DNA from: an uncultured Elusimicrobium sp.
Lineage (GTDB): Bacteria > Elusimicrobiota > Elusimicrobia > Elusimicrobiales > Elusimicrobiaceae
Reading direction: 5' to 3'
DNA length: 37,931 nucleotides
NCBI GenBank assembly: GCA_900319325.1
Contig: ONOD01000010.1
Location: forward strand, 1-37,931
Shown: one piece after another, positions 1-37,931 of the stretch
Layout of the letters: each line of letters starts with the position of its first letter
Numbering within the stretch: the stretch's first letter is position 1
Notes under the pieces: model-generated
What the model saw: only the letters and a program-made list of their open reading frames with translations
What the model was told of the DNA's origin: nothing
The model's database searches: none
Program-made: the position numbers and the translations under genes

Positions 1-1
1 G

Positions 2-739
2 GCAGGAGCCTCTAACTATTCTCGCATTTTTGATTGGAAAAAATTACGTGAAATCGCCGATTCTTGCGGCGCATATTTAGCATGCGATATTGCACATTAC
101 GCCGGGCTTGTAGCCGCAGGGGAATATCCTTCCCCTGTGCCGTATGCCGACGTGGTAACAACCACTACTCACAAGACGCTTCGCGGACCGCGCGGCGGGC
201 TTATTTTATGCAAAGAAAGTTTAGCCAAAGCTATTAATTCGGCTGTATTTCCCGGCACACAGGGCGGCCCCCTAATGCATGTAATCGCGGGCAAGGCCGT
301 TTGCTTTGGTGAGGCATTAAAACCGGAATTTAAGGCCTATCAACATCAAATTAAACTAAACGCACAAGCGTTGGCCGAAGAACTTAAAAAGCGCGGGTAT
401 CGCTTGGTAGCCGGCGGAACGGATTGCCACGTGATGTGCGTGGATTTACGTAGTAAAAAGATGACCGGCAAAGTAGCCGAAGCCGCGCTGGACAAAGCGG
501 GCATTACTGCCAATAAAAACACAATTCCGTTTGACCCGGAAAAACCGTTTGTAACCAGCGGACTGCGTATTGGAACACCCGCTATCACCACGCGCGGGAT
601 GAAGGAAGAAGATATGGCGCAAGTAGCCGCATTTATTGACGATGCGCTCTCACACGCCGAAGACGAAAACCATCTGGCTGAGATTGCCACGCAAGTAAAG
701 GAATTTTTGAAAAAATTTCCGCTCTATCCAGCGTTATAG
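2..739 (+). CDS. glyA: Serine hydroxymethyltransferase, 3' part
   Basis: PLP enzyme that interconverts serine and glycine while loading tetrahydrofolate with a one-carbon unit, in the cytoplasm. The frame is open from base 2, so the N-terminal part lies outside the window. The visible 245 residues begin [12 protein letters not shown] and include [12 protein letters not shown], then [14 protein letters not shown], where the lysine of THKT is the residue that binds PLP in this family. The C-terminal domain runs to the end with [15 protein letters not shown], also typical of GlyA. A strong hairpin terminator follows 25 bases after the stop, so this is the last gene of its transcript. An internal GTG at 137 gives a shorter frame, but the conserved family sequence continues upstream of it, so it is not the start. 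Identity is secure; only the 5' end is missing. Confidence 0.97.
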
Positions 740-763
740 AAATTACCACGTCAAAAAATATAG

Positions 764-790
764 CCCGGCCCTAATTGGCCGGGTTCTTTT
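764..790 (+). terminator. Rho-independent terminator of glyA
   Basis: Perfect 7-bp stem CCCGGCC/GGCCGGG with a 6-base loop, followed by TTCTTTT. It separates glyA from the protease operon. Confidence 0.9.
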
Positions 791-795
791 TGCCT

Positions 796-832
796 GGGTC
801 TTTTTTCCCCATGGATTTAGGTCTTTTGGTCC
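796..832 (+). promoter_or_regulatory. Two tandem RGGTC boxes upstream of the protease operon
   Basis: Two 14-bp boxes: GGGTCTTTTTTCCC at 796-809 and AGGTCTTTTGGTCC at 819-832, 23 bp apart start to start (about two helical turns). The second ends exactly 23 bp before the -10 hexamer at 856, so it would be centred near -42, the place of a class II activator. The same arrangement occurs at three other promoters in this window (12307-12342, 27086-27146, 34715-34751). The cognate regulator is not identified here. Confidence 0.75.
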
Positions 833-861
833 TTGTGATGCGTTCATAAAAGCATTATATT
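833..861 (+). promoter_or_regulatory. Promoter of the protease operon, probably giving a leaderless mRNA
   Basis: TTGTGA at 833-838, a 17-base spacer, and TATATT at 856-861. Only seven bases separate the -10 from the ATG at 869, and no Shine-Dalgarno sequence is present, so the transcript would start at or next to the start codon. Confidence 0.65.
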
Positions 862-868
862 ATAAGTA

Positions 869-1990
869 ATGACACGCAAAAATATATTTTTTCTGATTTT
901 GGTTTTAATTCTGCAAGCGCATCCTGTACATGCCATAAAACCGGCACGTGTTAGAACAATCGTTTTGCGTCGCACGGCAAATGTATCTAGCCAGTCTGCT
1001 CGCGCTAATTCCCTTGCCCGATTGAGACTTCTTGGCCTGCAATCCGATAGCCCCTCTTTAATCCATCAGTCCTATCAATCGGCTATTCCAGCCCGTTTAT
1101 CAAACGCTGTATTTGAGGTTCAAATTTCAAAGACTCCGCGTAATACCGCTTCTGCCTTTGCTCTGGATATAGGGGGCCGAACCATTGGCGTTACAGCTGC
1201 GCACGTAATGGAAGCTATCCGCCACAATCCTTTTGCCAAAGTCAAAACAGAAAACGGAGACATTATAGCCCCCATCACGACGTTTCGTATTGGGAATAAA
1301 AAAGGGAACGATATCGCTATTTTTGAAATTCCGCAAGAGATTTTACCCCATATTCAAGTATTGTCCCCGGCCCGCGAACTGCCTGCCGTAGGATCGGAAA
1401 TTCAATCCCCTCGTTTTGTGTGGGGAAAACCCACATTTTTAAAACATGAAGACATTGTGTTTGCCGGGCAACACCGTATCCTGCTACGTAATCAAATTCA
1501 TCAAGATATAACCGGCGCTTGTGGTTCCCCTATACTGGTTAACGGAAAAGTAGTTGGCGTACATGTAGGTTCCTTCTCTAAACAAGCAATATCTACTATC
1601 TCTTGGAATCAACTCCTGCAGGACAATTACATCCTTCCGCAAAATTCTTTTCATGTAGCCTCCCCTATTGAGCATGCCTTTCAATTGGCTGCACAGGAAA
1701 TAAGTCCCGCCGGGGTTCCGCTTAAAGTATTAGGAAATCCGGTACATTTAATGACTCCGCAAGAATATCTTTCTTCTATTACTCTTTTAAGAAACGGTCA
1801 CATAGAAAAAACATATTATGCGCACCCGTTTATGAATTTTGATAAGTTGGAAGAATTTTTTGAATTGCAAGAAAACGATGTTTTACGCATTCAAGTTGAA
1901 ACACCGCCGACAATCACACAACGTGCTCAAACTTGGTTTTACGATGTAAATGTTTCAACAGGAAAAGTTTCTTCCTTCCAACTCAAATAG
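869..1990 (+). CDS. Secreted chymotrypsin-fold protease with a cysteine nucleophile (paralogue 1)
   Basis: A 373-residue protein with a signal peptide (residues 1 to about 22, ending HPVHA) and a basic linker to about residue 75. A PA-clan protease domain follows. The His motif is GVTAAHV (H112), the Asp motif GNDIAIFEIP (D148), and the nucleophile motif TGACGSPIL. Aligned with chymotrypsin GDSGGP, the nucleophile position is C218, not serine. Serine S220 occupies the next-but-one site, where chymotrypsin has glycine. A C-terminal domain of about 110 residues begins near LGNPVHLM and ends with DVNVSTGKVSSF. It is shared with the next two genes, which follow after 10 and 16 bases in one operon. 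It is probably periplasmic or extracellular. The fold assignment is strong from the triad and spacing. Cysteine activity is inferred from motif alignment, and a non-catalytic role cannot be excluded. The substrate is unknown. Confidence 0.85.
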   Translation: MTRKNIFFLILVLILQAHPVHAIKPARVRTIVLRRTANVSSQSARANSLARLRLLGLQSDSPSLIHQSYQSAIPARLSNAVFEVQISKTPRNTASAFALDIGGRTIGVTAAHVMEAIRHNPFAKVKTENGDIIAPITTFRIGNKKGNDIAIFEIPQEILPHIQVLSPARELPAVGSEIQSPRFVWGKPTFLKHEDIVFAGQHRILLRNQIHQDITGACGSPILVNGKVVGVHVGSFSKQAISTISWNQLLQDNYILPQNSFHVASPIEHAFQLAAQEISPAGVPLKVLGNPVHLMTPQEYLSSITLLRNGHIEKTYYAHPFMNFDKLEEFFELQENDVLRIQVETPPTITQRAQTWFYDVNVSTGKVSSFQLK

Positions 1991-2000
1991 GGCATAATTT

Positions 2001-2038
2001 ATGAAAAAATTATTCTTATTTCTATTGCTTGGTAATTT
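2001..2038 (+). repeat. 38-bp direct repeat, copy 1 (signal peptide start)
   Basis: The first 38 bases of paralogue 2 are identical to 3226-3263. Upstream and downstream sequence diverges quickly, so the identity covers the signal-peptide coding start only. Confidence 0.9.
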
Positions 2039-3209
2039 ATTACTTCCTTCGTATGCACATTTTAAAGGGATAAAGACATCCTTTGAAAGAACCCGCATCG
2101 GGAAGGTCGTTATTAAGCGCCCGTCCGTTTCTGATTTATCTCGTCGCGTAAATGAAATTTTTTACAATAAAATTCGTCGCATTTCCACAAACGCCATTGG
2201 ACCTTCTCACCAATCTCTCGCAAGAGAAACATCCTTTCATACCACTTTCTTGTTACGGTATAATGACCACCCCTTGTTGCCCGTCCGAAAGGAAGCCTCC
2301 GGTTTCGCCATTGCACTAAAAGATAAAAACGGAAATGAAAAAATATGGGGCGTAACCGCCGGGCACGTAGCGCGCAACATAAGCACACACAAAAAAGCTC
2401 GGAACAGATCCCCCCACATTAGAATACAAACAGACACCGGCGCTTTTGTCGTTGCTCCTATAGAGAAAATTTTTGTTGGTAATCCCGAAGGGATGGACAT
2501 CGCTCTTTTTGAAATCCCGCAAGAAGCCTTGCCTTATGTAACCGTATTGCAAGCTGCCGAGTATGCCCCTGTTGTTGGAGAAAAAGTTACAATCCAAGGT
2601 TTTTTGGCAGAACAAGGGGCCCCTTTTTCTTTAACTGATCAAACAGTTTTATTATCCACTTCTTCTAAAATATTTCTTAAAAAAACACCTTTGGAAGACA
2701 TGACAGGTTTTTGCGGTTCCCCCGGTTTTACAAATGGACGTGTTTCCATGGTATATATTGGGTTTAACAGCGGCCAAGTATTAGCTCAAAATGCTACTTG
2801 GTTTCATAAATTATCCCCTAAAATACAGGCTGCCATGTCGGGCGGTTTGCACTACGCTATCCCTATTAATATTGTGAAATTAATGGCAAAATCTATTGAA
2901 GAAACCGGCTCTTTGAATGAAGGCGGGATGATGATGAGAGTATTCGGCCATCCCGTCGTGCTGTTGCACCCCAACGAATCTATTGTTTTTATTGAACAAG
3001 TTAGAAACGGAGAAATCATTTCAAAGATTGAGGGCAGCAAATACTCCCCCATTAACCCCGAACAATTAGAATTGTTCTTTGATCTCCAAAAAAACGATAT
3101 ATTGCGTGTTTCACTTGATTCGTTCTCATTGGAACATCCTTTTCCGGCTGTGTCTATAGTTCACGATATAAACGTTTCTACAGGAAAAGTTACAACTACA
3201 TTTTTATAA
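2001..3209 (+). CDS. Secreted chymotrypsin-fold protease with a cysteine nucleophile (paralogue 2)
   Basis: A 402-residue second member of the tandem family. The signal peptide starts MKKLFLFLLLGNLLLPSYA, and a basic region rich in Arg and Lys (about 25-60) follows. The protease domain contains WGVTAGHVAR (H122), EGMDIALFEIP (D166) and MTGFCGSPGF (C238 in the nucleophile position). The shared C-terminal domain has GHPVVLLHPNE and ends DINVSTGKVTT. It starts 10 bases after paralogue 1 stops and has no convincing Shine-Dalgarno sequence, so it may rely on coupled translation. Its first 38 bases are identical to the first 38 bases of paralogue 3, while the mature proteins differ considerably. 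The triad is complete if cysteine is accepted as the nucleophile. Confidence 0.85.
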   Translation: MKKLFLFLLLGNLLLPSYAHFKGIKTSFERTRIGKVVIKRPSVSDLSRRVNEIFYNKIRRISTNAIGPSHQSLARETSFHTTFLLRYNDHPLLPVRKEASGFAIALKDKNGNEKIWGVTAGHVARNISTHKKARNRSPHIRIQTDTGAFVVAPIEKIFVGNPEGMDIALFEIPQEALPYVTVLQAAEYAPVVGEKVTIQGFLAEQGAPFSLTDQTVLLSTSSKIFLKKTPLEDMTGFCGSPGFTNGRVSMVYIGFNSGQVLAQNATWFHKLSPKIQAAMSGGLHYAIPINIVKLMAKSIEETGSLNEGGMMMRVFGHPVVLLHPNESIVFIEQVRNGEIISKIEGSKYSPINPEQLELFFDLQKNDILRVSLDSFSLEHPFPAVSIVHDINVSTGKVTTTFL

Positions 3210-3225
3210 AGGACTGCTATAACCT

Positions 3226-3263
3226 ATGAAAAAATTATTCTTATTTCTATTGCTTGGTAATTT
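3226..3263 (+). repeat. 38-bp direct repeat, copy 2 (signal peptide start)
   Basis: Identical to 2001-2038. It suggests recent duplication or gene conversion at the 5' ends of two neighbouring protease genes. Confidence 0.9.
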
Positions 3264-4389
3264 GCTACTCCCGCTGGATGCGGGCGGAATTAAACGCCCC
3301 GTGCTTAAAACCAGCCATCCTAAAAGTGTTGCTCATGCTTCACGAATCTCCGCACGACGTTTGCAACGAAAGCTCCTTCGCATTCCCCGCCTAACTACCA
3401 CAACAGAGGCTACCCCCAAAATACAAGCCGGGCATCCTGCATCTTTTACTTTTCAAATACAACGTTTCACGGACTTAGATGCCGAGACGGCCTCCGCCTT
3501 TGCCATCCAGTGGCGCGGAAAGCAATGGGGTGTTACAGCGGGGCACGTGATGAAAGCTATTAGCAGATCCCCTCACATAAGAATACAAAATGGGCCCGAA
3601 TCTTTATTGTTTCCCATTCAAAAATTTTTTATCGGAAATGCCAACAGCAACGGTCTGGACCTGGCTATTTTTGAAATTCCGCAAGAAGCTTCCCCTTTTA
3701 TAAAAATATTGGAGCCTTCTGCACGCCCTCCCATAACAGGGGAAAAATTGAACATCCCCGGATTTACTGACGGAGATCCTTTCTTTATATCCCAAGAAAA
3801 AGTCTTTATGACTACCCCTGCAAAATTATTGCTTCAAAAAACCATGCAAAGAGGACTTCGGGGTTTTTGCGGATCTCCTATTTTAGGGAAAAACAACAAA
3901 GTGCAAGCCATATACATCGGGTTTGTAAACAAAGAAATAGTGCCTCAATTAAGATGGATCAGTGATTTACCAACGGAAGTAATTATGAATATGCCTGCTT
4001 TCCATATGGCAATCCCCGTGCAAGAGCTGGGCAGAATGGTGGACATGGTGCAGGCCGGTTCCGCTATGAAAGCGGGAACAATGATGTATGCGCTTGGGCA
4101 TCCGGTTGGCATTTTGCACCCCAATGAATATATTATGTCTGTGGAACTCTTTCGCCAAGGTGAAAAAATAGGGAAAGTTCACAACAACCCGCTGGTGGAT
4201 CCCAACCGTTTAGAACAATTCTTTGAATTACAGGAAAACGATGTATTACGTATAACGCTCAACCGTCCGCAAACCTATGAAGTGCGGGATGCTTACGTAG
4301 CCTATGATATAAATGTGTCCACCGGGGAAGTAACTACACTGACGGAAAAGGATCTGTTTGGCTCTCCGGAAAACCCGATAATCCGATAA
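3226..4389 (+). CDS. Secreted chymotrypsin-fold protease with a cysteine nucleophile (paralogue 3)
   Basis: A 387-residue third member of the operon. It has a signal peptide MKKLFLFLLLGNLLLPLDAG and a basic pro-like region with ARRLQRKLLR near residues 43-52. The protease domain has WGVTAGHVMK (H107), NGLDLAIFEIP (D145) and LRGFCGSPIL (C215). The C-terminal domain has GHPVGILHPNE, LEQFFELQENDVLR and DINVSTGEVTT. It lies 16 bases after paralogue 2. The gene ends 14 bases before the convergent Sel1-repeat gene stops, and no clear terminator hairpin is visible in that gap. Divergence of the catalytic domains against constant His-Asp-Cys residues argues that the motif is kept by selection. Confidence 0.85.
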   Translation: MKKLFLFLLLGNLLLPLDAGGIKRPVLKTSHPKSVAHASRISARRLQRKLLRIPRLTTTTEATPKIQAGHPASFTFQIQRFTDLDAETASAFAIQWRGKQWGVTAGHVMKAISRSPHIRIQNGPESLLFPIQKFFIGNANSNGLDLAIFEIPQEASPFIKILEPSARPPITGEKLNIPGFTDGDPFFISQEKVFMTTPAKLLLQKTMQRGLRGFCGSPILGKNNKVQAIYIGFVNKEIVPQLRWISDLPTEVIMNMPAFHMAIPVQELGRMVDMVQAGSAMKAGTMMYALGHPVGILHPNEYIMSVELFRQGEKIGKVHNNPLVDPNRLEQFFELQENDVLRITLNRPQTYEVRDAYVAYDINVSTGEVTTLTEKDLFGSPENPIIR

Positions 4390-4403
4390 GAAAACACTAA
4401 AAT

Positions 4404-5528
4404 TTAGTTGGCTAACAACGCTTGGGCGGATTCGTTTCCGTTTTCGGCGGCACGCTCCAACCAAGAACGGCCCAACGCAGCGTTCCTTTTTACGCCGAGC
4501 CCTTTGGTATAAATTTGGCCCAGCACATATTGTGCGGAGGCATCATTTTGCTCAGCAGCTTGTTCAAAAAAACGGATAGCCAGCGGCACTGATTTATTTG
4601 TCCCCTGCCCTTGCAACAACATAAAACCCGTCATATATTGGCCTTGCGCGTGGCCTTGGGCGGCCGCATTGGAAAACCACGCAAACGCATCTTCAAACCG
4701 AGCAGGATTTTCCGTATAGGCAAAAATTCCCATTTGATATTGCGCCGCCGGATTTTTAAGTTCAGCAGCTTTTGCAAATAAATTAGTGGCTAGGGTTTCA
4801 TCTTTTTCTACCCCTTCGCCTTTAGCGTATTGATCGGCCAATTCATAAGCTGCCTGCGAAAGCTCCTCATTGGAAGCTTCCCACGCTTTTTTGAACCACG
4901 TAAACGCGGTATTGTCCTCTCGTAAGATGGGCAATCCGTACCGGTACGCTTGACCAATTTCCAGCTGAGTCTGCGGATCTTTTTCAACAGTTTGCAGGGC
5001 TTGCATAAAGCGATTCAAACTGTCATACAAAGTTGGATTCTCTGTGCTTAAAGCGTCCACTTTTGCCTTTGCGGGGCGGGAGTGATTTGCGGCAGCCTGC
5101 ATGTACCAATAGTATGCTTGCCCGGCGTGTTCAGGGACATTTTTGCCCTGCATATATTGATTGCCCAGTTCATACTGTGCCTCGGGATAATTATTTTGAG
5201 CCGCCGCTTGTAAATATGTGAGCGCGGCGGGAATATCCGCTTGCACCCAGTCCCCTTTGCTATAAATTTGAAATAATTGCCACGCCGCTTGTGCAGAACC
5301 CCCGGCAGCCGCTTGCTGATACCACTCCAGCGCTTGTTCTTTATTGGGTTTTGTGCCCTGCCCTTGTTCGTAGGCTTGGGCCACGGCCAATGCAGCCCCT
5401 TCATCACCGGATTGCGCCAATTTCAAATTCTTAGCAAATGCCCTTTCTTGCGGCGTGCGGTAAAAAGCAAATGTAAACAACCCAACTGTTAATAAAACGC
5501 CAATAAATACCTTCAAAAATGTTTTCAT
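4404..5528 (-). CDS. Membrane-anchored or secreted Sel1-repeat protein
   Basis: A 374-residue protein. A hydrophobic N-terminal segment (about residues 4-24) is a signal anchor or signal peptide. The rest is a run of Sel1-like (TPR-type) repeats of about 36 residues, seen as recurring A-x-x-W-Y-x-x-A-A-x-x-G, A-x-Y-x-L-G and Y-x-x-G-x-G-V patterns, for example ALEWYQQAAAGGSAQAAWQL. Sel1 repeats form alpha solenoids that bind other proteins. The start is the ATG at 5528, preceded by GGAG and followed by the hydrophobic segment. The frame stays open back to 5666, but that would add 46 residues without family character and overlap the upstream gene. A terminator hairpin lies just upstream, so it probably has its own promoter. 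The partner is unknown. Confidence 0.85.
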   Translation of the reverse strand: MKTFLKVFIGVLLTVGLFTFAFYRTPQERAFAKNLKLAQSGDEGAALAVAQAYEQGQGTKPNKEQALEWYQQAAAGGSAQAAWQLFQIYSKGDWVQADIPAALTYLQAAAQNNYPEAQYELGNQYMQGKNVPEHAGQAYYWYMQAAANHSRPAKAKVDALSTENPTLYDSLNRFMQALQTVEKDPQTQLEIGQAYRYGLPILREDNTAFTWFKKAWEASNEELSQAAYELADQYAKGEGVEKDETLATNLFAKAAELKNPAAQYQMGIFAYTENPARFEDAFAWFSNAAAQGHAQGQYMTGFMLLQGQGTNKSVPLAIRFFEQAAEQNDASAQYVLGQIYTKGLGVKRNAALGRSWLERAAENGNESAQALLAN

Positions 5529-5543
5529 AATTACTCCGCAATT

Positions 5544-5573
5544 AAAAAAGGGAAGCGCTATAAAGCACTTCCC
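5544..5573 (-). terminator. Terminator of the prohibitin-like gene
   Basis: Read on the minus strand: a 10-bp stem GGGAAGTGCT/AGCGCTTCCC with one G-U pair and loop TTAT, followed by TTTTTT. It sits between the prohibitin-like gene and the Sel1 gene. Confidence 0.85.
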
Positions 5574-5595
5574 CTCTATTATACTTTTTACGTAA

Positions 5596-6405
5596 TTATT
5601 TAGCCATGACAAAGGGCATTTGATCGCCCGCCAGATACGTTGGCATACGCCCATCCCATTTATCAATTGCTTTCAGCTGGGCTTCTACTTGGCGCAGTTT
5701 AATCAAATTATCCGAAACTACTTCCCGTTGCAAACGCAAAGATTTTGCCTCCGCTTCCGCTTGCAAAATTTTCTGCTCGGCCTCTTTCTTTACTTTTTCT
5801 ACCAAGTTGGTAGCGCGTTTAGCTTCTTGTTCGGCAATTTGTTTTTCTTCAACCGCTTTTAAGAATTGTCTGGAAAACTCAAAATTGGTAATGGCAATAT
5901 CAGAAACAATCACTTCTTTTTCTGCCATTTTTTCTTTCAAAATTTCATTGAGTTCGCGCGCCACTTCTACGCGGTTGGAAATCAAACTGTCGGCCGAATA
6001 CTTAGCGATTACCGCTTTCGTCCACTCTTCCACCATCGGTTTTAGAATGGTATTGGTATATTCCGGCCCCAGGTTGCGATAAATTGATTCTACCGTGTTC
6101 GGCAAAATACGGTGGTTGACGGCCAACGTCAAGCCCACAGTCTGCAAGTCTTTTGAAAAAGCTTCTGTATTAAAAGAATCTTTTTTAATACGCACGGAAA
6201 ATTTTTCTACCGTATCAATAAACGGCGCTTTAAAGTGAATCCCTTCGCCATAGGCGCCCACTAGTTTACCAAAACGCAGTTTAACGGCTACTGTACCGGC
6301 GGACACCGTAAAAAAAGAACTAATAGCCGTTGCTGCCAAAATAATTAACAACACCGGAATAAATACTACCGCCCCGCTTATTTTTGTAGGGGTAACATCT
6401 CTCAT
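5596..6405 (-). CDS. Prohibitin/SPFH-family membrane protein
   Basis: A 269-residue protein with an N-terminal transmembrane segment (about 11-33). The SPFH (band 7/prohibitin) domain follows, with VAVKLRFGKLVGAYGEGIHFKAPFIDTVEKF near 40-70. A charged helical region at about 180-245 (EEKQIAEQEAKRA, KVKKEAEQKILQAEAEAKSL) is a predicted coiled coil. SPFH proteins form large membrane rings and often modulate the FtsH protease or organise membrane patches. The order of domains fits HflC or prohibitin, but no hflK or ftsH is adjacent. Translation starts from a strong Shine-Dalgarno sequence (GAGGAGG). A terminator on each side makes it a single-gene unit. Confidence 0.9.
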   Translation of the reverse strand: MRDVTPTKISGAVVFIPVLLIILAATAISSFFTVSAGTVAVKLRFGKLVGAYGEGIHFKAPFIDTVEKFSVRIKKDSFNTEAFSKDLQTVGLTLAVNHRILPNTVESIYRNLGPEYTNTILKPMVEEWTKAVIAKYSADSLISNRVEVARELNEILKEKMAEKEVIVSDIAITNFEFSRQFLKAVEEKQIAEQEAKRATNLVEKVKKEAEQKILQAEAEAKSLRLQREVVSDNLIKLRQVEAQLKAIDKWDGRMPTYLAGDQMPFVMAK

Positions 6406-6468
6406 AAGAACCTCCTCTGTAAGATAATTTATTATATATTTTTATAGTTTTGCTGTCAGTAGCGGCAT

Positions 6469-6497
6469 AAAAAAGCCCGGCCTAATGACCGGGCTTT
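6469..6497 (-). terminator. Terminator of the hrcA-grpE-dnaK operon
   Basis: On the minus strand AAAGCCCGG/CCGGGCTTT forms a 9-bp stem followed by a T run. It lies 18 bases after the dnaK stop codon. Confidence 0.9.
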
Positions 6498-6514
6498 ACA
6501 AGTTTGCATGAAAC

Positions 6515-8383
6515 TTATTTGTCAACGACTTCAGCTTCTACCACGTCGTCCTTTGCGCCTGTGGCGTTGGCTTGGGCCTGAGCACCCGCATTAGGTTGAG
6601 CACCCGCTGCTTGCGCTCCGGCGGCCGCGCCTTGTTGGGCTTTATACATGGCTTCGCCCAATTTTTGGCTGGCTTGCAAGGCCGCGTCGGTGGCGGATTT
6701 GATCCGGGTTGCGTCGTCGGTTTTCAAGGCTTCTTTGAGGTCGCTTAAGGCTTGCTCAATTTTGCCGCGTTCTTCTTGGCTGACTTTATCGCCGTATTCC
6801 TTCATGGCTTTTTCAGTCTGGAAGACTACGCTGTCGCCTTGGTTTTTGGCTTCAATGATTTCTTTTTGCTTTTTATCTTCTTCCGCAAATTTTTCAGCCT
6901 CTTTGACAAACTTGTCTACTTCGGCATCACTTAATTTGTTGGAAGAAGTAATCGTAATGTGCTGTTCTTTTTGCGTACCTAAGTCTTTGGCGGTTACGTT
7001 CAAAATACCGTTCGCGTCAATATCAAAGGTTACTTCAATTTGCGGCACACCGCGCGGGGCCGGCGGGATTCCGTCCAGGTCAAATTTACCCAGCGGCACG
7101 TTGTCCTTGGCCATAGGACGTTCACCCTGCAAGACGTTAATGGTTACAGCCGGCTGATTGTCAGAGGCCGTAGAGAACACTTGCGTTTTGCGCACCGGGA
7201 TGGTGGTGTTGCGTTCAATGAGGCGCGTGCATACACCGCCCAAGGTTTCCAAGCCCAAAGACAAGGGAGTAACGTCTAGCAAGAGCACGTCTTTTACTTC
7301 ACCCGTTAAAATACCGGCTTGTACGCTAGCACCAATGGCCACACATTCCATTGGGTCAATACCGCGTTCAATCTTTTTACCCACGAGGTCTTCCACGTAT
7401 TTTTGCACAATCGGCATACGGGTAGGACCACCGACCAAAATAATGCGGTCAATTTGGCTGGTCGTTAAACCGGCGTCGCTTAACGCTTGGTTTACAGATT
7501 TGCCGCAGCGTTTTACAATGTCGTCTACCAGGCTTTCCAGTTTTGCGCGAGATAGCGTCATTTCCAAGTGTTTAGCCCCGTCTGCGCCGGCAGTAATATA
7601 CGGCAAGTTGATATCCGTTTCCATGGTGGTGGAAAGTTCAATTTTTGCTTTTTCGGCCGCATCTTTTAAGCGTTGGGCGGCTTGTTTATCTTTAGACAAA
7701 TCAATCCCGGTTTGTTTGCGGAAGTCATCGGTCATCCATTTAATGATGGCGTTATCCATATCCGTACCACCCAGTTGGGTGTCGCCAGAGGTGGAAAGCA
7801 CGTCAAACGTACCTTCTTTGCCCATTTCCATAATGGTTACATCCAGCGTTCCGCCGCCGAGGTCAAAGACCATAATTTTTTGTTCTTTGCCTGTTTTATC
7901 AATCCCGAATGCCAAGGCAGCAGCCGTCGGTTCGTTTACCAAGCGCACTACGTCCAATCCGGCAATGCGGCCTGCGTCTTTGGTGGCCTGGCGTTGGTTG
8001 TCGTTAAAATACGCCGGCACGGTGATGACGGCTTTTTCTACAGGTTCACCTAAGAAGGCTTCGGCATCTTTTTTTACTTTCTGCAGAACGAAGGCAGACA
8101 GTTGTTGCGGGGTAAATTCTTGACCGCGCAAATTAAATTTATAGTTTTCCCCCATTTTGCGTTTGAAGGCGGTTACGGTGCCTTCGGGGTTAGCGATGGC
8201 CTGACGGCGGGCAGGTTCACCCACGAGTCTTTGTCCATCTTTGGTAAACGCCACATAAGACGGAAACGCTTTCCCGCCGATGGAACTACCTTCCGCAGAC
8301 GGGATAATCGTCCCTCTGCCGCCTTCCATCACAGCCGCTGCTGTGTTAGAAGTTCCTAAGTCAATACCAATAATTTTAGCCAT
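6515..8383 (-). CDS. dnaK: Chaperone DnaK (Hsp70)
   Basis: A 622-residue cytoplasmic Hsp70 that folds client proteins in an ATP cycle with DnaJ and GrpE. It shows the phosphate-binding [18 protein letters not shown] at the N-terminus, [22 protein letters not shown] and the second nucleotide loop [30 protein letters not shown] follows in the ATPase domain, then [17 protein letters not shown] at the start of the substrate domain. The helical lid ends in a Gly/Ala-rich tail and the acidic terminus [10 protein letters not shown]. The length is slightly below the usual 630-640. It has a Shine-Dalgarno sequence (AAAGGAG) nine bases before ATG. It is the third gene of hrcA-grpE-dnaK, and no dnaJ follows in this window. 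Confidence 0.98.
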
Positions 8384-8413
8384 AATACTTCTCCTTTCGT
8401 TGAAATTTTTAAA

Positions 8414-8968
8414 TTAATTTTCTTCTTTGGCCTGGCCTACTACTACACTAGCCGGGCGCAATACTTGGTCTTGCATCATAAACCCCATTTTCACTTCGTC
8501 TATGACAAGGCCGTCTTGTTTTTTATCTGCCGGAATCATCGCTACTACTTCTTGCGTGTCCGGGTTATACGGTTTGCCTTTAACCTCCATTTTGGTAATG
8601 CCTTCGGCACGAAAGGCCTTATCCAGTTCTGTTAAAATCATACGCATCCCATCTTGCAAAGCCTGGGCATCTTCCTTGCCAGTTTGCAACTGTTGTTGCT
8701 GACGAAGTAATACTTCGTACATCGGGAGCATTTTTAAGGCAAAGTCTTTTTTGCCATAAGCGATCAAGGCTGCTTTTTCACGTTCGGTGCGTTTGCGGTA
8801 GTTGTCAAATTCTGCGTATAGACGCACATACTGATCGCGGTAATCGGGTTCCGTTTTTTCAGCCGGGGCCGGTTCTTCACAGGCTACGGTTTCGGCCTGT
8901 TCTTGTGCCGGTTGTTGCTCGGTTAATTCTTCGTACCCTTCTTGATGTTTTTTGTTATGTTTACTCAT
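8414..8968 (-). CDS. grpE: Nucleotide exchange factor GrpE
   Basis: A 184-residue protein that releases ADP from DnaK. An acidic, Glu/Gln-rich N-terminal tail (about 1-45) is followed by the long dimerising helix. That helix contains YAEFDNYRKRTEREKAALIAYGKKDFALKMLPMYE, the family signature around residues 52-86. The beta domain near the C-terminus has KPYNPDTQEVVAMIPADKKQDG and VLRPASVVVGQ. The start codon overlaps the stop of the hrcA reading frame (ATGA), so grpE is translationally coupled to hrcA. The hrcA frameshift could therefore affect its translation, although the downstream hrcA frame still ends at the same place. Confidence 0.97.
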   Translation of the reverse strand: MSKHNKKHQEGYEELTEQQPAQEQAETVACEEPAPAEKTEPDYRDQYVRLYAEFDNYRKRTEREKAALIAYGKKDFALKMLPMYEVLLRQQQQLQTGKEDAQALQDGMRMILTELDKAFRAEGITKMEVKGKPYNPDTQEVVAMIPADKKQDGLVIDEVKMGFMMQDQVLRPASVVVGQAKEEN

Positions 8969-10033
8969 AAATCTTCGTCCTCATCCAGGGGCAGCGCGTT
9001 CCAGTGGTTCATAGACGCCTCTAGCAAACTACCAATATAATTCACTAGCGACATCACGCGCGTATATTCCATATGTTTAGGGCCGATGATGCCCAGCATC
9101 CCTACGGTTTTATCCCCCACACGGCACGCGGTAGACACAATGCTTAAATTTTTAAGTTCCTTAATGGAATTTTCACTGCCGATAGAAACGCTCATGCGTT
9201 TATCACTTTTATCCAGTTCGGCCAGTTTAGCATTGAGCAGCGAAGAAAAACGATCCCGCTCTTCCACTACGCGCATCATTTGTTTCAAATCTTCGTAATC
9301 GTCCTCGGTGGTATTTTCCAGGAGGCGTCCAATTCCTTCTACATATAGTTCATCGCCACCGGTTTGCGGGCGCTCCATATCTTTAAGCACCTGGCTGGCT
9401 ACGTCGGCTACGCCGGCCAGTTCGCGGTGCCCGGAGTGCAAGTATTGCCATAAAATTTGGCGCGCTTCGGCAAGCGTGTGCCCGGCAATTTAGTTTAGCG
9501 GGCGAGATTACCTCCGCCATGCGTACCGGCCAATGGCGCACCGCGCCGGATTCAGTTACCAAGACAGTTAGCATCGCCCCAGGGGCCAAGGGAATAAATT
9601 CCAAGCGTTGGATACGCTGATCATCCACTTGCGCAGTATACACAAACCCGGCCGCACCGGAAAGCATAGCCAGCAGGCGCGAGGTTTGCACTAACATATT
9701 GTTGACCTCGCTCACGCGGGCATCGTATTGTTTCTCAATTTGCTCGCGCTCTTTGGCAGCCATTTTTTGCACGTTGGCCAAATAATCCACATAATAGCGG
9801 TAGGCCTTATCCGTAGGGATACGTCCGCCGGATGTATGAGGCTGGTACAAATACCCTTCTTGTTCCAGTTCGGCCATAATATTACGGATAGTAGCGCTGG
9901 AAACATCCTTAAGTACCCCATCCGCAATCATTTGGGAACCGACCGGGCGACGGGTTTCCACATATTGTTGGACCACCCAACGCAAGATTTTTTCTTTCCG
10001 TGCTTTAGCAACTTCCGGTTTTAAAATACGCAT
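8965..10033 (-). pseudogene. hrcA: Heat-inducible transcription repressor HrcA, frameshifted
   Basis: HrcA represses heat-shock operons by binding CIRCE. The 5' part (10033 to about 9495) encodes the winged-helix domain: EKILRWVVQQYVETRRPVGS, SSATIRNIMAELEQEGYLYQPHTSGGRIPT and KAYRYYVDYL. It continues into the inserted dimerisation domain as far as VRMAEVISPAKLN. It then leaves frame, running to a stop near 9383. The rest of HrcA continues in another frame from about 9487: AGHTLAEARQILWQYLHSGHRELAG to YTRVMSLVNYIGSLLEAS and an acidic tail. The break lies at about 9487-9497. Comparison with the family suggests a few residues are also missing there, so a small deletion rather than a single-base error is likely. 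A sequencing or assembly error remains possible. The DNA-binding half is intact. Confidence 0.85.
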
Positions 10034-10083
10034 GATGCCAATCTCTCTTAGGTTGATTTATCGTCTAAAAAACAACTTTTATT

Positions 10084-10110
10084 TTAGCACTCCTAAATCC
10101 CACCTGCTAA
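10084..10110 (-). promoter_or_regulatory. CIRCE-type operator of the heat-shock operon
   Basis: The CIRCE consensus is TTAGCACTC-N9-GAGTGCTAA. Here one arm is perfect (TTAGCACTC at 10084-10092 on the plus strand) and the other, at 10102-10110, keeps only TGCTAA. The 9-base spacing is exact. It lies just downstream of the -10 box, where bound HrcA would block initiation. Confidence 0.75.
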
Positions 10111-10111
10111 A

Positions 10112-10140
10112 ATTATAAGTAATTATTTTATTTTTGTCAA
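10112..10140 (-). promoter_or_regulatory. Sigma-70 promoter of hrcA-grpE-dnaK
   Basis: On the minus strand TTGACA (10140-10135), a 17-base spacer and TATAAT (10117-10112): a perfect consensus promoter, sitting between the CIRCE dyad and the upstream half site. The leader to hrcA is about 70 bases. Confidence 0.9.
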
Positions 10141-10151
10141 CCCCCTTTTTA

Positions 10152-10160
10152 GAGTGCTAA
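10152..10160 (-). promoter_or_regulatory. CIRCE half site upstream of the -35
   Basis: GAGTGCTAA is a perfect half site. Its partner position, nine bases away, keeps only 5 of 9 bases. It may be the remnant of a second operator or a weak second HrcA site. Confidence 0.5.
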
Positions 10161-10194
10161 TTTTGATTAGTTTGGCTTGTGCGGCAAAAGCGCA

Positions 10195-10230
10195 ATAAAA
10201 AACCCCGCCCTAGAGGAAGGACGGGGTTTT
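10195..10230 (-). terminator. Terminator of the repeat-pilin gene
   Basis: Minus-strand hairpin AACCCCGTCC/GGGCGGGGTT (one G-U pair) with an 8-base loop and a T run, 32 bases after the stop codon. Confidence 0.9.
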
Positions 10231-10261
10231 GTAACAATAAACCTACTGAAATTACAAGGAA

Positions 10262-12241
10262 TCAATTCCCATAATACCACTCATCCATTTCGCATTTGGT
10301 GCGATCTTCATTCCAATAGCAGTATTCGTAATAAATTTCATTCCCGTTCTCCCCAAGGAAAGCTTTTCCCTCCCCATCATTTTGGAGACAACCCGTTCCA
10401 TCGGGGCTTACGTTGCTACCGCGACAATAGGTATACGTTACCTCAGAACCTAATGAATTATAATTCGACTCATGTATCTCATCATAAGTGGTGCATGTTT
10501 TCCCGTCCGCGCCGATGTTATTGCCACTGCAAACTTTGTATGAAGTCTCTTTTCCTGAATCATCATAGCTTCTTTCTTGTATTTCATCGTATTTGGTACA
10601 GGATTTTCCATCCGAGCTGATATTGCCGCCACTACATTGCTTGGTGGAAATTACGCGGCCATCAGAATCACGCTCGTATTCGGAAATTCTATCATACCTA
10701 TTACAGTTTTTGCCATCCGCCGTTAAATTGCTGGTAGTGCAATGTTTGTATGAGGTTTGATTCCCATCGGCGTCAACATCGTAGTCAGTTATATCGTCAT
10801 ATTTATTGCACGACTTTCCATCCGCACTTCTATTAGCACCCGTACATTTTTTATCAGAAATTCTATTCCCTTCTTGATCGTACTCATATTCATAAATATT
10901 GGTATATTTACTGCATGTTTGTCCATCCGCGCTCATAGCACTACTAGTGTTACAATATTTATAAGAAGTTTGATTTCCATTCTTATCATAGCTAGACTCG
11001 AATATAGAGTCATACCTCCGACAGGATTGCCCATCGGAACTTATAGTATTAGTCCTTTCACATATCTTGTCAGAAATTGTATGCCCATCTTCATCATACG
11101 TATATTCACGAATAAATCCGTACCTATCACAACTTTTCCCGTCGGCGCTGATTGTTCTACAATTTCTATATGTCTTATTCCCATCTTCGTCATATATATA
11201 GTCAGACATAATGCTATATCTTTGGCAACTTTTCCCGTCGGCGGCAACTTGGCCACAATTCCTATATGCGCTTTCGCGGCCCAACGAATCATAGTCTCTT
11301 TCTATAATGTTTTCATATCTGGCACAGCTTTGTCCGTCAGCACTGATATTAGCACCAGAACATGTTGTATAAAGAGTTGTCTTCCCAAAAGAGTTATAAA
11401 CATATTCGGCTATATGATCATATTTATCACAGGATGTTCCATCCCCACTTTTATTCTTTTCGTTGCATTCTTTATAGGAAAGAGTTTTCCCGTCCGAATC
11501 ATAATTATATTCACGGCATCCATTTGGTGAACAAGATATTCTTTTTATTTCCTTATTATTTTCATCGGTTACCACGCTCACACAATAGTCACGTTCGCTA
11601 TTGATGCTGAAACATACTTGTTTTGTTTTGGCATGCGTTGCGGGATCTTCTGTAATATTGCAAGTCGCCCCCATTTCTAATGCTTTGTCACAATTTGGCC
11701 CGTTTAACGCGGCCAGTTGCGTAGGCGTTAATCCTTTTCCCGCCCCTTCTAGTACAAATGTGTTGTATCCTGGTGTAATCACTTCGCCCAATTCTTTTAC
11801 TGCATGAAACGCCGTGCGGCACAACCAATCCGCTTGGGCGTCTTCCAGGCGGGCTTCGCAATGGACTTCCCCGGGAAATTGCGCGCTATGTTTTTGATAC
11901 ATAATAAGATTGTTTTTGCCGTTCAAATCACTACGGGTGGCAAAGGTATAGGCGTAATCAAGGTCGTTGCTTACATTCAAGGTCATATCGTTATTGCTTT
12001 CGGTGGTTACGTCCAAATCGCTAATAACGGGCGCATAGCCGCTGTGCGTCATATAATACGCTTCGTTCCCATCGCGAATAGCTTTGGTGGTGGGCATCAA
12101 ACTGCTAAAACGGCTCTTGAGTACTGCTTTTTGGTATTGCGGAACCGCCACAGCGGCCAAAACACCAATGATCAAAACAACTACCAAAAGTTCAATTAAC
12201 GTGAACCCGCCTTGCCAACCTTTATAACTATATTTGTTCAT
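10262..12241 (-). CDS. Giant pilin-like protein with eleven cysteine-rich tandem repeats
   Basis: A 659-residue protein. The N-terminus is a type III (class A) prepilin signal: a short basic leader ending GG, then FTLIELLVVVLIIGVLAAVAV with the conserved Glu at +5. Prepilin peptidase would cut after GG, and the helix would pack in a pilus or pseudopilus. Residues 35-160 resemble a pilin head (RFSSLMPTTKAIRDGNEAYYM). From about 243 to 618 there are eleven copies of a roughly 35-residue unit. Each has YD-x-x-G-x-x-x-x-Y-K-x-C, then SADGKSC and x-x-Y-D-x-I-x-E, giving two cysteines 10-13 residues apart per unit. A short cap ends in EWYYGN. Typical pilins have 130-200 residues, so this would be a pilus-displayed or secreted fibre. 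Its promoter region is shared with protease 4. The repeat function is unknown. Confidence 0.85.
   Translation of the reverse strand: MNKYSYKGWQGGFTLIELLVVVLIIGVLAAVAVPQYQKAVLKSRFSSLMPTTKAIRDGNEAYYMTHSGYAPVISDLDVTTESNNDMTLNVSNDLDYAYTFATRSDLNGKNNLIMYQKHSAQFPGEVHCEARLEDAQADWLCRTAFHAVKELGEVITPGYNTFVLEGAGKGLTPTQLAALNGPNCDKALEMGATCNITEDPATHAKTKQVCFSINSERDYCVSVVTDENNKEIKRISCSPNGCREYNYDSDGKTLSYKECNEKNKSGDGTSCDKYDHIAEYVYNSFGKTTLYTTCSGANISADGQSCARYENIIERDYDSLGRESAYRNCGQVAADGKSCQRYSIMSDYIYDEDGNKTYRNCRTISADGKSCDRYGFIREYTYDEDGHTISDKICERTNTISSDGQSCRRYDSIFESSYDKNGNQTSYKYCNTSSAMSADGQTCSKYTNIYEYEYDQEGNRISDKKCTGANRSADGKSCNKYDDITDYDVDADGNQTSYKHCTTSNLTADGKNCNRYDRISEYERDSDGRVISTKQCSGGNISSDGKSCTKYDEIQERSYDDSGKETSYKVCSGNNIGADGKTCTTYDEIHESNYNSLGSEVTYTYCRGSNVSPDGTGCLQNDGEGKAFLGENGNEIYYEYCYWNEDRTKCEMDEWYYGN
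10388..11515 (-). repeat. Eleven tandem ~105-bp coding repeats of the pilin-like gene
   Basis: The repeats correspond to residues 243-618. The second cysteine of each unit falls at residues 271, 306, 338, 371, 407, 443, 478, 513, 548, 583 and 618. The period is therefore 35 residues in most units, with two shorter (32, 33) and two longer (36, 36). The copies have diverged at DNA level, so the array is old or diversified. Confidence 0.9.
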
Positions 12242-12280
12242 AGTGAAAATCTCCTGTTTATAAAAAAGAACACCCTCTTC

Positions 12281-12286
12281 ATTATA
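12281..12286 (-). promoter_or_regulatory. -10 box of the repeat-pilin gene
   Basis: TATAAT on the minus strand, 40 bases before the start codon, with Shine-Dalgarno CAGGAG ahead of ATG. No recognisable -35 lies 17 bases upstream. An RGGTC box (12307-12320) begins 20 bases upstream instead, so the promoter may depend on an activator. Confidence 0.55.
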
Positions 12287-12306
12287 ACAAAAAATTAATT
12301 CAAAAT

Positions 12307-12342
12307 AGGTCTTTTGGCCCAGACCTTTGGGTCTAAAGACCC
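12307..12342. promoter_or_regulatory. RGGTC boxes between the repeat-pilin and protease 4
   Basis: AGGTCTTTTGGCCC at 12307-12320 and the perfect palindrome GGGTCTAAAGACCC at 12329-12342, 22 bp apart start to start. The second ends exactly 23 bp before the -10 of protease 4, as in the other three clusters. The 18 bases ending at 12320 also recur, reversed, at 34715. Its position between two divergent genes could let one regulator control both. Confidence 0.75.
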
Positions 12343-12365
12343 TCGCGCCACGTATGTGTAAATTC

Positions 12366-12371
12366 TAAAAT
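12366..12371 (+). promoter_or_regulatory. -10 box of protease 4, leaderless
   Basis: TAAAAT six bases before the ATG at 12378. The -35 position (12343-12348, TCGCGC) does not resemble TTGACA, which fits an activated promoter. Confidence 0.6.
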
Positions 12372-12377
12372 AAAGGT

Positions 12378-13469
12378 ATGAAAAAAATTATTTTTGTTTT
12401 TCTATTGGTCGCTGGTTTTTTTGTGAATGTTTCACACGCGCAAATATACAAAGGGCTTGTTAGAGGGGCCCGCTCCCGATTAAACAGATTACATCACGCT
12501 ATTGTAAAACCTGTAGGGGTTACCCCATGGCAAGTGGAACGTGCCGTCGTCCGCGCGGGGAAAGAGGCGCCGGCTGCACTTACTGTTCAAAGAGCCGCTA
12601 AAGCCATGATCCCGTTGAGGGATCGGCACCGCCTGGGACGATACTTCAACGTGAAAGCGACCGCCTTTATCATAGAAGAAACATACCAAGGGAAAAAATA
12701 TATTTGGGGGGTAACGGCTACTCACTATCGCTATAAAAAGCCCGCTATTCCCGTAAAGCGTTTTTCTTATGAACCCACCCCGTTTGTAGCACAGGGCCAT
12801 CTGCGTGCAAATGATGTATCCATTTTCCGTATTCCGGAAAGCTTGGCCGGGCAATTTGAGCCCTTAAAATTAGCACCGCACTCACCCGAGGTAGGCGAAC
12901 GGTTGTTTTCGCTCTCCTTTTTTGATAATCATTTTCAATACACGCCCGGACGCAAAGTGTTGCAAAAAACTCCGTTGCGGTTTACCACTTCCTTAAGAGC
13001 AGATATGGAAATTGAACGGGAAGGAGAATGCGGCTCCCCTTTAATCAATCAACAAGGGGAAGTGGCGGGCATGGTGGTAGGGGCATCGTATAATCGTCAA
13101 ATTGGGTATGCCGTGCCGGTAGATCAGATTCACCAAATTTTACGTGCCTATCACGAACGAGAATTTGCCTCGTTGCCGGTTCGCGTAAATGGAAAAGAAC
13201 TTTTCAAACTTGATGTTACCGAGGCTATCACGGATATAACTATAAAATATAAAGATGGTTCCATACTGACGCAAAACACCTATCACAAAGAAAATTTGTT
13301 GGATTATGAACACTTGGAAACCTTTATGGATCTATCGCAGGCCACGGAACTGCGGCTAACAATTAACACAAGGCCCTTTCAAACGGAAAATGCCGGGTTT
13401 AATATCTTTAACCGAGAAATCATTTACAACCTGCAAACGCAGCAAATGTCCACAAAATTGCTTCCTTGA
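12378..13469 (+). CDS. Secreted chymotrypsin-fold protease with a cysteine nucleophile (paralogue 4)
   Basis: A 363-residue, more distant relative of the three tandem proteases. The signal peptide is residues 1-21 (ending VSHA), and a basic region runs to about residue 85. The protease domain shows WGVTATHYR (H116), ANDVSIFRIPE (D146) and REGECGSPLI (C218 at the nucleophile position). It also has IGYAVPVDQI, resembling the late beta strand of bacterial trypsin-like proteases. The C-terminal beta domain is present but lacks the NVSTGK ending. A likely leaderless transcript starts under the control of the RGGTC boxes. It is divergent from the repeat-pilin, so the two may be co-expressed. As in the other copies, cysteine chemistry is inferred, not shown. 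Confidence 0.85.
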   Translation: MKKIIFVFLLVAGFFVNVSHAQIYKGLVRGARSRLNRLHHAIVKPVGVTPWQVERAVVRAGKEAPAALTVQRAAKAMIPLRDRHRLGRYFNVKATAFIIEETYQGKKYIWGVTATHYRYKKPAIPVKRFSYEPTPFVAQGHLRANDVSIFRIPESLAGQFEPLKLAPHSPEVGERLFSLSFFDNHFQYTPGRKVLQKTPLRFTTSLRADMEIEREGECGSPLINQQGEVAGMVVGASYNRQIGYAVPVDQIHQILRAYHEREFASLPVRVNGKELFKLDVTEAITDITIKYKDGSILTQNTYHKENLLDYEHLETFMDLSQATELRLTINTRPFQTENAGFNIFNREIIYNLQTQQMSTKLLP

Positions 13470-13495
13470 TCTACGGAAAAAGATACAATATAGGT

Positions 13496-14305
13496 ATGCA
13501 GTTTATTGATTCGCATGCCCATTTAACTGACCCGGCCTTTGATCAAGACCGGGATGTTCTCATTAGCCAAACATTACCCGGTGCGCATATTATAAAAAGT
13601 GTGGAGATCGGCTGTGCTCCCGATGAATGGCAACTTTCTTTGGCCTTAGCACAAAAATACCCCTCTATGATTGTACCCGTGTTAGGGGTCCATCCGGAAT
13701 ATGCTAAAAAATTTACCCCGGCACACACACAATCTTTCCAAAAATTCTTACAAGATCCGCGTGTGGCCGCTGTGGGCGAAATCGGCCTGGATTATACCTG
13801 TTTAGAAGAAGCAGATAAACAAATACAACAAGCTCTTTTTAACCAAATGATTTCTTTTGCGGACGGGGCCAAACTGCCGCTTGTGCTACACGTACGCCGC
13901 CAAGCTGAAGATTATACCGTGTATAATGATACCTTTTCCATCCTTAAACACCAATGGAAACAGCAAGTGCCCCGCCCGTATACCGGCGTGTTGCATTGTT
14001 TTTGTGCCCGCTACGAAGAGGCAAAAAAAGCATTAGATATGGGACTCTTGTTAGGAATTAACGGATGTTTTACCTACAAGAAAAATGAATACATCCGCGA
14101 AGCTGTCAAAAAAGCAGGGGCCGACAAAATTATTTTAGAAACGGATTGCCCGTATCTTTCCCCACAAGGCAAACGCGGCACCCGAAACGACCCTTCCAAC
14201 GTCCCGCTTATCGCACAGTTTGTGGCGGATTATTTAAATATGCCCGTTGAAAAATTGGCAGAAAAAACAACCAAACAAACAAATTTATTGTATGGACTAT
14301 CTTAA
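13496..14305 (+). CDS. tatD: TatD-family metal-dependent DNase
   Basis: A 269-residue TIM-barrel hydrolase of the TatD family (DNase or exonuclease acting in DNA repair or RNA quality control). Metal ligands are visible in FIDSHAHL near the start, GEIGLDY (Glu), LPLVLHVR (His), GVLHCFC (His) and ETDCPYLSPQG (Asp). The start at 13496 is chosen because the conserved IDSHAH motif follows at once and TACAAT (13484-13489) lies six bases upstream. The alternative ATG at 13466 overlaps the protease 4 stop and adds ten residues with no family match. Promoter and start together suggest a leaderless mRNA, although read-through from protease 4 is possible. Confidence 0.93.
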   Translation: MQFIDSHAHLTDPAFDQDRDVLISQTLPGAHIIKSVEIGCAPDEWQLSLALAQKYPSMIVPVLGVHPEYAKKFTPAHTQSFQKFLQDPRVAAVGEIGLDYTCLEEADKQIQQALFNQMISFADGAKLPLVLHVRRQAEDYTVYNDTFSILKHQWKQQVPRPYTGVLHCFCARYEEAKKALDMGLLLGINGCFTYKKNEYIREAVKKAGADKIILETDCPYLSPQGKRGTRNDPSNVPLIAQFVADYLNMPVEKLAEKTTKQTNLLYGLS

Positions 14306-14334
14306 AATTTGTTATAGTGTGCAGAGGAGATTTT

Positions 14335-15291
14335 ATGAAGAAAACAATTTTATCCATTCTTTCTATCCTATTAGTACTGGCGGGATGTACATCTAAAGAA
14401 CAAAATGAAAAAATCCGCGCTTATTGGCAAGAGCAAGCAGGCTCTTTAGTGCTTCGCGGTTTAGCTATGCGCCCAACGCAAGCCATAAACCCTTTACAAG
14501 GCAAAATGCCCCCGGTGGATGCAAACGGCAACCCCCTATTCACGCCGCAAGAACAAACCGAAACTCAAGATCCGCAAATGCCCAAACCCGAGGATGCTAC
14601 CCAAACGCAAACGGCCCCCAAGCGGGAACCTATCAAAGCCGTGCTCTTTGTTCATTCTGACTCTCCTGTATGCAAACAATTAAAAGCAGACCAATGGGAT
14701 ACTTCTTTTCAACAAACCTACCAAGGGAAAGTAACCTTGGTGCAATATGATATGAAAAATCCCGCCAGCAAGACCGCCTTGCAAGAGAAAATGAAAAAGC
14801 ATAAACTCTCTTCCGTTCCAACACCTGCTCTGTTTATAGGTAATCACGTGCTAACTAATTATCCCTTCCAAGGGGTAGATAAGGCTGTTCAAGAAGCTTT
14901 AATGGCACCTGCCACTCTCACACGCACGGCAAACCGGCAAGGCAAAAAACAATCTTCACAATATATGGAAATCGTCATGGAAAAGCCCGTCAAAGAAACC
15001 GTGAATACCAAAGCATCCGCCAAGGACCGTAAAGCCATGGAAACCGCTTTTGCCACAGTACAGGCCGACAACCAAAAAACACTGAGCGATATTGAAATGA
15101 TGTTTGGCGCCAGCACCCGTGCACAGGCGGTCAGCATCATCAACGAAAACGAACGTTTATTGAAAAACAAAATGGGTACCAGCGCTACGTACAAGGCTTA
15201 TTTATCCGCACAAGCACGTATACTCAAAGCGCAAGAGCAACAACTCAATGAATTAATGCAACGCAACGCGCGCAATATTCGGTCTATTTAA
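14335..15291 (+). CDS. Lipoprotein with a thioredoxin-like domain lacking the second cysteine
   Basis: A 318-residue protein with a lipoprotein signal (MKKTILSILSILLVLAGC; lipidated Cys18). A Pro/Gln-rich linker follows (about 50-95). A thioredoxin-like domain comes next: IKAVLFVHSDSPVCKQL with a single cysteine instead of CxxC, and VPTPALFIGN, which resembles the cis-proline loop. The C-terminal third is charged and probably helical (about 220-318). The start is the ATG at 14335, with AGAGGAG upstream; a GTG at 14317 in the same frame would add six residues ahead of the lipobox and overlap TATAGT at 14313-14318. It is likely anchored in the outer or inner membrane facing the periplasm. The thioredoxin call rests on sequence pattern only, and redox activity is doubtful. 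Confidence 0.75.
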   Translation: MKKTILSILSILLVLAGCTSKEQNEKIRAYWQEQAGSLVLRGLAMRPTQAINPLQGKMPPVDANGNPLFTPQEQTETQDPQMPKPEDATQTQTAPKREPIKAVLFVHSDSPVCKQLKADQWDTSFQQTYQGKVTLVQYDMKNPASKTALQEKMKKHKLSSVPTPALFIGNHVLTNYPFQGVDKAVQEALMAPATLTRTANRQGKKQSSQYMEIVMEKPVKETVNTKASAKDRKAMETAFATVQADNQKTLSDIEMMFGASTRAQAVSIINENERLLKNKMGTSATYKAYLSAQARILKAQEQQLNELMQRNARNIRSI

Positions 15292-15305
15292 GTAAAAGAT
15301 CCAAC

Positions 15306-15333
15306 AAAAAGCCCCTCTTCACGAGGGGCTTTT
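15306..15333. terminator. Bidirectional terminator between the lipoprotein gene and rplT
   Basis: GCCCCTC/GAGGGGC stem with a short loop, an A run on the left and TTTT on the right, so it can serve both converging transcripts. Confidence 0.88.
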
Positions 15334-15350
15334 CACTTACTAAAACACGC

Positions 15351-15701
15351 TTAAGCGGCTTTTTTTGCGGTATCAACGAGGGCTTTAAAAGAAGCCGGGT
15401 CTTTGATCGCCATTTCGCTTAACATCTTGCGGTTGAGCGTGATGTTTGCTTTGGTTAAGCCGTTAATGAATTTAGAGTAAGACAATCCTTCTTCACGTAC
15501 CGCGGCGTTAATGCGGGTGATCCACATTTGGCGATAGGTGGTTTTTTTGTCTTTGCGGTCTACATAAGCATGTACGCCGGATTTACCCAACTGTTGGGTA
15601 GCCATGCGTAAACGGCGGGATTTATCCCCGTAGTAGCCGCTGGCAGCTTTCAATACTTTTTTCTTTCTTGCGTGTCTGGGAACGCTGAATTTAATTCTCA
15701 T
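15351..15701 (-). CDS. rplT: 50S ribosomal protein L20
   Basis: A 116-residue protein needed for early assembly of the large subunit, where it binds 23S rRNA. It begins MRIKFSVPRHARKKKVLKAASGYYGDKSRRLRMA and has YRQMWITRINAAVREEGLSYSKFINGL, both diagnostic. It is the last gene of infC-rpmI-rplT. In other bacteria L20 represses this operon through the mRNA, and the infC-rpmI gap here could hold such a site. Confidence 0.98.
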   Translation of the reverse strand: MRIKFSVPRHARKKKVLKAASGYYGDKSRRLRMATQQLGKSGVHAYVDRKDKKTTYRQMWITRINAAVREEGLSYSKFINGLTKANITLNRKMLSEMAIKDPASFKALVDTAKKAA

Positions 15702-15712
15702 GTTTCAACCTC

Positions 15713-15919
15713 TTATTTGGCCATCGGCAAATACTTGGCTAAGATTTTGCCTTTGTTGGACTCAGGCGTGATTACACCGGTATGGCGCATATCATGCTTG
15801 CGTGAGGCAGAAACAGGCGTTAGCAAGTGTTTTCTGCCGGCTTTTCTGTGGGTGAATTTACCCGTAGCGGTTTTGCGGAAACGCTTTTTACCGCCAGCGT
15901 GGTTTTTTAATTTTGGCAT
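15713..15919 (-). CDS. rpmI: 50S ribosomal protein L35
   Basis: A 68-residue basic protein beginning MPKLKNHAGGKKRFRKTATG and ending LAKYLPMAK, both typical of L35. The ATG at 15919 has an AAGAGGT Shine-Dalgarno sequence. It is located 11 bases before rplT in the conserved infC-rpmI-rplT order. Confidence 0.97.
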   Translation of the reverse strand: MPKLKNHAGGKKRFRKTATGKFTHRKAGRKHLLTPVSASRKHDMRHTGVITPESNKGKILAKYLPMAK

Positions 15920-16018
15920 TTAATATACCTCTTGTTTAATTAGCTCTTATTTATCCTACCTGCGGCAGGAGCCGGTCCGCCCCGAACGCAGTCACTGCAA
16001 AAAGAGCCTAAAAATCTG
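15920..16018 (-). promoter_or_regulatory. infC-rpmI leader with possible L20 autoregulatory structure
   Basis: A GC-rich 99-base gap in an otherwise tightly packed operon. On the minus strand GCTCTT (16007-16002) can pair with AAGAGC (15948-15943), enclosing two small hairpins (GCAGTGACTGC and CTGCCGCAG) that could also cross-pair. In E. coli and in Firmicutes L20 represses this operon by binding structured mRNA; the equivalence here is inference. Confidence 0.4.
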
Positions 16019-16555
16019 TTATTTAGGGATGAATGTTAAAAACATTCTGTTTCCCAAGGATTGCATTTTGCCGTCCACGGTGGCAATTTCTTCCATCCGT
16101 TTGGCGGTATTGTTCAAAATTTCAATCCCAATATCTTTGTGCTGATTTTCACGTCCGTGAAACACCACCACAAAGCGCACCTGATTTTTCTTACGTAAAA
16201 ACTCTTCAATCTGGCGCATGCGTACTTCCAAATCGTGCGGCGCAATGTGCGATTTAATGCGCAGCTCTTTCATCGTCACTTTGGCCTGTTTCTTTTTCGC
16301 CTCGCTGGCTTTTTTCCCCTGTTCGTAGACATATTTGTTATAGTCTAAGATTTTGCAAACAGGCGGGTTGGCGTTGGGGGAAATTTCCACCAAATCCAAC
16401 TCTTGCTCTTTAGCTAAGCTGACGGCTTGCGTGAGAGGCAAAACACCAATCATAGATCCGTCAGAGTTAATCACGCGCACTTCTTCTGCGCGGATGTTCA
16501 TATTTCTAGGGTAGAGATCTTTTTTGTATTCTCTTCTTCTATCAAATCTAGCCAT
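16019..16555 (-). CDS. infC: Translation initiation factor IF-3
   Basis: A 178-residue protein that keeps ribosomal subunits apart and checks the start codon and initiator tRNA. The N-terminal domain shows NIRAEEVRVINSDGSMIGVLPLTQA and LDLVEISPNANPPVCKILDYNKY. The C-terminal domain shows KELRIKSHIAPHDLEVRMRQIEEFL and VRFVVVFHGRENQHKDIG. It begins with ATG here. The bases upstream (GCAGAATAATTAA) contain no clear Shine-Dalgarno sequence, which is unusual. It is the first gene of infC-rpmI-rplT, with its own strong promoter. Confidence 0.97.
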   Translation of the reverse strand: MARFDRRREYKKDLYPRNMNIRAEEVRVINSDGSMIGVLPLTQAVSLAKEQELDLVEISPNANPPVCKILDYNKYVYEQGKKASEAKKKQAKVTMKELRIKSHIAPHDLEVRMRQIEEFLRKKNQVRFVVVFHGRENQHKDIGIEILNNTAKRMEEIATVDGKMQSLGNRMFLTFIPK

Positions 16556-16573
16556 TTAATTATTCTGCGAAAA

Positions 16574-16598
16574 AAATTGCCCCTTTTTGGGACAATTT
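16574..16598 (-). terminator. Terminator lying between the infC promoter and infC
   Basis: On the minus strand AAATTGTCCC/GGGGCAATTT forms a 10-bp stem with loop AAAAA, then a T run. It is well placed to end the upstream gene (16637-17113). It begins just after the TATAAT of the infC promoter, so the infC transcript would carry only the promoter-distal part of the stem. Confidence 0.8.
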
Positions 16599-16599
16599 C

Positions 16600-16629
16600 A
16601 TTATATCACTTTAGCAATACACGTGTCAA
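16600..16629 (-). promoter_or_regulatory. Sigma-70 promoter of infC-rpmI-rplT
   Basis: On the minus strand TTGACA (16629-16624), an 18-base spacer, and TATAAT (16605-16600). Both hexamers match consensus. Confidence 0.88.
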
Positions 16630-16636
16630 TGCAAAA

Positions 16637-17113
16637 CTAGGCCTTGTCCGGCCCGGCTGTATAGAGCACATTTCCGTCCTGTGCCAACTTCCAACCTTGA
16701 ATTTTGTCATACGACAATTGCCACGTGTTATACGGATCGGTCCAGGTGGGATCGCCAGGCGTGGTTTTCAAAGTAAGCGTTATACTATCCGCCTGTCCGG
16801 GCAAAAAAACCTCGGCATGTTGCCAATTGGCGGAACGCACAACATACGCCGGCAATGCGGGGGTGCCCAATACCACTGTAGGAGCCAGGGCGGTGGCTTC
16901 TTCCCATAGGCGGATGCAATCTTGACGCACCACGCTATAGGTATACCCGGCAGAAGCAATACAGCCATGAGCATCACGGTCGTTGCCGACCAGTGGCTCG
17001 GTGGTTTTCTCTCCTACTCCCGACTCGCCGGAAGCAGGGTTAAACGGAACATATACTACGACCAATACCCCAAGTAAAATGATCGCAGCCAGAAGCAATA
17101 ATAATTTTTTCAT
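16637..17113 (-). CDS. Small secreted or membrane-anchored protein of unknown function
   Basis: A 158-residue protein with an N-terminal hydrophobic segment (about 3-23, LLLLLAAIILLGVLVVVYV) that is either a membrane anchor or a signal peptide. A short motif RDAHGCIASAGYTYSVVRQDCIRLWEEA at about 46-73 has two cysteines and resembles a Cys-containing segment found in small bacterial envelope lipoproteins. The remainder is probably beta-rich, with LPGQADSITLTLK and WQLSYDKIQGWKLAQDGNVLYTA. TATAAT (17120-17125 on the minus strand) lies six bases before ATG with no Shine-Dalgarno sequence, so the transcript is probably leaderless. I do not recognise the family with confidence. Confidence 0.7.
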   Translation of the reverse strand: MKKLLLLLAAIILLGVLVVVYVPFNPASGESGVGEKTTEPLVGNDRDAHGCIASAGYTYSVVRQDCIRLWEEATALAPTVVLGTPALPAYVVRSANWQHAEVFLPGQADSITLTLKTTPGDPTWTDPYNTWQLSYDKIQGWKLAQDGNVLYTAGPDKA

Positions 17114-17134
17114 AATTTCATTATAACAAGATTT

Positions 17135-17158
17135 GACCCCCCGAAGGGGGTCTTTTTT
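17135..17158. terminator. Terminator-like hairpin between two minus-strand genes
   Basis: GACCCCC/GGGGGTC 7-bp stem with a 4-base loop. The T run is on the plus strand, where no gene ends. On the minus strand it follows the DUF2807 gene by 9 bases but lacks a T tail, so it may only slow polymerase or protect the mRNA end. Confidence 0.55.
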
Positions 17159-17166
17159 GCATTAGA

Positions 17167-17958
17167 TTAATTTTCAAAAGCCGGTTGAATATTTTTTACA
17201 TTTCCGCTGCGCGTCAATACGGGACGCCCATGATACACAATATCCCCTTTGCCCAGCGCTTCGGCTTTCAAGGTTTGTGCGGCAAACACTTCTACTTCGC
17301 CCGAGCCATTTACCTGCACATGCGCTTGATTCGCACGCAAATCCGCCGCGTCTATTTCTTTGGAACCATTATTAACGAGTTGCGCATCTTGTGCAAACCC
17401 GGAAAATTCCATTTTTGCCTTATCAAATTGGGCGGCCTCCAATTTTTTCACCTGCAGATGTTCCAGGTCAATTTCCGCCTTGTTGGTAGCTTGTGCCCGC
17501 ACTAAATCCGCCTTAAACCAATCCCCGGTAACATAAGCTTCATCTCCGGCCGAAATGTTTACTTGGGACGTTTCAAAAGCGCTGCGCACACGCACGCGGC
17601 CCTTTCCGCGCACGGTAATGGATTGCACGTGCGGGATGCCAATGGTCACATGCAGGGAATGACTTCCTTTGATGTGTATCGGGCGCTTAAAATCAATAAC
17701 TAGCGTGCTATCTTCCACGCGAATATCCGCCAGTTCTACCAAGTTGCTTTTTCCGCTAACAGAAACACTTTGTGTGTCCCGTTGCCAGAGCTCCACTTGT
17801 ACATCCCCGCGCACATCTACCGAGGTAAACGGCATTAAATGCGTGAGCTTGTTGGAAATATACCTCCCTTCGCCACGCACGGTTTCAGCCTGCGCTACAG
17901 TGGCCAAGAATACCCCTAGCGCCGCAAAGGCCAACAATACAATTATTTTTTTGATCAT
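17167..17958 (-). CDS. Secreted DUF2807 (GIN-domain) beta-helix protein
   Basis: A 263-residue protein with a signal peptide (about 1-24, ending VAQA). The body is a DUF2807/GIN domain: FTSVDVRGDVQVELWQRDTQSVSVSGKSNLVELADIRVEDSTLVIDF near the start. A series of short beta strands follows with the recurring pattern of alternating hydrophobic residues and Gly/Asn turns (VRGKGRVRVRSAF, VNGSGEVEVFAAQ, ALGKGDIVYHGRP). These domains form beta solenoids on cell surfaces or in the periplasm; the role is unknown. The start at 17958 is set by AAGGAGGAG just upstream; the longer frame to 18015 lacks a signal peptide at its start. Confidence 0.88.
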   Translation of the reverse strand: MIKKIIVLLAFAALGVFLATVAQAETVRGEGRYISNKLTHLMPFTSVDVRGDVQVELWQRDTQSVSVSGKSNLVELADIRVEDSTLVIDFKRPIHIKGSHSLHVTIGIPHVQSITVRGKGRVRVRSAFETSQVNISAGDEAYVTGDWFKADLVRAQATNKAEIDLEHLQVKKLEAAQFDKAKMEFSGFAQDAQLVNNGSKEIDAADLRANQAHVQVNGSGEVEVFAAQTLKAEALGKGDIVYHGRPVLTRSGNVKNIQPAFEN

Positions 17959-18113
17959 ATACTCCTCCTTGTGGTGTAGGTAGCAATATCCTAACAAAGC
18001 ACCCGGCGTTTGCAAAGCTGAAAAATTAATTAGTTGGGCAATTCTCTTCGTGCATACGGTGCATAAATTTGCTAGAATAAAAATAGCTTACTCATCAATT
18101 TGTAAGGGGGCTT

Positions 18114-18524
18114 ATGAGCAATCGCAGACAAGCACGCGAATGTGCCTTGCAATCATTGTACTACGCCGATAGCGCCAACTTGGCGCCGGAAGTAACCGCC
18201 AAATACATGGCTCAATTCAAGGGCGAACTGGCCGAATGTTTTCCATTTTGTGAAGACTTGGTACACGGTACCGCCAATAACCTGGAAAAAATTGACCGGA
18301 TTGTTTCCGCGTATGCCAAAAATTGGACGATTGCCCGTATGTCTGCCGTAGACCGCTCCATTTTGCGCATGGCTACGTACGAAATGCTTTTCAGCCCGGA
18401 CAAAACCCCCGTCCCCGCTATTATAGATGAAGCCATTGAACTTGCCAAAAAATTTTCCACCGAAAATTCCAGCAAGTTTATTAACGGCTTATTAGATCAA
18501 CTGAAAAAAGAACGCAAAAAATAG
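18114..18524 (+). CDS. nusB: Transcription antitermination protein NusB
   Basis: A 136-residue all-helical RNA-binding protein that works with NusE (S10) in antitermination of rRNA operons. Family signatures are [16 protein letters not shown] at the N-terminus, [30 protein letters not shown] in the middle and [30 protein letters not shown] at the end. The Shine-Dalgarno sequence is AAGGGGG. A possible -10 (TAGAAT, 18073-18078) lies 36 bases before ATG. It shares an operon with ligA, eight bases downstream. Confidence 0.97.
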
Positions 18525-18532
18525 GGGTTGTT

Positions 18533-20515
18533 ATGCACCCGAAAGAAGAAATTGAACAACTTAAAAAGTTAATCAATTACCATAACAATTTGTATTACAA
18601 TTTAGACAACCCCATCTTGTCGGACACACAGTATGACGAGCTTTATAAAAAGCTTAAAGATTTAGAAGACGCTTATCCGCAGTTTCGCACTAAAAATTCC
18701 CCTACTCAGCGCGTGGGGGGTAAAGCCAGCAAAGCCTTTAGCGAAGTAACACACGCCGTGCCGATGATGTCGCTGGATAACTCTTACTCGGCCGATGACA
18801 TCCGCTCCTGGCATGAGCGCACCGCCAAGCAATTACAACGTAGCGATTTTGAAATGGTCCTGGAAGCCAAGATTGACGGGGTCTCGTGTTCGCTTACCTA
18901 CGAAAACGGACGGTTGATTCGCGCAGCAAGCCGTGGAGACGGCAAAGTAGGTGAAGACATTACCGCCAACGTACGCACAATCAAAAGCATTCCTCATGTA
19001 CTTAGCGGCAACGCTCCGCAAGGGCTTTTGGAGGTGCGCGGCGAAGTGTATTTGGACAAAAAAGATTTAGATGCCTTAAACAAAATTCAACAAACAAAAA
19101 AAGAAAACATCTTTGCCAATACGCGCAACGCGGCAGCCGGATTTTTACGTCATAAAAATACGGAGATTGTAGCGGCGCGTCCTCTGAAATTTTTTGCTCA
19201 TTCGTTTGGTGTAGGAAACATAGCTGCGGATTCGTTCAGCGGATTTATTGATCTGTGCAAAAGCTGGGGTTTTACGGTAGGGCCTGTACGCACTAAAACC
19301 AACAACATTGAAGATATCATTTCGTTCTACAATAAGTTTAGCGAGTCCCGCCACCAACTTCCGTTTGATGTTGATGGTCTAGTTGTGAAAGTAAATTCAT
19401 TTCAAGCGCAAAAGATTTTAGGTACTACCGCTAAAAGCCCGCGTTGGGCTATTGCTTTTAAATATCCGGCCCCGCAAGCTACCACACGATTAAACCATGT
19501 GATTTTTTCTGTAGGCCGCTCCGGGATTATTACCCCGGTGGCGGAATTGGAACCCGTCACGGTAGGCGGCGTTACTATTGCCAATGCCACGTTACACAAC
19601 TTTGATGAAATCAAACGGTTGGGCGTACGAATCGGAGATAGCGTAATCGTGGAACGCGCCGGCGAAGTAATCCCCAAAATTGTAAAAGTAGTAGAACAAA
19701 AAGGAACACAAGATATTCTCCCCCCCACGGTTTGCCCGGTATGTGGCGGTAAGGTGTATAAAGAAAATGAGGAAGTGGGATACTACTGCGTAAATCCGGC
19801 CTGCCCGGCACAACTGCGCGCACGGTTACTTCATTTTGCTTCACGCGATGCCATGGATATTGACGGCTTGGGTGACGTCATCATGGATCAGCTTTTAGAA
19901 CGCAAATTTGTAGCTGACTTTGCCGACATTTATAAACTTACGTTTTTTCACGTACTTAATTTAGAAAATTTTAAAGATAAAAAAGCGCAAAACCTATTAG
20001 ACTCCATTGAAGAGAGTAAACACAGGCCGCTCTCTAAACTCTTGTTTGCGTTGGGGATTCCGTTTGTGGGTGAAAAAACCGCCGAAATTTTAGCCGATCA
20101 TTTTCACACATTGGATGCGCTTAAAAATGCCACGTTGGAAGAATTGCAAGCCATCCGCGAAATAGGCGAGACGGTTTCCCAAAGCGTGTATGATTTTTTC
20201 CGCGACGGAAAAGTATGCGCACAAATTGAACTCTTGCGCCAAGAAGGACTCAATTTTACACAACCTAAAAAAGCGCTTTCCAGCCATGTATTAGAAGGCA
20301 AAACGATTGTGTTCACCGGCGAACTTACCACGTTAAAACGCAACGAGGCCGAGCAATTGGCTAAAGAGTACGGCGGCTACGCCAGCGGGAGTGTTTCCAA
20401 AAAAACGTCGTTTGTAGTAGCGGGTGAAAACGCCGGCACCAAGTTGCGTAAAGCAAAAGAGCTAGGCATTCCTGTTATTACCGAACAAGAATTTTTAAAA
20501 ATGATTGGAAGATAA
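18533..20515 (+). CDS. ligA: NAD-dependent DNA ligase LigA
   Basis: A 660-residue enzyme that seals nicks using NAD in replication and repair. Domains in order: Ia ([21 protein letters not shown], binds NMN), adenylation domain with the AMP-accepting lysine in [12 protein letters not shown], then [21 protein letters not shown], and the OB fold. A Cys4 zinc finger has [19 protein letters not shown] and [10 protein letters not shown]. Helix-hairpin-helix repeats ([21 protein letters not shown]) and a C-terminal BRCT domain ([23 protein letters not shown]) complete it. The length matches the family. Confidence 0.98.
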
Positions 20516-20516
20516 C

Positions 20517-20549
20517 AAAAACTCCCTACATTCAACGCGGGGAGTTTTT
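20517..20549. terminator. Bidirectional terminator between ligA and the TPR gene
   Basis: AAAAACTCCC/GGGAGTTTTT stem with a loop of about 13 bases; A and T runs flank it, so it can serve both converging genes. Confidence 0.85.
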
Positions 20550-20556
20550 AAATTTT

Positions 20557-21915
20557 TTACTCTTCCGTCAGGGTTAAATTTCCATCACTCAGACAGATTG
20601 TATAATTGTATAATTTATGATATTCCACCGTCTGATTTTTGGGAACTTCTATTTTGGGATTGCGTTTGTGACGCGATAACATTACGTAATAATACGGGAC
20701 CGTCTTCAAATCTTTATTGCTCTTCGTAAGAACAAAATAACGATGCTGTTTCTTGGCAACGGTCAAGTAGTACACGCCTAAATCTTTTTGAAGTGTTTCT
20801 TCGGAACACATTGTTTCCGTTTCCAACATCTTCAGCTCCGCGCGGGAAATCTCCATATATCCTTTTTGCTCAAGTATTTTGGCGCGTTGATTGGCCTGTT
20901 TAATTTCGTTCTGCGTAAGGGGCACTGCCTGATTGGGCAGCAAATACTCTTTTTTGCCTTTTAGGGCTTGCGTATATACATAAAAGCCTTCTTCGGTAAG
21001 GGTACTGTCTTGCGTAAATAACGGCCTGCCCTGCTTGTCCCGCAAAGAAAACACGTCTTGTATGGGAACATTTAATTTTTGGAACACGGCTACGGCATCT
21101 TGTCCCATGCTTTTTTGCAAGGCATTGTATCCGTTTAGAGTTAACATATCGCGTGCAAAGTCATTATCTTTGTTAAGTGTAACAATATAATCTTTTGTAT
21201 GCGCGGCACCGTATTTATTTTTAAGGTATTCCACCCCCAGGCGCTGTTCAGCCTGGTGAATTTTGGCAAATAATTCACGGTCTTTGTCGGTAAGTTCGGT
21301 TACTTCCGGCTTGATAGCATACCGTTGTTTAAGTGCGGTTAACATGTCTGCATCTGTTAAGTATTCCGGCTCTAAATTAATCAACCGTTGGCGGGCAATG
21401 GTATTGAGGGGTTCTACCGCCAAACCCGCTTGATAAGCATCCGCCGCGCCGGAAACATTCCCTTGGGCTTCTAAAATAATCCCTTTCCCAATCAGCGAAT
21501 TGACATTCGCCGGATTATATTGAAGCGACTTTTGATACATATTAAGCGCACTTTTTTGATCTTGTTTTCTGAGGAAAATATCCCCTAACATGGAATACGT
21601 GTAAGACCAATAGGGGCTGGTGCGCTTCATGTTTTTTAATGCTGCCGAAAAATGTTCTTGAGCCAACGACAACTTATCCTCAGTAAGATAAACGCCCGCT
21701 AAAGAAAGATGCGCTTCCACATTGTTTTCATCAAAAGAAAGACAACGCTCAAAGGTTTTAGCCGCTTGCGCATATTGCGCTTGGGCATACAGGGTTTTCC
21801 CTTTTTCCAAACAACCGGACAGTGTTTTGTCCTGGGACGTTTGTGCCACTAACGTTGTGGCTAGCAGGGGGAGAAGGACACATCCGTTTCTAAAAAAGTG
21901 TTTTAATAAGGGCAT
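20557..21915 (-). CDS. Secreted TPR protein of unknown function
   Basis: A 452-residue protein with a signal peptide (about 1-25, ending TLVAQ). Tetratricopeptide repeats fill about residues 28-190: LEKGKTLYAQAQYAQAAKTFERCLSFDENNVEAHLSLAGVYL, then WSYTYSMLGDIFLRKQDQKSALNMYQKSLQYNPANVNSLIGKGIIL and GAADAYQAGLAVEPLN. The C-terminal half (about 200-452) has no family that I recognise. TPR arrays bind other proteins, and the signal peptide puts this one in the periplasm. Its start overlaps the end of the synthase gene by 26 bases, so it is the last gene of a coupled minus-strand operon. Confidence 0.85.
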   Translation of the reverse strand: MPLLKHFFRNGCVLLPLLATTLVAQTSQDKTLSGCLEKGKTLYAQAQYAQAAKTFERCLSFDENNVEAHLSLAGVYLTEDKLSLAQEHFSAALKNMKRTSPYWSYTYSMLGDIFLRKQDQKSALNMYQKSLQYNPANVNSLIGKGIILEAQGNVSGAADAYQAGLAVEPLNTIARQRLINLEPEYLTDADMLTALKQRYAIKPEVTELTDKDRELFAKIHQAEQRLGVEYLKNKYGAAHTKDYIVTLNKDNDFARDMLTLNGYNALQKSMGQDAVAVFQKLNVPIQDVFSLRDKQGRPLFTQDSTLTEEGFYVYTQALKGKKEYLLPNQAVPLTQNEIKQANQRAKILEQKGYMEISRAELKMLETETMCSEETLQKDLGVYYLTVAKKQHRYFVLTKSNKDLKTVPYYYVMLSRHKRNPKIEVPKNQTVEYHKLYNYTICLSDGNLTLTEE

Positions 21916-22687
21916 AACCTACCATTTTTATTTTTTCAAATTTTGTCAGTTTAACAGGAGTCAGCTCCGCAAAACCGCTTTCTTCTATTTTAGCAAGATT
22001 TTTTTGATAAACATACCCCATTACACGGCAAGGGAGTATTTTTGTTGGCCAAAAATCATCCATTAACTGAAAAGCCAATTGATATTGTTCTTTTGCTTTG
22101 TAAGCTAATTGCTTTCGCAAATTTACAAGCTGTTCTGTATTCTTGTTTTCTAAAATTTCTTGCGCGGTTACTGGGCCGGGCAAATAGACTCGTCCTAATT
22201 TAGCATCTTCTTGCACATCACGCACAATATTCGTCAGCTGCACGGCGCTCCCGAGCGCTTGCGCCAAGGAGGAGGCTTCTTCCCCATGAACCCCCAAAAT
22301 ATCAAGGGTGGCCTTCCCTACAATTACCGCCACCCGGTAGATGTACCACTGCAGGGCTTCTTCTGTGGGATACTGCTTTTGGTCCAAGTCGGCCTGCATC
22401 CCTTCCAGCAAAAGAAAAAAACGATCTTTTGGAATCTGGAACGTGCGCACATCCTCTACCAACTCTTTTCCCCACGTAGTTTTAGGGGCGCCCAAATAAA
22501 TAAATTCTATTTCTTTTTTCAGCTCTTTTAGCGCTTGCTGCGGATCTTTTTGCGTAGGTTCATCTACCACGTCATCCGCAATTCTACAAAAAGCATAATA
22601 ATGAGCCAACGCTTGGCGTTTGCGTTTGCCTAAGAAGAAAAATGCCGGCCCAAAACTAGATTTTTTGTAGGCTTCTTGCGCGTTCAT
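21890..22687 (-). CDS. Squalene/phytoene synthase family protein (HpnD- or CrtB-like)
   Basis: A 265-residue head-to-head prenyl synthase. Both aspartate-rich motifs are present: YYAFCRIADDVVDEP (DDxVDE) and QLTNIVRDVQEDAKLGRVYLP (DVxxD with the conserved GRVYLP). The family couples two farnesyl or geranylgeranyl diphosphates to presqualene or phytoene. The motif layout fits the bacterial HpnD/CrtB group. No desaturase, cyclase or second synthase is nearby, so the product cannot be told. It starts inside the end of the pantothenate kinase gene (4-base overlap) and overlaps the TPR gene downstream. Confidence 0.88.
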   Translation of the reverse strand: MNAQEAYKKSSFGPAFFFLGKRKRQALAHYYAFCRIADDVVDEPTQKDPQQALKELKKEIEFIYLGAPKTTWGKELVEDVRTFQIPKDRFFLLLEGMQADLDQKQYPTEEALQWYIYRVAVIVGKATLDILGVHGEEASSLAQALGSAVQLTNIVRDVQEDAKLGRVYLPGPVTAQEILENKNTEQLVNLRKQLAYKAKEQYQLAFQLMDDFWPTKILPCRVMGYVYQKNLAKIEESGFAELTPVKLTKFEKIKMVGYALIKTLF

Positions 22688-23523
22688 TTGTTTTTTCCTT
22701 TTTTACGCAAGTAAGACAGCGCCGCCCCGGTAGCCGTGGCATAAATAGAATTTTCAGGGATAATAAAATTTATCCCGTGCATTGTATGCAACATTTGAAA
22801 TACTTTTTTGGCCGACGGCACTTGTGAAAGGGTGCCTGTTAAGATGACATTTTTCATCTCCTCGTTTCGGCAAGCGAACACGGCCAACATCCCAACGGTT
22901 TGAAATACCATATTCAGTACGCCTGCCGCTAAATCTGCCGAAGAAACCCCATCTTCCATTTTCCCAAAATTGGCTGCCGTAATTTCTTTGGTCAAGGTAG
23001 AAATGGCACGGGATGAAATATCCCCGATATTCAAATCTACTTTGTTAAGCTGGCCTTTTTCCGCCATGGAAATTAATGTCTGGAAAGATTTTACCCCGCA
23101 AAGTTTTCCGCCCAGACCCAGCACCGTGCCTCCACCTACACCGGATCCCCCGATGTGCACAATGCCGTTTTTGCCGGCACGCACAAACGCGGTACCGGTT
23201 CCCATGCTTACAATGAGCCCTTCCCTTTTGTTGGAAAGAGCCAGCCCGCCTAAGCCGATAGCCTTAAATTCATCTACGGTAGCGGTTGGAATCCCATACA
23301 CTTTTTTCTTGAATAGTGCAGACCCGACCCCCGTTAAAATAATTTGTTCCACTTCGGTTAAAGAAAGGCTGTGTTCGTTAATAAATTTACCGAGCGCACC
23401 GTAGGCCGAGGTAACAGGATCAGCCGCTTCTACTTTGAGCATGCCGACCAGTTTTGCTTGATCGGTATATCCTACAATTTTGGTGGTAGAACCGCCTACA
23501 TCTATTCCAATAATAACGCTCAT
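22684..23523 (-). CDS. coaW: Type II pantothenate kinase
   Basis: A 279-residue enzyme for the first step of coenzyme A synthesis, phosphorylation of pantothenate. It has an actin-like ATPase fold: IIGIDVGGSTTKIVGY (phosphate 1), GVGSALF, TVDEFKAIGLGGLAL with the family glutamate, and IVSMGTGTAFVRA. IGGSGVGGGTVLGLGGKL and the late adenosine motif VILTGTLSQVPSAK follow. This pattern is that of the staphylococcal and eukaryote-like type II kinases rather than CoaA or CoaX. It overlaps the M3 peptidase stop by 4 bases and the synthase start by 4 bases, indicating tight coupling. Confidence 0.88.
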   Translation of the reverse strand: MSVIIGIDVGGSTTKIVGYTDQAKLVGMLKVEAADPVTSAYGALGKFINEHSLSLTEVEQIILTGVGSALFKKKVYGIPTATVDEFKAIGLGGLALSNKREGLIVSMGTGTAFVRAGKNGIVHIGGSGVGGGTVLGLGGKLCGVKSFQTLISMAEKGQLNKVDLNIGDISSRAISTLTKEITAANFGKMEDGVSSADLAAGVLNMVFQTVGMLAVFACRNEEMKNVILTGTLSQVPSAKKVFQMLHTMHGINFIIPENSIYATATGAALSYLRKKGKNK

Positions 23524-25464
23524 TTTTCCTCCAAGCCGATGGATTTTAAGAACGGGCCGTTGTTTGCGGGGCGACCTAAGAAATTTTCCACTAATTTTTC
23601 TTCGTCTTCGCTGCCGCCTTTTTCCAAAATTTCACGGCGGAATTTAAGACCGATTTCGGGATTAAAAATTCCGTTCTTTTCAAACTCGCTAAAGAAATCT
23701 TCTGCAATTACTTCCGACCATAAATACCCATAATACCCGGCATCATAACCGCCCATAATATGCCCGAACGCCGCTTGCGGAATCGTGTTTTTGGTAAGCG
23801 GCAAAGCGCGGATTTTTTTGGTTAAATCAAAATATAGTTTGGTGCTGTCCGGCGTTTTGGCGGCCGTATGTAACGTCATATCATACTGGGCAAAAAAGTT
23901 TTGCCGCAAGTAGGCACCGCCCGAACCAAAGTTTTTGGCCTTAAGCATACGCGCAATCAATTCATCCGGGAGCGCTTCCCCCGTCTTGTAATGTTTGCTG
24001 ATTTGCTTGAGTACCGTCGGGTTCCAAACCCAGCGTTCCAGCATTTGGCTGGGGGCTTCCACAAAATCCCAACTTACGCTAGTGCCGCTAAATGCTTTGT
24101 ATTTGGACTTGGTAAGCGCATTGTGCAGCACGTGTCCAAATTCGTGAAACAACGTTTCCACTTCCCCGTGTTTGAGCAAAGAGGGCGTATCTTTGGAAGG
24201 TTTATTTAAGTTGGCAACAATAGCTACAAACGGCAGCTGATAGGTGCCGTCCTCTTTTTCATATCCTTCCACCAAATCAAAACATGCGGCATGTTTATAT
24301 TTGCCTTCGCGCGGATACAAATCCATATAGAAATACGCTACCGGCGCGCCGCTTTGTTTATCTTTGATTAAAAAAGCTTTTACGTCTTCATGCCACACGG
24401 GGATATTTACCGGTTCAAACGTAATACCAAACACGCCGCCAAACAAAGAAAGCATTCCGTCAATCACTACTTGAGAGGGAAAATATTCTTTAATTTTTTC
24501 GCTGTCTAGTTGCAAATTTTCCTTGCGATATTTGTTGGACCAATAACCCGATTCCCACGGATAGATCGTGCGGGATTTTTTGCCGGTTTGCTCGTTTTTG
24601 TAAGCAATCAAAAATTTATCCTCGGCTTTGCCCATGGGTTTTAATTTTTTTTGCAAGTCTTTCAAAAAAGCCATTACCGTTTTAGGATTTTTGGCCATGC
24701 GGTTTTCTAATTTAAGATCCGCGTGCGTTTTGTACCCCAACAGTTGTGCAATTTGCCGACGGAGAGTGATGGTTTTTTCCAAGAGTTCCACATTTTGTTC
24801 TCCGCCACGGCGGTTGTATTTGTATTCAAGCGCTTTGCGCGCTTCGTCGTCATCTGCGTTAAGCATAAAAGGCACATAATCGGGGTAATCAAGCGTGACT
24901 AAATAATTGCCGTTGGCGGTTTTTTCCAGCTTACCGATGTAATCTTCGCCTAATCCTTTTAGCTGTTCGCGGGTTACTTCCAGCGGGTCTTTATATTCTT
25001 GAATGTTTTTATCAAAATTGATGACATGTTGGGCTTCTTCCTTATTAAGCGCTTTGAATTTTTCTAAATCTTCATCGCTAAGATCCATCCCGCTATGTTT
25101 AAAACCAATGAGCATTTCTTTAACAAGTTTTGCTTCCACCGGGCCCAGCTTGGGGTTCGTGTCCGTATATTCTTTGATGGCTTTGTAAAAATCCGCTCAT
25201 TCCCAGGGCTTCGCTGTATTTATCAAAGGCTTTTTCGTACCCTAAGATTGTATTTTCAAACGTGCGCTTGTCGGCGGGGATTGCAATTAAATCTGCCAGG
25301 TCCTTTTCCAGTTGCGCGCGGGCGGCGGTTTCGGCAGGGGCTAAGTCCTCGGCTTTGTAATTAAAATGAAGGACTCCCTCTTTATTAAACATACTTGGCA
25401 TAGCAAAAACCCCCGTAGATAAAAATAGCAAAAAACAGATGAGTATCGTCTTATAATTCGTCAT
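23520..25464 (-). pseudogene. M3-family zinc oligopeptidase, interrupted by a frame-changing deletion
   Basis: Secreted oligopeptidase of the thimet/Dcp type. The 5' part (25464 to about 25196) has a signal peptide and FNYKAEDLAPAETAARAQLEKDLADL, ending ...SEALGMSGFL. The 3' part (about 25196 to 23520) continues in another frame from ADFYKAIKEYTDTNPKLG. It carries the zinc site ETLFHEFGHVLHNAL (HExxH) and the usual C-terminal MGGYDAGYYGYLWSEV. In intact relatives roughly 40 residues lie between these points. The junction is an 11-base string (25186-25196) that encodes GFL in one frame and DFY in the other, as expected for a deletion between short direct repeats. A second ATG at 25464 fits a leaderless start (TATGAT at 25471-25476). 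The catalytic domain would not be made from the first start; assembly error is the alternative. Confidence 0.82.
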
Positions 25465-25500
25465 ACTCATATCATAGCATTTTGAGACCCAAAAATATTA

Positions 25501-25529
25501 TTTACAAACCGGCTTATTTGTTATAATAT
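25501..25529 (+). promoter_or_regulatory. Promoter of the arginine decarboxylase-agmatinase operon
   Basis: TTTACA at 25501-25506, 17-base spacer, TAATAT at 25524-25529. The leader to ATG is about 40 bases and includes AAAGGA, 17 bases before the start codon, which is rather far. Confidence 0.55.
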
Positions 25530-25576
25530 ATACATACTCAAAATATCTTAAAAGGAATGAGTGGAAAAAAATAACC

Positions 25577-26128
25577 ATGTACGAAGCGTTTGTACCTAAA
25601 GAAATCTTCCTTACCAAAGGAATTGGCCGGCACAAAGAAAAACTAGCCAGTTTTGAAGAAGCCTTGCGCGACGCTAAAATTGCTAGCTTTAACTTGGTGC
25701 CTGTTTCTAGCATTTTTCCCCCCGGCTGCAAAACCGTTCCCGTTGAAAAAGGGCTTAAAAAATTGCACCCGGGCCAAATTCTGCATTGTGTAATCAGCAG
25801 AAACACCAGCAACGAATACCGCCGTATGATTGCGGCTTCGGTTGGTGTAGCCATTCCAAAAGACAGAACCCACCACGGGTACCTGTCCGAACATCACAGC
25901 TTTGGTGAAACGGATAAACAAGCCGGCGATTATGCCGAAGATTTAGCCGCGCTTATGTTATCCACCACCTTGGGTGTTGATTTTGATAACGATACTACCT
26001 GGGATCAAAAAGAAGAAATTTGGAAAATGAGCGGCAAAATTGTCCGCACGTCCAATATCACCCAGTCTGCCGTGTGCGCTAACGGAGTATGGACCACCGT
26101 TATTGCCGCGGCTGTGTTTGTAAACTAA
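25577..26128 (+). CDS. pdaD: Pyruvoyl-dependent arginine decarboxylase
   Basis: A 183-residue enzyme that turns arginine into agmatine and CO2. The proenzyme cleaves itself before a serine to create a pyruvoyl cofactor. The site is seen as [14 protein letters not shown] (about residues 38-51), matching the VSS-x-x-P motif of archaeal and chlamydial enzymes. [22 protein letters not shown] and [25 protein letters not shown] follow, also family signatures. The next gene uses its product. The two genes form an operon (15-base gap) that makes putrescine and consumes a proton per decarboxylation. This could serve polyamine supply or acid tolerance. Confidence 0.95.
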
Positions 26129-26143
26129 AATCACGGACTTGTT

Positions 26144-27025
26144 GTGAGCGATAACGTACAAACTGATAAATTTATGGGGCTAGAGAGCAAAAAAAGCGCT
26201 CTAGCCTCTTGTAATTTCGTAGTCGTGCCTGTACCGTTTGAAAAAACGGTCTGCTACGGGCATGGTACTGCCAAAGGGCCGGCCGCCGTCATTGAGGCGT
26301 CCACCCAAATTGAACTGTGGGACGAAGAAACCAAAACCGAAACTTGGGAATTGGGCATAAACACCCAGCCTGCCATTAACTGCAAAGGGTCCACGAACAC
26401 GGTTTTCAAAAATATTGATAAAACCGTACGCAACCTGATGAAATATAAGGCTATCCCTTTTTATATAGGCGGAGAACATACTGTTACCCAAGCATTGGCC
26501 CAGCCTTACATTGATACCTACAAAAATTTAAGTATTTTGCACTTTGACGCCCATGCCGATTTGCGCGAAACCTTTGAAGGAACGCCCAAGTCGCACGCGT
26601 GTGCGTTGTACCCGGCTTCGCGCCAAGTACCTGTTGTGCAAGTAGGGATCCGCAGCGTAGCCAGCGAAGAAAAACAATATTGTAATGCCGGAAAAGTAAC
26701 TACGTTTTTAATGCACGAAAACCGCGACATTAAAAAACTCATCCCGCAAGTGCTTAAAAAACTAACGAATACCGTATACATCACCATTGATGTGGACGGC
26801 TTTGATCCGTCTGTCATCCCGGCAACGGGAACCCCCCAACCCGGCGGGTTTATGTGGTATGAAGCGTTGGATTTATTCCGCGAGGTCATCAAGCATAAAA
26901 AGATTGTAGCCGTGGACGTGGTGGAAGCCTGCGCGCGTAAAGCCGATACCATTACAGAGTTTAATACCTCTAAACTCATCTATCGTTTAATGGGATATTT
27001 AGCTCTTAAAAACAAAAAGAAATAA
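26144..27025 (+). CDS. speB: Agmatinase (ureohydrolase family)
   Basis: A 293-residue manganese enzyme that splits agmatine into putrescine and urea. Metal-binding motifs are IGGEHTVTQ, LHFDAHADLRE, the substrate loop SHACAL and ITIDVDGFDPSVIPATGTPQPGG. The arginase/agmatinase/formiminoglutamase family is certain; the agmatine specificity is inferred from the preceding decarboxylase. The start is GTG at 26144, which keeps the 15-base operon spacing; an upstream start would overlap the decarboxylase. A terminator follows. Confidence 0.94.
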   Translation: MSDNVQTDKFMGLESKKSALASCNFVVVPVPFEKTVCYGHGTAKGPAAVIEASTQIELWDEETKTETWELGINTQPAINCKGSTNTVFKNIDKTVRNLMKYKAIPFYIGGEHTVTQALAQPYIDTYKNLSILHFDAHADLRETFEGTPKSHACALYPASRQVPVVQVGIRSVASEEKQYCNAGKVTTFLMHENRDIKKLIPQVLKKLTNTVYITIDVDGFDPSVIPATGTPQPGGFMWYEALDLFREVIKHKKIVAVDVVEACARKADTITEFNTSKLIYRLMGYLALKNKKK

Positions 27026-27040
27026 AACCTATAGTAAAAC

Positions 27041-27074
27041 AAAAAAATCCTCGGTTATAGCCGGGGATTTTTTT
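27041..27074 (+). terminator. Terminator of the pdaD-speB operon
   Basis: AATCCTCGG/CCGGGGATT stem with a short loop, followed by seven Ts. Confidence 0.9.
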
Positions 27075-27085
27075 ATGTCCTCTTT

Positions 27086-27146
27086 AGGTCTTTTGTCCTA
27101 ATTAACCATAGGTCTTGTTTCCTCTATTGTTTGGGTCAAAATGCCC
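27086..27146 (+). promoter_or_regulatory. Three tandem RGGTC boxes upstream of a secreted protein gene
   Basis: AGGTCTTTTGTCCT at 27086-27099, AGGTCTTGTTTCCT at 27110-27123 and GGGTCAAAATGCCC at 27133-27146. Start-to-start distances are 24 and 23 bp. The last box ends 23 bp before TACATT (27170-27175), repeating the spacing of the other three clusters. Confidence 0.72.
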
Positions 27147-27169
27147 TGGTTTTGCTTGCTTACTTGTAT

Positions 27170-27175
27170 TACATT
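27170..27175 (+). promoter_or_regulatory. -10 box of the Gly-rich secreted protein gene
   Basis: TACATT, 23 bp after the last RGGTC box. A competing -10 (TAATAC, 27175-27180) with TTGCTT at 27152-27157 and a 17-base spacer is also plausible. The leader is about 60 bases with AAGGAGG before ATG. Confidence 0.5.
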
Positions 27176-27241
27176 AATACTACAGGAAATTAAAAGAGGT
27201 AAATAAATGAAAATATCACAAAAAATAAGGAGGAAAAGCAT

Positions 27242-27967
27242 ATGAAAACGACCCGAAGAATAATGTCAATTGCCCTCTCGCTTTTATTAGTAAGCGGCAA
27301 CATGGCTTTTGCACAAAATCAAAAAGGACTCTCTAGCAAAAAGTTAACGCAGAAAGTAGAGCGTACTGTGGCTAAAGCGGCTCAAAAAGAAAAACCCTTA
27401 AGCGTACAATATATGGGTGAAATTCAACGCGAAGCCACAAAGGCGGAAAATAAAGACGTGTTGGTGGGTATTGGTTCAGCAGGAGTCTTTATCACATCCA
27501 TGGCAGGCGTAATGGTATCCCCACTTTGTGGCGGAGCTACCTTCATTCCGGGGGCAATGGGTATGGTAGGAAGTATGGTAGGAGCGGCTTCAACAACCGA
27601 TGACTTTCTGCCTGTCGAAGACAAGGCAAGCTTATACCCCGAAATTCAACAAGTCCTGGGGCATGATATTTTAGATCGTTTTGCAGTAGTATTAGTATAT
27701 CCTTCCCTCATGGAAGATAAAAATATAAAAAAGGCATTAGTCCAGTTTCTTGATCACCCCAGAAGAAACTATCCTGCTACAAAATTGAGCAATGGACAAT
27801 ATCGTTTCTTCTTCATGCGTGTCTCTAACCAAATGTACTCTCAACAAGTATGGGTAGATATAGATGCAAAAAGCCGGCTCATTTTCGTAAGAAGAGAATC
27901 TCTCTCTAAAGAGAACAGACATCGAAAGGGGTACATCATTAGAGGACCGAAATATTCAAAATTATGA
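27242..27967 (+). CDS. Secreted protein with a glycine-rich hydrophobic segment, unknown function
   Basis: A 241-residue protein with a signal peptide (about 1-25, ending MAFA). A basic stretch (about 28-65) follows. Next comes a hydrophobic, Gly/Ala/Met-rich stretch at about 74-118 (VLVGIGSAGVFITSMAGVMV, ATFIPGAMGMVGSMVGAAS) with GxxxG spacing, as in membrane-inserting or glycine-zipper segments. The C-terminal half (about 120-241) has no recognised domain: EIQQVLGHDILDRFAVVLVYPSL and RVSNQMYSQQVWVDIDAKSRLIFVRRES look alpha/beta. The Shine-Dalgarno sequence AAGGAGG is strong. It has its own promoter with three RGGTC boxes, linking it to the proteases. It may be a membrane-active secreted effector, but that is conjecture. 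Confidence 0.8.
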   Translation: MKTTRRIMSIALSLLLVSGNMAFAQNQKGLSSKKLTQKVERTVAKAAQKEKPLSVQYMGEIQREATKAENKDVLVGIGSAGVFITSMAGVMVSPLCGGATFIPGAMGMVGSMVGAASTTDDFLPVEDKASLYPEIQQVLGHDILDRFAVVLVYPSLMEDKNIKKALVQFLDHPRRNYPATKLSNGQYRFFFMRVSNQMYSQQVWVDIDAKSRLIFVRRESLSKENRHRKGYIIRGPKYSKL

Positions 27968-28002
27968 TAAATACTCTTATAACAAAAGCTGCATCAACTA
28001 AA

Positions 28003-28031
28003 GCACCCCGGTAAAAGCCCGGGGTGTTTTT
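28003..28031 (+). terminator. Terminator of the Gly-rich secreted protein gene
   Basis: CACCCCGG/CCGGGGTG 8-bp stem followed by TTTTT. Confidence 0.9.
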
Positions 28032-28046
28032 CGTAACAAGGACAAT

Positions 28047-28073
28047 AAAAAAGGCCCCTCACCGGGGCCTTTT
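28047..28073 (-). terminator. Terminator of the outer-membrane barrel gene
   Basis: On the minus strand AAAGGCCCCGGTGAGGGGCC is followed by TTTTTT; it lies 14 bases after the stop codon. Confidence 0.88.
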
Positions 28074-28086
28074 GGTAACAATTCAA

Positions 28087-28716
28087 TTAAAATCTAAAAC
28101 CGAATTTGAGTAAGATTTCTCCGTAGTGGATGTTATCTTTACCAAATTGGTTTTCAAAATCGTCACGCGTGCGCATCATATAATAACGCCCTTCCGCACC
28201 AAAAATGATTGATTCATCAATATCAAATTCCAGCCCCACACCTAACATCCCGGCTAAGTCTGTGCTGTTGTAAGTTTCGTGAGAATCATCCTCTTTGTTT
28301 TGGCGGGTAAACACGTGCCCTACCCCGATACCAACCGGGATATAAATGCGCGTTGTGTGGCGCGGAAAGAAATTAACACGCATAGCTACCAAGCCGGTAG
28401 CCGCACCGGTACGATAATAGGATTTGTCGGCACGTTCATCACCATCCCCAAATTGAGCATAGTTGCCGTCTAAACCCAGAGCGATTACGCGGGAAACGTT
28501 GCGGTAAAAGCCCAAGCCGGCACTCCAACCAATGTCTCCAATGTCCACACTTTCCCCGTCGTGGTTCCAATTGCTTTGAGGAAGAACCATCCCTCCGTAA
28601 AGTTCTATGCGGGTAGCGCCTGCATACAAGCCTTCGTTATGGATCGGGTAGTAATTTTGTGCATATCCAAACGAAAAGCAACCTAATAGCAAGCTTAACA
28701 AAAGTAGTTTTTTCAT
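28087..28716 (-). CDS. Small outer-membrane beta-barrel protein
   Basis: A 209-residue protein with a signal peptide (MKKLLLLSLLLGCFSFGYAQ). The body alternates polar and hydrophobic residues with turns of Asp, Gly and Asn, as in OmpA/OmpX-type eight-stranded barrels: IELYGGMVLPQ, SAGLGFYRNVSRVIALGLDGNY, AMRVNFF, YIPVGIGVGHVF, MLGVGLEFDID, IIFGAEGRYYMM. It ends in a C-terminal aromatic, LLKFGFRF, the signal recognised by the BAM machinery. The start at 28716 is set by AAGGAGA; the longer frame from 28770 has no signal peptide at its start. It is transcribed from the symmetric promoter shared with the CsgG-like lipoprotein gene. Confidence 0.88.
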   Translation of the reverse strand: MKKLLLLSLLLGCFSFGYAQNYYPIHNEGLYAGATRIELYGGMVLPQSNWNHDGESVDIGDIGWSAGLGFYRNVSRVIALGLDGNYAQFGDGDERADKSYYRTGAATGLVAMRVNFFPRHTTRIYIPVGIGVGHVFTRQNKEDDSHETYNSTDLAGMLGVGLEFDIDESIIFGAEGRYYMMRTRDDFENQFGKDNIHYGEILLKFGFRF

Positions 28717-28749
28717 CTTGTCTCCTTGTATAGTAGTTAAGATATTTAT

Positions 28750-28779
28750 ATTGTAAATTTTTTCCCGCAAATTTACAAT
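28750..28779. promoter_or_regulatory. Symmetric bidirectional promoter with 10-bp inverted repeat
   Basis: TTGTAAATTT (28751-28760) and AAATTTACAA (28769-28778) form a perfect inverted repeat with an 8-base spacer. Read on either strand it gives TTGTAA, exactly 17 bases, TACAAT, a credible sigma-70 promoter. The minus one faces the barrel gene at 28716, the plus one faces the CsgG-like gene at 28825. The -35 of one overlaps the -10 of the other. Confidence 0.65.
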
Positions 28780-28812
28780 ACACGTTTACTGCTTTTGCGT
28801 GTTTAAAAATTA

Positions 28813-28818
28813 TATAAT
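28813..28818 (+). promoter_or_regulatory. Second -10 box of the CsgG-like lipoprotein gene, leaderless
   Basis: TATAAT six bases before ATG. Combined with the upstream symmetric promoter, the gene may have two start sites, one of them leaderless. Confidence 0.55.
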
Positions 28819-28824
28819 GAAGGT

Positions 28825-29499
28825 ATGAGAAAAGGACTGCTGTCTATCCTGGCGGGGTTATGTGTGGCGGCCTGTGCGCCTACCACGGTGATCAGCCCCT
28901 CGTACGATTTTAGCCAAGTAAACCGTATTGGGATTATGTCGTTTACTAACTCGTGGGCGGATTTGAACGGGGTGGAAAATTTATTTGCCAAATATTTAAT
29001 CCGCAATGGATTTAAAGTCGTAGAACGCGCCCAGTTAGAAAGCATCCTTAAGGAACATAATATTTCTGTCTCCGGCTATTTAGCGCCGGAAACCACGCGC
29101 GAAATTGGCCGAATTTTGGGCGTAGATTTACTGTTAATTGGCGAAGTAAGTTCTTACACACCGGCACGGACCGAACTAACAATGACGGCTTCGCGCCGCA
29201 GCGAATCGCGCCCCATTATGCACCAAGACGTCATGCGTATGCCGGATGGTTCCTACGTCGGGTATCAGCGCCCCGTAGGCACGCAAGTTTCCAACTCTAT
29301 GGACGTGCGCCCCACGGAATATACCATCAACGCCAAAGTAGCCATTATCGCCAAATTGGTAGATGTAGAAACCGCCGAAATTGTATGGATCGGTTCAGAC
29401 AGTACAGAAAGTTCCCGCGCTTTGGACGGGGCCGATTATATTGCTAAAAAACTAGTAAAAAGTTTTGCCAAAGAACTAGCCAAGCAGGAAAAGAAATGA
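28825..29499 (+). CDS. CsgG-like envelope lipoprotein
   Basis: A 224-residue protein whose signal ends in a lipobox (CVAAC, lipidated Cys17). The CsgG/LpoB-like domain follows: VNRIGIMSFTNSWADLNGVENLFAKYLIRNGFKVVERAQLESILKEHNIS, then GRILGVDLLLIGEVSSY and INAKVAIIAKLVDVETAEIVWIGSDS. These are the usual GADALLLGxV and RLVDxxTGEVL-type strands of the family. CsgG itself is an outer-membrane export channel for curli, but most short homologues are periplasm-facing lipoproteins of unknown role. No csgA, B, E or F gene is near. The stop overlaps the next start (ATGA). Confidence 0.88.
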   Translation: MRKGLLSILAGLCVAACAPTTVISPSYDFSQVNRIGIMSFTNSWADLNGVENLFAKYLIRNGFKVVERAQLESILKEHNISVSGYLAPETTREIGRILGVDLLLIGEVSSYTPARTELTMTASRRSESRPIMHQDVMRMPDGSYVGYQRPVGTQVSNSMDVRPTEYTINAKVAIIAKLVDVETAEIVWIGSDSTESSRALDGADYIAKKLVKSFAKELAKQEKK

Positions 29500-29774
29500 A
29501 CGTATTGCATATCCCTACTTTCGCGGAACAATCCGCCAAGTTTGCTTTTAAAACATTCTTTGCGCTAGTACAGGCGGCTCTGTTGTCGCTAACACTTATT
29601 GTAGCCGTATTAGTAGCGGGGCAAAGCACCGTGGCGCCCATCAGCGTACGCTTGTTAACTACGTATGCAATGGAATACGCCGTAACCTATTTTAAGCCGT
29701 ACCGTGGATTCTTTCCACAACCTTATACTGTAACTTTGAAGCAAAAACAAAAGAGGACTTATGTTAGACATTAA
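29496..29774 (+). CDS. Small membrane protein of unknown function, overlapping both neighbours
   Basis: A 92-residue protein with one hydrophobic helix at about 20-45 (FFALVQAALLSLTLIVAVLVA) and a basic, aromatic C-terminus (YFKPYRGFFPQPYTV, KQKQKRTYVRH). The ATGA overlap with the CsgG-like gene suggests coupled translation. It also overlaps the serS start by 14 bases. No family recognised. Support comes from frame continuity and gene packing only, so it could be a spurious frame. Confidence 0.5.
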   Translation: MNVLHIPTFAEQSAKFAFKTFFALVQAALLSLTLIVAVLVAGQSTVAPISVRLLTTYAMEYAVTYFKPYRGFFPQPYTVTLKQKQKRTYVRH

Positions 29775-31047
29775 ACAAATCGTTGCAAACCCGGAAGAAA
29801 TAAAAAAACGCTTGGCCCTTCGCAAGCCGGCCTTAGCTGAACAAGTGGACGAAGTATTAACTAAATATGACGCCTATAAAAAAATCTTAGCCCGTGTGGA
29901 AGAACTGCGTGCTAAACGCAACGAAATGTCTAAATCTATCGGCAAAATCAAAAAAGAACAGGGCGACGCGGCCGCCCAAGAAGCCATGAAAGAAGTGGGC
30001 AAACTTAAAGAAGAAATGACCGCGCAAGAAGCCGCCTTGGAACCCGCCAAGGCCGAAATTGATAACCTGCTACTGAGCATTCCCAATTTGCCTAACGAAA
30101 AAATCCCCGTAGGGGTAAGCGATGCAGACAACCCGGAAGTAATTCCTTGCACTATTCCTCTTCCGAAGTTTGATTTTACCCCCCTTGATCATCAAGCCGT
30201 TGGCGAAAAACTGGGCATTTTAGATTTTGAAGCCGCCGCCGCTCTTTCCGGCAGCCGCTTTGCCCTATTCAAAGGGGACGGCGCCCGCCTGGAACGTGCC
30301 ATCATTGCTTTTATGTTGGACTTGCACGCCAAAAAGGGGTACACCGAAATTATGCCGCCGGTTATCGTCAACGAAAACATTTTAATTGGCACAGGCCAAC
30401 TGCCCAAATTTCGCGAAGATATGTATGAGCTCTTGGGCGAGCCGAAGCAATTTTTAATTTCCACCGCCGAAATTCCACTCACCAACTTAAACCGCACTCG
30501 CACGGTGGCCGAAGCTGAGCTGCCTATTAAACTCACCGCGTACACCCCATGTTTCCGCAAAGAATCGGGCACGTACGGCAAGGACACACGCGGCCTTATC
30601 CGCAATCACCAATTTGATAAAGTGGAACTGGTTATGCTCTCTAAGCCCGAAAATTCATACGAGATGCTGGAGCAAATGGTCTCAGATGCGCAAGACGTGC
30701 TAAAAACGCTTGAAATTCCCTATCACGTCGTAGAACTTTGCAGCGGAGATATTGGTTTCTCTTCGGCCAAAACGTACGATATTGAGGTCTGGATGCCTAG
30801 CGAAAACCGCTTCCGCGAAATTTCTTCCTGCTCCAACTGTTTGGACTTCCAAGCCCGCCGCATGGGGCTTCGCTTCAAAAACGCGCAAGGCAAATTAGAG
30901 TACGTCCATACGCTTAACGGCAGTGGTCTTGCTGTAGGTCGTACATTTGCCGCTATTTTGGAAAACTTCCAACAGAAAGACGGCTCTGTTATTATTCCAA
31001 AAGCACTTCGCCCCTATTTTGGCAAAGATAAAATTGAGGCCAAATAA
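29761..31047 (+). CDS. serS: Seryl-tRNA synthetase
   Basis: A 428-residue class II synthetase that charges tRNA-Ser. The N-terminal coiled-coil arm (about 25-105: RVEELRAKRNEMSKSIGK, EVGKLKEEMTAQEAALEPAKAEI) binds the tRNA long arm. The catalytic core shows GSRFALFKGDGARLERAIIAFM and the TxE loop ISTAEIPLTNLNR. Motif 2 is CFRKESGTYGKDTRGLIRNHQFDKVELV and motif 3 is LNGSGLAVGRTFAAILENFQ. AAGAGGAC precedes ATG. Confidence 0.98.
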   Translation: MLDIKQIVANPEEIKKRLALRKPALAEQVDEVLTKYDAYKKILARVEELRAKRNEMSKSIGKIKKEQGDAAAQEAMKEVGKLKEEMTAQEAALEPAKAEIDNLLLSIPNLPNEKIPVGVSDADNPEVIPCTIPLPKFDFTPLDHQAVGEKLGILDFEAAAALSGSRFALFKGDGARLERAIIAFMLDLHAKKGYTEIMPPVIVNENILIGTGQLPKFREDMYELLGEPKQFLISTAEIPLTNLNRTRTVAEAELPIKLTAYTPCFRKESGTYGKDTRGLIRNHQFDKVELVMLSKPENSYEMLEQMVSDAQDVLKTLEIPYHVVELCSGDIGFSSAKTYDIEVWMPSENRFREISSCSNCLDFQARRMGLRFKNAQGKLEYVHTLNGSGLAVGRTFAAILENFQQKDGSVIIPKALRPYFGKDKIEAK

Positions 31048-32105
31048 TGCGTAAATTGTTGCACCTGTTGGCGGCGGTCTGTCTTCTTGTAACTGCTACC
31101 GTGGCCCCGGCACGCGCGGAACTTAGCTTGCCGGATGACGTTATGCATCACGCTACTGTGGGCATTAACGGCGTGTATAACCTGGATTTTGACACTGCCC
31201 AAGAAAACATTGCGTGGGTTTTTGAACATTATCCCGATCATCCCTTTGCGCACTTCGGAAACGCGATGATTGCGTGGAGCCGCTATGAATATGAATTTGA
31301 AACTAGCGATGACGCACAACGCAAAGTATTTGAAAAAATTTTGGATGATTCCATCGCCGGCATCAAACGTTGGATCAAACAATATCCCAATGACTCCAAC
31401 GGATACATGGGCATTGGTGCTTTGTATGGGTTGCGCGCCATGTTCAATATGCGAAACACGGTTATTAAAGTGCTTGCCAAAATTGTAGCCATCAAGGGCG
31501 ACCCGGAAAAAGGCGTACAGTATTTAAATTTGGCGCGGCAAAAAGCACATTTTACGGCGGATTCTTCCAAGCTTATTTTGATTGAAGTACAAAATACGCG
31601 GGCCAGCAAATATTATGCGCCGGAAAAGTCACTTGAATACATCCGGCAGCTTCGCGCCAAATTCCCCAAAAATCCGCTGATGCATTATGTAGAAATTATT
31701 TGCTTGTACGAAACTAAAAATTACGACGAAGTAACCGCCCAAGCCAATCAATTTTTAACGCTTATCGGCAGCGACAAATTCTACAAAGAAATTTACATCC
31801 CGCGCGCTTATACCGCCTTAGCCACTACGCAAATGGCACAAGGAAACTTTGAAAAAGCACGCCAACTGTTGGAAGAAAGCAAACTTAAAACAAAACACCA
31901 AGAACCCAGCCGCTGGGGCGTGTGGAACGAACTGCGCTTAGGCCAAGTGTATGACGTCCTGGGAGAGCGCGAAAAAGCCATCGCTCAGTACAAATATGTG
32001 CTTATGTTTAAGGACAAATGGGGGTTTGACGAGTTGGCCAAAAGTTTACTCAAAAAACCGTATACCGTTCCGGCCGATGGCGTGGGTCCGCTCCCACCGC
32101 AATAA
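31047..32105 (+). CDS. Secreted TPR-like protein
   Basis: A 352-residue protein with a signal peptide (about 1-24, ending PARA). The mature part is helical with degenerate TPR pairs: YNLDFDTAQENIAWVFEHYPDHPFAHFGNAMIAWSRYEYE and YIPRAYTALATTQMAQGNFEKARQLLEESK. WNELRLGQVYDVLGEREKAIAQYKYVL near the end is a clear TPR. It begins at the last base of the serS stop codon (TAATG), so it is co-translated with serS although functionally unrelated. Function unknown; a periplasmic scaffold is likely. The terminator follows at once. Confidence 0.85.
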   Translation: MRKLLHLLAAVCLLVTATVAPARAELSLPDDVMHHATVGINGVYNLDFDTAQENIAWVFEHYPDHPFAHFGNAMIAWSRYEYEFETSDDAQRKVFEKILDDSIAGIKRWIKQYPNDSNGYMGIGALYGLRAMFNMRNTVIKVLAKIVAIKGDPEKGVQYLNLARQKAHFTADSSKLILIEVQNTRASKYYAPEKSLEYIRQLRAKFPKNPLMHYVEIICLYETKNYDEVTAQANQFLTLIGSDKFYKEIYIPRAYTALATTQMAQGNFEKARQLLEESKLKTKHQEPSRWGVWNELRLGQVYDVLGEREKAIAQYKYVLMFKDKWGFDELAKSLLKKPYTVPADGVGPLPPQ

Positions 32106-32112
32106 CTTTTTA

Positions 32113-32140
32113 CAACCCCCAACTTTGGGGGTTGTTTTTT
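32113..32140 (+). terminator. Terminator of the serS operon
   Basis: CAACCCCC/GGGGGTTG stem with a short loop, followed by TTTTTT. Confidence 0.92.
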
Positions 32141-32199
32141 GAAAGAGCTTTTTGTAGAGTATAGAAGTCATAACTTATTACTAAGGAGACACACAAAAC

Positions 32200-32793
32200 A
32201 TGAAGAAATTAGTAATTACAGTATTGGCTGTGTTGTTTATCTCCCCGGCCGCTATGGCAAATGATTGGGGTTTAGGCGTCAAGTTAGGGGCCGGTGAAAA
32301 CGATCCGAAAACATTAAAAGAAGGACATAGCAAAAATGGCGGCGAGCTTGACAAGAATTATGGCTACTTGGGCTTGGAAGCCTTCCATGAATGGACACTT
32401 GATAACGAAGCTAATAAATTAGGGCTTAAAGCAGGGTTGGATGTTTATGGCGAAAATACATTAAAAGTTGGTACGTCAAAATTTGAGGAGACCACCTATT
32501 CCTTCCCTATCAGCGTATATTACAAACGCGATAATGGCGTAAAAAATATTTCTTGGTTTGCTGGCGCCGGTGCCACCATCTTACATAGTAAAATTGAAGC
32601 TGGTGAAAATAGTATCCGCAAAACAAAAGTATTCCCGCACGTAACCGTTGGGGCGGAATATCGCTTTACCCGCGTTTTTGCTTTAGGCTTAGACGCACGC
32701 TATAACTTTAGCGCTAAAGTGAAAAAAGAAGGTGTCGTGTTATCCGATCGCTCCGGCTTTGGTGCAGCGCTAACCGGTCGTTTCTACTTCTAA
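32200..32793 (+). CDS. Outer-membrane beta-barrel protein
   Basis: A 197-residue protein with a signal peptide (about 1-20, ending AAMA) and a body of amphipathic strands: WGLGVKLGAGE, YGYLGLEAFHEW, KLGLKAGLDVYG, FPISVYYKR, ISWFAGAGATIL, HVTVGAEYRF, FALGLDARYNF. It finishes with the BAM signal LTGRFYF. It is typical of eight-stranded Omp-like barrels but distinct from the barrel at 28087. The Shine-Dalgarno sequence is AAGGAGAC. It is flanked by terminators, so it is a single-gene unit. Function unknown. Confidence 0.88.
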   Translation: MKKLVITVLAVLFISPAAMANDWGLGVKLGAGENDPKTLKEGHSKNGGELDKNYGYLGLEAFHEWTLDNEANKLGLKAGLDVYGENTLKVGTSKFEETTYSFPISVYYKRDNGVKNISWFAGAGATILHSKIEAGENSIRKTKVFPHVTVGAEYRFTRVFALGLDARYNFSAKVKKEGVVLSDRSGFGAALTGRFYF

Positions 32794-32810
32794 GTTTTTG
32801 CGGAACCCAT

Positions 32811-32842
32811 AAACCCCTGCCTAACGGTGGGGGTTTTATTTT
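32811..32842 (+). terminator. Terminator of the barrel protein gene
   Basis: AAACCCC and GGGGTTT arms around a 12-15 base loop, then TTTTATTTTT. Confidence 0.75.
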
Positions 32843-32847
32843 TCCAC

Positions 32848-32876
32848 TTGCGTTTTTACGTCGGGATTTGTATCAT
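32848..32876 (+). promoter_or_regulatory. Promoter of the MgtC-family gene, leaderless
   Basis: TTGCGT at 32848-32853, 17-base spacer, TATCAT at 32871-32876; ATG follows six bases later at 32883 with no Shine-Dalgarno sequence. Confidence 0.65.
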
Positions 32877-32882
32877 AAGAAT

Positions 32883-33515
32883 ATGGATACAGAATTAATT
32901 ATTAAAATTTTTCTTTCCCTTGTTCTTGGCGGCGCCTTGGGAATGGAACGCCAATATCACGATAAACCAGCCGGATTTGCCACAAACTGCTTAATCTGCA
33001 TTGGGGCTATGATGTTTACCATCATGTCGGAATATATGGGCCTTGCCGGCGGAGATCCGGGCCGTATTGCCGCGCAAATTGTAACCGGCGTGGGGTTTAT
33101 TGGGGCAGGCGCCATTATGCGCGACGGAAACAAAGTCTCCGGGATTACTACCGCGGCCAACGTGTGGCTAGTAGCTGCTATCGGGATGGCGGTAGGATAT
33201 GGGGAATACATCTTAGCTTCTGCGTGTACCGTAGCTATTTTGCTGGTGCAATTAGGGCTGCGCAAGACGCTTCGCGTCGTGGAAATGGTTAAACGTTATG
33301 ATACGTTCTTTGTAACGTGTGACCCTAGCTGGGCCGTTGTAGAAAAAATTATTGCGCAAGTTGAAAAACAAAACGTAACTGTACTTAAAAGCGAAGTTAA
33401 TAAACAAGAAAATTTGTTTCACGTTACTTTAGTAGGTACGTTTACCGGGCACGAGTTCCAAAACATCACCAAAGATTTACTGGAAATGCCCGAAGTGCAC
33501 AGCTTGTACCAGTAA
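32883..33515 (+). CDS. MgtC/SapB-family membrane protein
   Basis: A 210-residue inner-membrane protein. The hydrophobic N-terminal domain (about 1-130, four or five helices) contains FLSLVLGGALGMERQYHDKPAGFATN and IVTGVGFIGAGAIMRDGNKVSGITTAANVW, the hallmark motifs of the MgtC/SapB/YhiD family. A soluble C-terminal domain (about 135-210) looks ACT-like: VVEKIIAQVEKQNVTVLKSEVNKQENLFHVTL. Family members are tied to magnesium limitation, acid tolerance and virulence, but the transported substrate is not settled. The start at 32883 is preferred over 32868 because it follows the -10 by six bases and MDTELIIKIF suits the family start. Confidence 0.93.
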   Translation: MDTELIIKIFLSLVLGGALGMERQYHDKPAGFATNCLICIGAMMFTIMSEYMGLAGGDPGRIAAQIVTGVGFIGAGAIMRDGNKVSGITTAANVWLVAAIGMAVGYGEYILASACTVAILLVQLGLRKTLRVVEMVKRYDTFFVTCDPSWAVVEKIIAQVEKQNVTVLKSEVNKQENLFHVTLVGTFTGHEFQNITKDLLEMPEVHSLYQ

Positions 33516-33531
33516 GCACCTTTTACAGAAG

Positions 33532-33560
33532 AAAACCCCGGCTTATAGGCCGGGGTTTTT
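33532..33560. terminator. Terminator between the MgtC gene and a secreted protein gene
   Basis: AAAACCCCGG/CCGGGGTTTT stem with loop CTTATAGG-like; a T run on the plus strand and an A run upstream, so usable by both converging genes. Confidence 0.9.
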
Positions 33561-33584
33561 GTTAGACAATTATTTCTTTATATC

Positions 33585-34679
33585 TTATTCTCTGTGTGTC
33601 AAATCTTTATGTTTCTGATCCAGAAACCATTGTAAACCCTCTGTTGAATATTCTTCTGACTTGTAATCCGACTCATACATCTCCGGAAAATGTCCGAGGC
33701 TCTCCGCTTCCATTAGACGTATTACTTTGTTGTCTACTTCCGAAAAAGAAATTTTTTTGCGGGCAGGTAATTCTTCGGAAAAAGTGACGGGAATGTTTTT
33801 CACAGTTTGCTTATATAATTTTATTTCCTGGTACACGCGGGCAGTTTCCCCCTCGGTAATCAGTTGTCCGTCTCTAAACCAGCCCTCTTGCGCTTGGCGA
33901 AAGTCCATCAGTTCTTGTACCAAGTCATACCTCTCCAAGTTAAGCAGAGAACGCACTACTGTAAAATCGGTTAAAAACCGACGGCCTTCGGGGGCCTGCT
34001 TTGCCAAAGAAAACATTTTCTCAGCTAAATATGCATCCCCTATAAAACTAATACCTATAAAGGCACTTAAGGCATCGGCAAAAGCCATATCCGAGGTGAA
34101 AACGTCCGGCTTGGAAATGACTTTTTCATAAAAAGCACGGATATCGCGCAGTTGCGCGGCGGAAAAATGAGGATGAAAATAAAAGGAATGCGCTATATCG
34201 TAAAAATAAAACTCATGCTCGGGTTTTTCTTTCTTCAAAGAAAAGAAGCCTTCTGCACTTTCACGAAAAGCCGCAGCTTCTAATCGTGAAACTTGTACCC
34301 ATTTGGAAAAAGAGGTCCTTTCCTTATATTCCTTATATCCCTTCATCGAATAAATAAAGAGTTTAAAGGTTTCTCTCTGTTCACGCAGCTTACGTCCCCA
34401 TTCAAACCGAGGATTAGAACGGGTGGCCGGGATACGCGCATTAGAGGTGGGTACTTCCAGGTGGCGCAAAACTCCTTGTTGCATTGCACGCGTAATGGGG
34501 CCTTGCACTTGAGCGCCCGTTAACGGCCCTCTTTCAGTTATACCCCTCACTTGTCGGGCGAGGGCTGTCCCTGTAATGGGCGTTTTGGCCTTCGTTTTAC
34601 CAACACGAAACTTCCACCCGGCAAAAGATGACACGGGCAGACACAACGCCAAAAGAAGGATGAAAAATTGCTTCTTCAT
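33585..34679 (-). CDS. Secreted helical protein of unknown function, box-regulated
   Basis: A 364-residue protein with a signal peptide (about 1-20, MKKQFFILLLALCLPVSSFA). A basic, low-complexity region (about 22-95, many Arg/Lys/Thr: FRVGKTKAKTPITGTALARQVRG) resembles in composition the N-terminal regions of the four proteases. The rest is predicted helical, with FYFYDIAHSFYFHPHFSAAQLRDIRAFYEKVI and AEKMFSLAKQAPEGRRFLTDFTVVRSLLNLERYDLVQELMDF in TPR-like pairs. No family recognised. Its promoter has two RGGTC boxes in the same geometry as the proteases, and the mRNA is probably leaderless (TAGAAT six bases before ATG). A shared regulator with the proteases suggests a role in the same process. 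Confidence 0.82.
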   Translation of the reverse strand: MKKQFFILLLALCLPVSSFAGWKFRVGKTKAKTPITGTALARQVRGITERGPLTGAQVQGPITRAMQQGVLRHLEVPTSNARIPATRSNPRFEWGRKLREQRETFKLFIYSMKGYKEYKERTSFSKWVQVSRLEAAAFRESAEGFFSLKKEKPEHEFYFYDIAHSFYFHPHFSAAQLRDIRAFYEKVISKPDVFTSDMAFADALSAFIGISFIGDAYLAEKMFSLAKQAPEGRRFLTDFTVVRSLLNLERYDLVQELMDFRQAQEGWFRDGQLITEGETARVYQEIKLYKQTVKNIPVTFSEELPARKKISFSEVDNKVIRLMEAESLGHFPEMYESDYKSEEYSTEGLQWFLDQKHKDLTHRE

Positions 34680-34685
34680 ACTTAT

Positions 34686-34691
34686 ATTCTA
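34686..34691 (-). promoter_or_regulatory. -10 box of the secreted helical protein gene, leaderless
   Basis: TAGAAT on the minus strand, six bases before ATG and 23 bp after the nearest RGGTC box. The -35 position reads TGGCTT, a weak match. Confidence 0.6.
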
Positions 34692-34714
34692 AGCAAATTA
34701 CCCATAATAAGCCA

Positions 34715-34751
34715 GGGCCAAAAGACCTATTTTTGTAAGACAAAAGGACCT
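34715..34751 (-). promoter_or_regulatory. Two tandem RGGTC boxes on the minus strand
   Basis: On the minus strand AGGTCCTTTTGTCT (34751-34738) and AGGTCTTTTGGCCC (34728-34715), 23 bp apart start to start. The second is identical to the box at 12307, including the AAAAT before it, and ends 23 bp before the -10. Confidence 0.75.
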
Positions 34752-34791
34752 ATTTTTTTCACGTATTATTTATTACGTGGTCTTTTAAACA

Positions 34792-34820
34792 AAAAATCCT
34801 TATTTTTTAAGGGTTTTTAT
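34792..34820. terminator. AT-rich terminator-like hairpin downstream of parB
   Basis: AAAAATCCTTA/TAAGGGTTTTT stem (one G-U pair) with loop TTTTT. It may be a second terminator for parB, but no plus-strand gene needs it. Confidence 0.45.
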
Positions 34821-34832
34821 TAAAATCGTGCT

Positions 34833-34866
34833 AAAAAAGGGCCTCAACAAAAGTTGAAGCCCCTTT
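34833..34866 (-). terminator. Terminator of the parA-parB operon
   Basis: On the minus strand a long imperfect hairpin built from GGGGCTTCAAC and GTTGAGGCCC around TTTT, followed by TTTTTT; 18 bases after the parB stop. Confidence 0.82.
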
Positions 34867-34883
34867 CAACGCATAAATACGTA

Positions 34884-35786
34884 TCACAGCATTTTGTGTT
34901 TTAGACGGCTGGCAATATTATCCAATTCATCCAGGGAATGATAATGAATAACCAGCGTGCCTTTTTGCATGCTTTTGCCGTATTTTACTTCCACCTTAGT
35001 ACCCAGCGCATCTTGCAAACTATTCTCAAAATCAAGCACTTCGCTCGGTTTTGCCTTTTTTGCTGCTTCTTTCGACGGAGCCAACAAGGCCTGCGCGGCG
35101 CTTTCCGCTTGACGCACGGACATTTTGGCCTTTACGATACGGCTAAATAAATCACTGCGTTTTTGCCCCCCCAACATAAGCAAAGCGCGGGCATGGCCTT
35201 CGGTTAAAACACCATTTTGCAAAGCTTGTTGAATTTCCGGTTCCAACTCCAGCAAGCGCAACGTGTTGGAAATGGTCCCTTTTGATTTACCGCAATAAGC
35301 TGCCAAATCATTTTGCTTAATGAAAAATTTATTCATTAAACTGCGGTATCCTAATGCTGTTTCAATGGGGTTTAAGTCTTCGCGTTGGATGTTTTCAATA
35401 AGGGCCAAAGCACACATTTGTTGATCTTCCAAATGTGTGTGTACAATAGCATCAATGTATGTAAGCCCTGCTAGTTGGGTAGCTCTAAAACGGCGTTCCC
35501 CTACAACAATCTCATATTTATCTAAGCTGGTATCATATACCACTACAATGGGTTGTGTAAGGCCGTGTTCTTTGATGGAACTGGCTAATTCTTGCAGTTT
35601 TTCTTCGTTAAATACACGACGGGGTTGAAAGCGATTTGGAACAATTTTGCTTAGTTCTATTTTTTGTACGCTTGTGCCGGGCATATTTGCCACAACCGCC
35701 GCAGCTTGTTCCGTAGGTAAATTGGTAACTTCTTGAGTTTGTTTAATTAAGGCATCTAGGCCTTTTCCTAATGCTTGTCTGGCCAT
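34884..35786 (-). CDS. parB: Chromosome partitioning protein ParB
   Basis: A 300-residue CTP-dependent DNA clamp that loads at parS and spreads to organise the origin region for segregation. The N-terminal nucleotide-binding part shows VQKIELSKIVPNRFQPRRVFNEEKLQELASSIKEHGLTQPIVV and the GERRFRA motif. Next are LIENIQREDLNPIETALGYRSLM and the helix-turn-helix NDLAAYCGKSKGTISNTLRLLELE. The C-terminal dimerisation domain ends in DELDNIASRLKHKML. Three bases separate it from parA, and its Shine-Dalgarno sequence (GGAGGATAA) lies in the parA 3' end. Three parS-like sites are within about 2 kb. Confidence 0.97.
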   Translation of the reverse strand: MARQALGKGLDALIKQTQEVTNLPTEQAAAVVANMPGTSVQKIELSKIVPNRFQPRRVFNEEKLQELASSIKEHGLTQPIVVVYDTSLDKYEIVVGERRFRATQLAGLTYIDAIVHTHLEDQQMCALALIENIQREDLNPIETALGYRSLMNKFFIKQNDLAAYCGKSKGTISNTLRLLELEPEIQQALQNGVLTEGHARALLMLGGQKRSDLFSRIVKAKMSVRQAESAAQALLAPSKEAAKKAKPSEVLDFENSLQDALGTKVEVKYGKSMQKGTLVIHYHSLDELDNIASRLKHKML

Positions 35787-35789
35787 GGG

Positions 35790-36623
35790 TTATCCTCCAA
35801 AATCGTAATTAATGGCACGTTCGCCGGCAAGTTTTAATTCTGCAAAATCCTCTGCTTTTGCGCCACGACGGGTTAAAAATTCAACCGCTAGTTTAATATA
35901 GGCTTCGGCCCCCCGGCAGGCAGGCTCGTAGTCAAAAATGGATTGCCCAAAGCTGGGCGCTTCCGCCAAGCGGATGTTGCGCGGGATAGGCGTTTTATAG
36001 ATTTTATCGCCAAAGAAGCGGCTGACTTCTTCGCGCACTTGCTTGGCTAGGTTTAGGTGGGAATCATACATAGTAAGCACCCCCCCATCCATTTGAAGTT
36101 TCGGATGCAGAAATTGTTTAATTTTATTAACTGTTCCCATAAAGTGTGCCAACCCTTCCATGGCGTAGTATTCGCACTGGACAGGAGTAATAACACTATC
36201 GGCCGCCATCATGGCGTTTAGGGTTAATAGCCCCAAAGAAGGCGGGCAGTCAATAATAATAAATTTGTACATGTCGCGGATAGGCGCCAAAGCATCTTTA
36301 AGCATATTTTCACGCCCACGGACGTTGACTAGTTCCACTTCCGCTCCGGCTAAGTCTTTACAGGCCGGAAGCACATCTAAAAATTCACTGGAAGTTTGCC
36401 GGACAACTTGATCAAACGGAGCTACTTTAGTTAATAGATGATAGACTGATTTTTGCCCATCTTCCACAGTTACTCCCAAGCCGGACCCGGCATTCCCCTG
36501 CGGGTCAAAATCTACCAGCAGCACTTCTTGATTTAAGCAAGAGAGTGCATACGCTAAATTGATAGAGGTAGTCGTTTTTCCAACGCCTCCTTTTTGATTT
36601 GCTACTACTACAATTTCTGCCAT
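35790..36623 (-). CDS. parA: Chromosome partitioning ATPase ParA (Soj)
   Basis: A 277-residue P-loop ATPase that moves ParB-parS complexes over the nucleoid. The deviant Walker A is NQKGGVGKTTTSINLA at residues 9-24, VDFDPQGNAGSGLG is the switch I region, and FIIIDCPPSLGLLTLNA is Walker B. TPVQCEYYAMEGLAHFMGTV and IPRNIRLAEAPSFGQSIFDYEPACRGAEAY complete the Soj pattern. The length fits chromosomal Soj proteins with a short N-terminus. AGGAGGC precedes ATG. It is the first gene of parA-parB. Confidence 0.97.
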   Translation of the reverse strand: MAEIVVVANQKGGVGKTTTSINLAYALSCLNQEVLLVDFDPQGNAGSGLGVTVEDGQKSVYHLLTKVAPFDQVVRQTSSEFLDVLPACKDLAGAEVELVNVRGRENMLKDALAPIRDMYKFIIIDCPPSLGLLTLNAMMAADSVITPVQCEYYAMEGLAHFMGTVNKIKQFLHPKLQMDGGVLTMYDSHLNLAKQVREEVSRFFGDKIYKTPIPRNIRLAEAPSFGQSIFDYEPACRGAEAYIKLAVEFLTRRGAKAEDFAELKLAGERAINYDFGG

Positions 36624-36671
36624 AAAGCCTCCTACCTATATTAAATCATAATTCAGCCCAAACCGCAAGAT

Positions 36672-36689
36672 AGTTTTCACGTGAAAACT
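36672..36689. promoter_or_regulatory. parS-like site 1
   Basis: Perfect palindrome AGTTTTCACGTGAAAACT, abutting the lepB stop codon and lying upstream of parA. The usual parS is TGTTTCACGTGAAACA; here the arms are TTTT/AAAA with the G shifted outward by one base. Confidence 0.88.
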
Positions 36690-37660
36690 TATTTAATAAG
36701 GCTGATTTTCTTAAGCGGCCAGTAGATAAACCAGGCTTTCCCCTTGATGTTTTCCCGCGGAACAGGACCCCAAAAACGGGAATCGCACGAGTTATCTCTA
36801 TTGTCTCCCATTACAAAATAGGTTCCTTCCGGCACTACTATAGGGCCGAAACTATCGCGCAATTCAAGCCCTAGATAGTTATCTAATAAATGATCTTGCC
36901 AGATTTCCTGATAGAGTGCAGGGTTATCGTTTTCAACCTCAGGAACGCGCGAAAGGTCTTCATATACTTCGTACTCTTGCGCAGGAAGTTCCTGCCCGTT
37001 GATCCACGGGCGGCCATTTTTAACTTCTACCGTTTCCCCGGGTAGACCGATGACACGTTTTACAAAGTCGCGCCCGTATTGGGATTGATCCCCACAATTA
37101 ATTTGATTGCGGTCCTTAGCCGGAAATTGAAAAATAATAATATCCCCCCTCTTTATATCGTTAAATTGTCCAAAACGGATGTTGGTAAACGGGACGCGAA
37201 AGCCATAGGTTGCCTTATTTACAAACAAATGATCCCCTTCTACTAATGTATAGCGCATAGAGGCTGACGGAATTTTAAAAGCCTGAATAAAGAAAAACAT
37301 CACTATAGAAGCTACAAATCCGGCAAAATAGACCGTATTGCTCCAATCTAAATTAGATTTAATAATTTTTTCCTGCTTAGCAGAATTTGCCTTGCCGGCA
37401 ATAATATATCCATAAACGGATATTCCCAATACTATCATTTCCCCTATAATAAATTTTTTTAAGGGATAAGGCTCCCCCAAACCGCCATTCATTACAAACA
37501 GAGCTACATAAAGCGCACATGTTAAAATTAAGAATAGAAAAATAGCATGCCATTTATTAAATACCGATGATAACGTAAGTTTGTTTTTCCTCTGTAACCA
37601 GCGTGTTGCCAATGTAAAGGCGTACATAATACAAGCAGCTAAAAACAGTCTTGCTTCCAT
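36689..37660 (-). CDS. lepB: Signal peptidase I with an extended membrane domain
   Basis: A 323-residue inner-membrane serine protease that removes signal peptides from secreted proteins. Catalytic Ser134 is in KIPSASMRYTLVEGD and the general-base Lys201 in DFVKRVIGLPGETVEV. Other conserved boxes are KRGDIIIFQFP and MGDNRDNSCDSRFWGPVP. Unlike the usual one or two transmembrane segments, about four hydrophobic stretches precede the catalytic domain (about 3-20, 38-57, 70-88, 108-128). A 30-residue insertion follows the lysine box (YEDLSRVPEVENDNPALYQEIW). The window contains many predicted secreted substrates. Its gene is bracketed by parS-like sites 1 and 2. AGGAGAAATT precedes ATG. Confidence 0.95.
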   Translation of the reverse strand: MEARLFLAACIMYAFTLATRWLQRKNKLTLSSVFNKWHAIFLFLILTCALYVALFVMNGGLGEPYPLKKFIIGEMIVLGISVYGYIIAGKANSAKQEKIIKSNLDWSNTVYFAGFVASIVMFFFIQAFKIPSASMRYTLVEGDHLFVNKATYGFRVPFTNIRFGQFNDIKRGDIIIFQFPAKDRNQINCGDQSQYGRDFVKRVIGLPGETVEVKNGRPWINGQELPAQEYEVYEDLSRVPEVENDNPALYQEIWQDHLLDNYLGLELRDSFGPIVVPEGTYFVMGDNRDNSCDSRFWGPVPRENIKGKAWFIYWPLKKISLIK

Positions 37661-37671
37661 AATTTCTCCTA

Positions 37672-37695
37672 AAAAGTTTTCACGTGAAAACTTTT
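37672..37695. promoter_or_regulatory. parS-like site 2
   Basis: Core AGTTTTCACGTGAAAACT extended to a perfect 24-bp palindrome. It lies just upstream of the lepB Shine-Dalgarno sequence, so ParB could affect lepB expression. Confidence 0.88.
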
Positions 37696-37727
37696 ATATG
37701 ATTAGTTTTTCAAATTTTGCCCGGTCT

Positions 37728-37753
37728 AAAAAGTTTTCACGTGAAAACTTTTT
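37728..37753. promoter_or_regulatory. parS-like site 3
   Basis: Core AGTTTTCACGTGAAAACT extended to a perfect 26-bp palindrome, overlapping the stop codon of the right-end gene. It is 57 bp from site 2, start to start of the cores. Confidence 0.88.
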
Positions 37754-37931
37754 ATCCCTGCTTGTTTATCAAATGTTGATAAAGCTGTTGATATTGTTGA
37801 GAACTGTCCACTATTGTAGCAATTTTTTGCAAAGAATACGAGCCCATTTCCTGCCGAAGAGAAGCATTTTCATAGAGTTCGGTAAGCAGACAGGCCAATA
37901 GCATTTCATCCCCGGGTTTACAGGTAAAGCC
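37752..37931 (-). CDS. Probable glycosyltransferase (GT4/GT1 type), C-terminal end
   Basis: Only the last 59 residues are inside the window; the start lies to the right. The fragment GFTCKPGDEMLLACLLTELYENASLRQEMGSY followed by QQYQQLYQHLINKQG matches the end of GT-B glycosyltransferases. There GxxxxPGD is followed by A-x-x-L-x-x-L-x-x-N-x-x-L-R-x-x-M-G and a closing helix ending LYxxL. The family is suggested by this pattern only, and substrate cannot be inferred. The stop overlaps parS-like site 3. Confidence 0.6.
   Translation of the reverse strand, partial: GFTCKPGDEMLLACLLTELYENASLRQEMGSYSLQKIATIVDSSQQYQQLYQHLINKQG

What the first reader, a model, noticed from the sequence alone, without database searches (positions are those of the whole stretch)
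869..4389. Four secreted chymotrypsin-fold proteases all carry cysteine in the nucleophile position
The paralogues at 869, 2001, 3226 and 12378 each have a TA(A/G/T)H histidine motif, a (N/M/L)D(I/L/V) aspartate motif and G-x-C-G-S-P. Against GDSGGP the cysteine aligns with Ser195. Cysteine nucleophiles in this fold (clan PA) are known mainly from viral 3C-like proteases; bacterial S1-type enzymes normally use serine. The triad is constant although the four catalytic domains are otherwise divergent, which argues for function. The following serine (GxCGS) could instead be read as a shifted nucleophile, but the spacing does not fit.
Basis: partly seen in the sequence, partly recalled or inferred. 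Interest (0 to 1): 0.82.

Follow-up and report, generated by a model that had tools for sequence, protein, structure and literature searches.

The report
Bacterial trypsin-fold proteases with cysteine nucleophile
A gut-bacterial lineage carries a large family of exported trypsin-shaped enzymes that have swapped the usual catalytic serine for cysteine, a swap so far described for this fold in viruses rather than in cells, although nobody has yet shown that these enzymes cut protein.

Summary
ORFs at 869, 2001, 3226 and 12378 are exported proteins with a clan PA (chymotrypsin-fold) domain whose His-Asp-Cys triad has cysteine at the Ser195 position; it is the only cysteine in each protein. The window is from Elusimicrobiaceae (Elusimicrobium-type gut MAG). 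The family is large there: 50 of 90 genomes, up to 14 matches per genome. Of 134 aligned domains, 129 have Cys in that column, none has Ser, five have A, H, W or Y. Both genes that lost the histidine also lost the cysteine. Among 51 divergent Cys-retaining members the only invariant columns are His, Gly, Cys and Gly. AlphaFold gives a confident model (pLDDT 86) whose best PDB fold matches are clan PA proteases. Selection is purifying (median dN/dS 0.22); the array site between glyA and a Sel1 gene is conserved. The nearest viral folds are serine proteases, not 3C; related proteases elsewhere in the phylum use Ser; the tree needs one Ser/Cys change. Published PA phylogeny says cellular members use serine, so this is a new cellular variant. 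Peptidase activity is inferred, not shown; the Cys-His distance could not be measured; other phyla were only thinly searched.

The parts
869..1990 (+). Paralogue 1, 373 aa, Cys-type PA protein; triad H112 D148 C218, S1-pocket-like H232
   Evidence: structure model
869..934 (+). Signal peptide of paralogue 1 (cleavage after A22, HPVHA|IKP), by eye
   Evidence: sequence; A22 column nearly invariant in A3
1112..1678 (+). PA (chymotrypsin-fold) domain of paralogue 1, about residues 82-270
1520..1522 (+). Nucleophile codon Cys218 (TGT) of paralogue 1
1697..1987 (+). C-terminal all-beta domain of paralogue 1 (97 aa), no solved fold match
2001..3209 (+). Paralogue 2, 402 aa; triad H122 D166 C238 (TGC at 2712)
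2910..3206 (+). C-terminal beta domain of paralogue 2
3226..4389 (+). Paralogue 3, 387 aa; triad H107 D145 C215 (TGC at 3868)
4060..4386 (+). C-terminal beta domain of paralogue 3
12378..13469 (+). Paralogue 4, 363 aa; triad H116 D146 C218 (TGC at 13029); next to tatD, as is its relative in a second genome (L043)
13158..13466 (+). C-terminal beta domain of paralogue 4
137..739 (+). Flank: glyA (serine hydroxymethyltransferase) end, the conserved upstream neighbour of the array
   Evidence: cluster c0
4404..5666 (-). Flank: Sel1-repeat protein, conserved downstream neighbour, followed by Band7 at 5596-6405

Best explanation
These are exported cysteine-type clan PA peptidases. Shown: four ORFs with a PA-fold domain, a His-Asp-Cys triad and a Gly-x-Cys-Gly oxyanion/nucleophile loop, in a family where Cys is the rule. 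Inferred: after Sec export and signal-peptide removal the His deprotonates the Cys thiol, the thiolate attacks a peptide bond, a thioester acyl-enzyme forms with the carbonyl held by the GxCG backbone amides, and water releases the product. About 55% of members carry a His at the S1-pocket position used by V8-type and 3C proteases (GxH), including paralogue 1, so those probably prefer Glu or Gln at P1; paralogues 2, 3 (Tyr) and 4 (Val) should differ. The C-terminal beta domain probably binds substrate or anchors the enzyme. The multicopy arrays look like a diversified set for digesting or processing extracellular or surface proteins in the reducing, anaerobic gut, where a thiol nucleophile stays reduced. 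The switch came from a serine PA ancestor within this phylum or before it, separately from viral 3C.
For: Triads and single Cys. 129 Cys, 0 Ser in 134 domains. Invariant columns across 51 members: H112, G216, C218, G219 only (four Cys-lacking genes were not included). Loss of His always with loss of Cys: 2 of 2 genes, chance about 7e-4. Asp to Asn in 14 rows of one subfamily with Cys kept, easier to accept with a thiol nucleophile. 38 of 51 members match Pfam Trypsin_2, best 1.1e-11. Profile to PDB: nsp4 1.6e-7, Deg2 1.2e-6, V8 1.3e-6, 3C 1.8e-3. AF2 pLDDT 86, pTM 0.85 and Foldseek: best hits HtrA/Deg, MarP, trypsin, RGMoV protease. Purifying selection, median dN/dS 0.22 over 67 pairs. Conserved location glyA-[1-4 genes]-Sel1. 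Same genome also has a normal Ser-type PA protein (SPSSSGSPVFN), so Cys is not a decoding artefact. S1 His in 74 of 134.
Against: No activity data. Coordinates of the model were not available, so the Cys-His distance was not measured. Window paralogues 1-3 alone score below the Pfam cut-off. A few members have lost the triad, so not all need be enzymes. The biological role is inferred from export, copy number and habitat only.
Confidence: 0.76

Rival explanations
1. The family are catalytically dead PA-fold binding or scaffold proteins and the Cys has another role (structural, metal or redox sensing).
For: Triad-lacking members exist; PA pseudoproteases such as MamO are known and appear among the fold hits; extracellular role unknown.
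Against: His, GxCG and Asp are the most conserved columns while the rest is 16-35% identical; His and Cys are lost together; it is the only Cys, so no disulfide or Cys cluster.
Confidence: 0.14
2. The Cys is catalytic but the reaction is acyl transfer or deamidation, not peptide hydrolysis (for example coupling surface proteins, as sortase-type thiols do).
For: Cys nucleophiles favour aminolysis in other folds; the proteins are exported; general knowledge.
Against: No specific support: the PA fold is overwhelmingly hydrolytic and close relatives are proteases.
Confidence: 0.08
3. Horizontal acquisition of a viral 3C-like cysteine protease by the bacterium.
For: Shared GxCG...GxH signature; weak profile match to 3C.
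Against: Sequence and fold are closer to serine PA enzymes: the best viral fold hits are sobemo/barnavirus serine proteases; Peptidase_C3 not among Pfam hits while Trypsin_2 is; Ser-type relatives in the same phylum, one Ser/Cys change on the tree; conserved chromosomal location; no match in phages or IMG/VR.
Confidence: 0.03
4. Artefact: sequencing or decoding error, or misalignment with the adjacent Ser as nucleophile.
For: The motif reads GxCGS, with a Ser two residues on.
Against: TGC/TGT codons in about 119 motifs from dozens of independent genomes; the S220 column is S 99, G 25, A 7, C 2, I 1, so Ser is not conserved while Cys is; CGGP members align exactly as GDSGGP.
Confidence: 0.01

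Closest known systems
Pfam Trypsin_2 (PF13365) / HtrA-Deg-MarP serine proteases (MEROPS S1C)
   Same: Fold, His-Asp-nucleophile order, export; 38 of 51 members match; top PDB fold hits.
   Different: Ser nucleophile; HtrA has PDZ domains, here a different all-beta C-terminal domain without a solved fold match.
V8-type glutamyl endopeptidases and exfoliative toxins (MEROPS S1B)
   Same: GxxGSP...GxVxGIHxG signature with S1 His; exported bacterial enzymes; V8 1.3e-6 in profile search.
   Different: Ser nucleophile; Staphylococcus and Bacillus; no such C-terminal domain.
Picornaviral 3C and 3C-like cysteine proteases (clan PA, families C3, C30, C4 and others)
   Same: Cys nucleophile in GxCG, GxH for P1 Gln/Glu; PA fold; weak profile match 0.0018.
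   Different: Viral polyprotein processors in infected cells; more distant in sequence and fold than serine PA families.
Arterivirus nsp4 (S32) and sobemo/barnavirus S39 serine proteases
   Same: Best single profile match (1.6e-7) and best viral fold matches.
   Different: Ser nucleophile, viral polyprotein context.

Membership tests
Clan PA (chymotrypsin fold) | Two-barrel chymotrypsin fold | tested here: met
   AF2 pLDDT 86, pTM 0.85; 262 PDB fold matches with E<=0.001, and the 50 listed are PA-fold proteins such as Deg/HtrA, MarP, MamO and trypsins
Clan PA (chymotrypsin fold) | His, Asp, nucleophile in that order with GxxG nucleophile loop | tested here: met
Clan PA (chymotrypsin fold) | Triad geometry (Cys near His) | not testable with these tools
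   model coordinates not released to the session
Serine peptidase family S1 / Trypsin_2 | Sequence homology to family profile | tested here: met
   38 of 51 members at E<=0.01, best 1.1e-11; P0001 over the cut-off in the genome search
Serine peptidase family S1 / Trypsin_2 | Ser nucleophile | tested here: not met
   129 Cys, 0 Ser in 134 domains
HtrA/Deg (S1C) | C-terminal PDZ domain | tested here: not met
   no PDZ in Pfam scan; C-terminal domain model has no PDB fold match at E<=0.001
Viral 3C-like cysteine proteases (PA(C)) | Cys nucleophile in PA fold | tested here: met
Viral 3C-like cysteine proteases (PA(C)) | Common descent with viral PA(C) families | tested here: inconclusive
   serine families closer; no joint tree with viral sequences was made
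Any peptidase | Peptide bond hydrolysis | not testable with these tools
   needs a purified protein

The most novel reading that the evidence does not exclude
A cellular cysteine branch of clan PA that arose once by a Ser-to-Cys switch separate from the viral one, expanded into lineage-specific exported arrays with V8/3C-like Glu/Gln specificity, and in the Elusimicrobium genus proper became fused as several protease domains into giant proteins (3,968 aa with four PA domains, three with Cys) that cut themselves apart like a viral polyprotein.
Probability: 0.25. Interest if true: 0.88.

Novelty: new variant of a known kind. Interest (0 to 1): 0.72.

Why it matters
A published phylogeny of clan PA states that cellular members use serine while both serine and cysteine families occur in viruses (PMC4576821), and that paper had to engineer a nucleophile switch in TEV protease to ask how such switches happen. 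Here is a natural case in bacteria: a Cys clade with Ser relatives in the same phylum and even in the same genome, including members with Asn for Asp and members that lost the triad. It makes the Ser/Cys switch directly testable in nature, warns that 'trypsin-like serine peptidase' annotations in this phylum are wrong on mechanism, and offers many diverged enzymes that may have 3C-like specificity.

Tried and rejected
Disulfide role of the Cys: rejected, only Cys in each window protein; a second Cys 15 residues on occurs in 27 of 137 rows only. Shifted nucleophile Ser220: rejected, the column is S, G, A, C or I. Viral origin: disfavoured. Mobile or phage origin: no match in plasmids, phages or IMG/VR, fixed synteny. 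Defence role: PADLOC matches (RT-Protease_XI, 20 members) come through the generic trypsin-like domain and no defence neighbours recur. L115 first scored as Cys because an insertion was trimmed; it reads GFSGGP and was recoded Ser before the tree. No paper on these proteins was found in ten searches of the open library, which lacks most subscription journals.

Full report
What is there. Each starts with a Sec-type signal peptide by eye (for example MTRKNIFFLILVLILQAHPVHA|IKP), has about 60 residues of linker with a helix, a PA domain of about 190 residues and a C-terminal domain of about 97. Triads are H112-D148-C218, H122-D166-C238, H107-D145-C215 and H116-D146-C218; each protein has one cysteine only. 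Alone, three of the four only graze Pfam Trypsin_2, so the fold assignment needed more evidence.

Whose genome. The window is contig C74 of a 1.27 Mb, 87% complete genome. Near relatives in the GTDB set are rumen Elusimicrobium MAGs, and the family holds 90 genomes in six genera. A same-family genome in another genus, a single contig of 1,643,562 bases, is by my recollection Elusimicrobium minutum Pei191; that name was not tested here.

The family. A profile of the four finds relatives in 50 of 90 genomes of the bacterial family, 27 of 51 among the good ones, with up to 14 matches in one genome. From fetched DNA I took 130 ORFs and 137 domain rows. The nucleophile column holds C 129, H 2, A 1, W 1, Y 1, gap 3 and no Ser. 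The His column holds H 130, S 2, Q 1; the Asp column D 119, N 14, A 1. A few rows are the same gene from overlapping loci. In 51 representatives at 16-44% identity to the first, chosen without the Cys-lacking genes, the only invariant columns are H112, G216, C218 and G219. Rows that lost His (two genes) also lost Cys; the chance of that is about 7e-4 if losses were independent. The codons are TGC 104 and TGT 15. In mature proteins the catalytic Cys is the only Cys in half of the members.

The fold. Of 51 members 38 match Trypsin_2, 13 the arterivirus S32 profile and 6 Trypsin. The profile finds solved PA proteases: PRRSV nsp4 1.6e-7, Deg2 1.2e-6, V8 1.3e-6, HtrA 8.6e-5, 3C 1.8e-3; the Deg2 and nsp4 alignments put the family's GVtAaH on their catalytic His stretch and CGSP on their nucleophile stretch. 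AlphaFold2 on the mature paralogue 1 with 12 rows gives pLDDT 86 and pTM 0.85. Foldseek to PDB gives 262 matches at E<=0.001; the 50 listed are PA-fold proteins. Against viral predicted structures the best named matches are barnavirus and sobemovirus serine proteases. I could not read atomic distances because coordinates are not released to the session. The C-terminal domain alone models at pLDDT 92 as an all-beta domain and has no PDB match (best E 0.94).

Ser relatives and the switch. More distant relatives in the phylum are HtrA-type GNSGGP and small PSSSGSP proteins with Ser; the window's own genome has one of the latter. In a tree of 88 PA domains built without the nucleophile column, Cys and Ser fall on two sides of one branch, one change against 20 in shuffles, but the branch has only 76% SH-aLRT and the tree is a quick one. 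A Cys-type domain also occurs in a giant protein of another family of the phylum (L116, GTCGAA), grouped with giant proteins of the second genus.

Retention. NG86 dN/dS over 67 pairs with dS under 2 is 0.13-0.32, median 0.22: constrained, though fast. In at least thirteen genomes the array sits between glyA and a Sel1-repeat gene, followed by Band7, with one to four copies. Copies were not found in plasmids, phages or IMG/VR.

Specificity. The position equivalent to the S1-pocket His of V8 and 3C enzymes (GxH, column 232) is H in 74 of 134, then Y 16, E 16, F 12. Paralogue 1 has H, 2 and 3 Y, 4 V. This predicts P1 Glu/Gln for about half and other preferences for the rest; the role of this His is established knowledge for V8 and 3C and an inference here.

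Giant forms. In the second genus the domains lie in long proteins: 1,363 aa with one domain and a 3,968-aa open frame with four C-terminal PA domains, three with Cys and one with Ala, and a 5,734-aa frame with five. Self-processing is possible but untested.

What is known. [quoted passage not shown] I found no paper on these proteins in the open library. From memory, the mammalian peroxisomal TYSND1 was once described as a cysteine endopeptidase; that is a lead only.

Verdict. Catalysis, specificity and role are inference. The survey outside the phylum was thin: one pattern scan of 84,980 species with a narrow profile, so similar Cys families elsewhere are not excluded.

Noticed in passing
window 8965-10033 (-): hrcA is split over two overlapping ORFs (9383-10033 and 8965-9441); Pfam HrcA is divided between them, so a frameshift or an assembly error.
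   Followed up: no
window 10262-12241 (-): A 659-aa protein with a type IV pilin N-methylation motif, much longer than a usual pilin, next to paralogue 4.
   Followed up: no
window 14317-15291 (+): 324-aa ORF with no Pfam match; its relative keeps the same place beside tatD in L043.
   Followed up: partly
L163 (G067:C1:727756-739660): 3,968-aa open frame with a signal peptide and four C-terminal PA domains (three with Cys).
   Followed up: partly
L064 (G004:C16) and L073 (G023:C9): Second, separate arrays of seven and five consecutive family genes, away from the glyA site.
   Followed up: partly
L051:10990-12207, L071:906-2033, L033:2688-3872, L023:2649-3860: Paralogues that lost the Cys (H, W, A, Y), likely pseudoenzymes kept in the arrays.
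   Followed up: partly

What the first reader, a model, noticed from the sequence alone, without database searches (positions are those of the whole stretch)
28750..28779. A single symmetric promoter appears to fire in both directions
The inverted repeat TTGTAAATTT-N8-AAATTTACAA reads as TTGTAA-N17-TACAAT on both strands. The -35 of each direction is embedded in the -10 of the other. It lies between divergent genes for an outer-membrane barrel and a CsgG-like lipoprotein. RNA polymerase could bind one way or the other but not both, giving a built-in balance. It might equally be an operator covering a minus-strand promoter.
Basis: seen in the sequence. Interest (0 to 1): 0.5.

Follow-up and report, generated by a model that had tools for sequence, protein, structure and literature searches.

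The report
One-way promoter that became nearly symmetric
The striking palindrome is real, but across related gut bacteria only the promoter pointing to the outer-membrane gene is conserved, while the neighbouring lipoprotein gene has its own separate start signal, so the mirror symmetry looks like an ordinary coincidence.

Summary
The palindrome is real and slightly longer than reported: TATTGTAAATTT-N8-AAATTTACAATA, 28749-28780, the only such site in the 1.27-Mb draft genome. Read either way it scores 9 of 12 against a sigma-70 promoter. Relatives decide between the readings. In 62 orthologous loci of the genus, the strand facing the beta-barrel gene always keeps TTG(T/C)(A/C)A-N17-TA(C/A/G)AAT (9-10 of 12; spacer 17 in 61). 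The opposite reading drifts from 9 down to 5 of 12. Changes in one arm are never mirrored in the other (0 of 22 and 0 of 26), and swapping arms between species gives the same symmetry as observed (7.09 against 7.03 of 11). The csgG-like gene has its own promoter, AAAATTATATAAT-N5-T-ATG, placed so that transcription should start on the A of the ATG; 61 of 66 genomes match this motif. In 46 of 60 relatives a KdsC-like gene separates the pair, yet the symmetry is no rarer there. Best reading: an ordinary one-way promoter for the barrel gene, made perfectly symmetric by chance in sister species. Two-way firing in this species is not excluded; it needs 5'-end mapping.

The parts
28749..28780 (.). 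Perfect 12-bp inverted repeat, 8-base loop
28773..28778 (-). -35 hexamer TTGTAA of the barrel-gene promoter
   Evidence: TTGTAA, TTGTCA or TTGCCA in 62 of 62 loci with a site
28750..28755 (-). -10 hexamer TACAAT of the barrel-gene promoter; start expected near 28743 (inferred)
   Evidence: TACAAT, TAAAAT or TAGAAT in 62 of 62 loci with a site
28087..28716 (-). Outer-membrane beta-barrel gene (PF13505), ATG at 28716, preceded by AAGGAG
   Evidence: the longer ORF start, TTG at 28770, is not the conserved start
28751..28779 (+). Mirror-image promoter-like reading TTGTAA-N17-TACAAT toward csgG; probably incidental
   Evidence: decays in relatives
28806..28818 (+). csgG promoter block AAAATTATATAAT with -10 TATAAT at 28813-28818
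28825..29499 (+). CsgG-domain lipoprotein-like gene (PF03783), predicted leaderless: -10 is 6 nt from the ATG, no Shine-Dalgarno at usable spacing

Best explanation
The site is the ordinary sigma-70-type promoter of the minus-strand beta-barrel gene: -35 TTGTAA at 28778-28773, 17-bp spacer, -10 TACAAT at 28755-28750, start near 28743, then a leader of about 27 nt with AAGGAG before the ATG at 28716. RNA polymerase reads it toward the barrel gene. The mirror symmetry arose because the allowed variants TTGTAA and TACAAT happen to be near reverse complements and because the A/T-rich spacer edges completed the arms in one three-species group. csgG is transcribed from its own promoter at 28806-28818, probably as a leaderless mRNA starting at the A of its ATG. 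In most relatives a KdsC-like gene lies between the two, and the same -35 overlaps or closely follows its last codons. The tree suggests that this gene was lost from the slot several times, leaving the promoter exposed between a divergent pair. Shown: conservation, absence of arm covariation, arrangements. Inferred: transcription, its direction, and the direction of the gene loss.
For: Barrel-direction score 9-10 of 12 in all 62 loci with a site (64 examined), spacer 17 in 61, distance to ATG 23-43 nt; opposite-direction score 5-9 of 12. No mirrored change: 0 of 22 TTGTCA arms and 0 of 26 non-TACAAT arms are compensated; mean symmetry 7.03 of 11 against 7.09 with arms shuffled between species (61 N17 loci). 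Plus-direction hexamers intact in 4 of 14 directly divergent loci against 22 of 46 with a gene between. csgG block AAAATTATATAAT-N5-TATG: a match in 61 of 66 genomes, reversed control 0 in every genome. The arrangement changed at least 7 times on the barrel-protein tree. In a 400-kb sample of relative G023, 17 bp is the commonest spacing between TTG... and TA..AT (16 hits; 1-9 at each other spacing of 10-24).
Against: Within the window species and its two nearest relatives both readings score equally (9 of 12), so sequence alone cannot forbid plus-direction firing here. One further divergent locus, L070 (G003), has intact hexamers in both directions. TTGTAA with TACAAT is the commonest pairing (28 of 62), so symmetry at the hexamers is frequent. 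No RNA data were available. In two of 64 loci no site was found: L166, whose hit begins inside the gene beside an N gap, and L160, whose spacer by eye is 19 bp.
Confidence: 0.83

Rival explanations
1. A true bidirectional promoter: RNA polymerase binds the palindrome in either orientation and makes the barrel mRNA one way and a leadered csgG mRNA the other way, each excluding the other.
For: Both strands score 9 of 12 with 17-bp spacing; the pair is divergent in this species; bidirectional promoters are common in E. coli and Salmonella (PMC12825309 and PMC10268837, passages read).
Against: Plus-direction hexamers kept in only 4 of 14 divergent loci and no rarer where there is no directly divergent target; csgG has its own conserved promoter; the plus transcript would reach csgG without a usable Shine-Dalgarno (sequence); predicted starts lie 43 bp apart, outside the 7-25 bp range that defines the published class. 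The 2026 E. coli paper reports basal activity at five tested promoters too low for polymerase competition (abstract), against the proposed built-in balance.
Confidence: 0.1
2. An operator: a dimeric regulator binds the 12-bp arms and represses the barrel promoter that it overlaps.
For: Perfect dyad over a promoter, longer than the hexamers require.
Against: No second copy with up to 3 mismatches, or with any spacing of 7-21 for the 7-bp half sites, in the genome; no mirrored change between arms in 61 orthologues; sister species at 57-74% barrel identity have symmetry of 6-7 of 11 only.
Confidence: 0.05
3. A transcribed hairpin: a longer minus-strand transcript from the csgG side runs through the palindrome, which folds in the leader of the barrel mRNA.
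For: The palindrome lies between the csgG -10, which itself reads TATAAT on both strands (28809-28818, sequence), and the barrel gene.
Against: The stem is not conserved in sister species, and the palindrome holds a good promoter whose transcript would start beyond it. No RNA folding was run.
Confidence: 0.02

Closest known systems
Sigma-70 housekeeping promoter
   Same: TTG-type -35, 17-bp spacer, TANAAT -10, leader with Shine-Dalgarno at normal distances
   Different: The hexamers are variants that happen to be mirror images in this species; in most relatives the -35 overlaps or abuts the end of an upstream gene
Bidirectional promoters of E. coli and Salmonella (Warman, Grainger and colleagues)
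   Same: Promoter DNA symmetric enough to be read in both directions
   Different: The published class shares one -10, with starts 7-25 bp apart and usually 18; here each -35 overlaps the other's -10 and starts would be 43 bp apart. The 2021 founding paper was not held and is known here only through citing papers
Leaderless genes with an ORF-adjacent -10 (Deinococcus-Thermus and others)
   Same: csgG: TATAAT six nucleotides before ATG
   Different: Phylum Elusimicrobiota; not shown by RNA. The comparison rests on titles and abstract starts of PMC12340547 and PMC3160421 in a search listing

Membership tests
Sigma-70-type promoter (barrel gene) | -35 and -10 hexamers near consensus with 16-18 bp spacer | tested here: met
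   9 of 12, N17; 62 of 62 orthologous sites 9-10 of 12
Sigma-70-type promoter (barrel gene) | Transcription start about 7 nt after the -10 | not testable with these tools
   no RNA data
Bidirectional promoter (Warman class) | Divergent start sites 7-25 bp apart around a shared -10 | tested here: not met
   predicted starts 28743 and 28786, 43 bp apart (from hexamer positions; definition)
Bidirectional promoter (any geometry) | Both directions conserved | tested here: not met
   plus direction 5-9 of 12, intact in 4 of 14 divergent loci
Dimeric-regulator operator | Dyad symmetry kept through mirrored changes | tested here: not met
   0 of 22 and 0 of 26 mirrored; shuffled arms equal observed
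Dimeric-regulator operator | Further sites at other targets | tested here: not met
   single copy in an 87% complete genome; a one-target regulator is not excluded
Leaderless gene (csgG) | -10 about 6 nt before ATG, no Shine-Dalgarno, conserved | tested here: met
   N6 in 60 of 61 loci with the block, 64 examined; a motif match in 61 of 66 genomes
Leaderless gene (csgG) | mRNA 5' end at the A of ATG | not testable with these tools
   no RNA data

The most novel reading that the evidence does not exclude
The true two-way element of this intergenic region is not the reported palindrome but the csgG promoter block about 30 bp away. Its core ATTATATAAT (28809-28818) is perfectly self-complementary, puts TATAAT on both strands, and would give starts at 28825 (plus, leaderless csgG) and 28802 (minus), 23 bp apart and inside the published 7-25 bp range. 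The AAAATTATATAAT block (-19 to -7) is conserved at 97-100% per position in 61 loci; these were selected for carrying TTATATAAT, so only the upstream letters are independent of the selection. It could be a genus-wide bidirectional leaderless promoter. Minus-strand use was not tested.
Probability: 0.2. Interest if true: 0.42.

Novelty: new member of a known kind. Interest (0 to 1): 0.2.

Why it matters
It turns an eye-catching palindrome into a usable annotation of two promoters, and shows with some 60 relatives how a one-way promoter can pass through perfect symmetry without visible selection for it. The more useful by-product is evidence for leaderless genes with a fixed TATAAT-N6-ATG layout in a little-studied phylum.

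Tried and rejected
Bidirectional promoter: rejected as the main reading by conservation. Operator: rejected by the absence of covariation and of further copies. A relation to the GATAAATTT...AAATTTATC inverted repeats found in relative G023 was considered, since they look alike; these sit around the apparent start codon of pilin-like genes and have 0 copies in the window's genome, so they are something else. Other symmetric two-way promoters (9 of 12 both ways on one dyad): none in 400 kb of G023, one in the window, this one. The scoring script misplaced L088 on a different hexamer pair; the stricter search replaced it. The first upstream listing, showed minus-strand loci unoriented and was redone. 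Rows dropped: genome G083 (no barrel match) and G062 (hit split over two contigs, not fetched) of 66; L160 and L166 of 64 (no site); L054 and L060 from the arrangement counts (csgG block not found nearby); L076 was placed in the gene-between class by hand because its upstream ORF shows it; L135 (N18) left out of the arm test. The intervening gene was identified by profile for one genome only (G002): KdsC subfamily TIGR01670 100.7 bits, just under the cut-off 106.95; elsewhere it is recognised only by position and C-terminal sequence. The window's genome keeps a 34%-identical relative on another contig.

Full report
The observation. The site reads ATTGTAAATTT-N8-AAATTTACAAT at 28750-28779, and one more base pair extends it to 12-bp arms at 28749-28780. 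Each strand gives TTGTAA-N17-TACAAT, 9 of 12 to consensus. The window has one match to the pattern with up to 3 mismatches against 0.02 expected, and the 1.27-Mb draft genome (86.6% complete) has no other copy with up to 3 mismatches, nor any other TTGTAAA-N7..21-TTTACAA. With one mismatch allowed in the two hexamers, the genome has 13 further hits besides the site itself read on both strands, against 2 for the reversed control pattern; two of these places are matched on both strands. So the description is right.

The setting. The minus-strand gene is an outer-membrane beta-barrel protein (PF13505, 39.9 bits) and the plus-strand gene a CsgG-domain protein (PF03783, 51.2 bits); neither reaches an NCBIfam cut-off. 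The named relatives found with the csgG protein are Elusimicrobiota metagenome genomes, the nearest 91-92% identical (RUG14410 and RUG540). Within the genus 65 of 66 genomes have a barrel match. I read 64 of these loci.

Which direction is kept. On the barrel strand a -35/-10 pair was found in 62 of 64 loci: TTGTAA (38), TTGTCA (22) or TTGCCA (2), then TACAAT (36), TAAAAT (23) or TAGAAT (3), with a 17-bp spacer in 61 and 18 in one, 23-43 nt before the ATG. Scores are 9 or 10 of 12 throughout. The mirror reading toward csgG scores 9 in 26 loci, 8 in 12, 7 in 10, 6 in 7 and 5 in 7. The six loci that join the window's three-species group in a starred nine-row clade, at 57-74% barrel identity, carry TTGTCA or TTGCCA arms in five cases, which leave GACAAT or GGCAAT as the mirror -10; the sixth, L058, keeps TTGTAA but its mirror -10 is TACAAC.

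Is the symmetry itself kept. No. None of 22 TTGTCA arms has a mirrored partner, nor any of 26 loci whose -10 departs from TACAAT. Mean symmetry is 7.03 of 11 in 61 loci against 7.09 when right arms are dealt out among species, and 1588 of 2000 such deals contain at least one perfect pair. This keeps the make-up of each arm and shows that the perfect palindrome needs no selection for symmetry.

Is symmetry tied to a divergent pair. No. A KdsC-like gene lies between csgG and the barrel gene in 46 of 60 classifiable loci. In 41 of these 46 its stop codon ends 17 or 26 nt after the first base of the -35 (counted from the listing), so the -35 lies in its final codons (often ...IVKGL). In four others the stop is just upstream, and in one the script chose another frame. 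The arrangement changed at least 7 times on a barrel-protein tree of modest support. Plus-direction hexamers are intact in 4 of 14 divergent loci and 22 of 46 separated loci; paired comparisons on the tree, too few for a test, are neutral or go against the two-way idea.

What csgG uses. Right before csgG stands AAAATTATATAAT-N5-T-ATG at 28806-28827. At least one match to this motif exists in 61 of 66 genomes, with 0 matches to the reversed control in every genome; 9 of the 70 listed places are second sites elsewhere in a genome (counted from the listing). I did not check every place against csgG; those that I compared by coordinates coincide with it. In 61 loci selected for TTATATAAT-N6/7-ATG upstream of the barrel gene, the four upstream A's are present in 97-100% and T precedes the ATG in 98%. 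The last T of TATAAT is 7 bases before the ATG, so by the usual rule the first transcribed base is the A of the start codon. This layout is not peculiar to csgG: in 400 kb of G023, TATAAT-N6-ATG before ORFs of 100 codons or more occurs 9 times against 0-2 at each other spacing from 0 to 15, and 0 for the control hexamer at N6. In the window's genome 28 of the first 100 listed TATAAT-N3..10-ATG hits have N6, 22 of those with T before ATG (170 hits in all against 89 for the control, 100 listed).

Literature. Two-way promoters in bacteria are established: passages read in PMC10268837 and PMC12825309 describe starts usually 18 bp apart around a shared -10. The geometry here would give 43 bp. Papers holding both 'Elusimicrobi' and 'leaderless' numbered two in the library; the passages I read in one (PMC10783764) list Elusimicrobia among anti-Shine-Dalgarno classes, and the other was seen only in the listing. 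That search is the whole basis for saying that I saw no report of leaderless genes in this phylum.

Verdict. An ordinary one-way promoter of the barrel gene that has reached mirror symmetry in three sister species (11, 11 and 10 of 11), beside an independent and probably leaderless csgG promoter. Confidence 0.83; what is missing is RNA.

Noticed in passing
28806-28827, and TATAAT-N6-ATG sites throughout G000 and G023: A fixed TATAAT-N6-ATG layout, usually with T before the ATG, suggests many leaderless genes in this genus.
   Followed up: partly
L172, L174, L176, L177, L182 (G023 C1 near 83514, 138255, 162820, 186823, 286772): Five pilin-like genes (GFTLIELLVV by eye) begin inside an inverted repeat GATAAATTT...AAATTTATC with the apparent start codon in the loop; 0 copies in the window's genome.
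   Followed up: partly
37727-37754: Second perfect long inverted repeat of the window, TAAAAAGTTTTCACGTGAAAACTTTTTA.
   Followed up: no
L061, L063 and other loci upstream of the barrel gene: Barrel promoter -35 embedded in or abutting the last codons of a KdsC-like gene; TTGTAA to TTGTCA there is a synonymous valine change GTA to GTC.
   Followed up: partly
window 28087-28770 (-): The longest ORF starts at a TTG at 28770 inside the palindrome; the conserved start is the ATG at 28716.
   Followed up: yes
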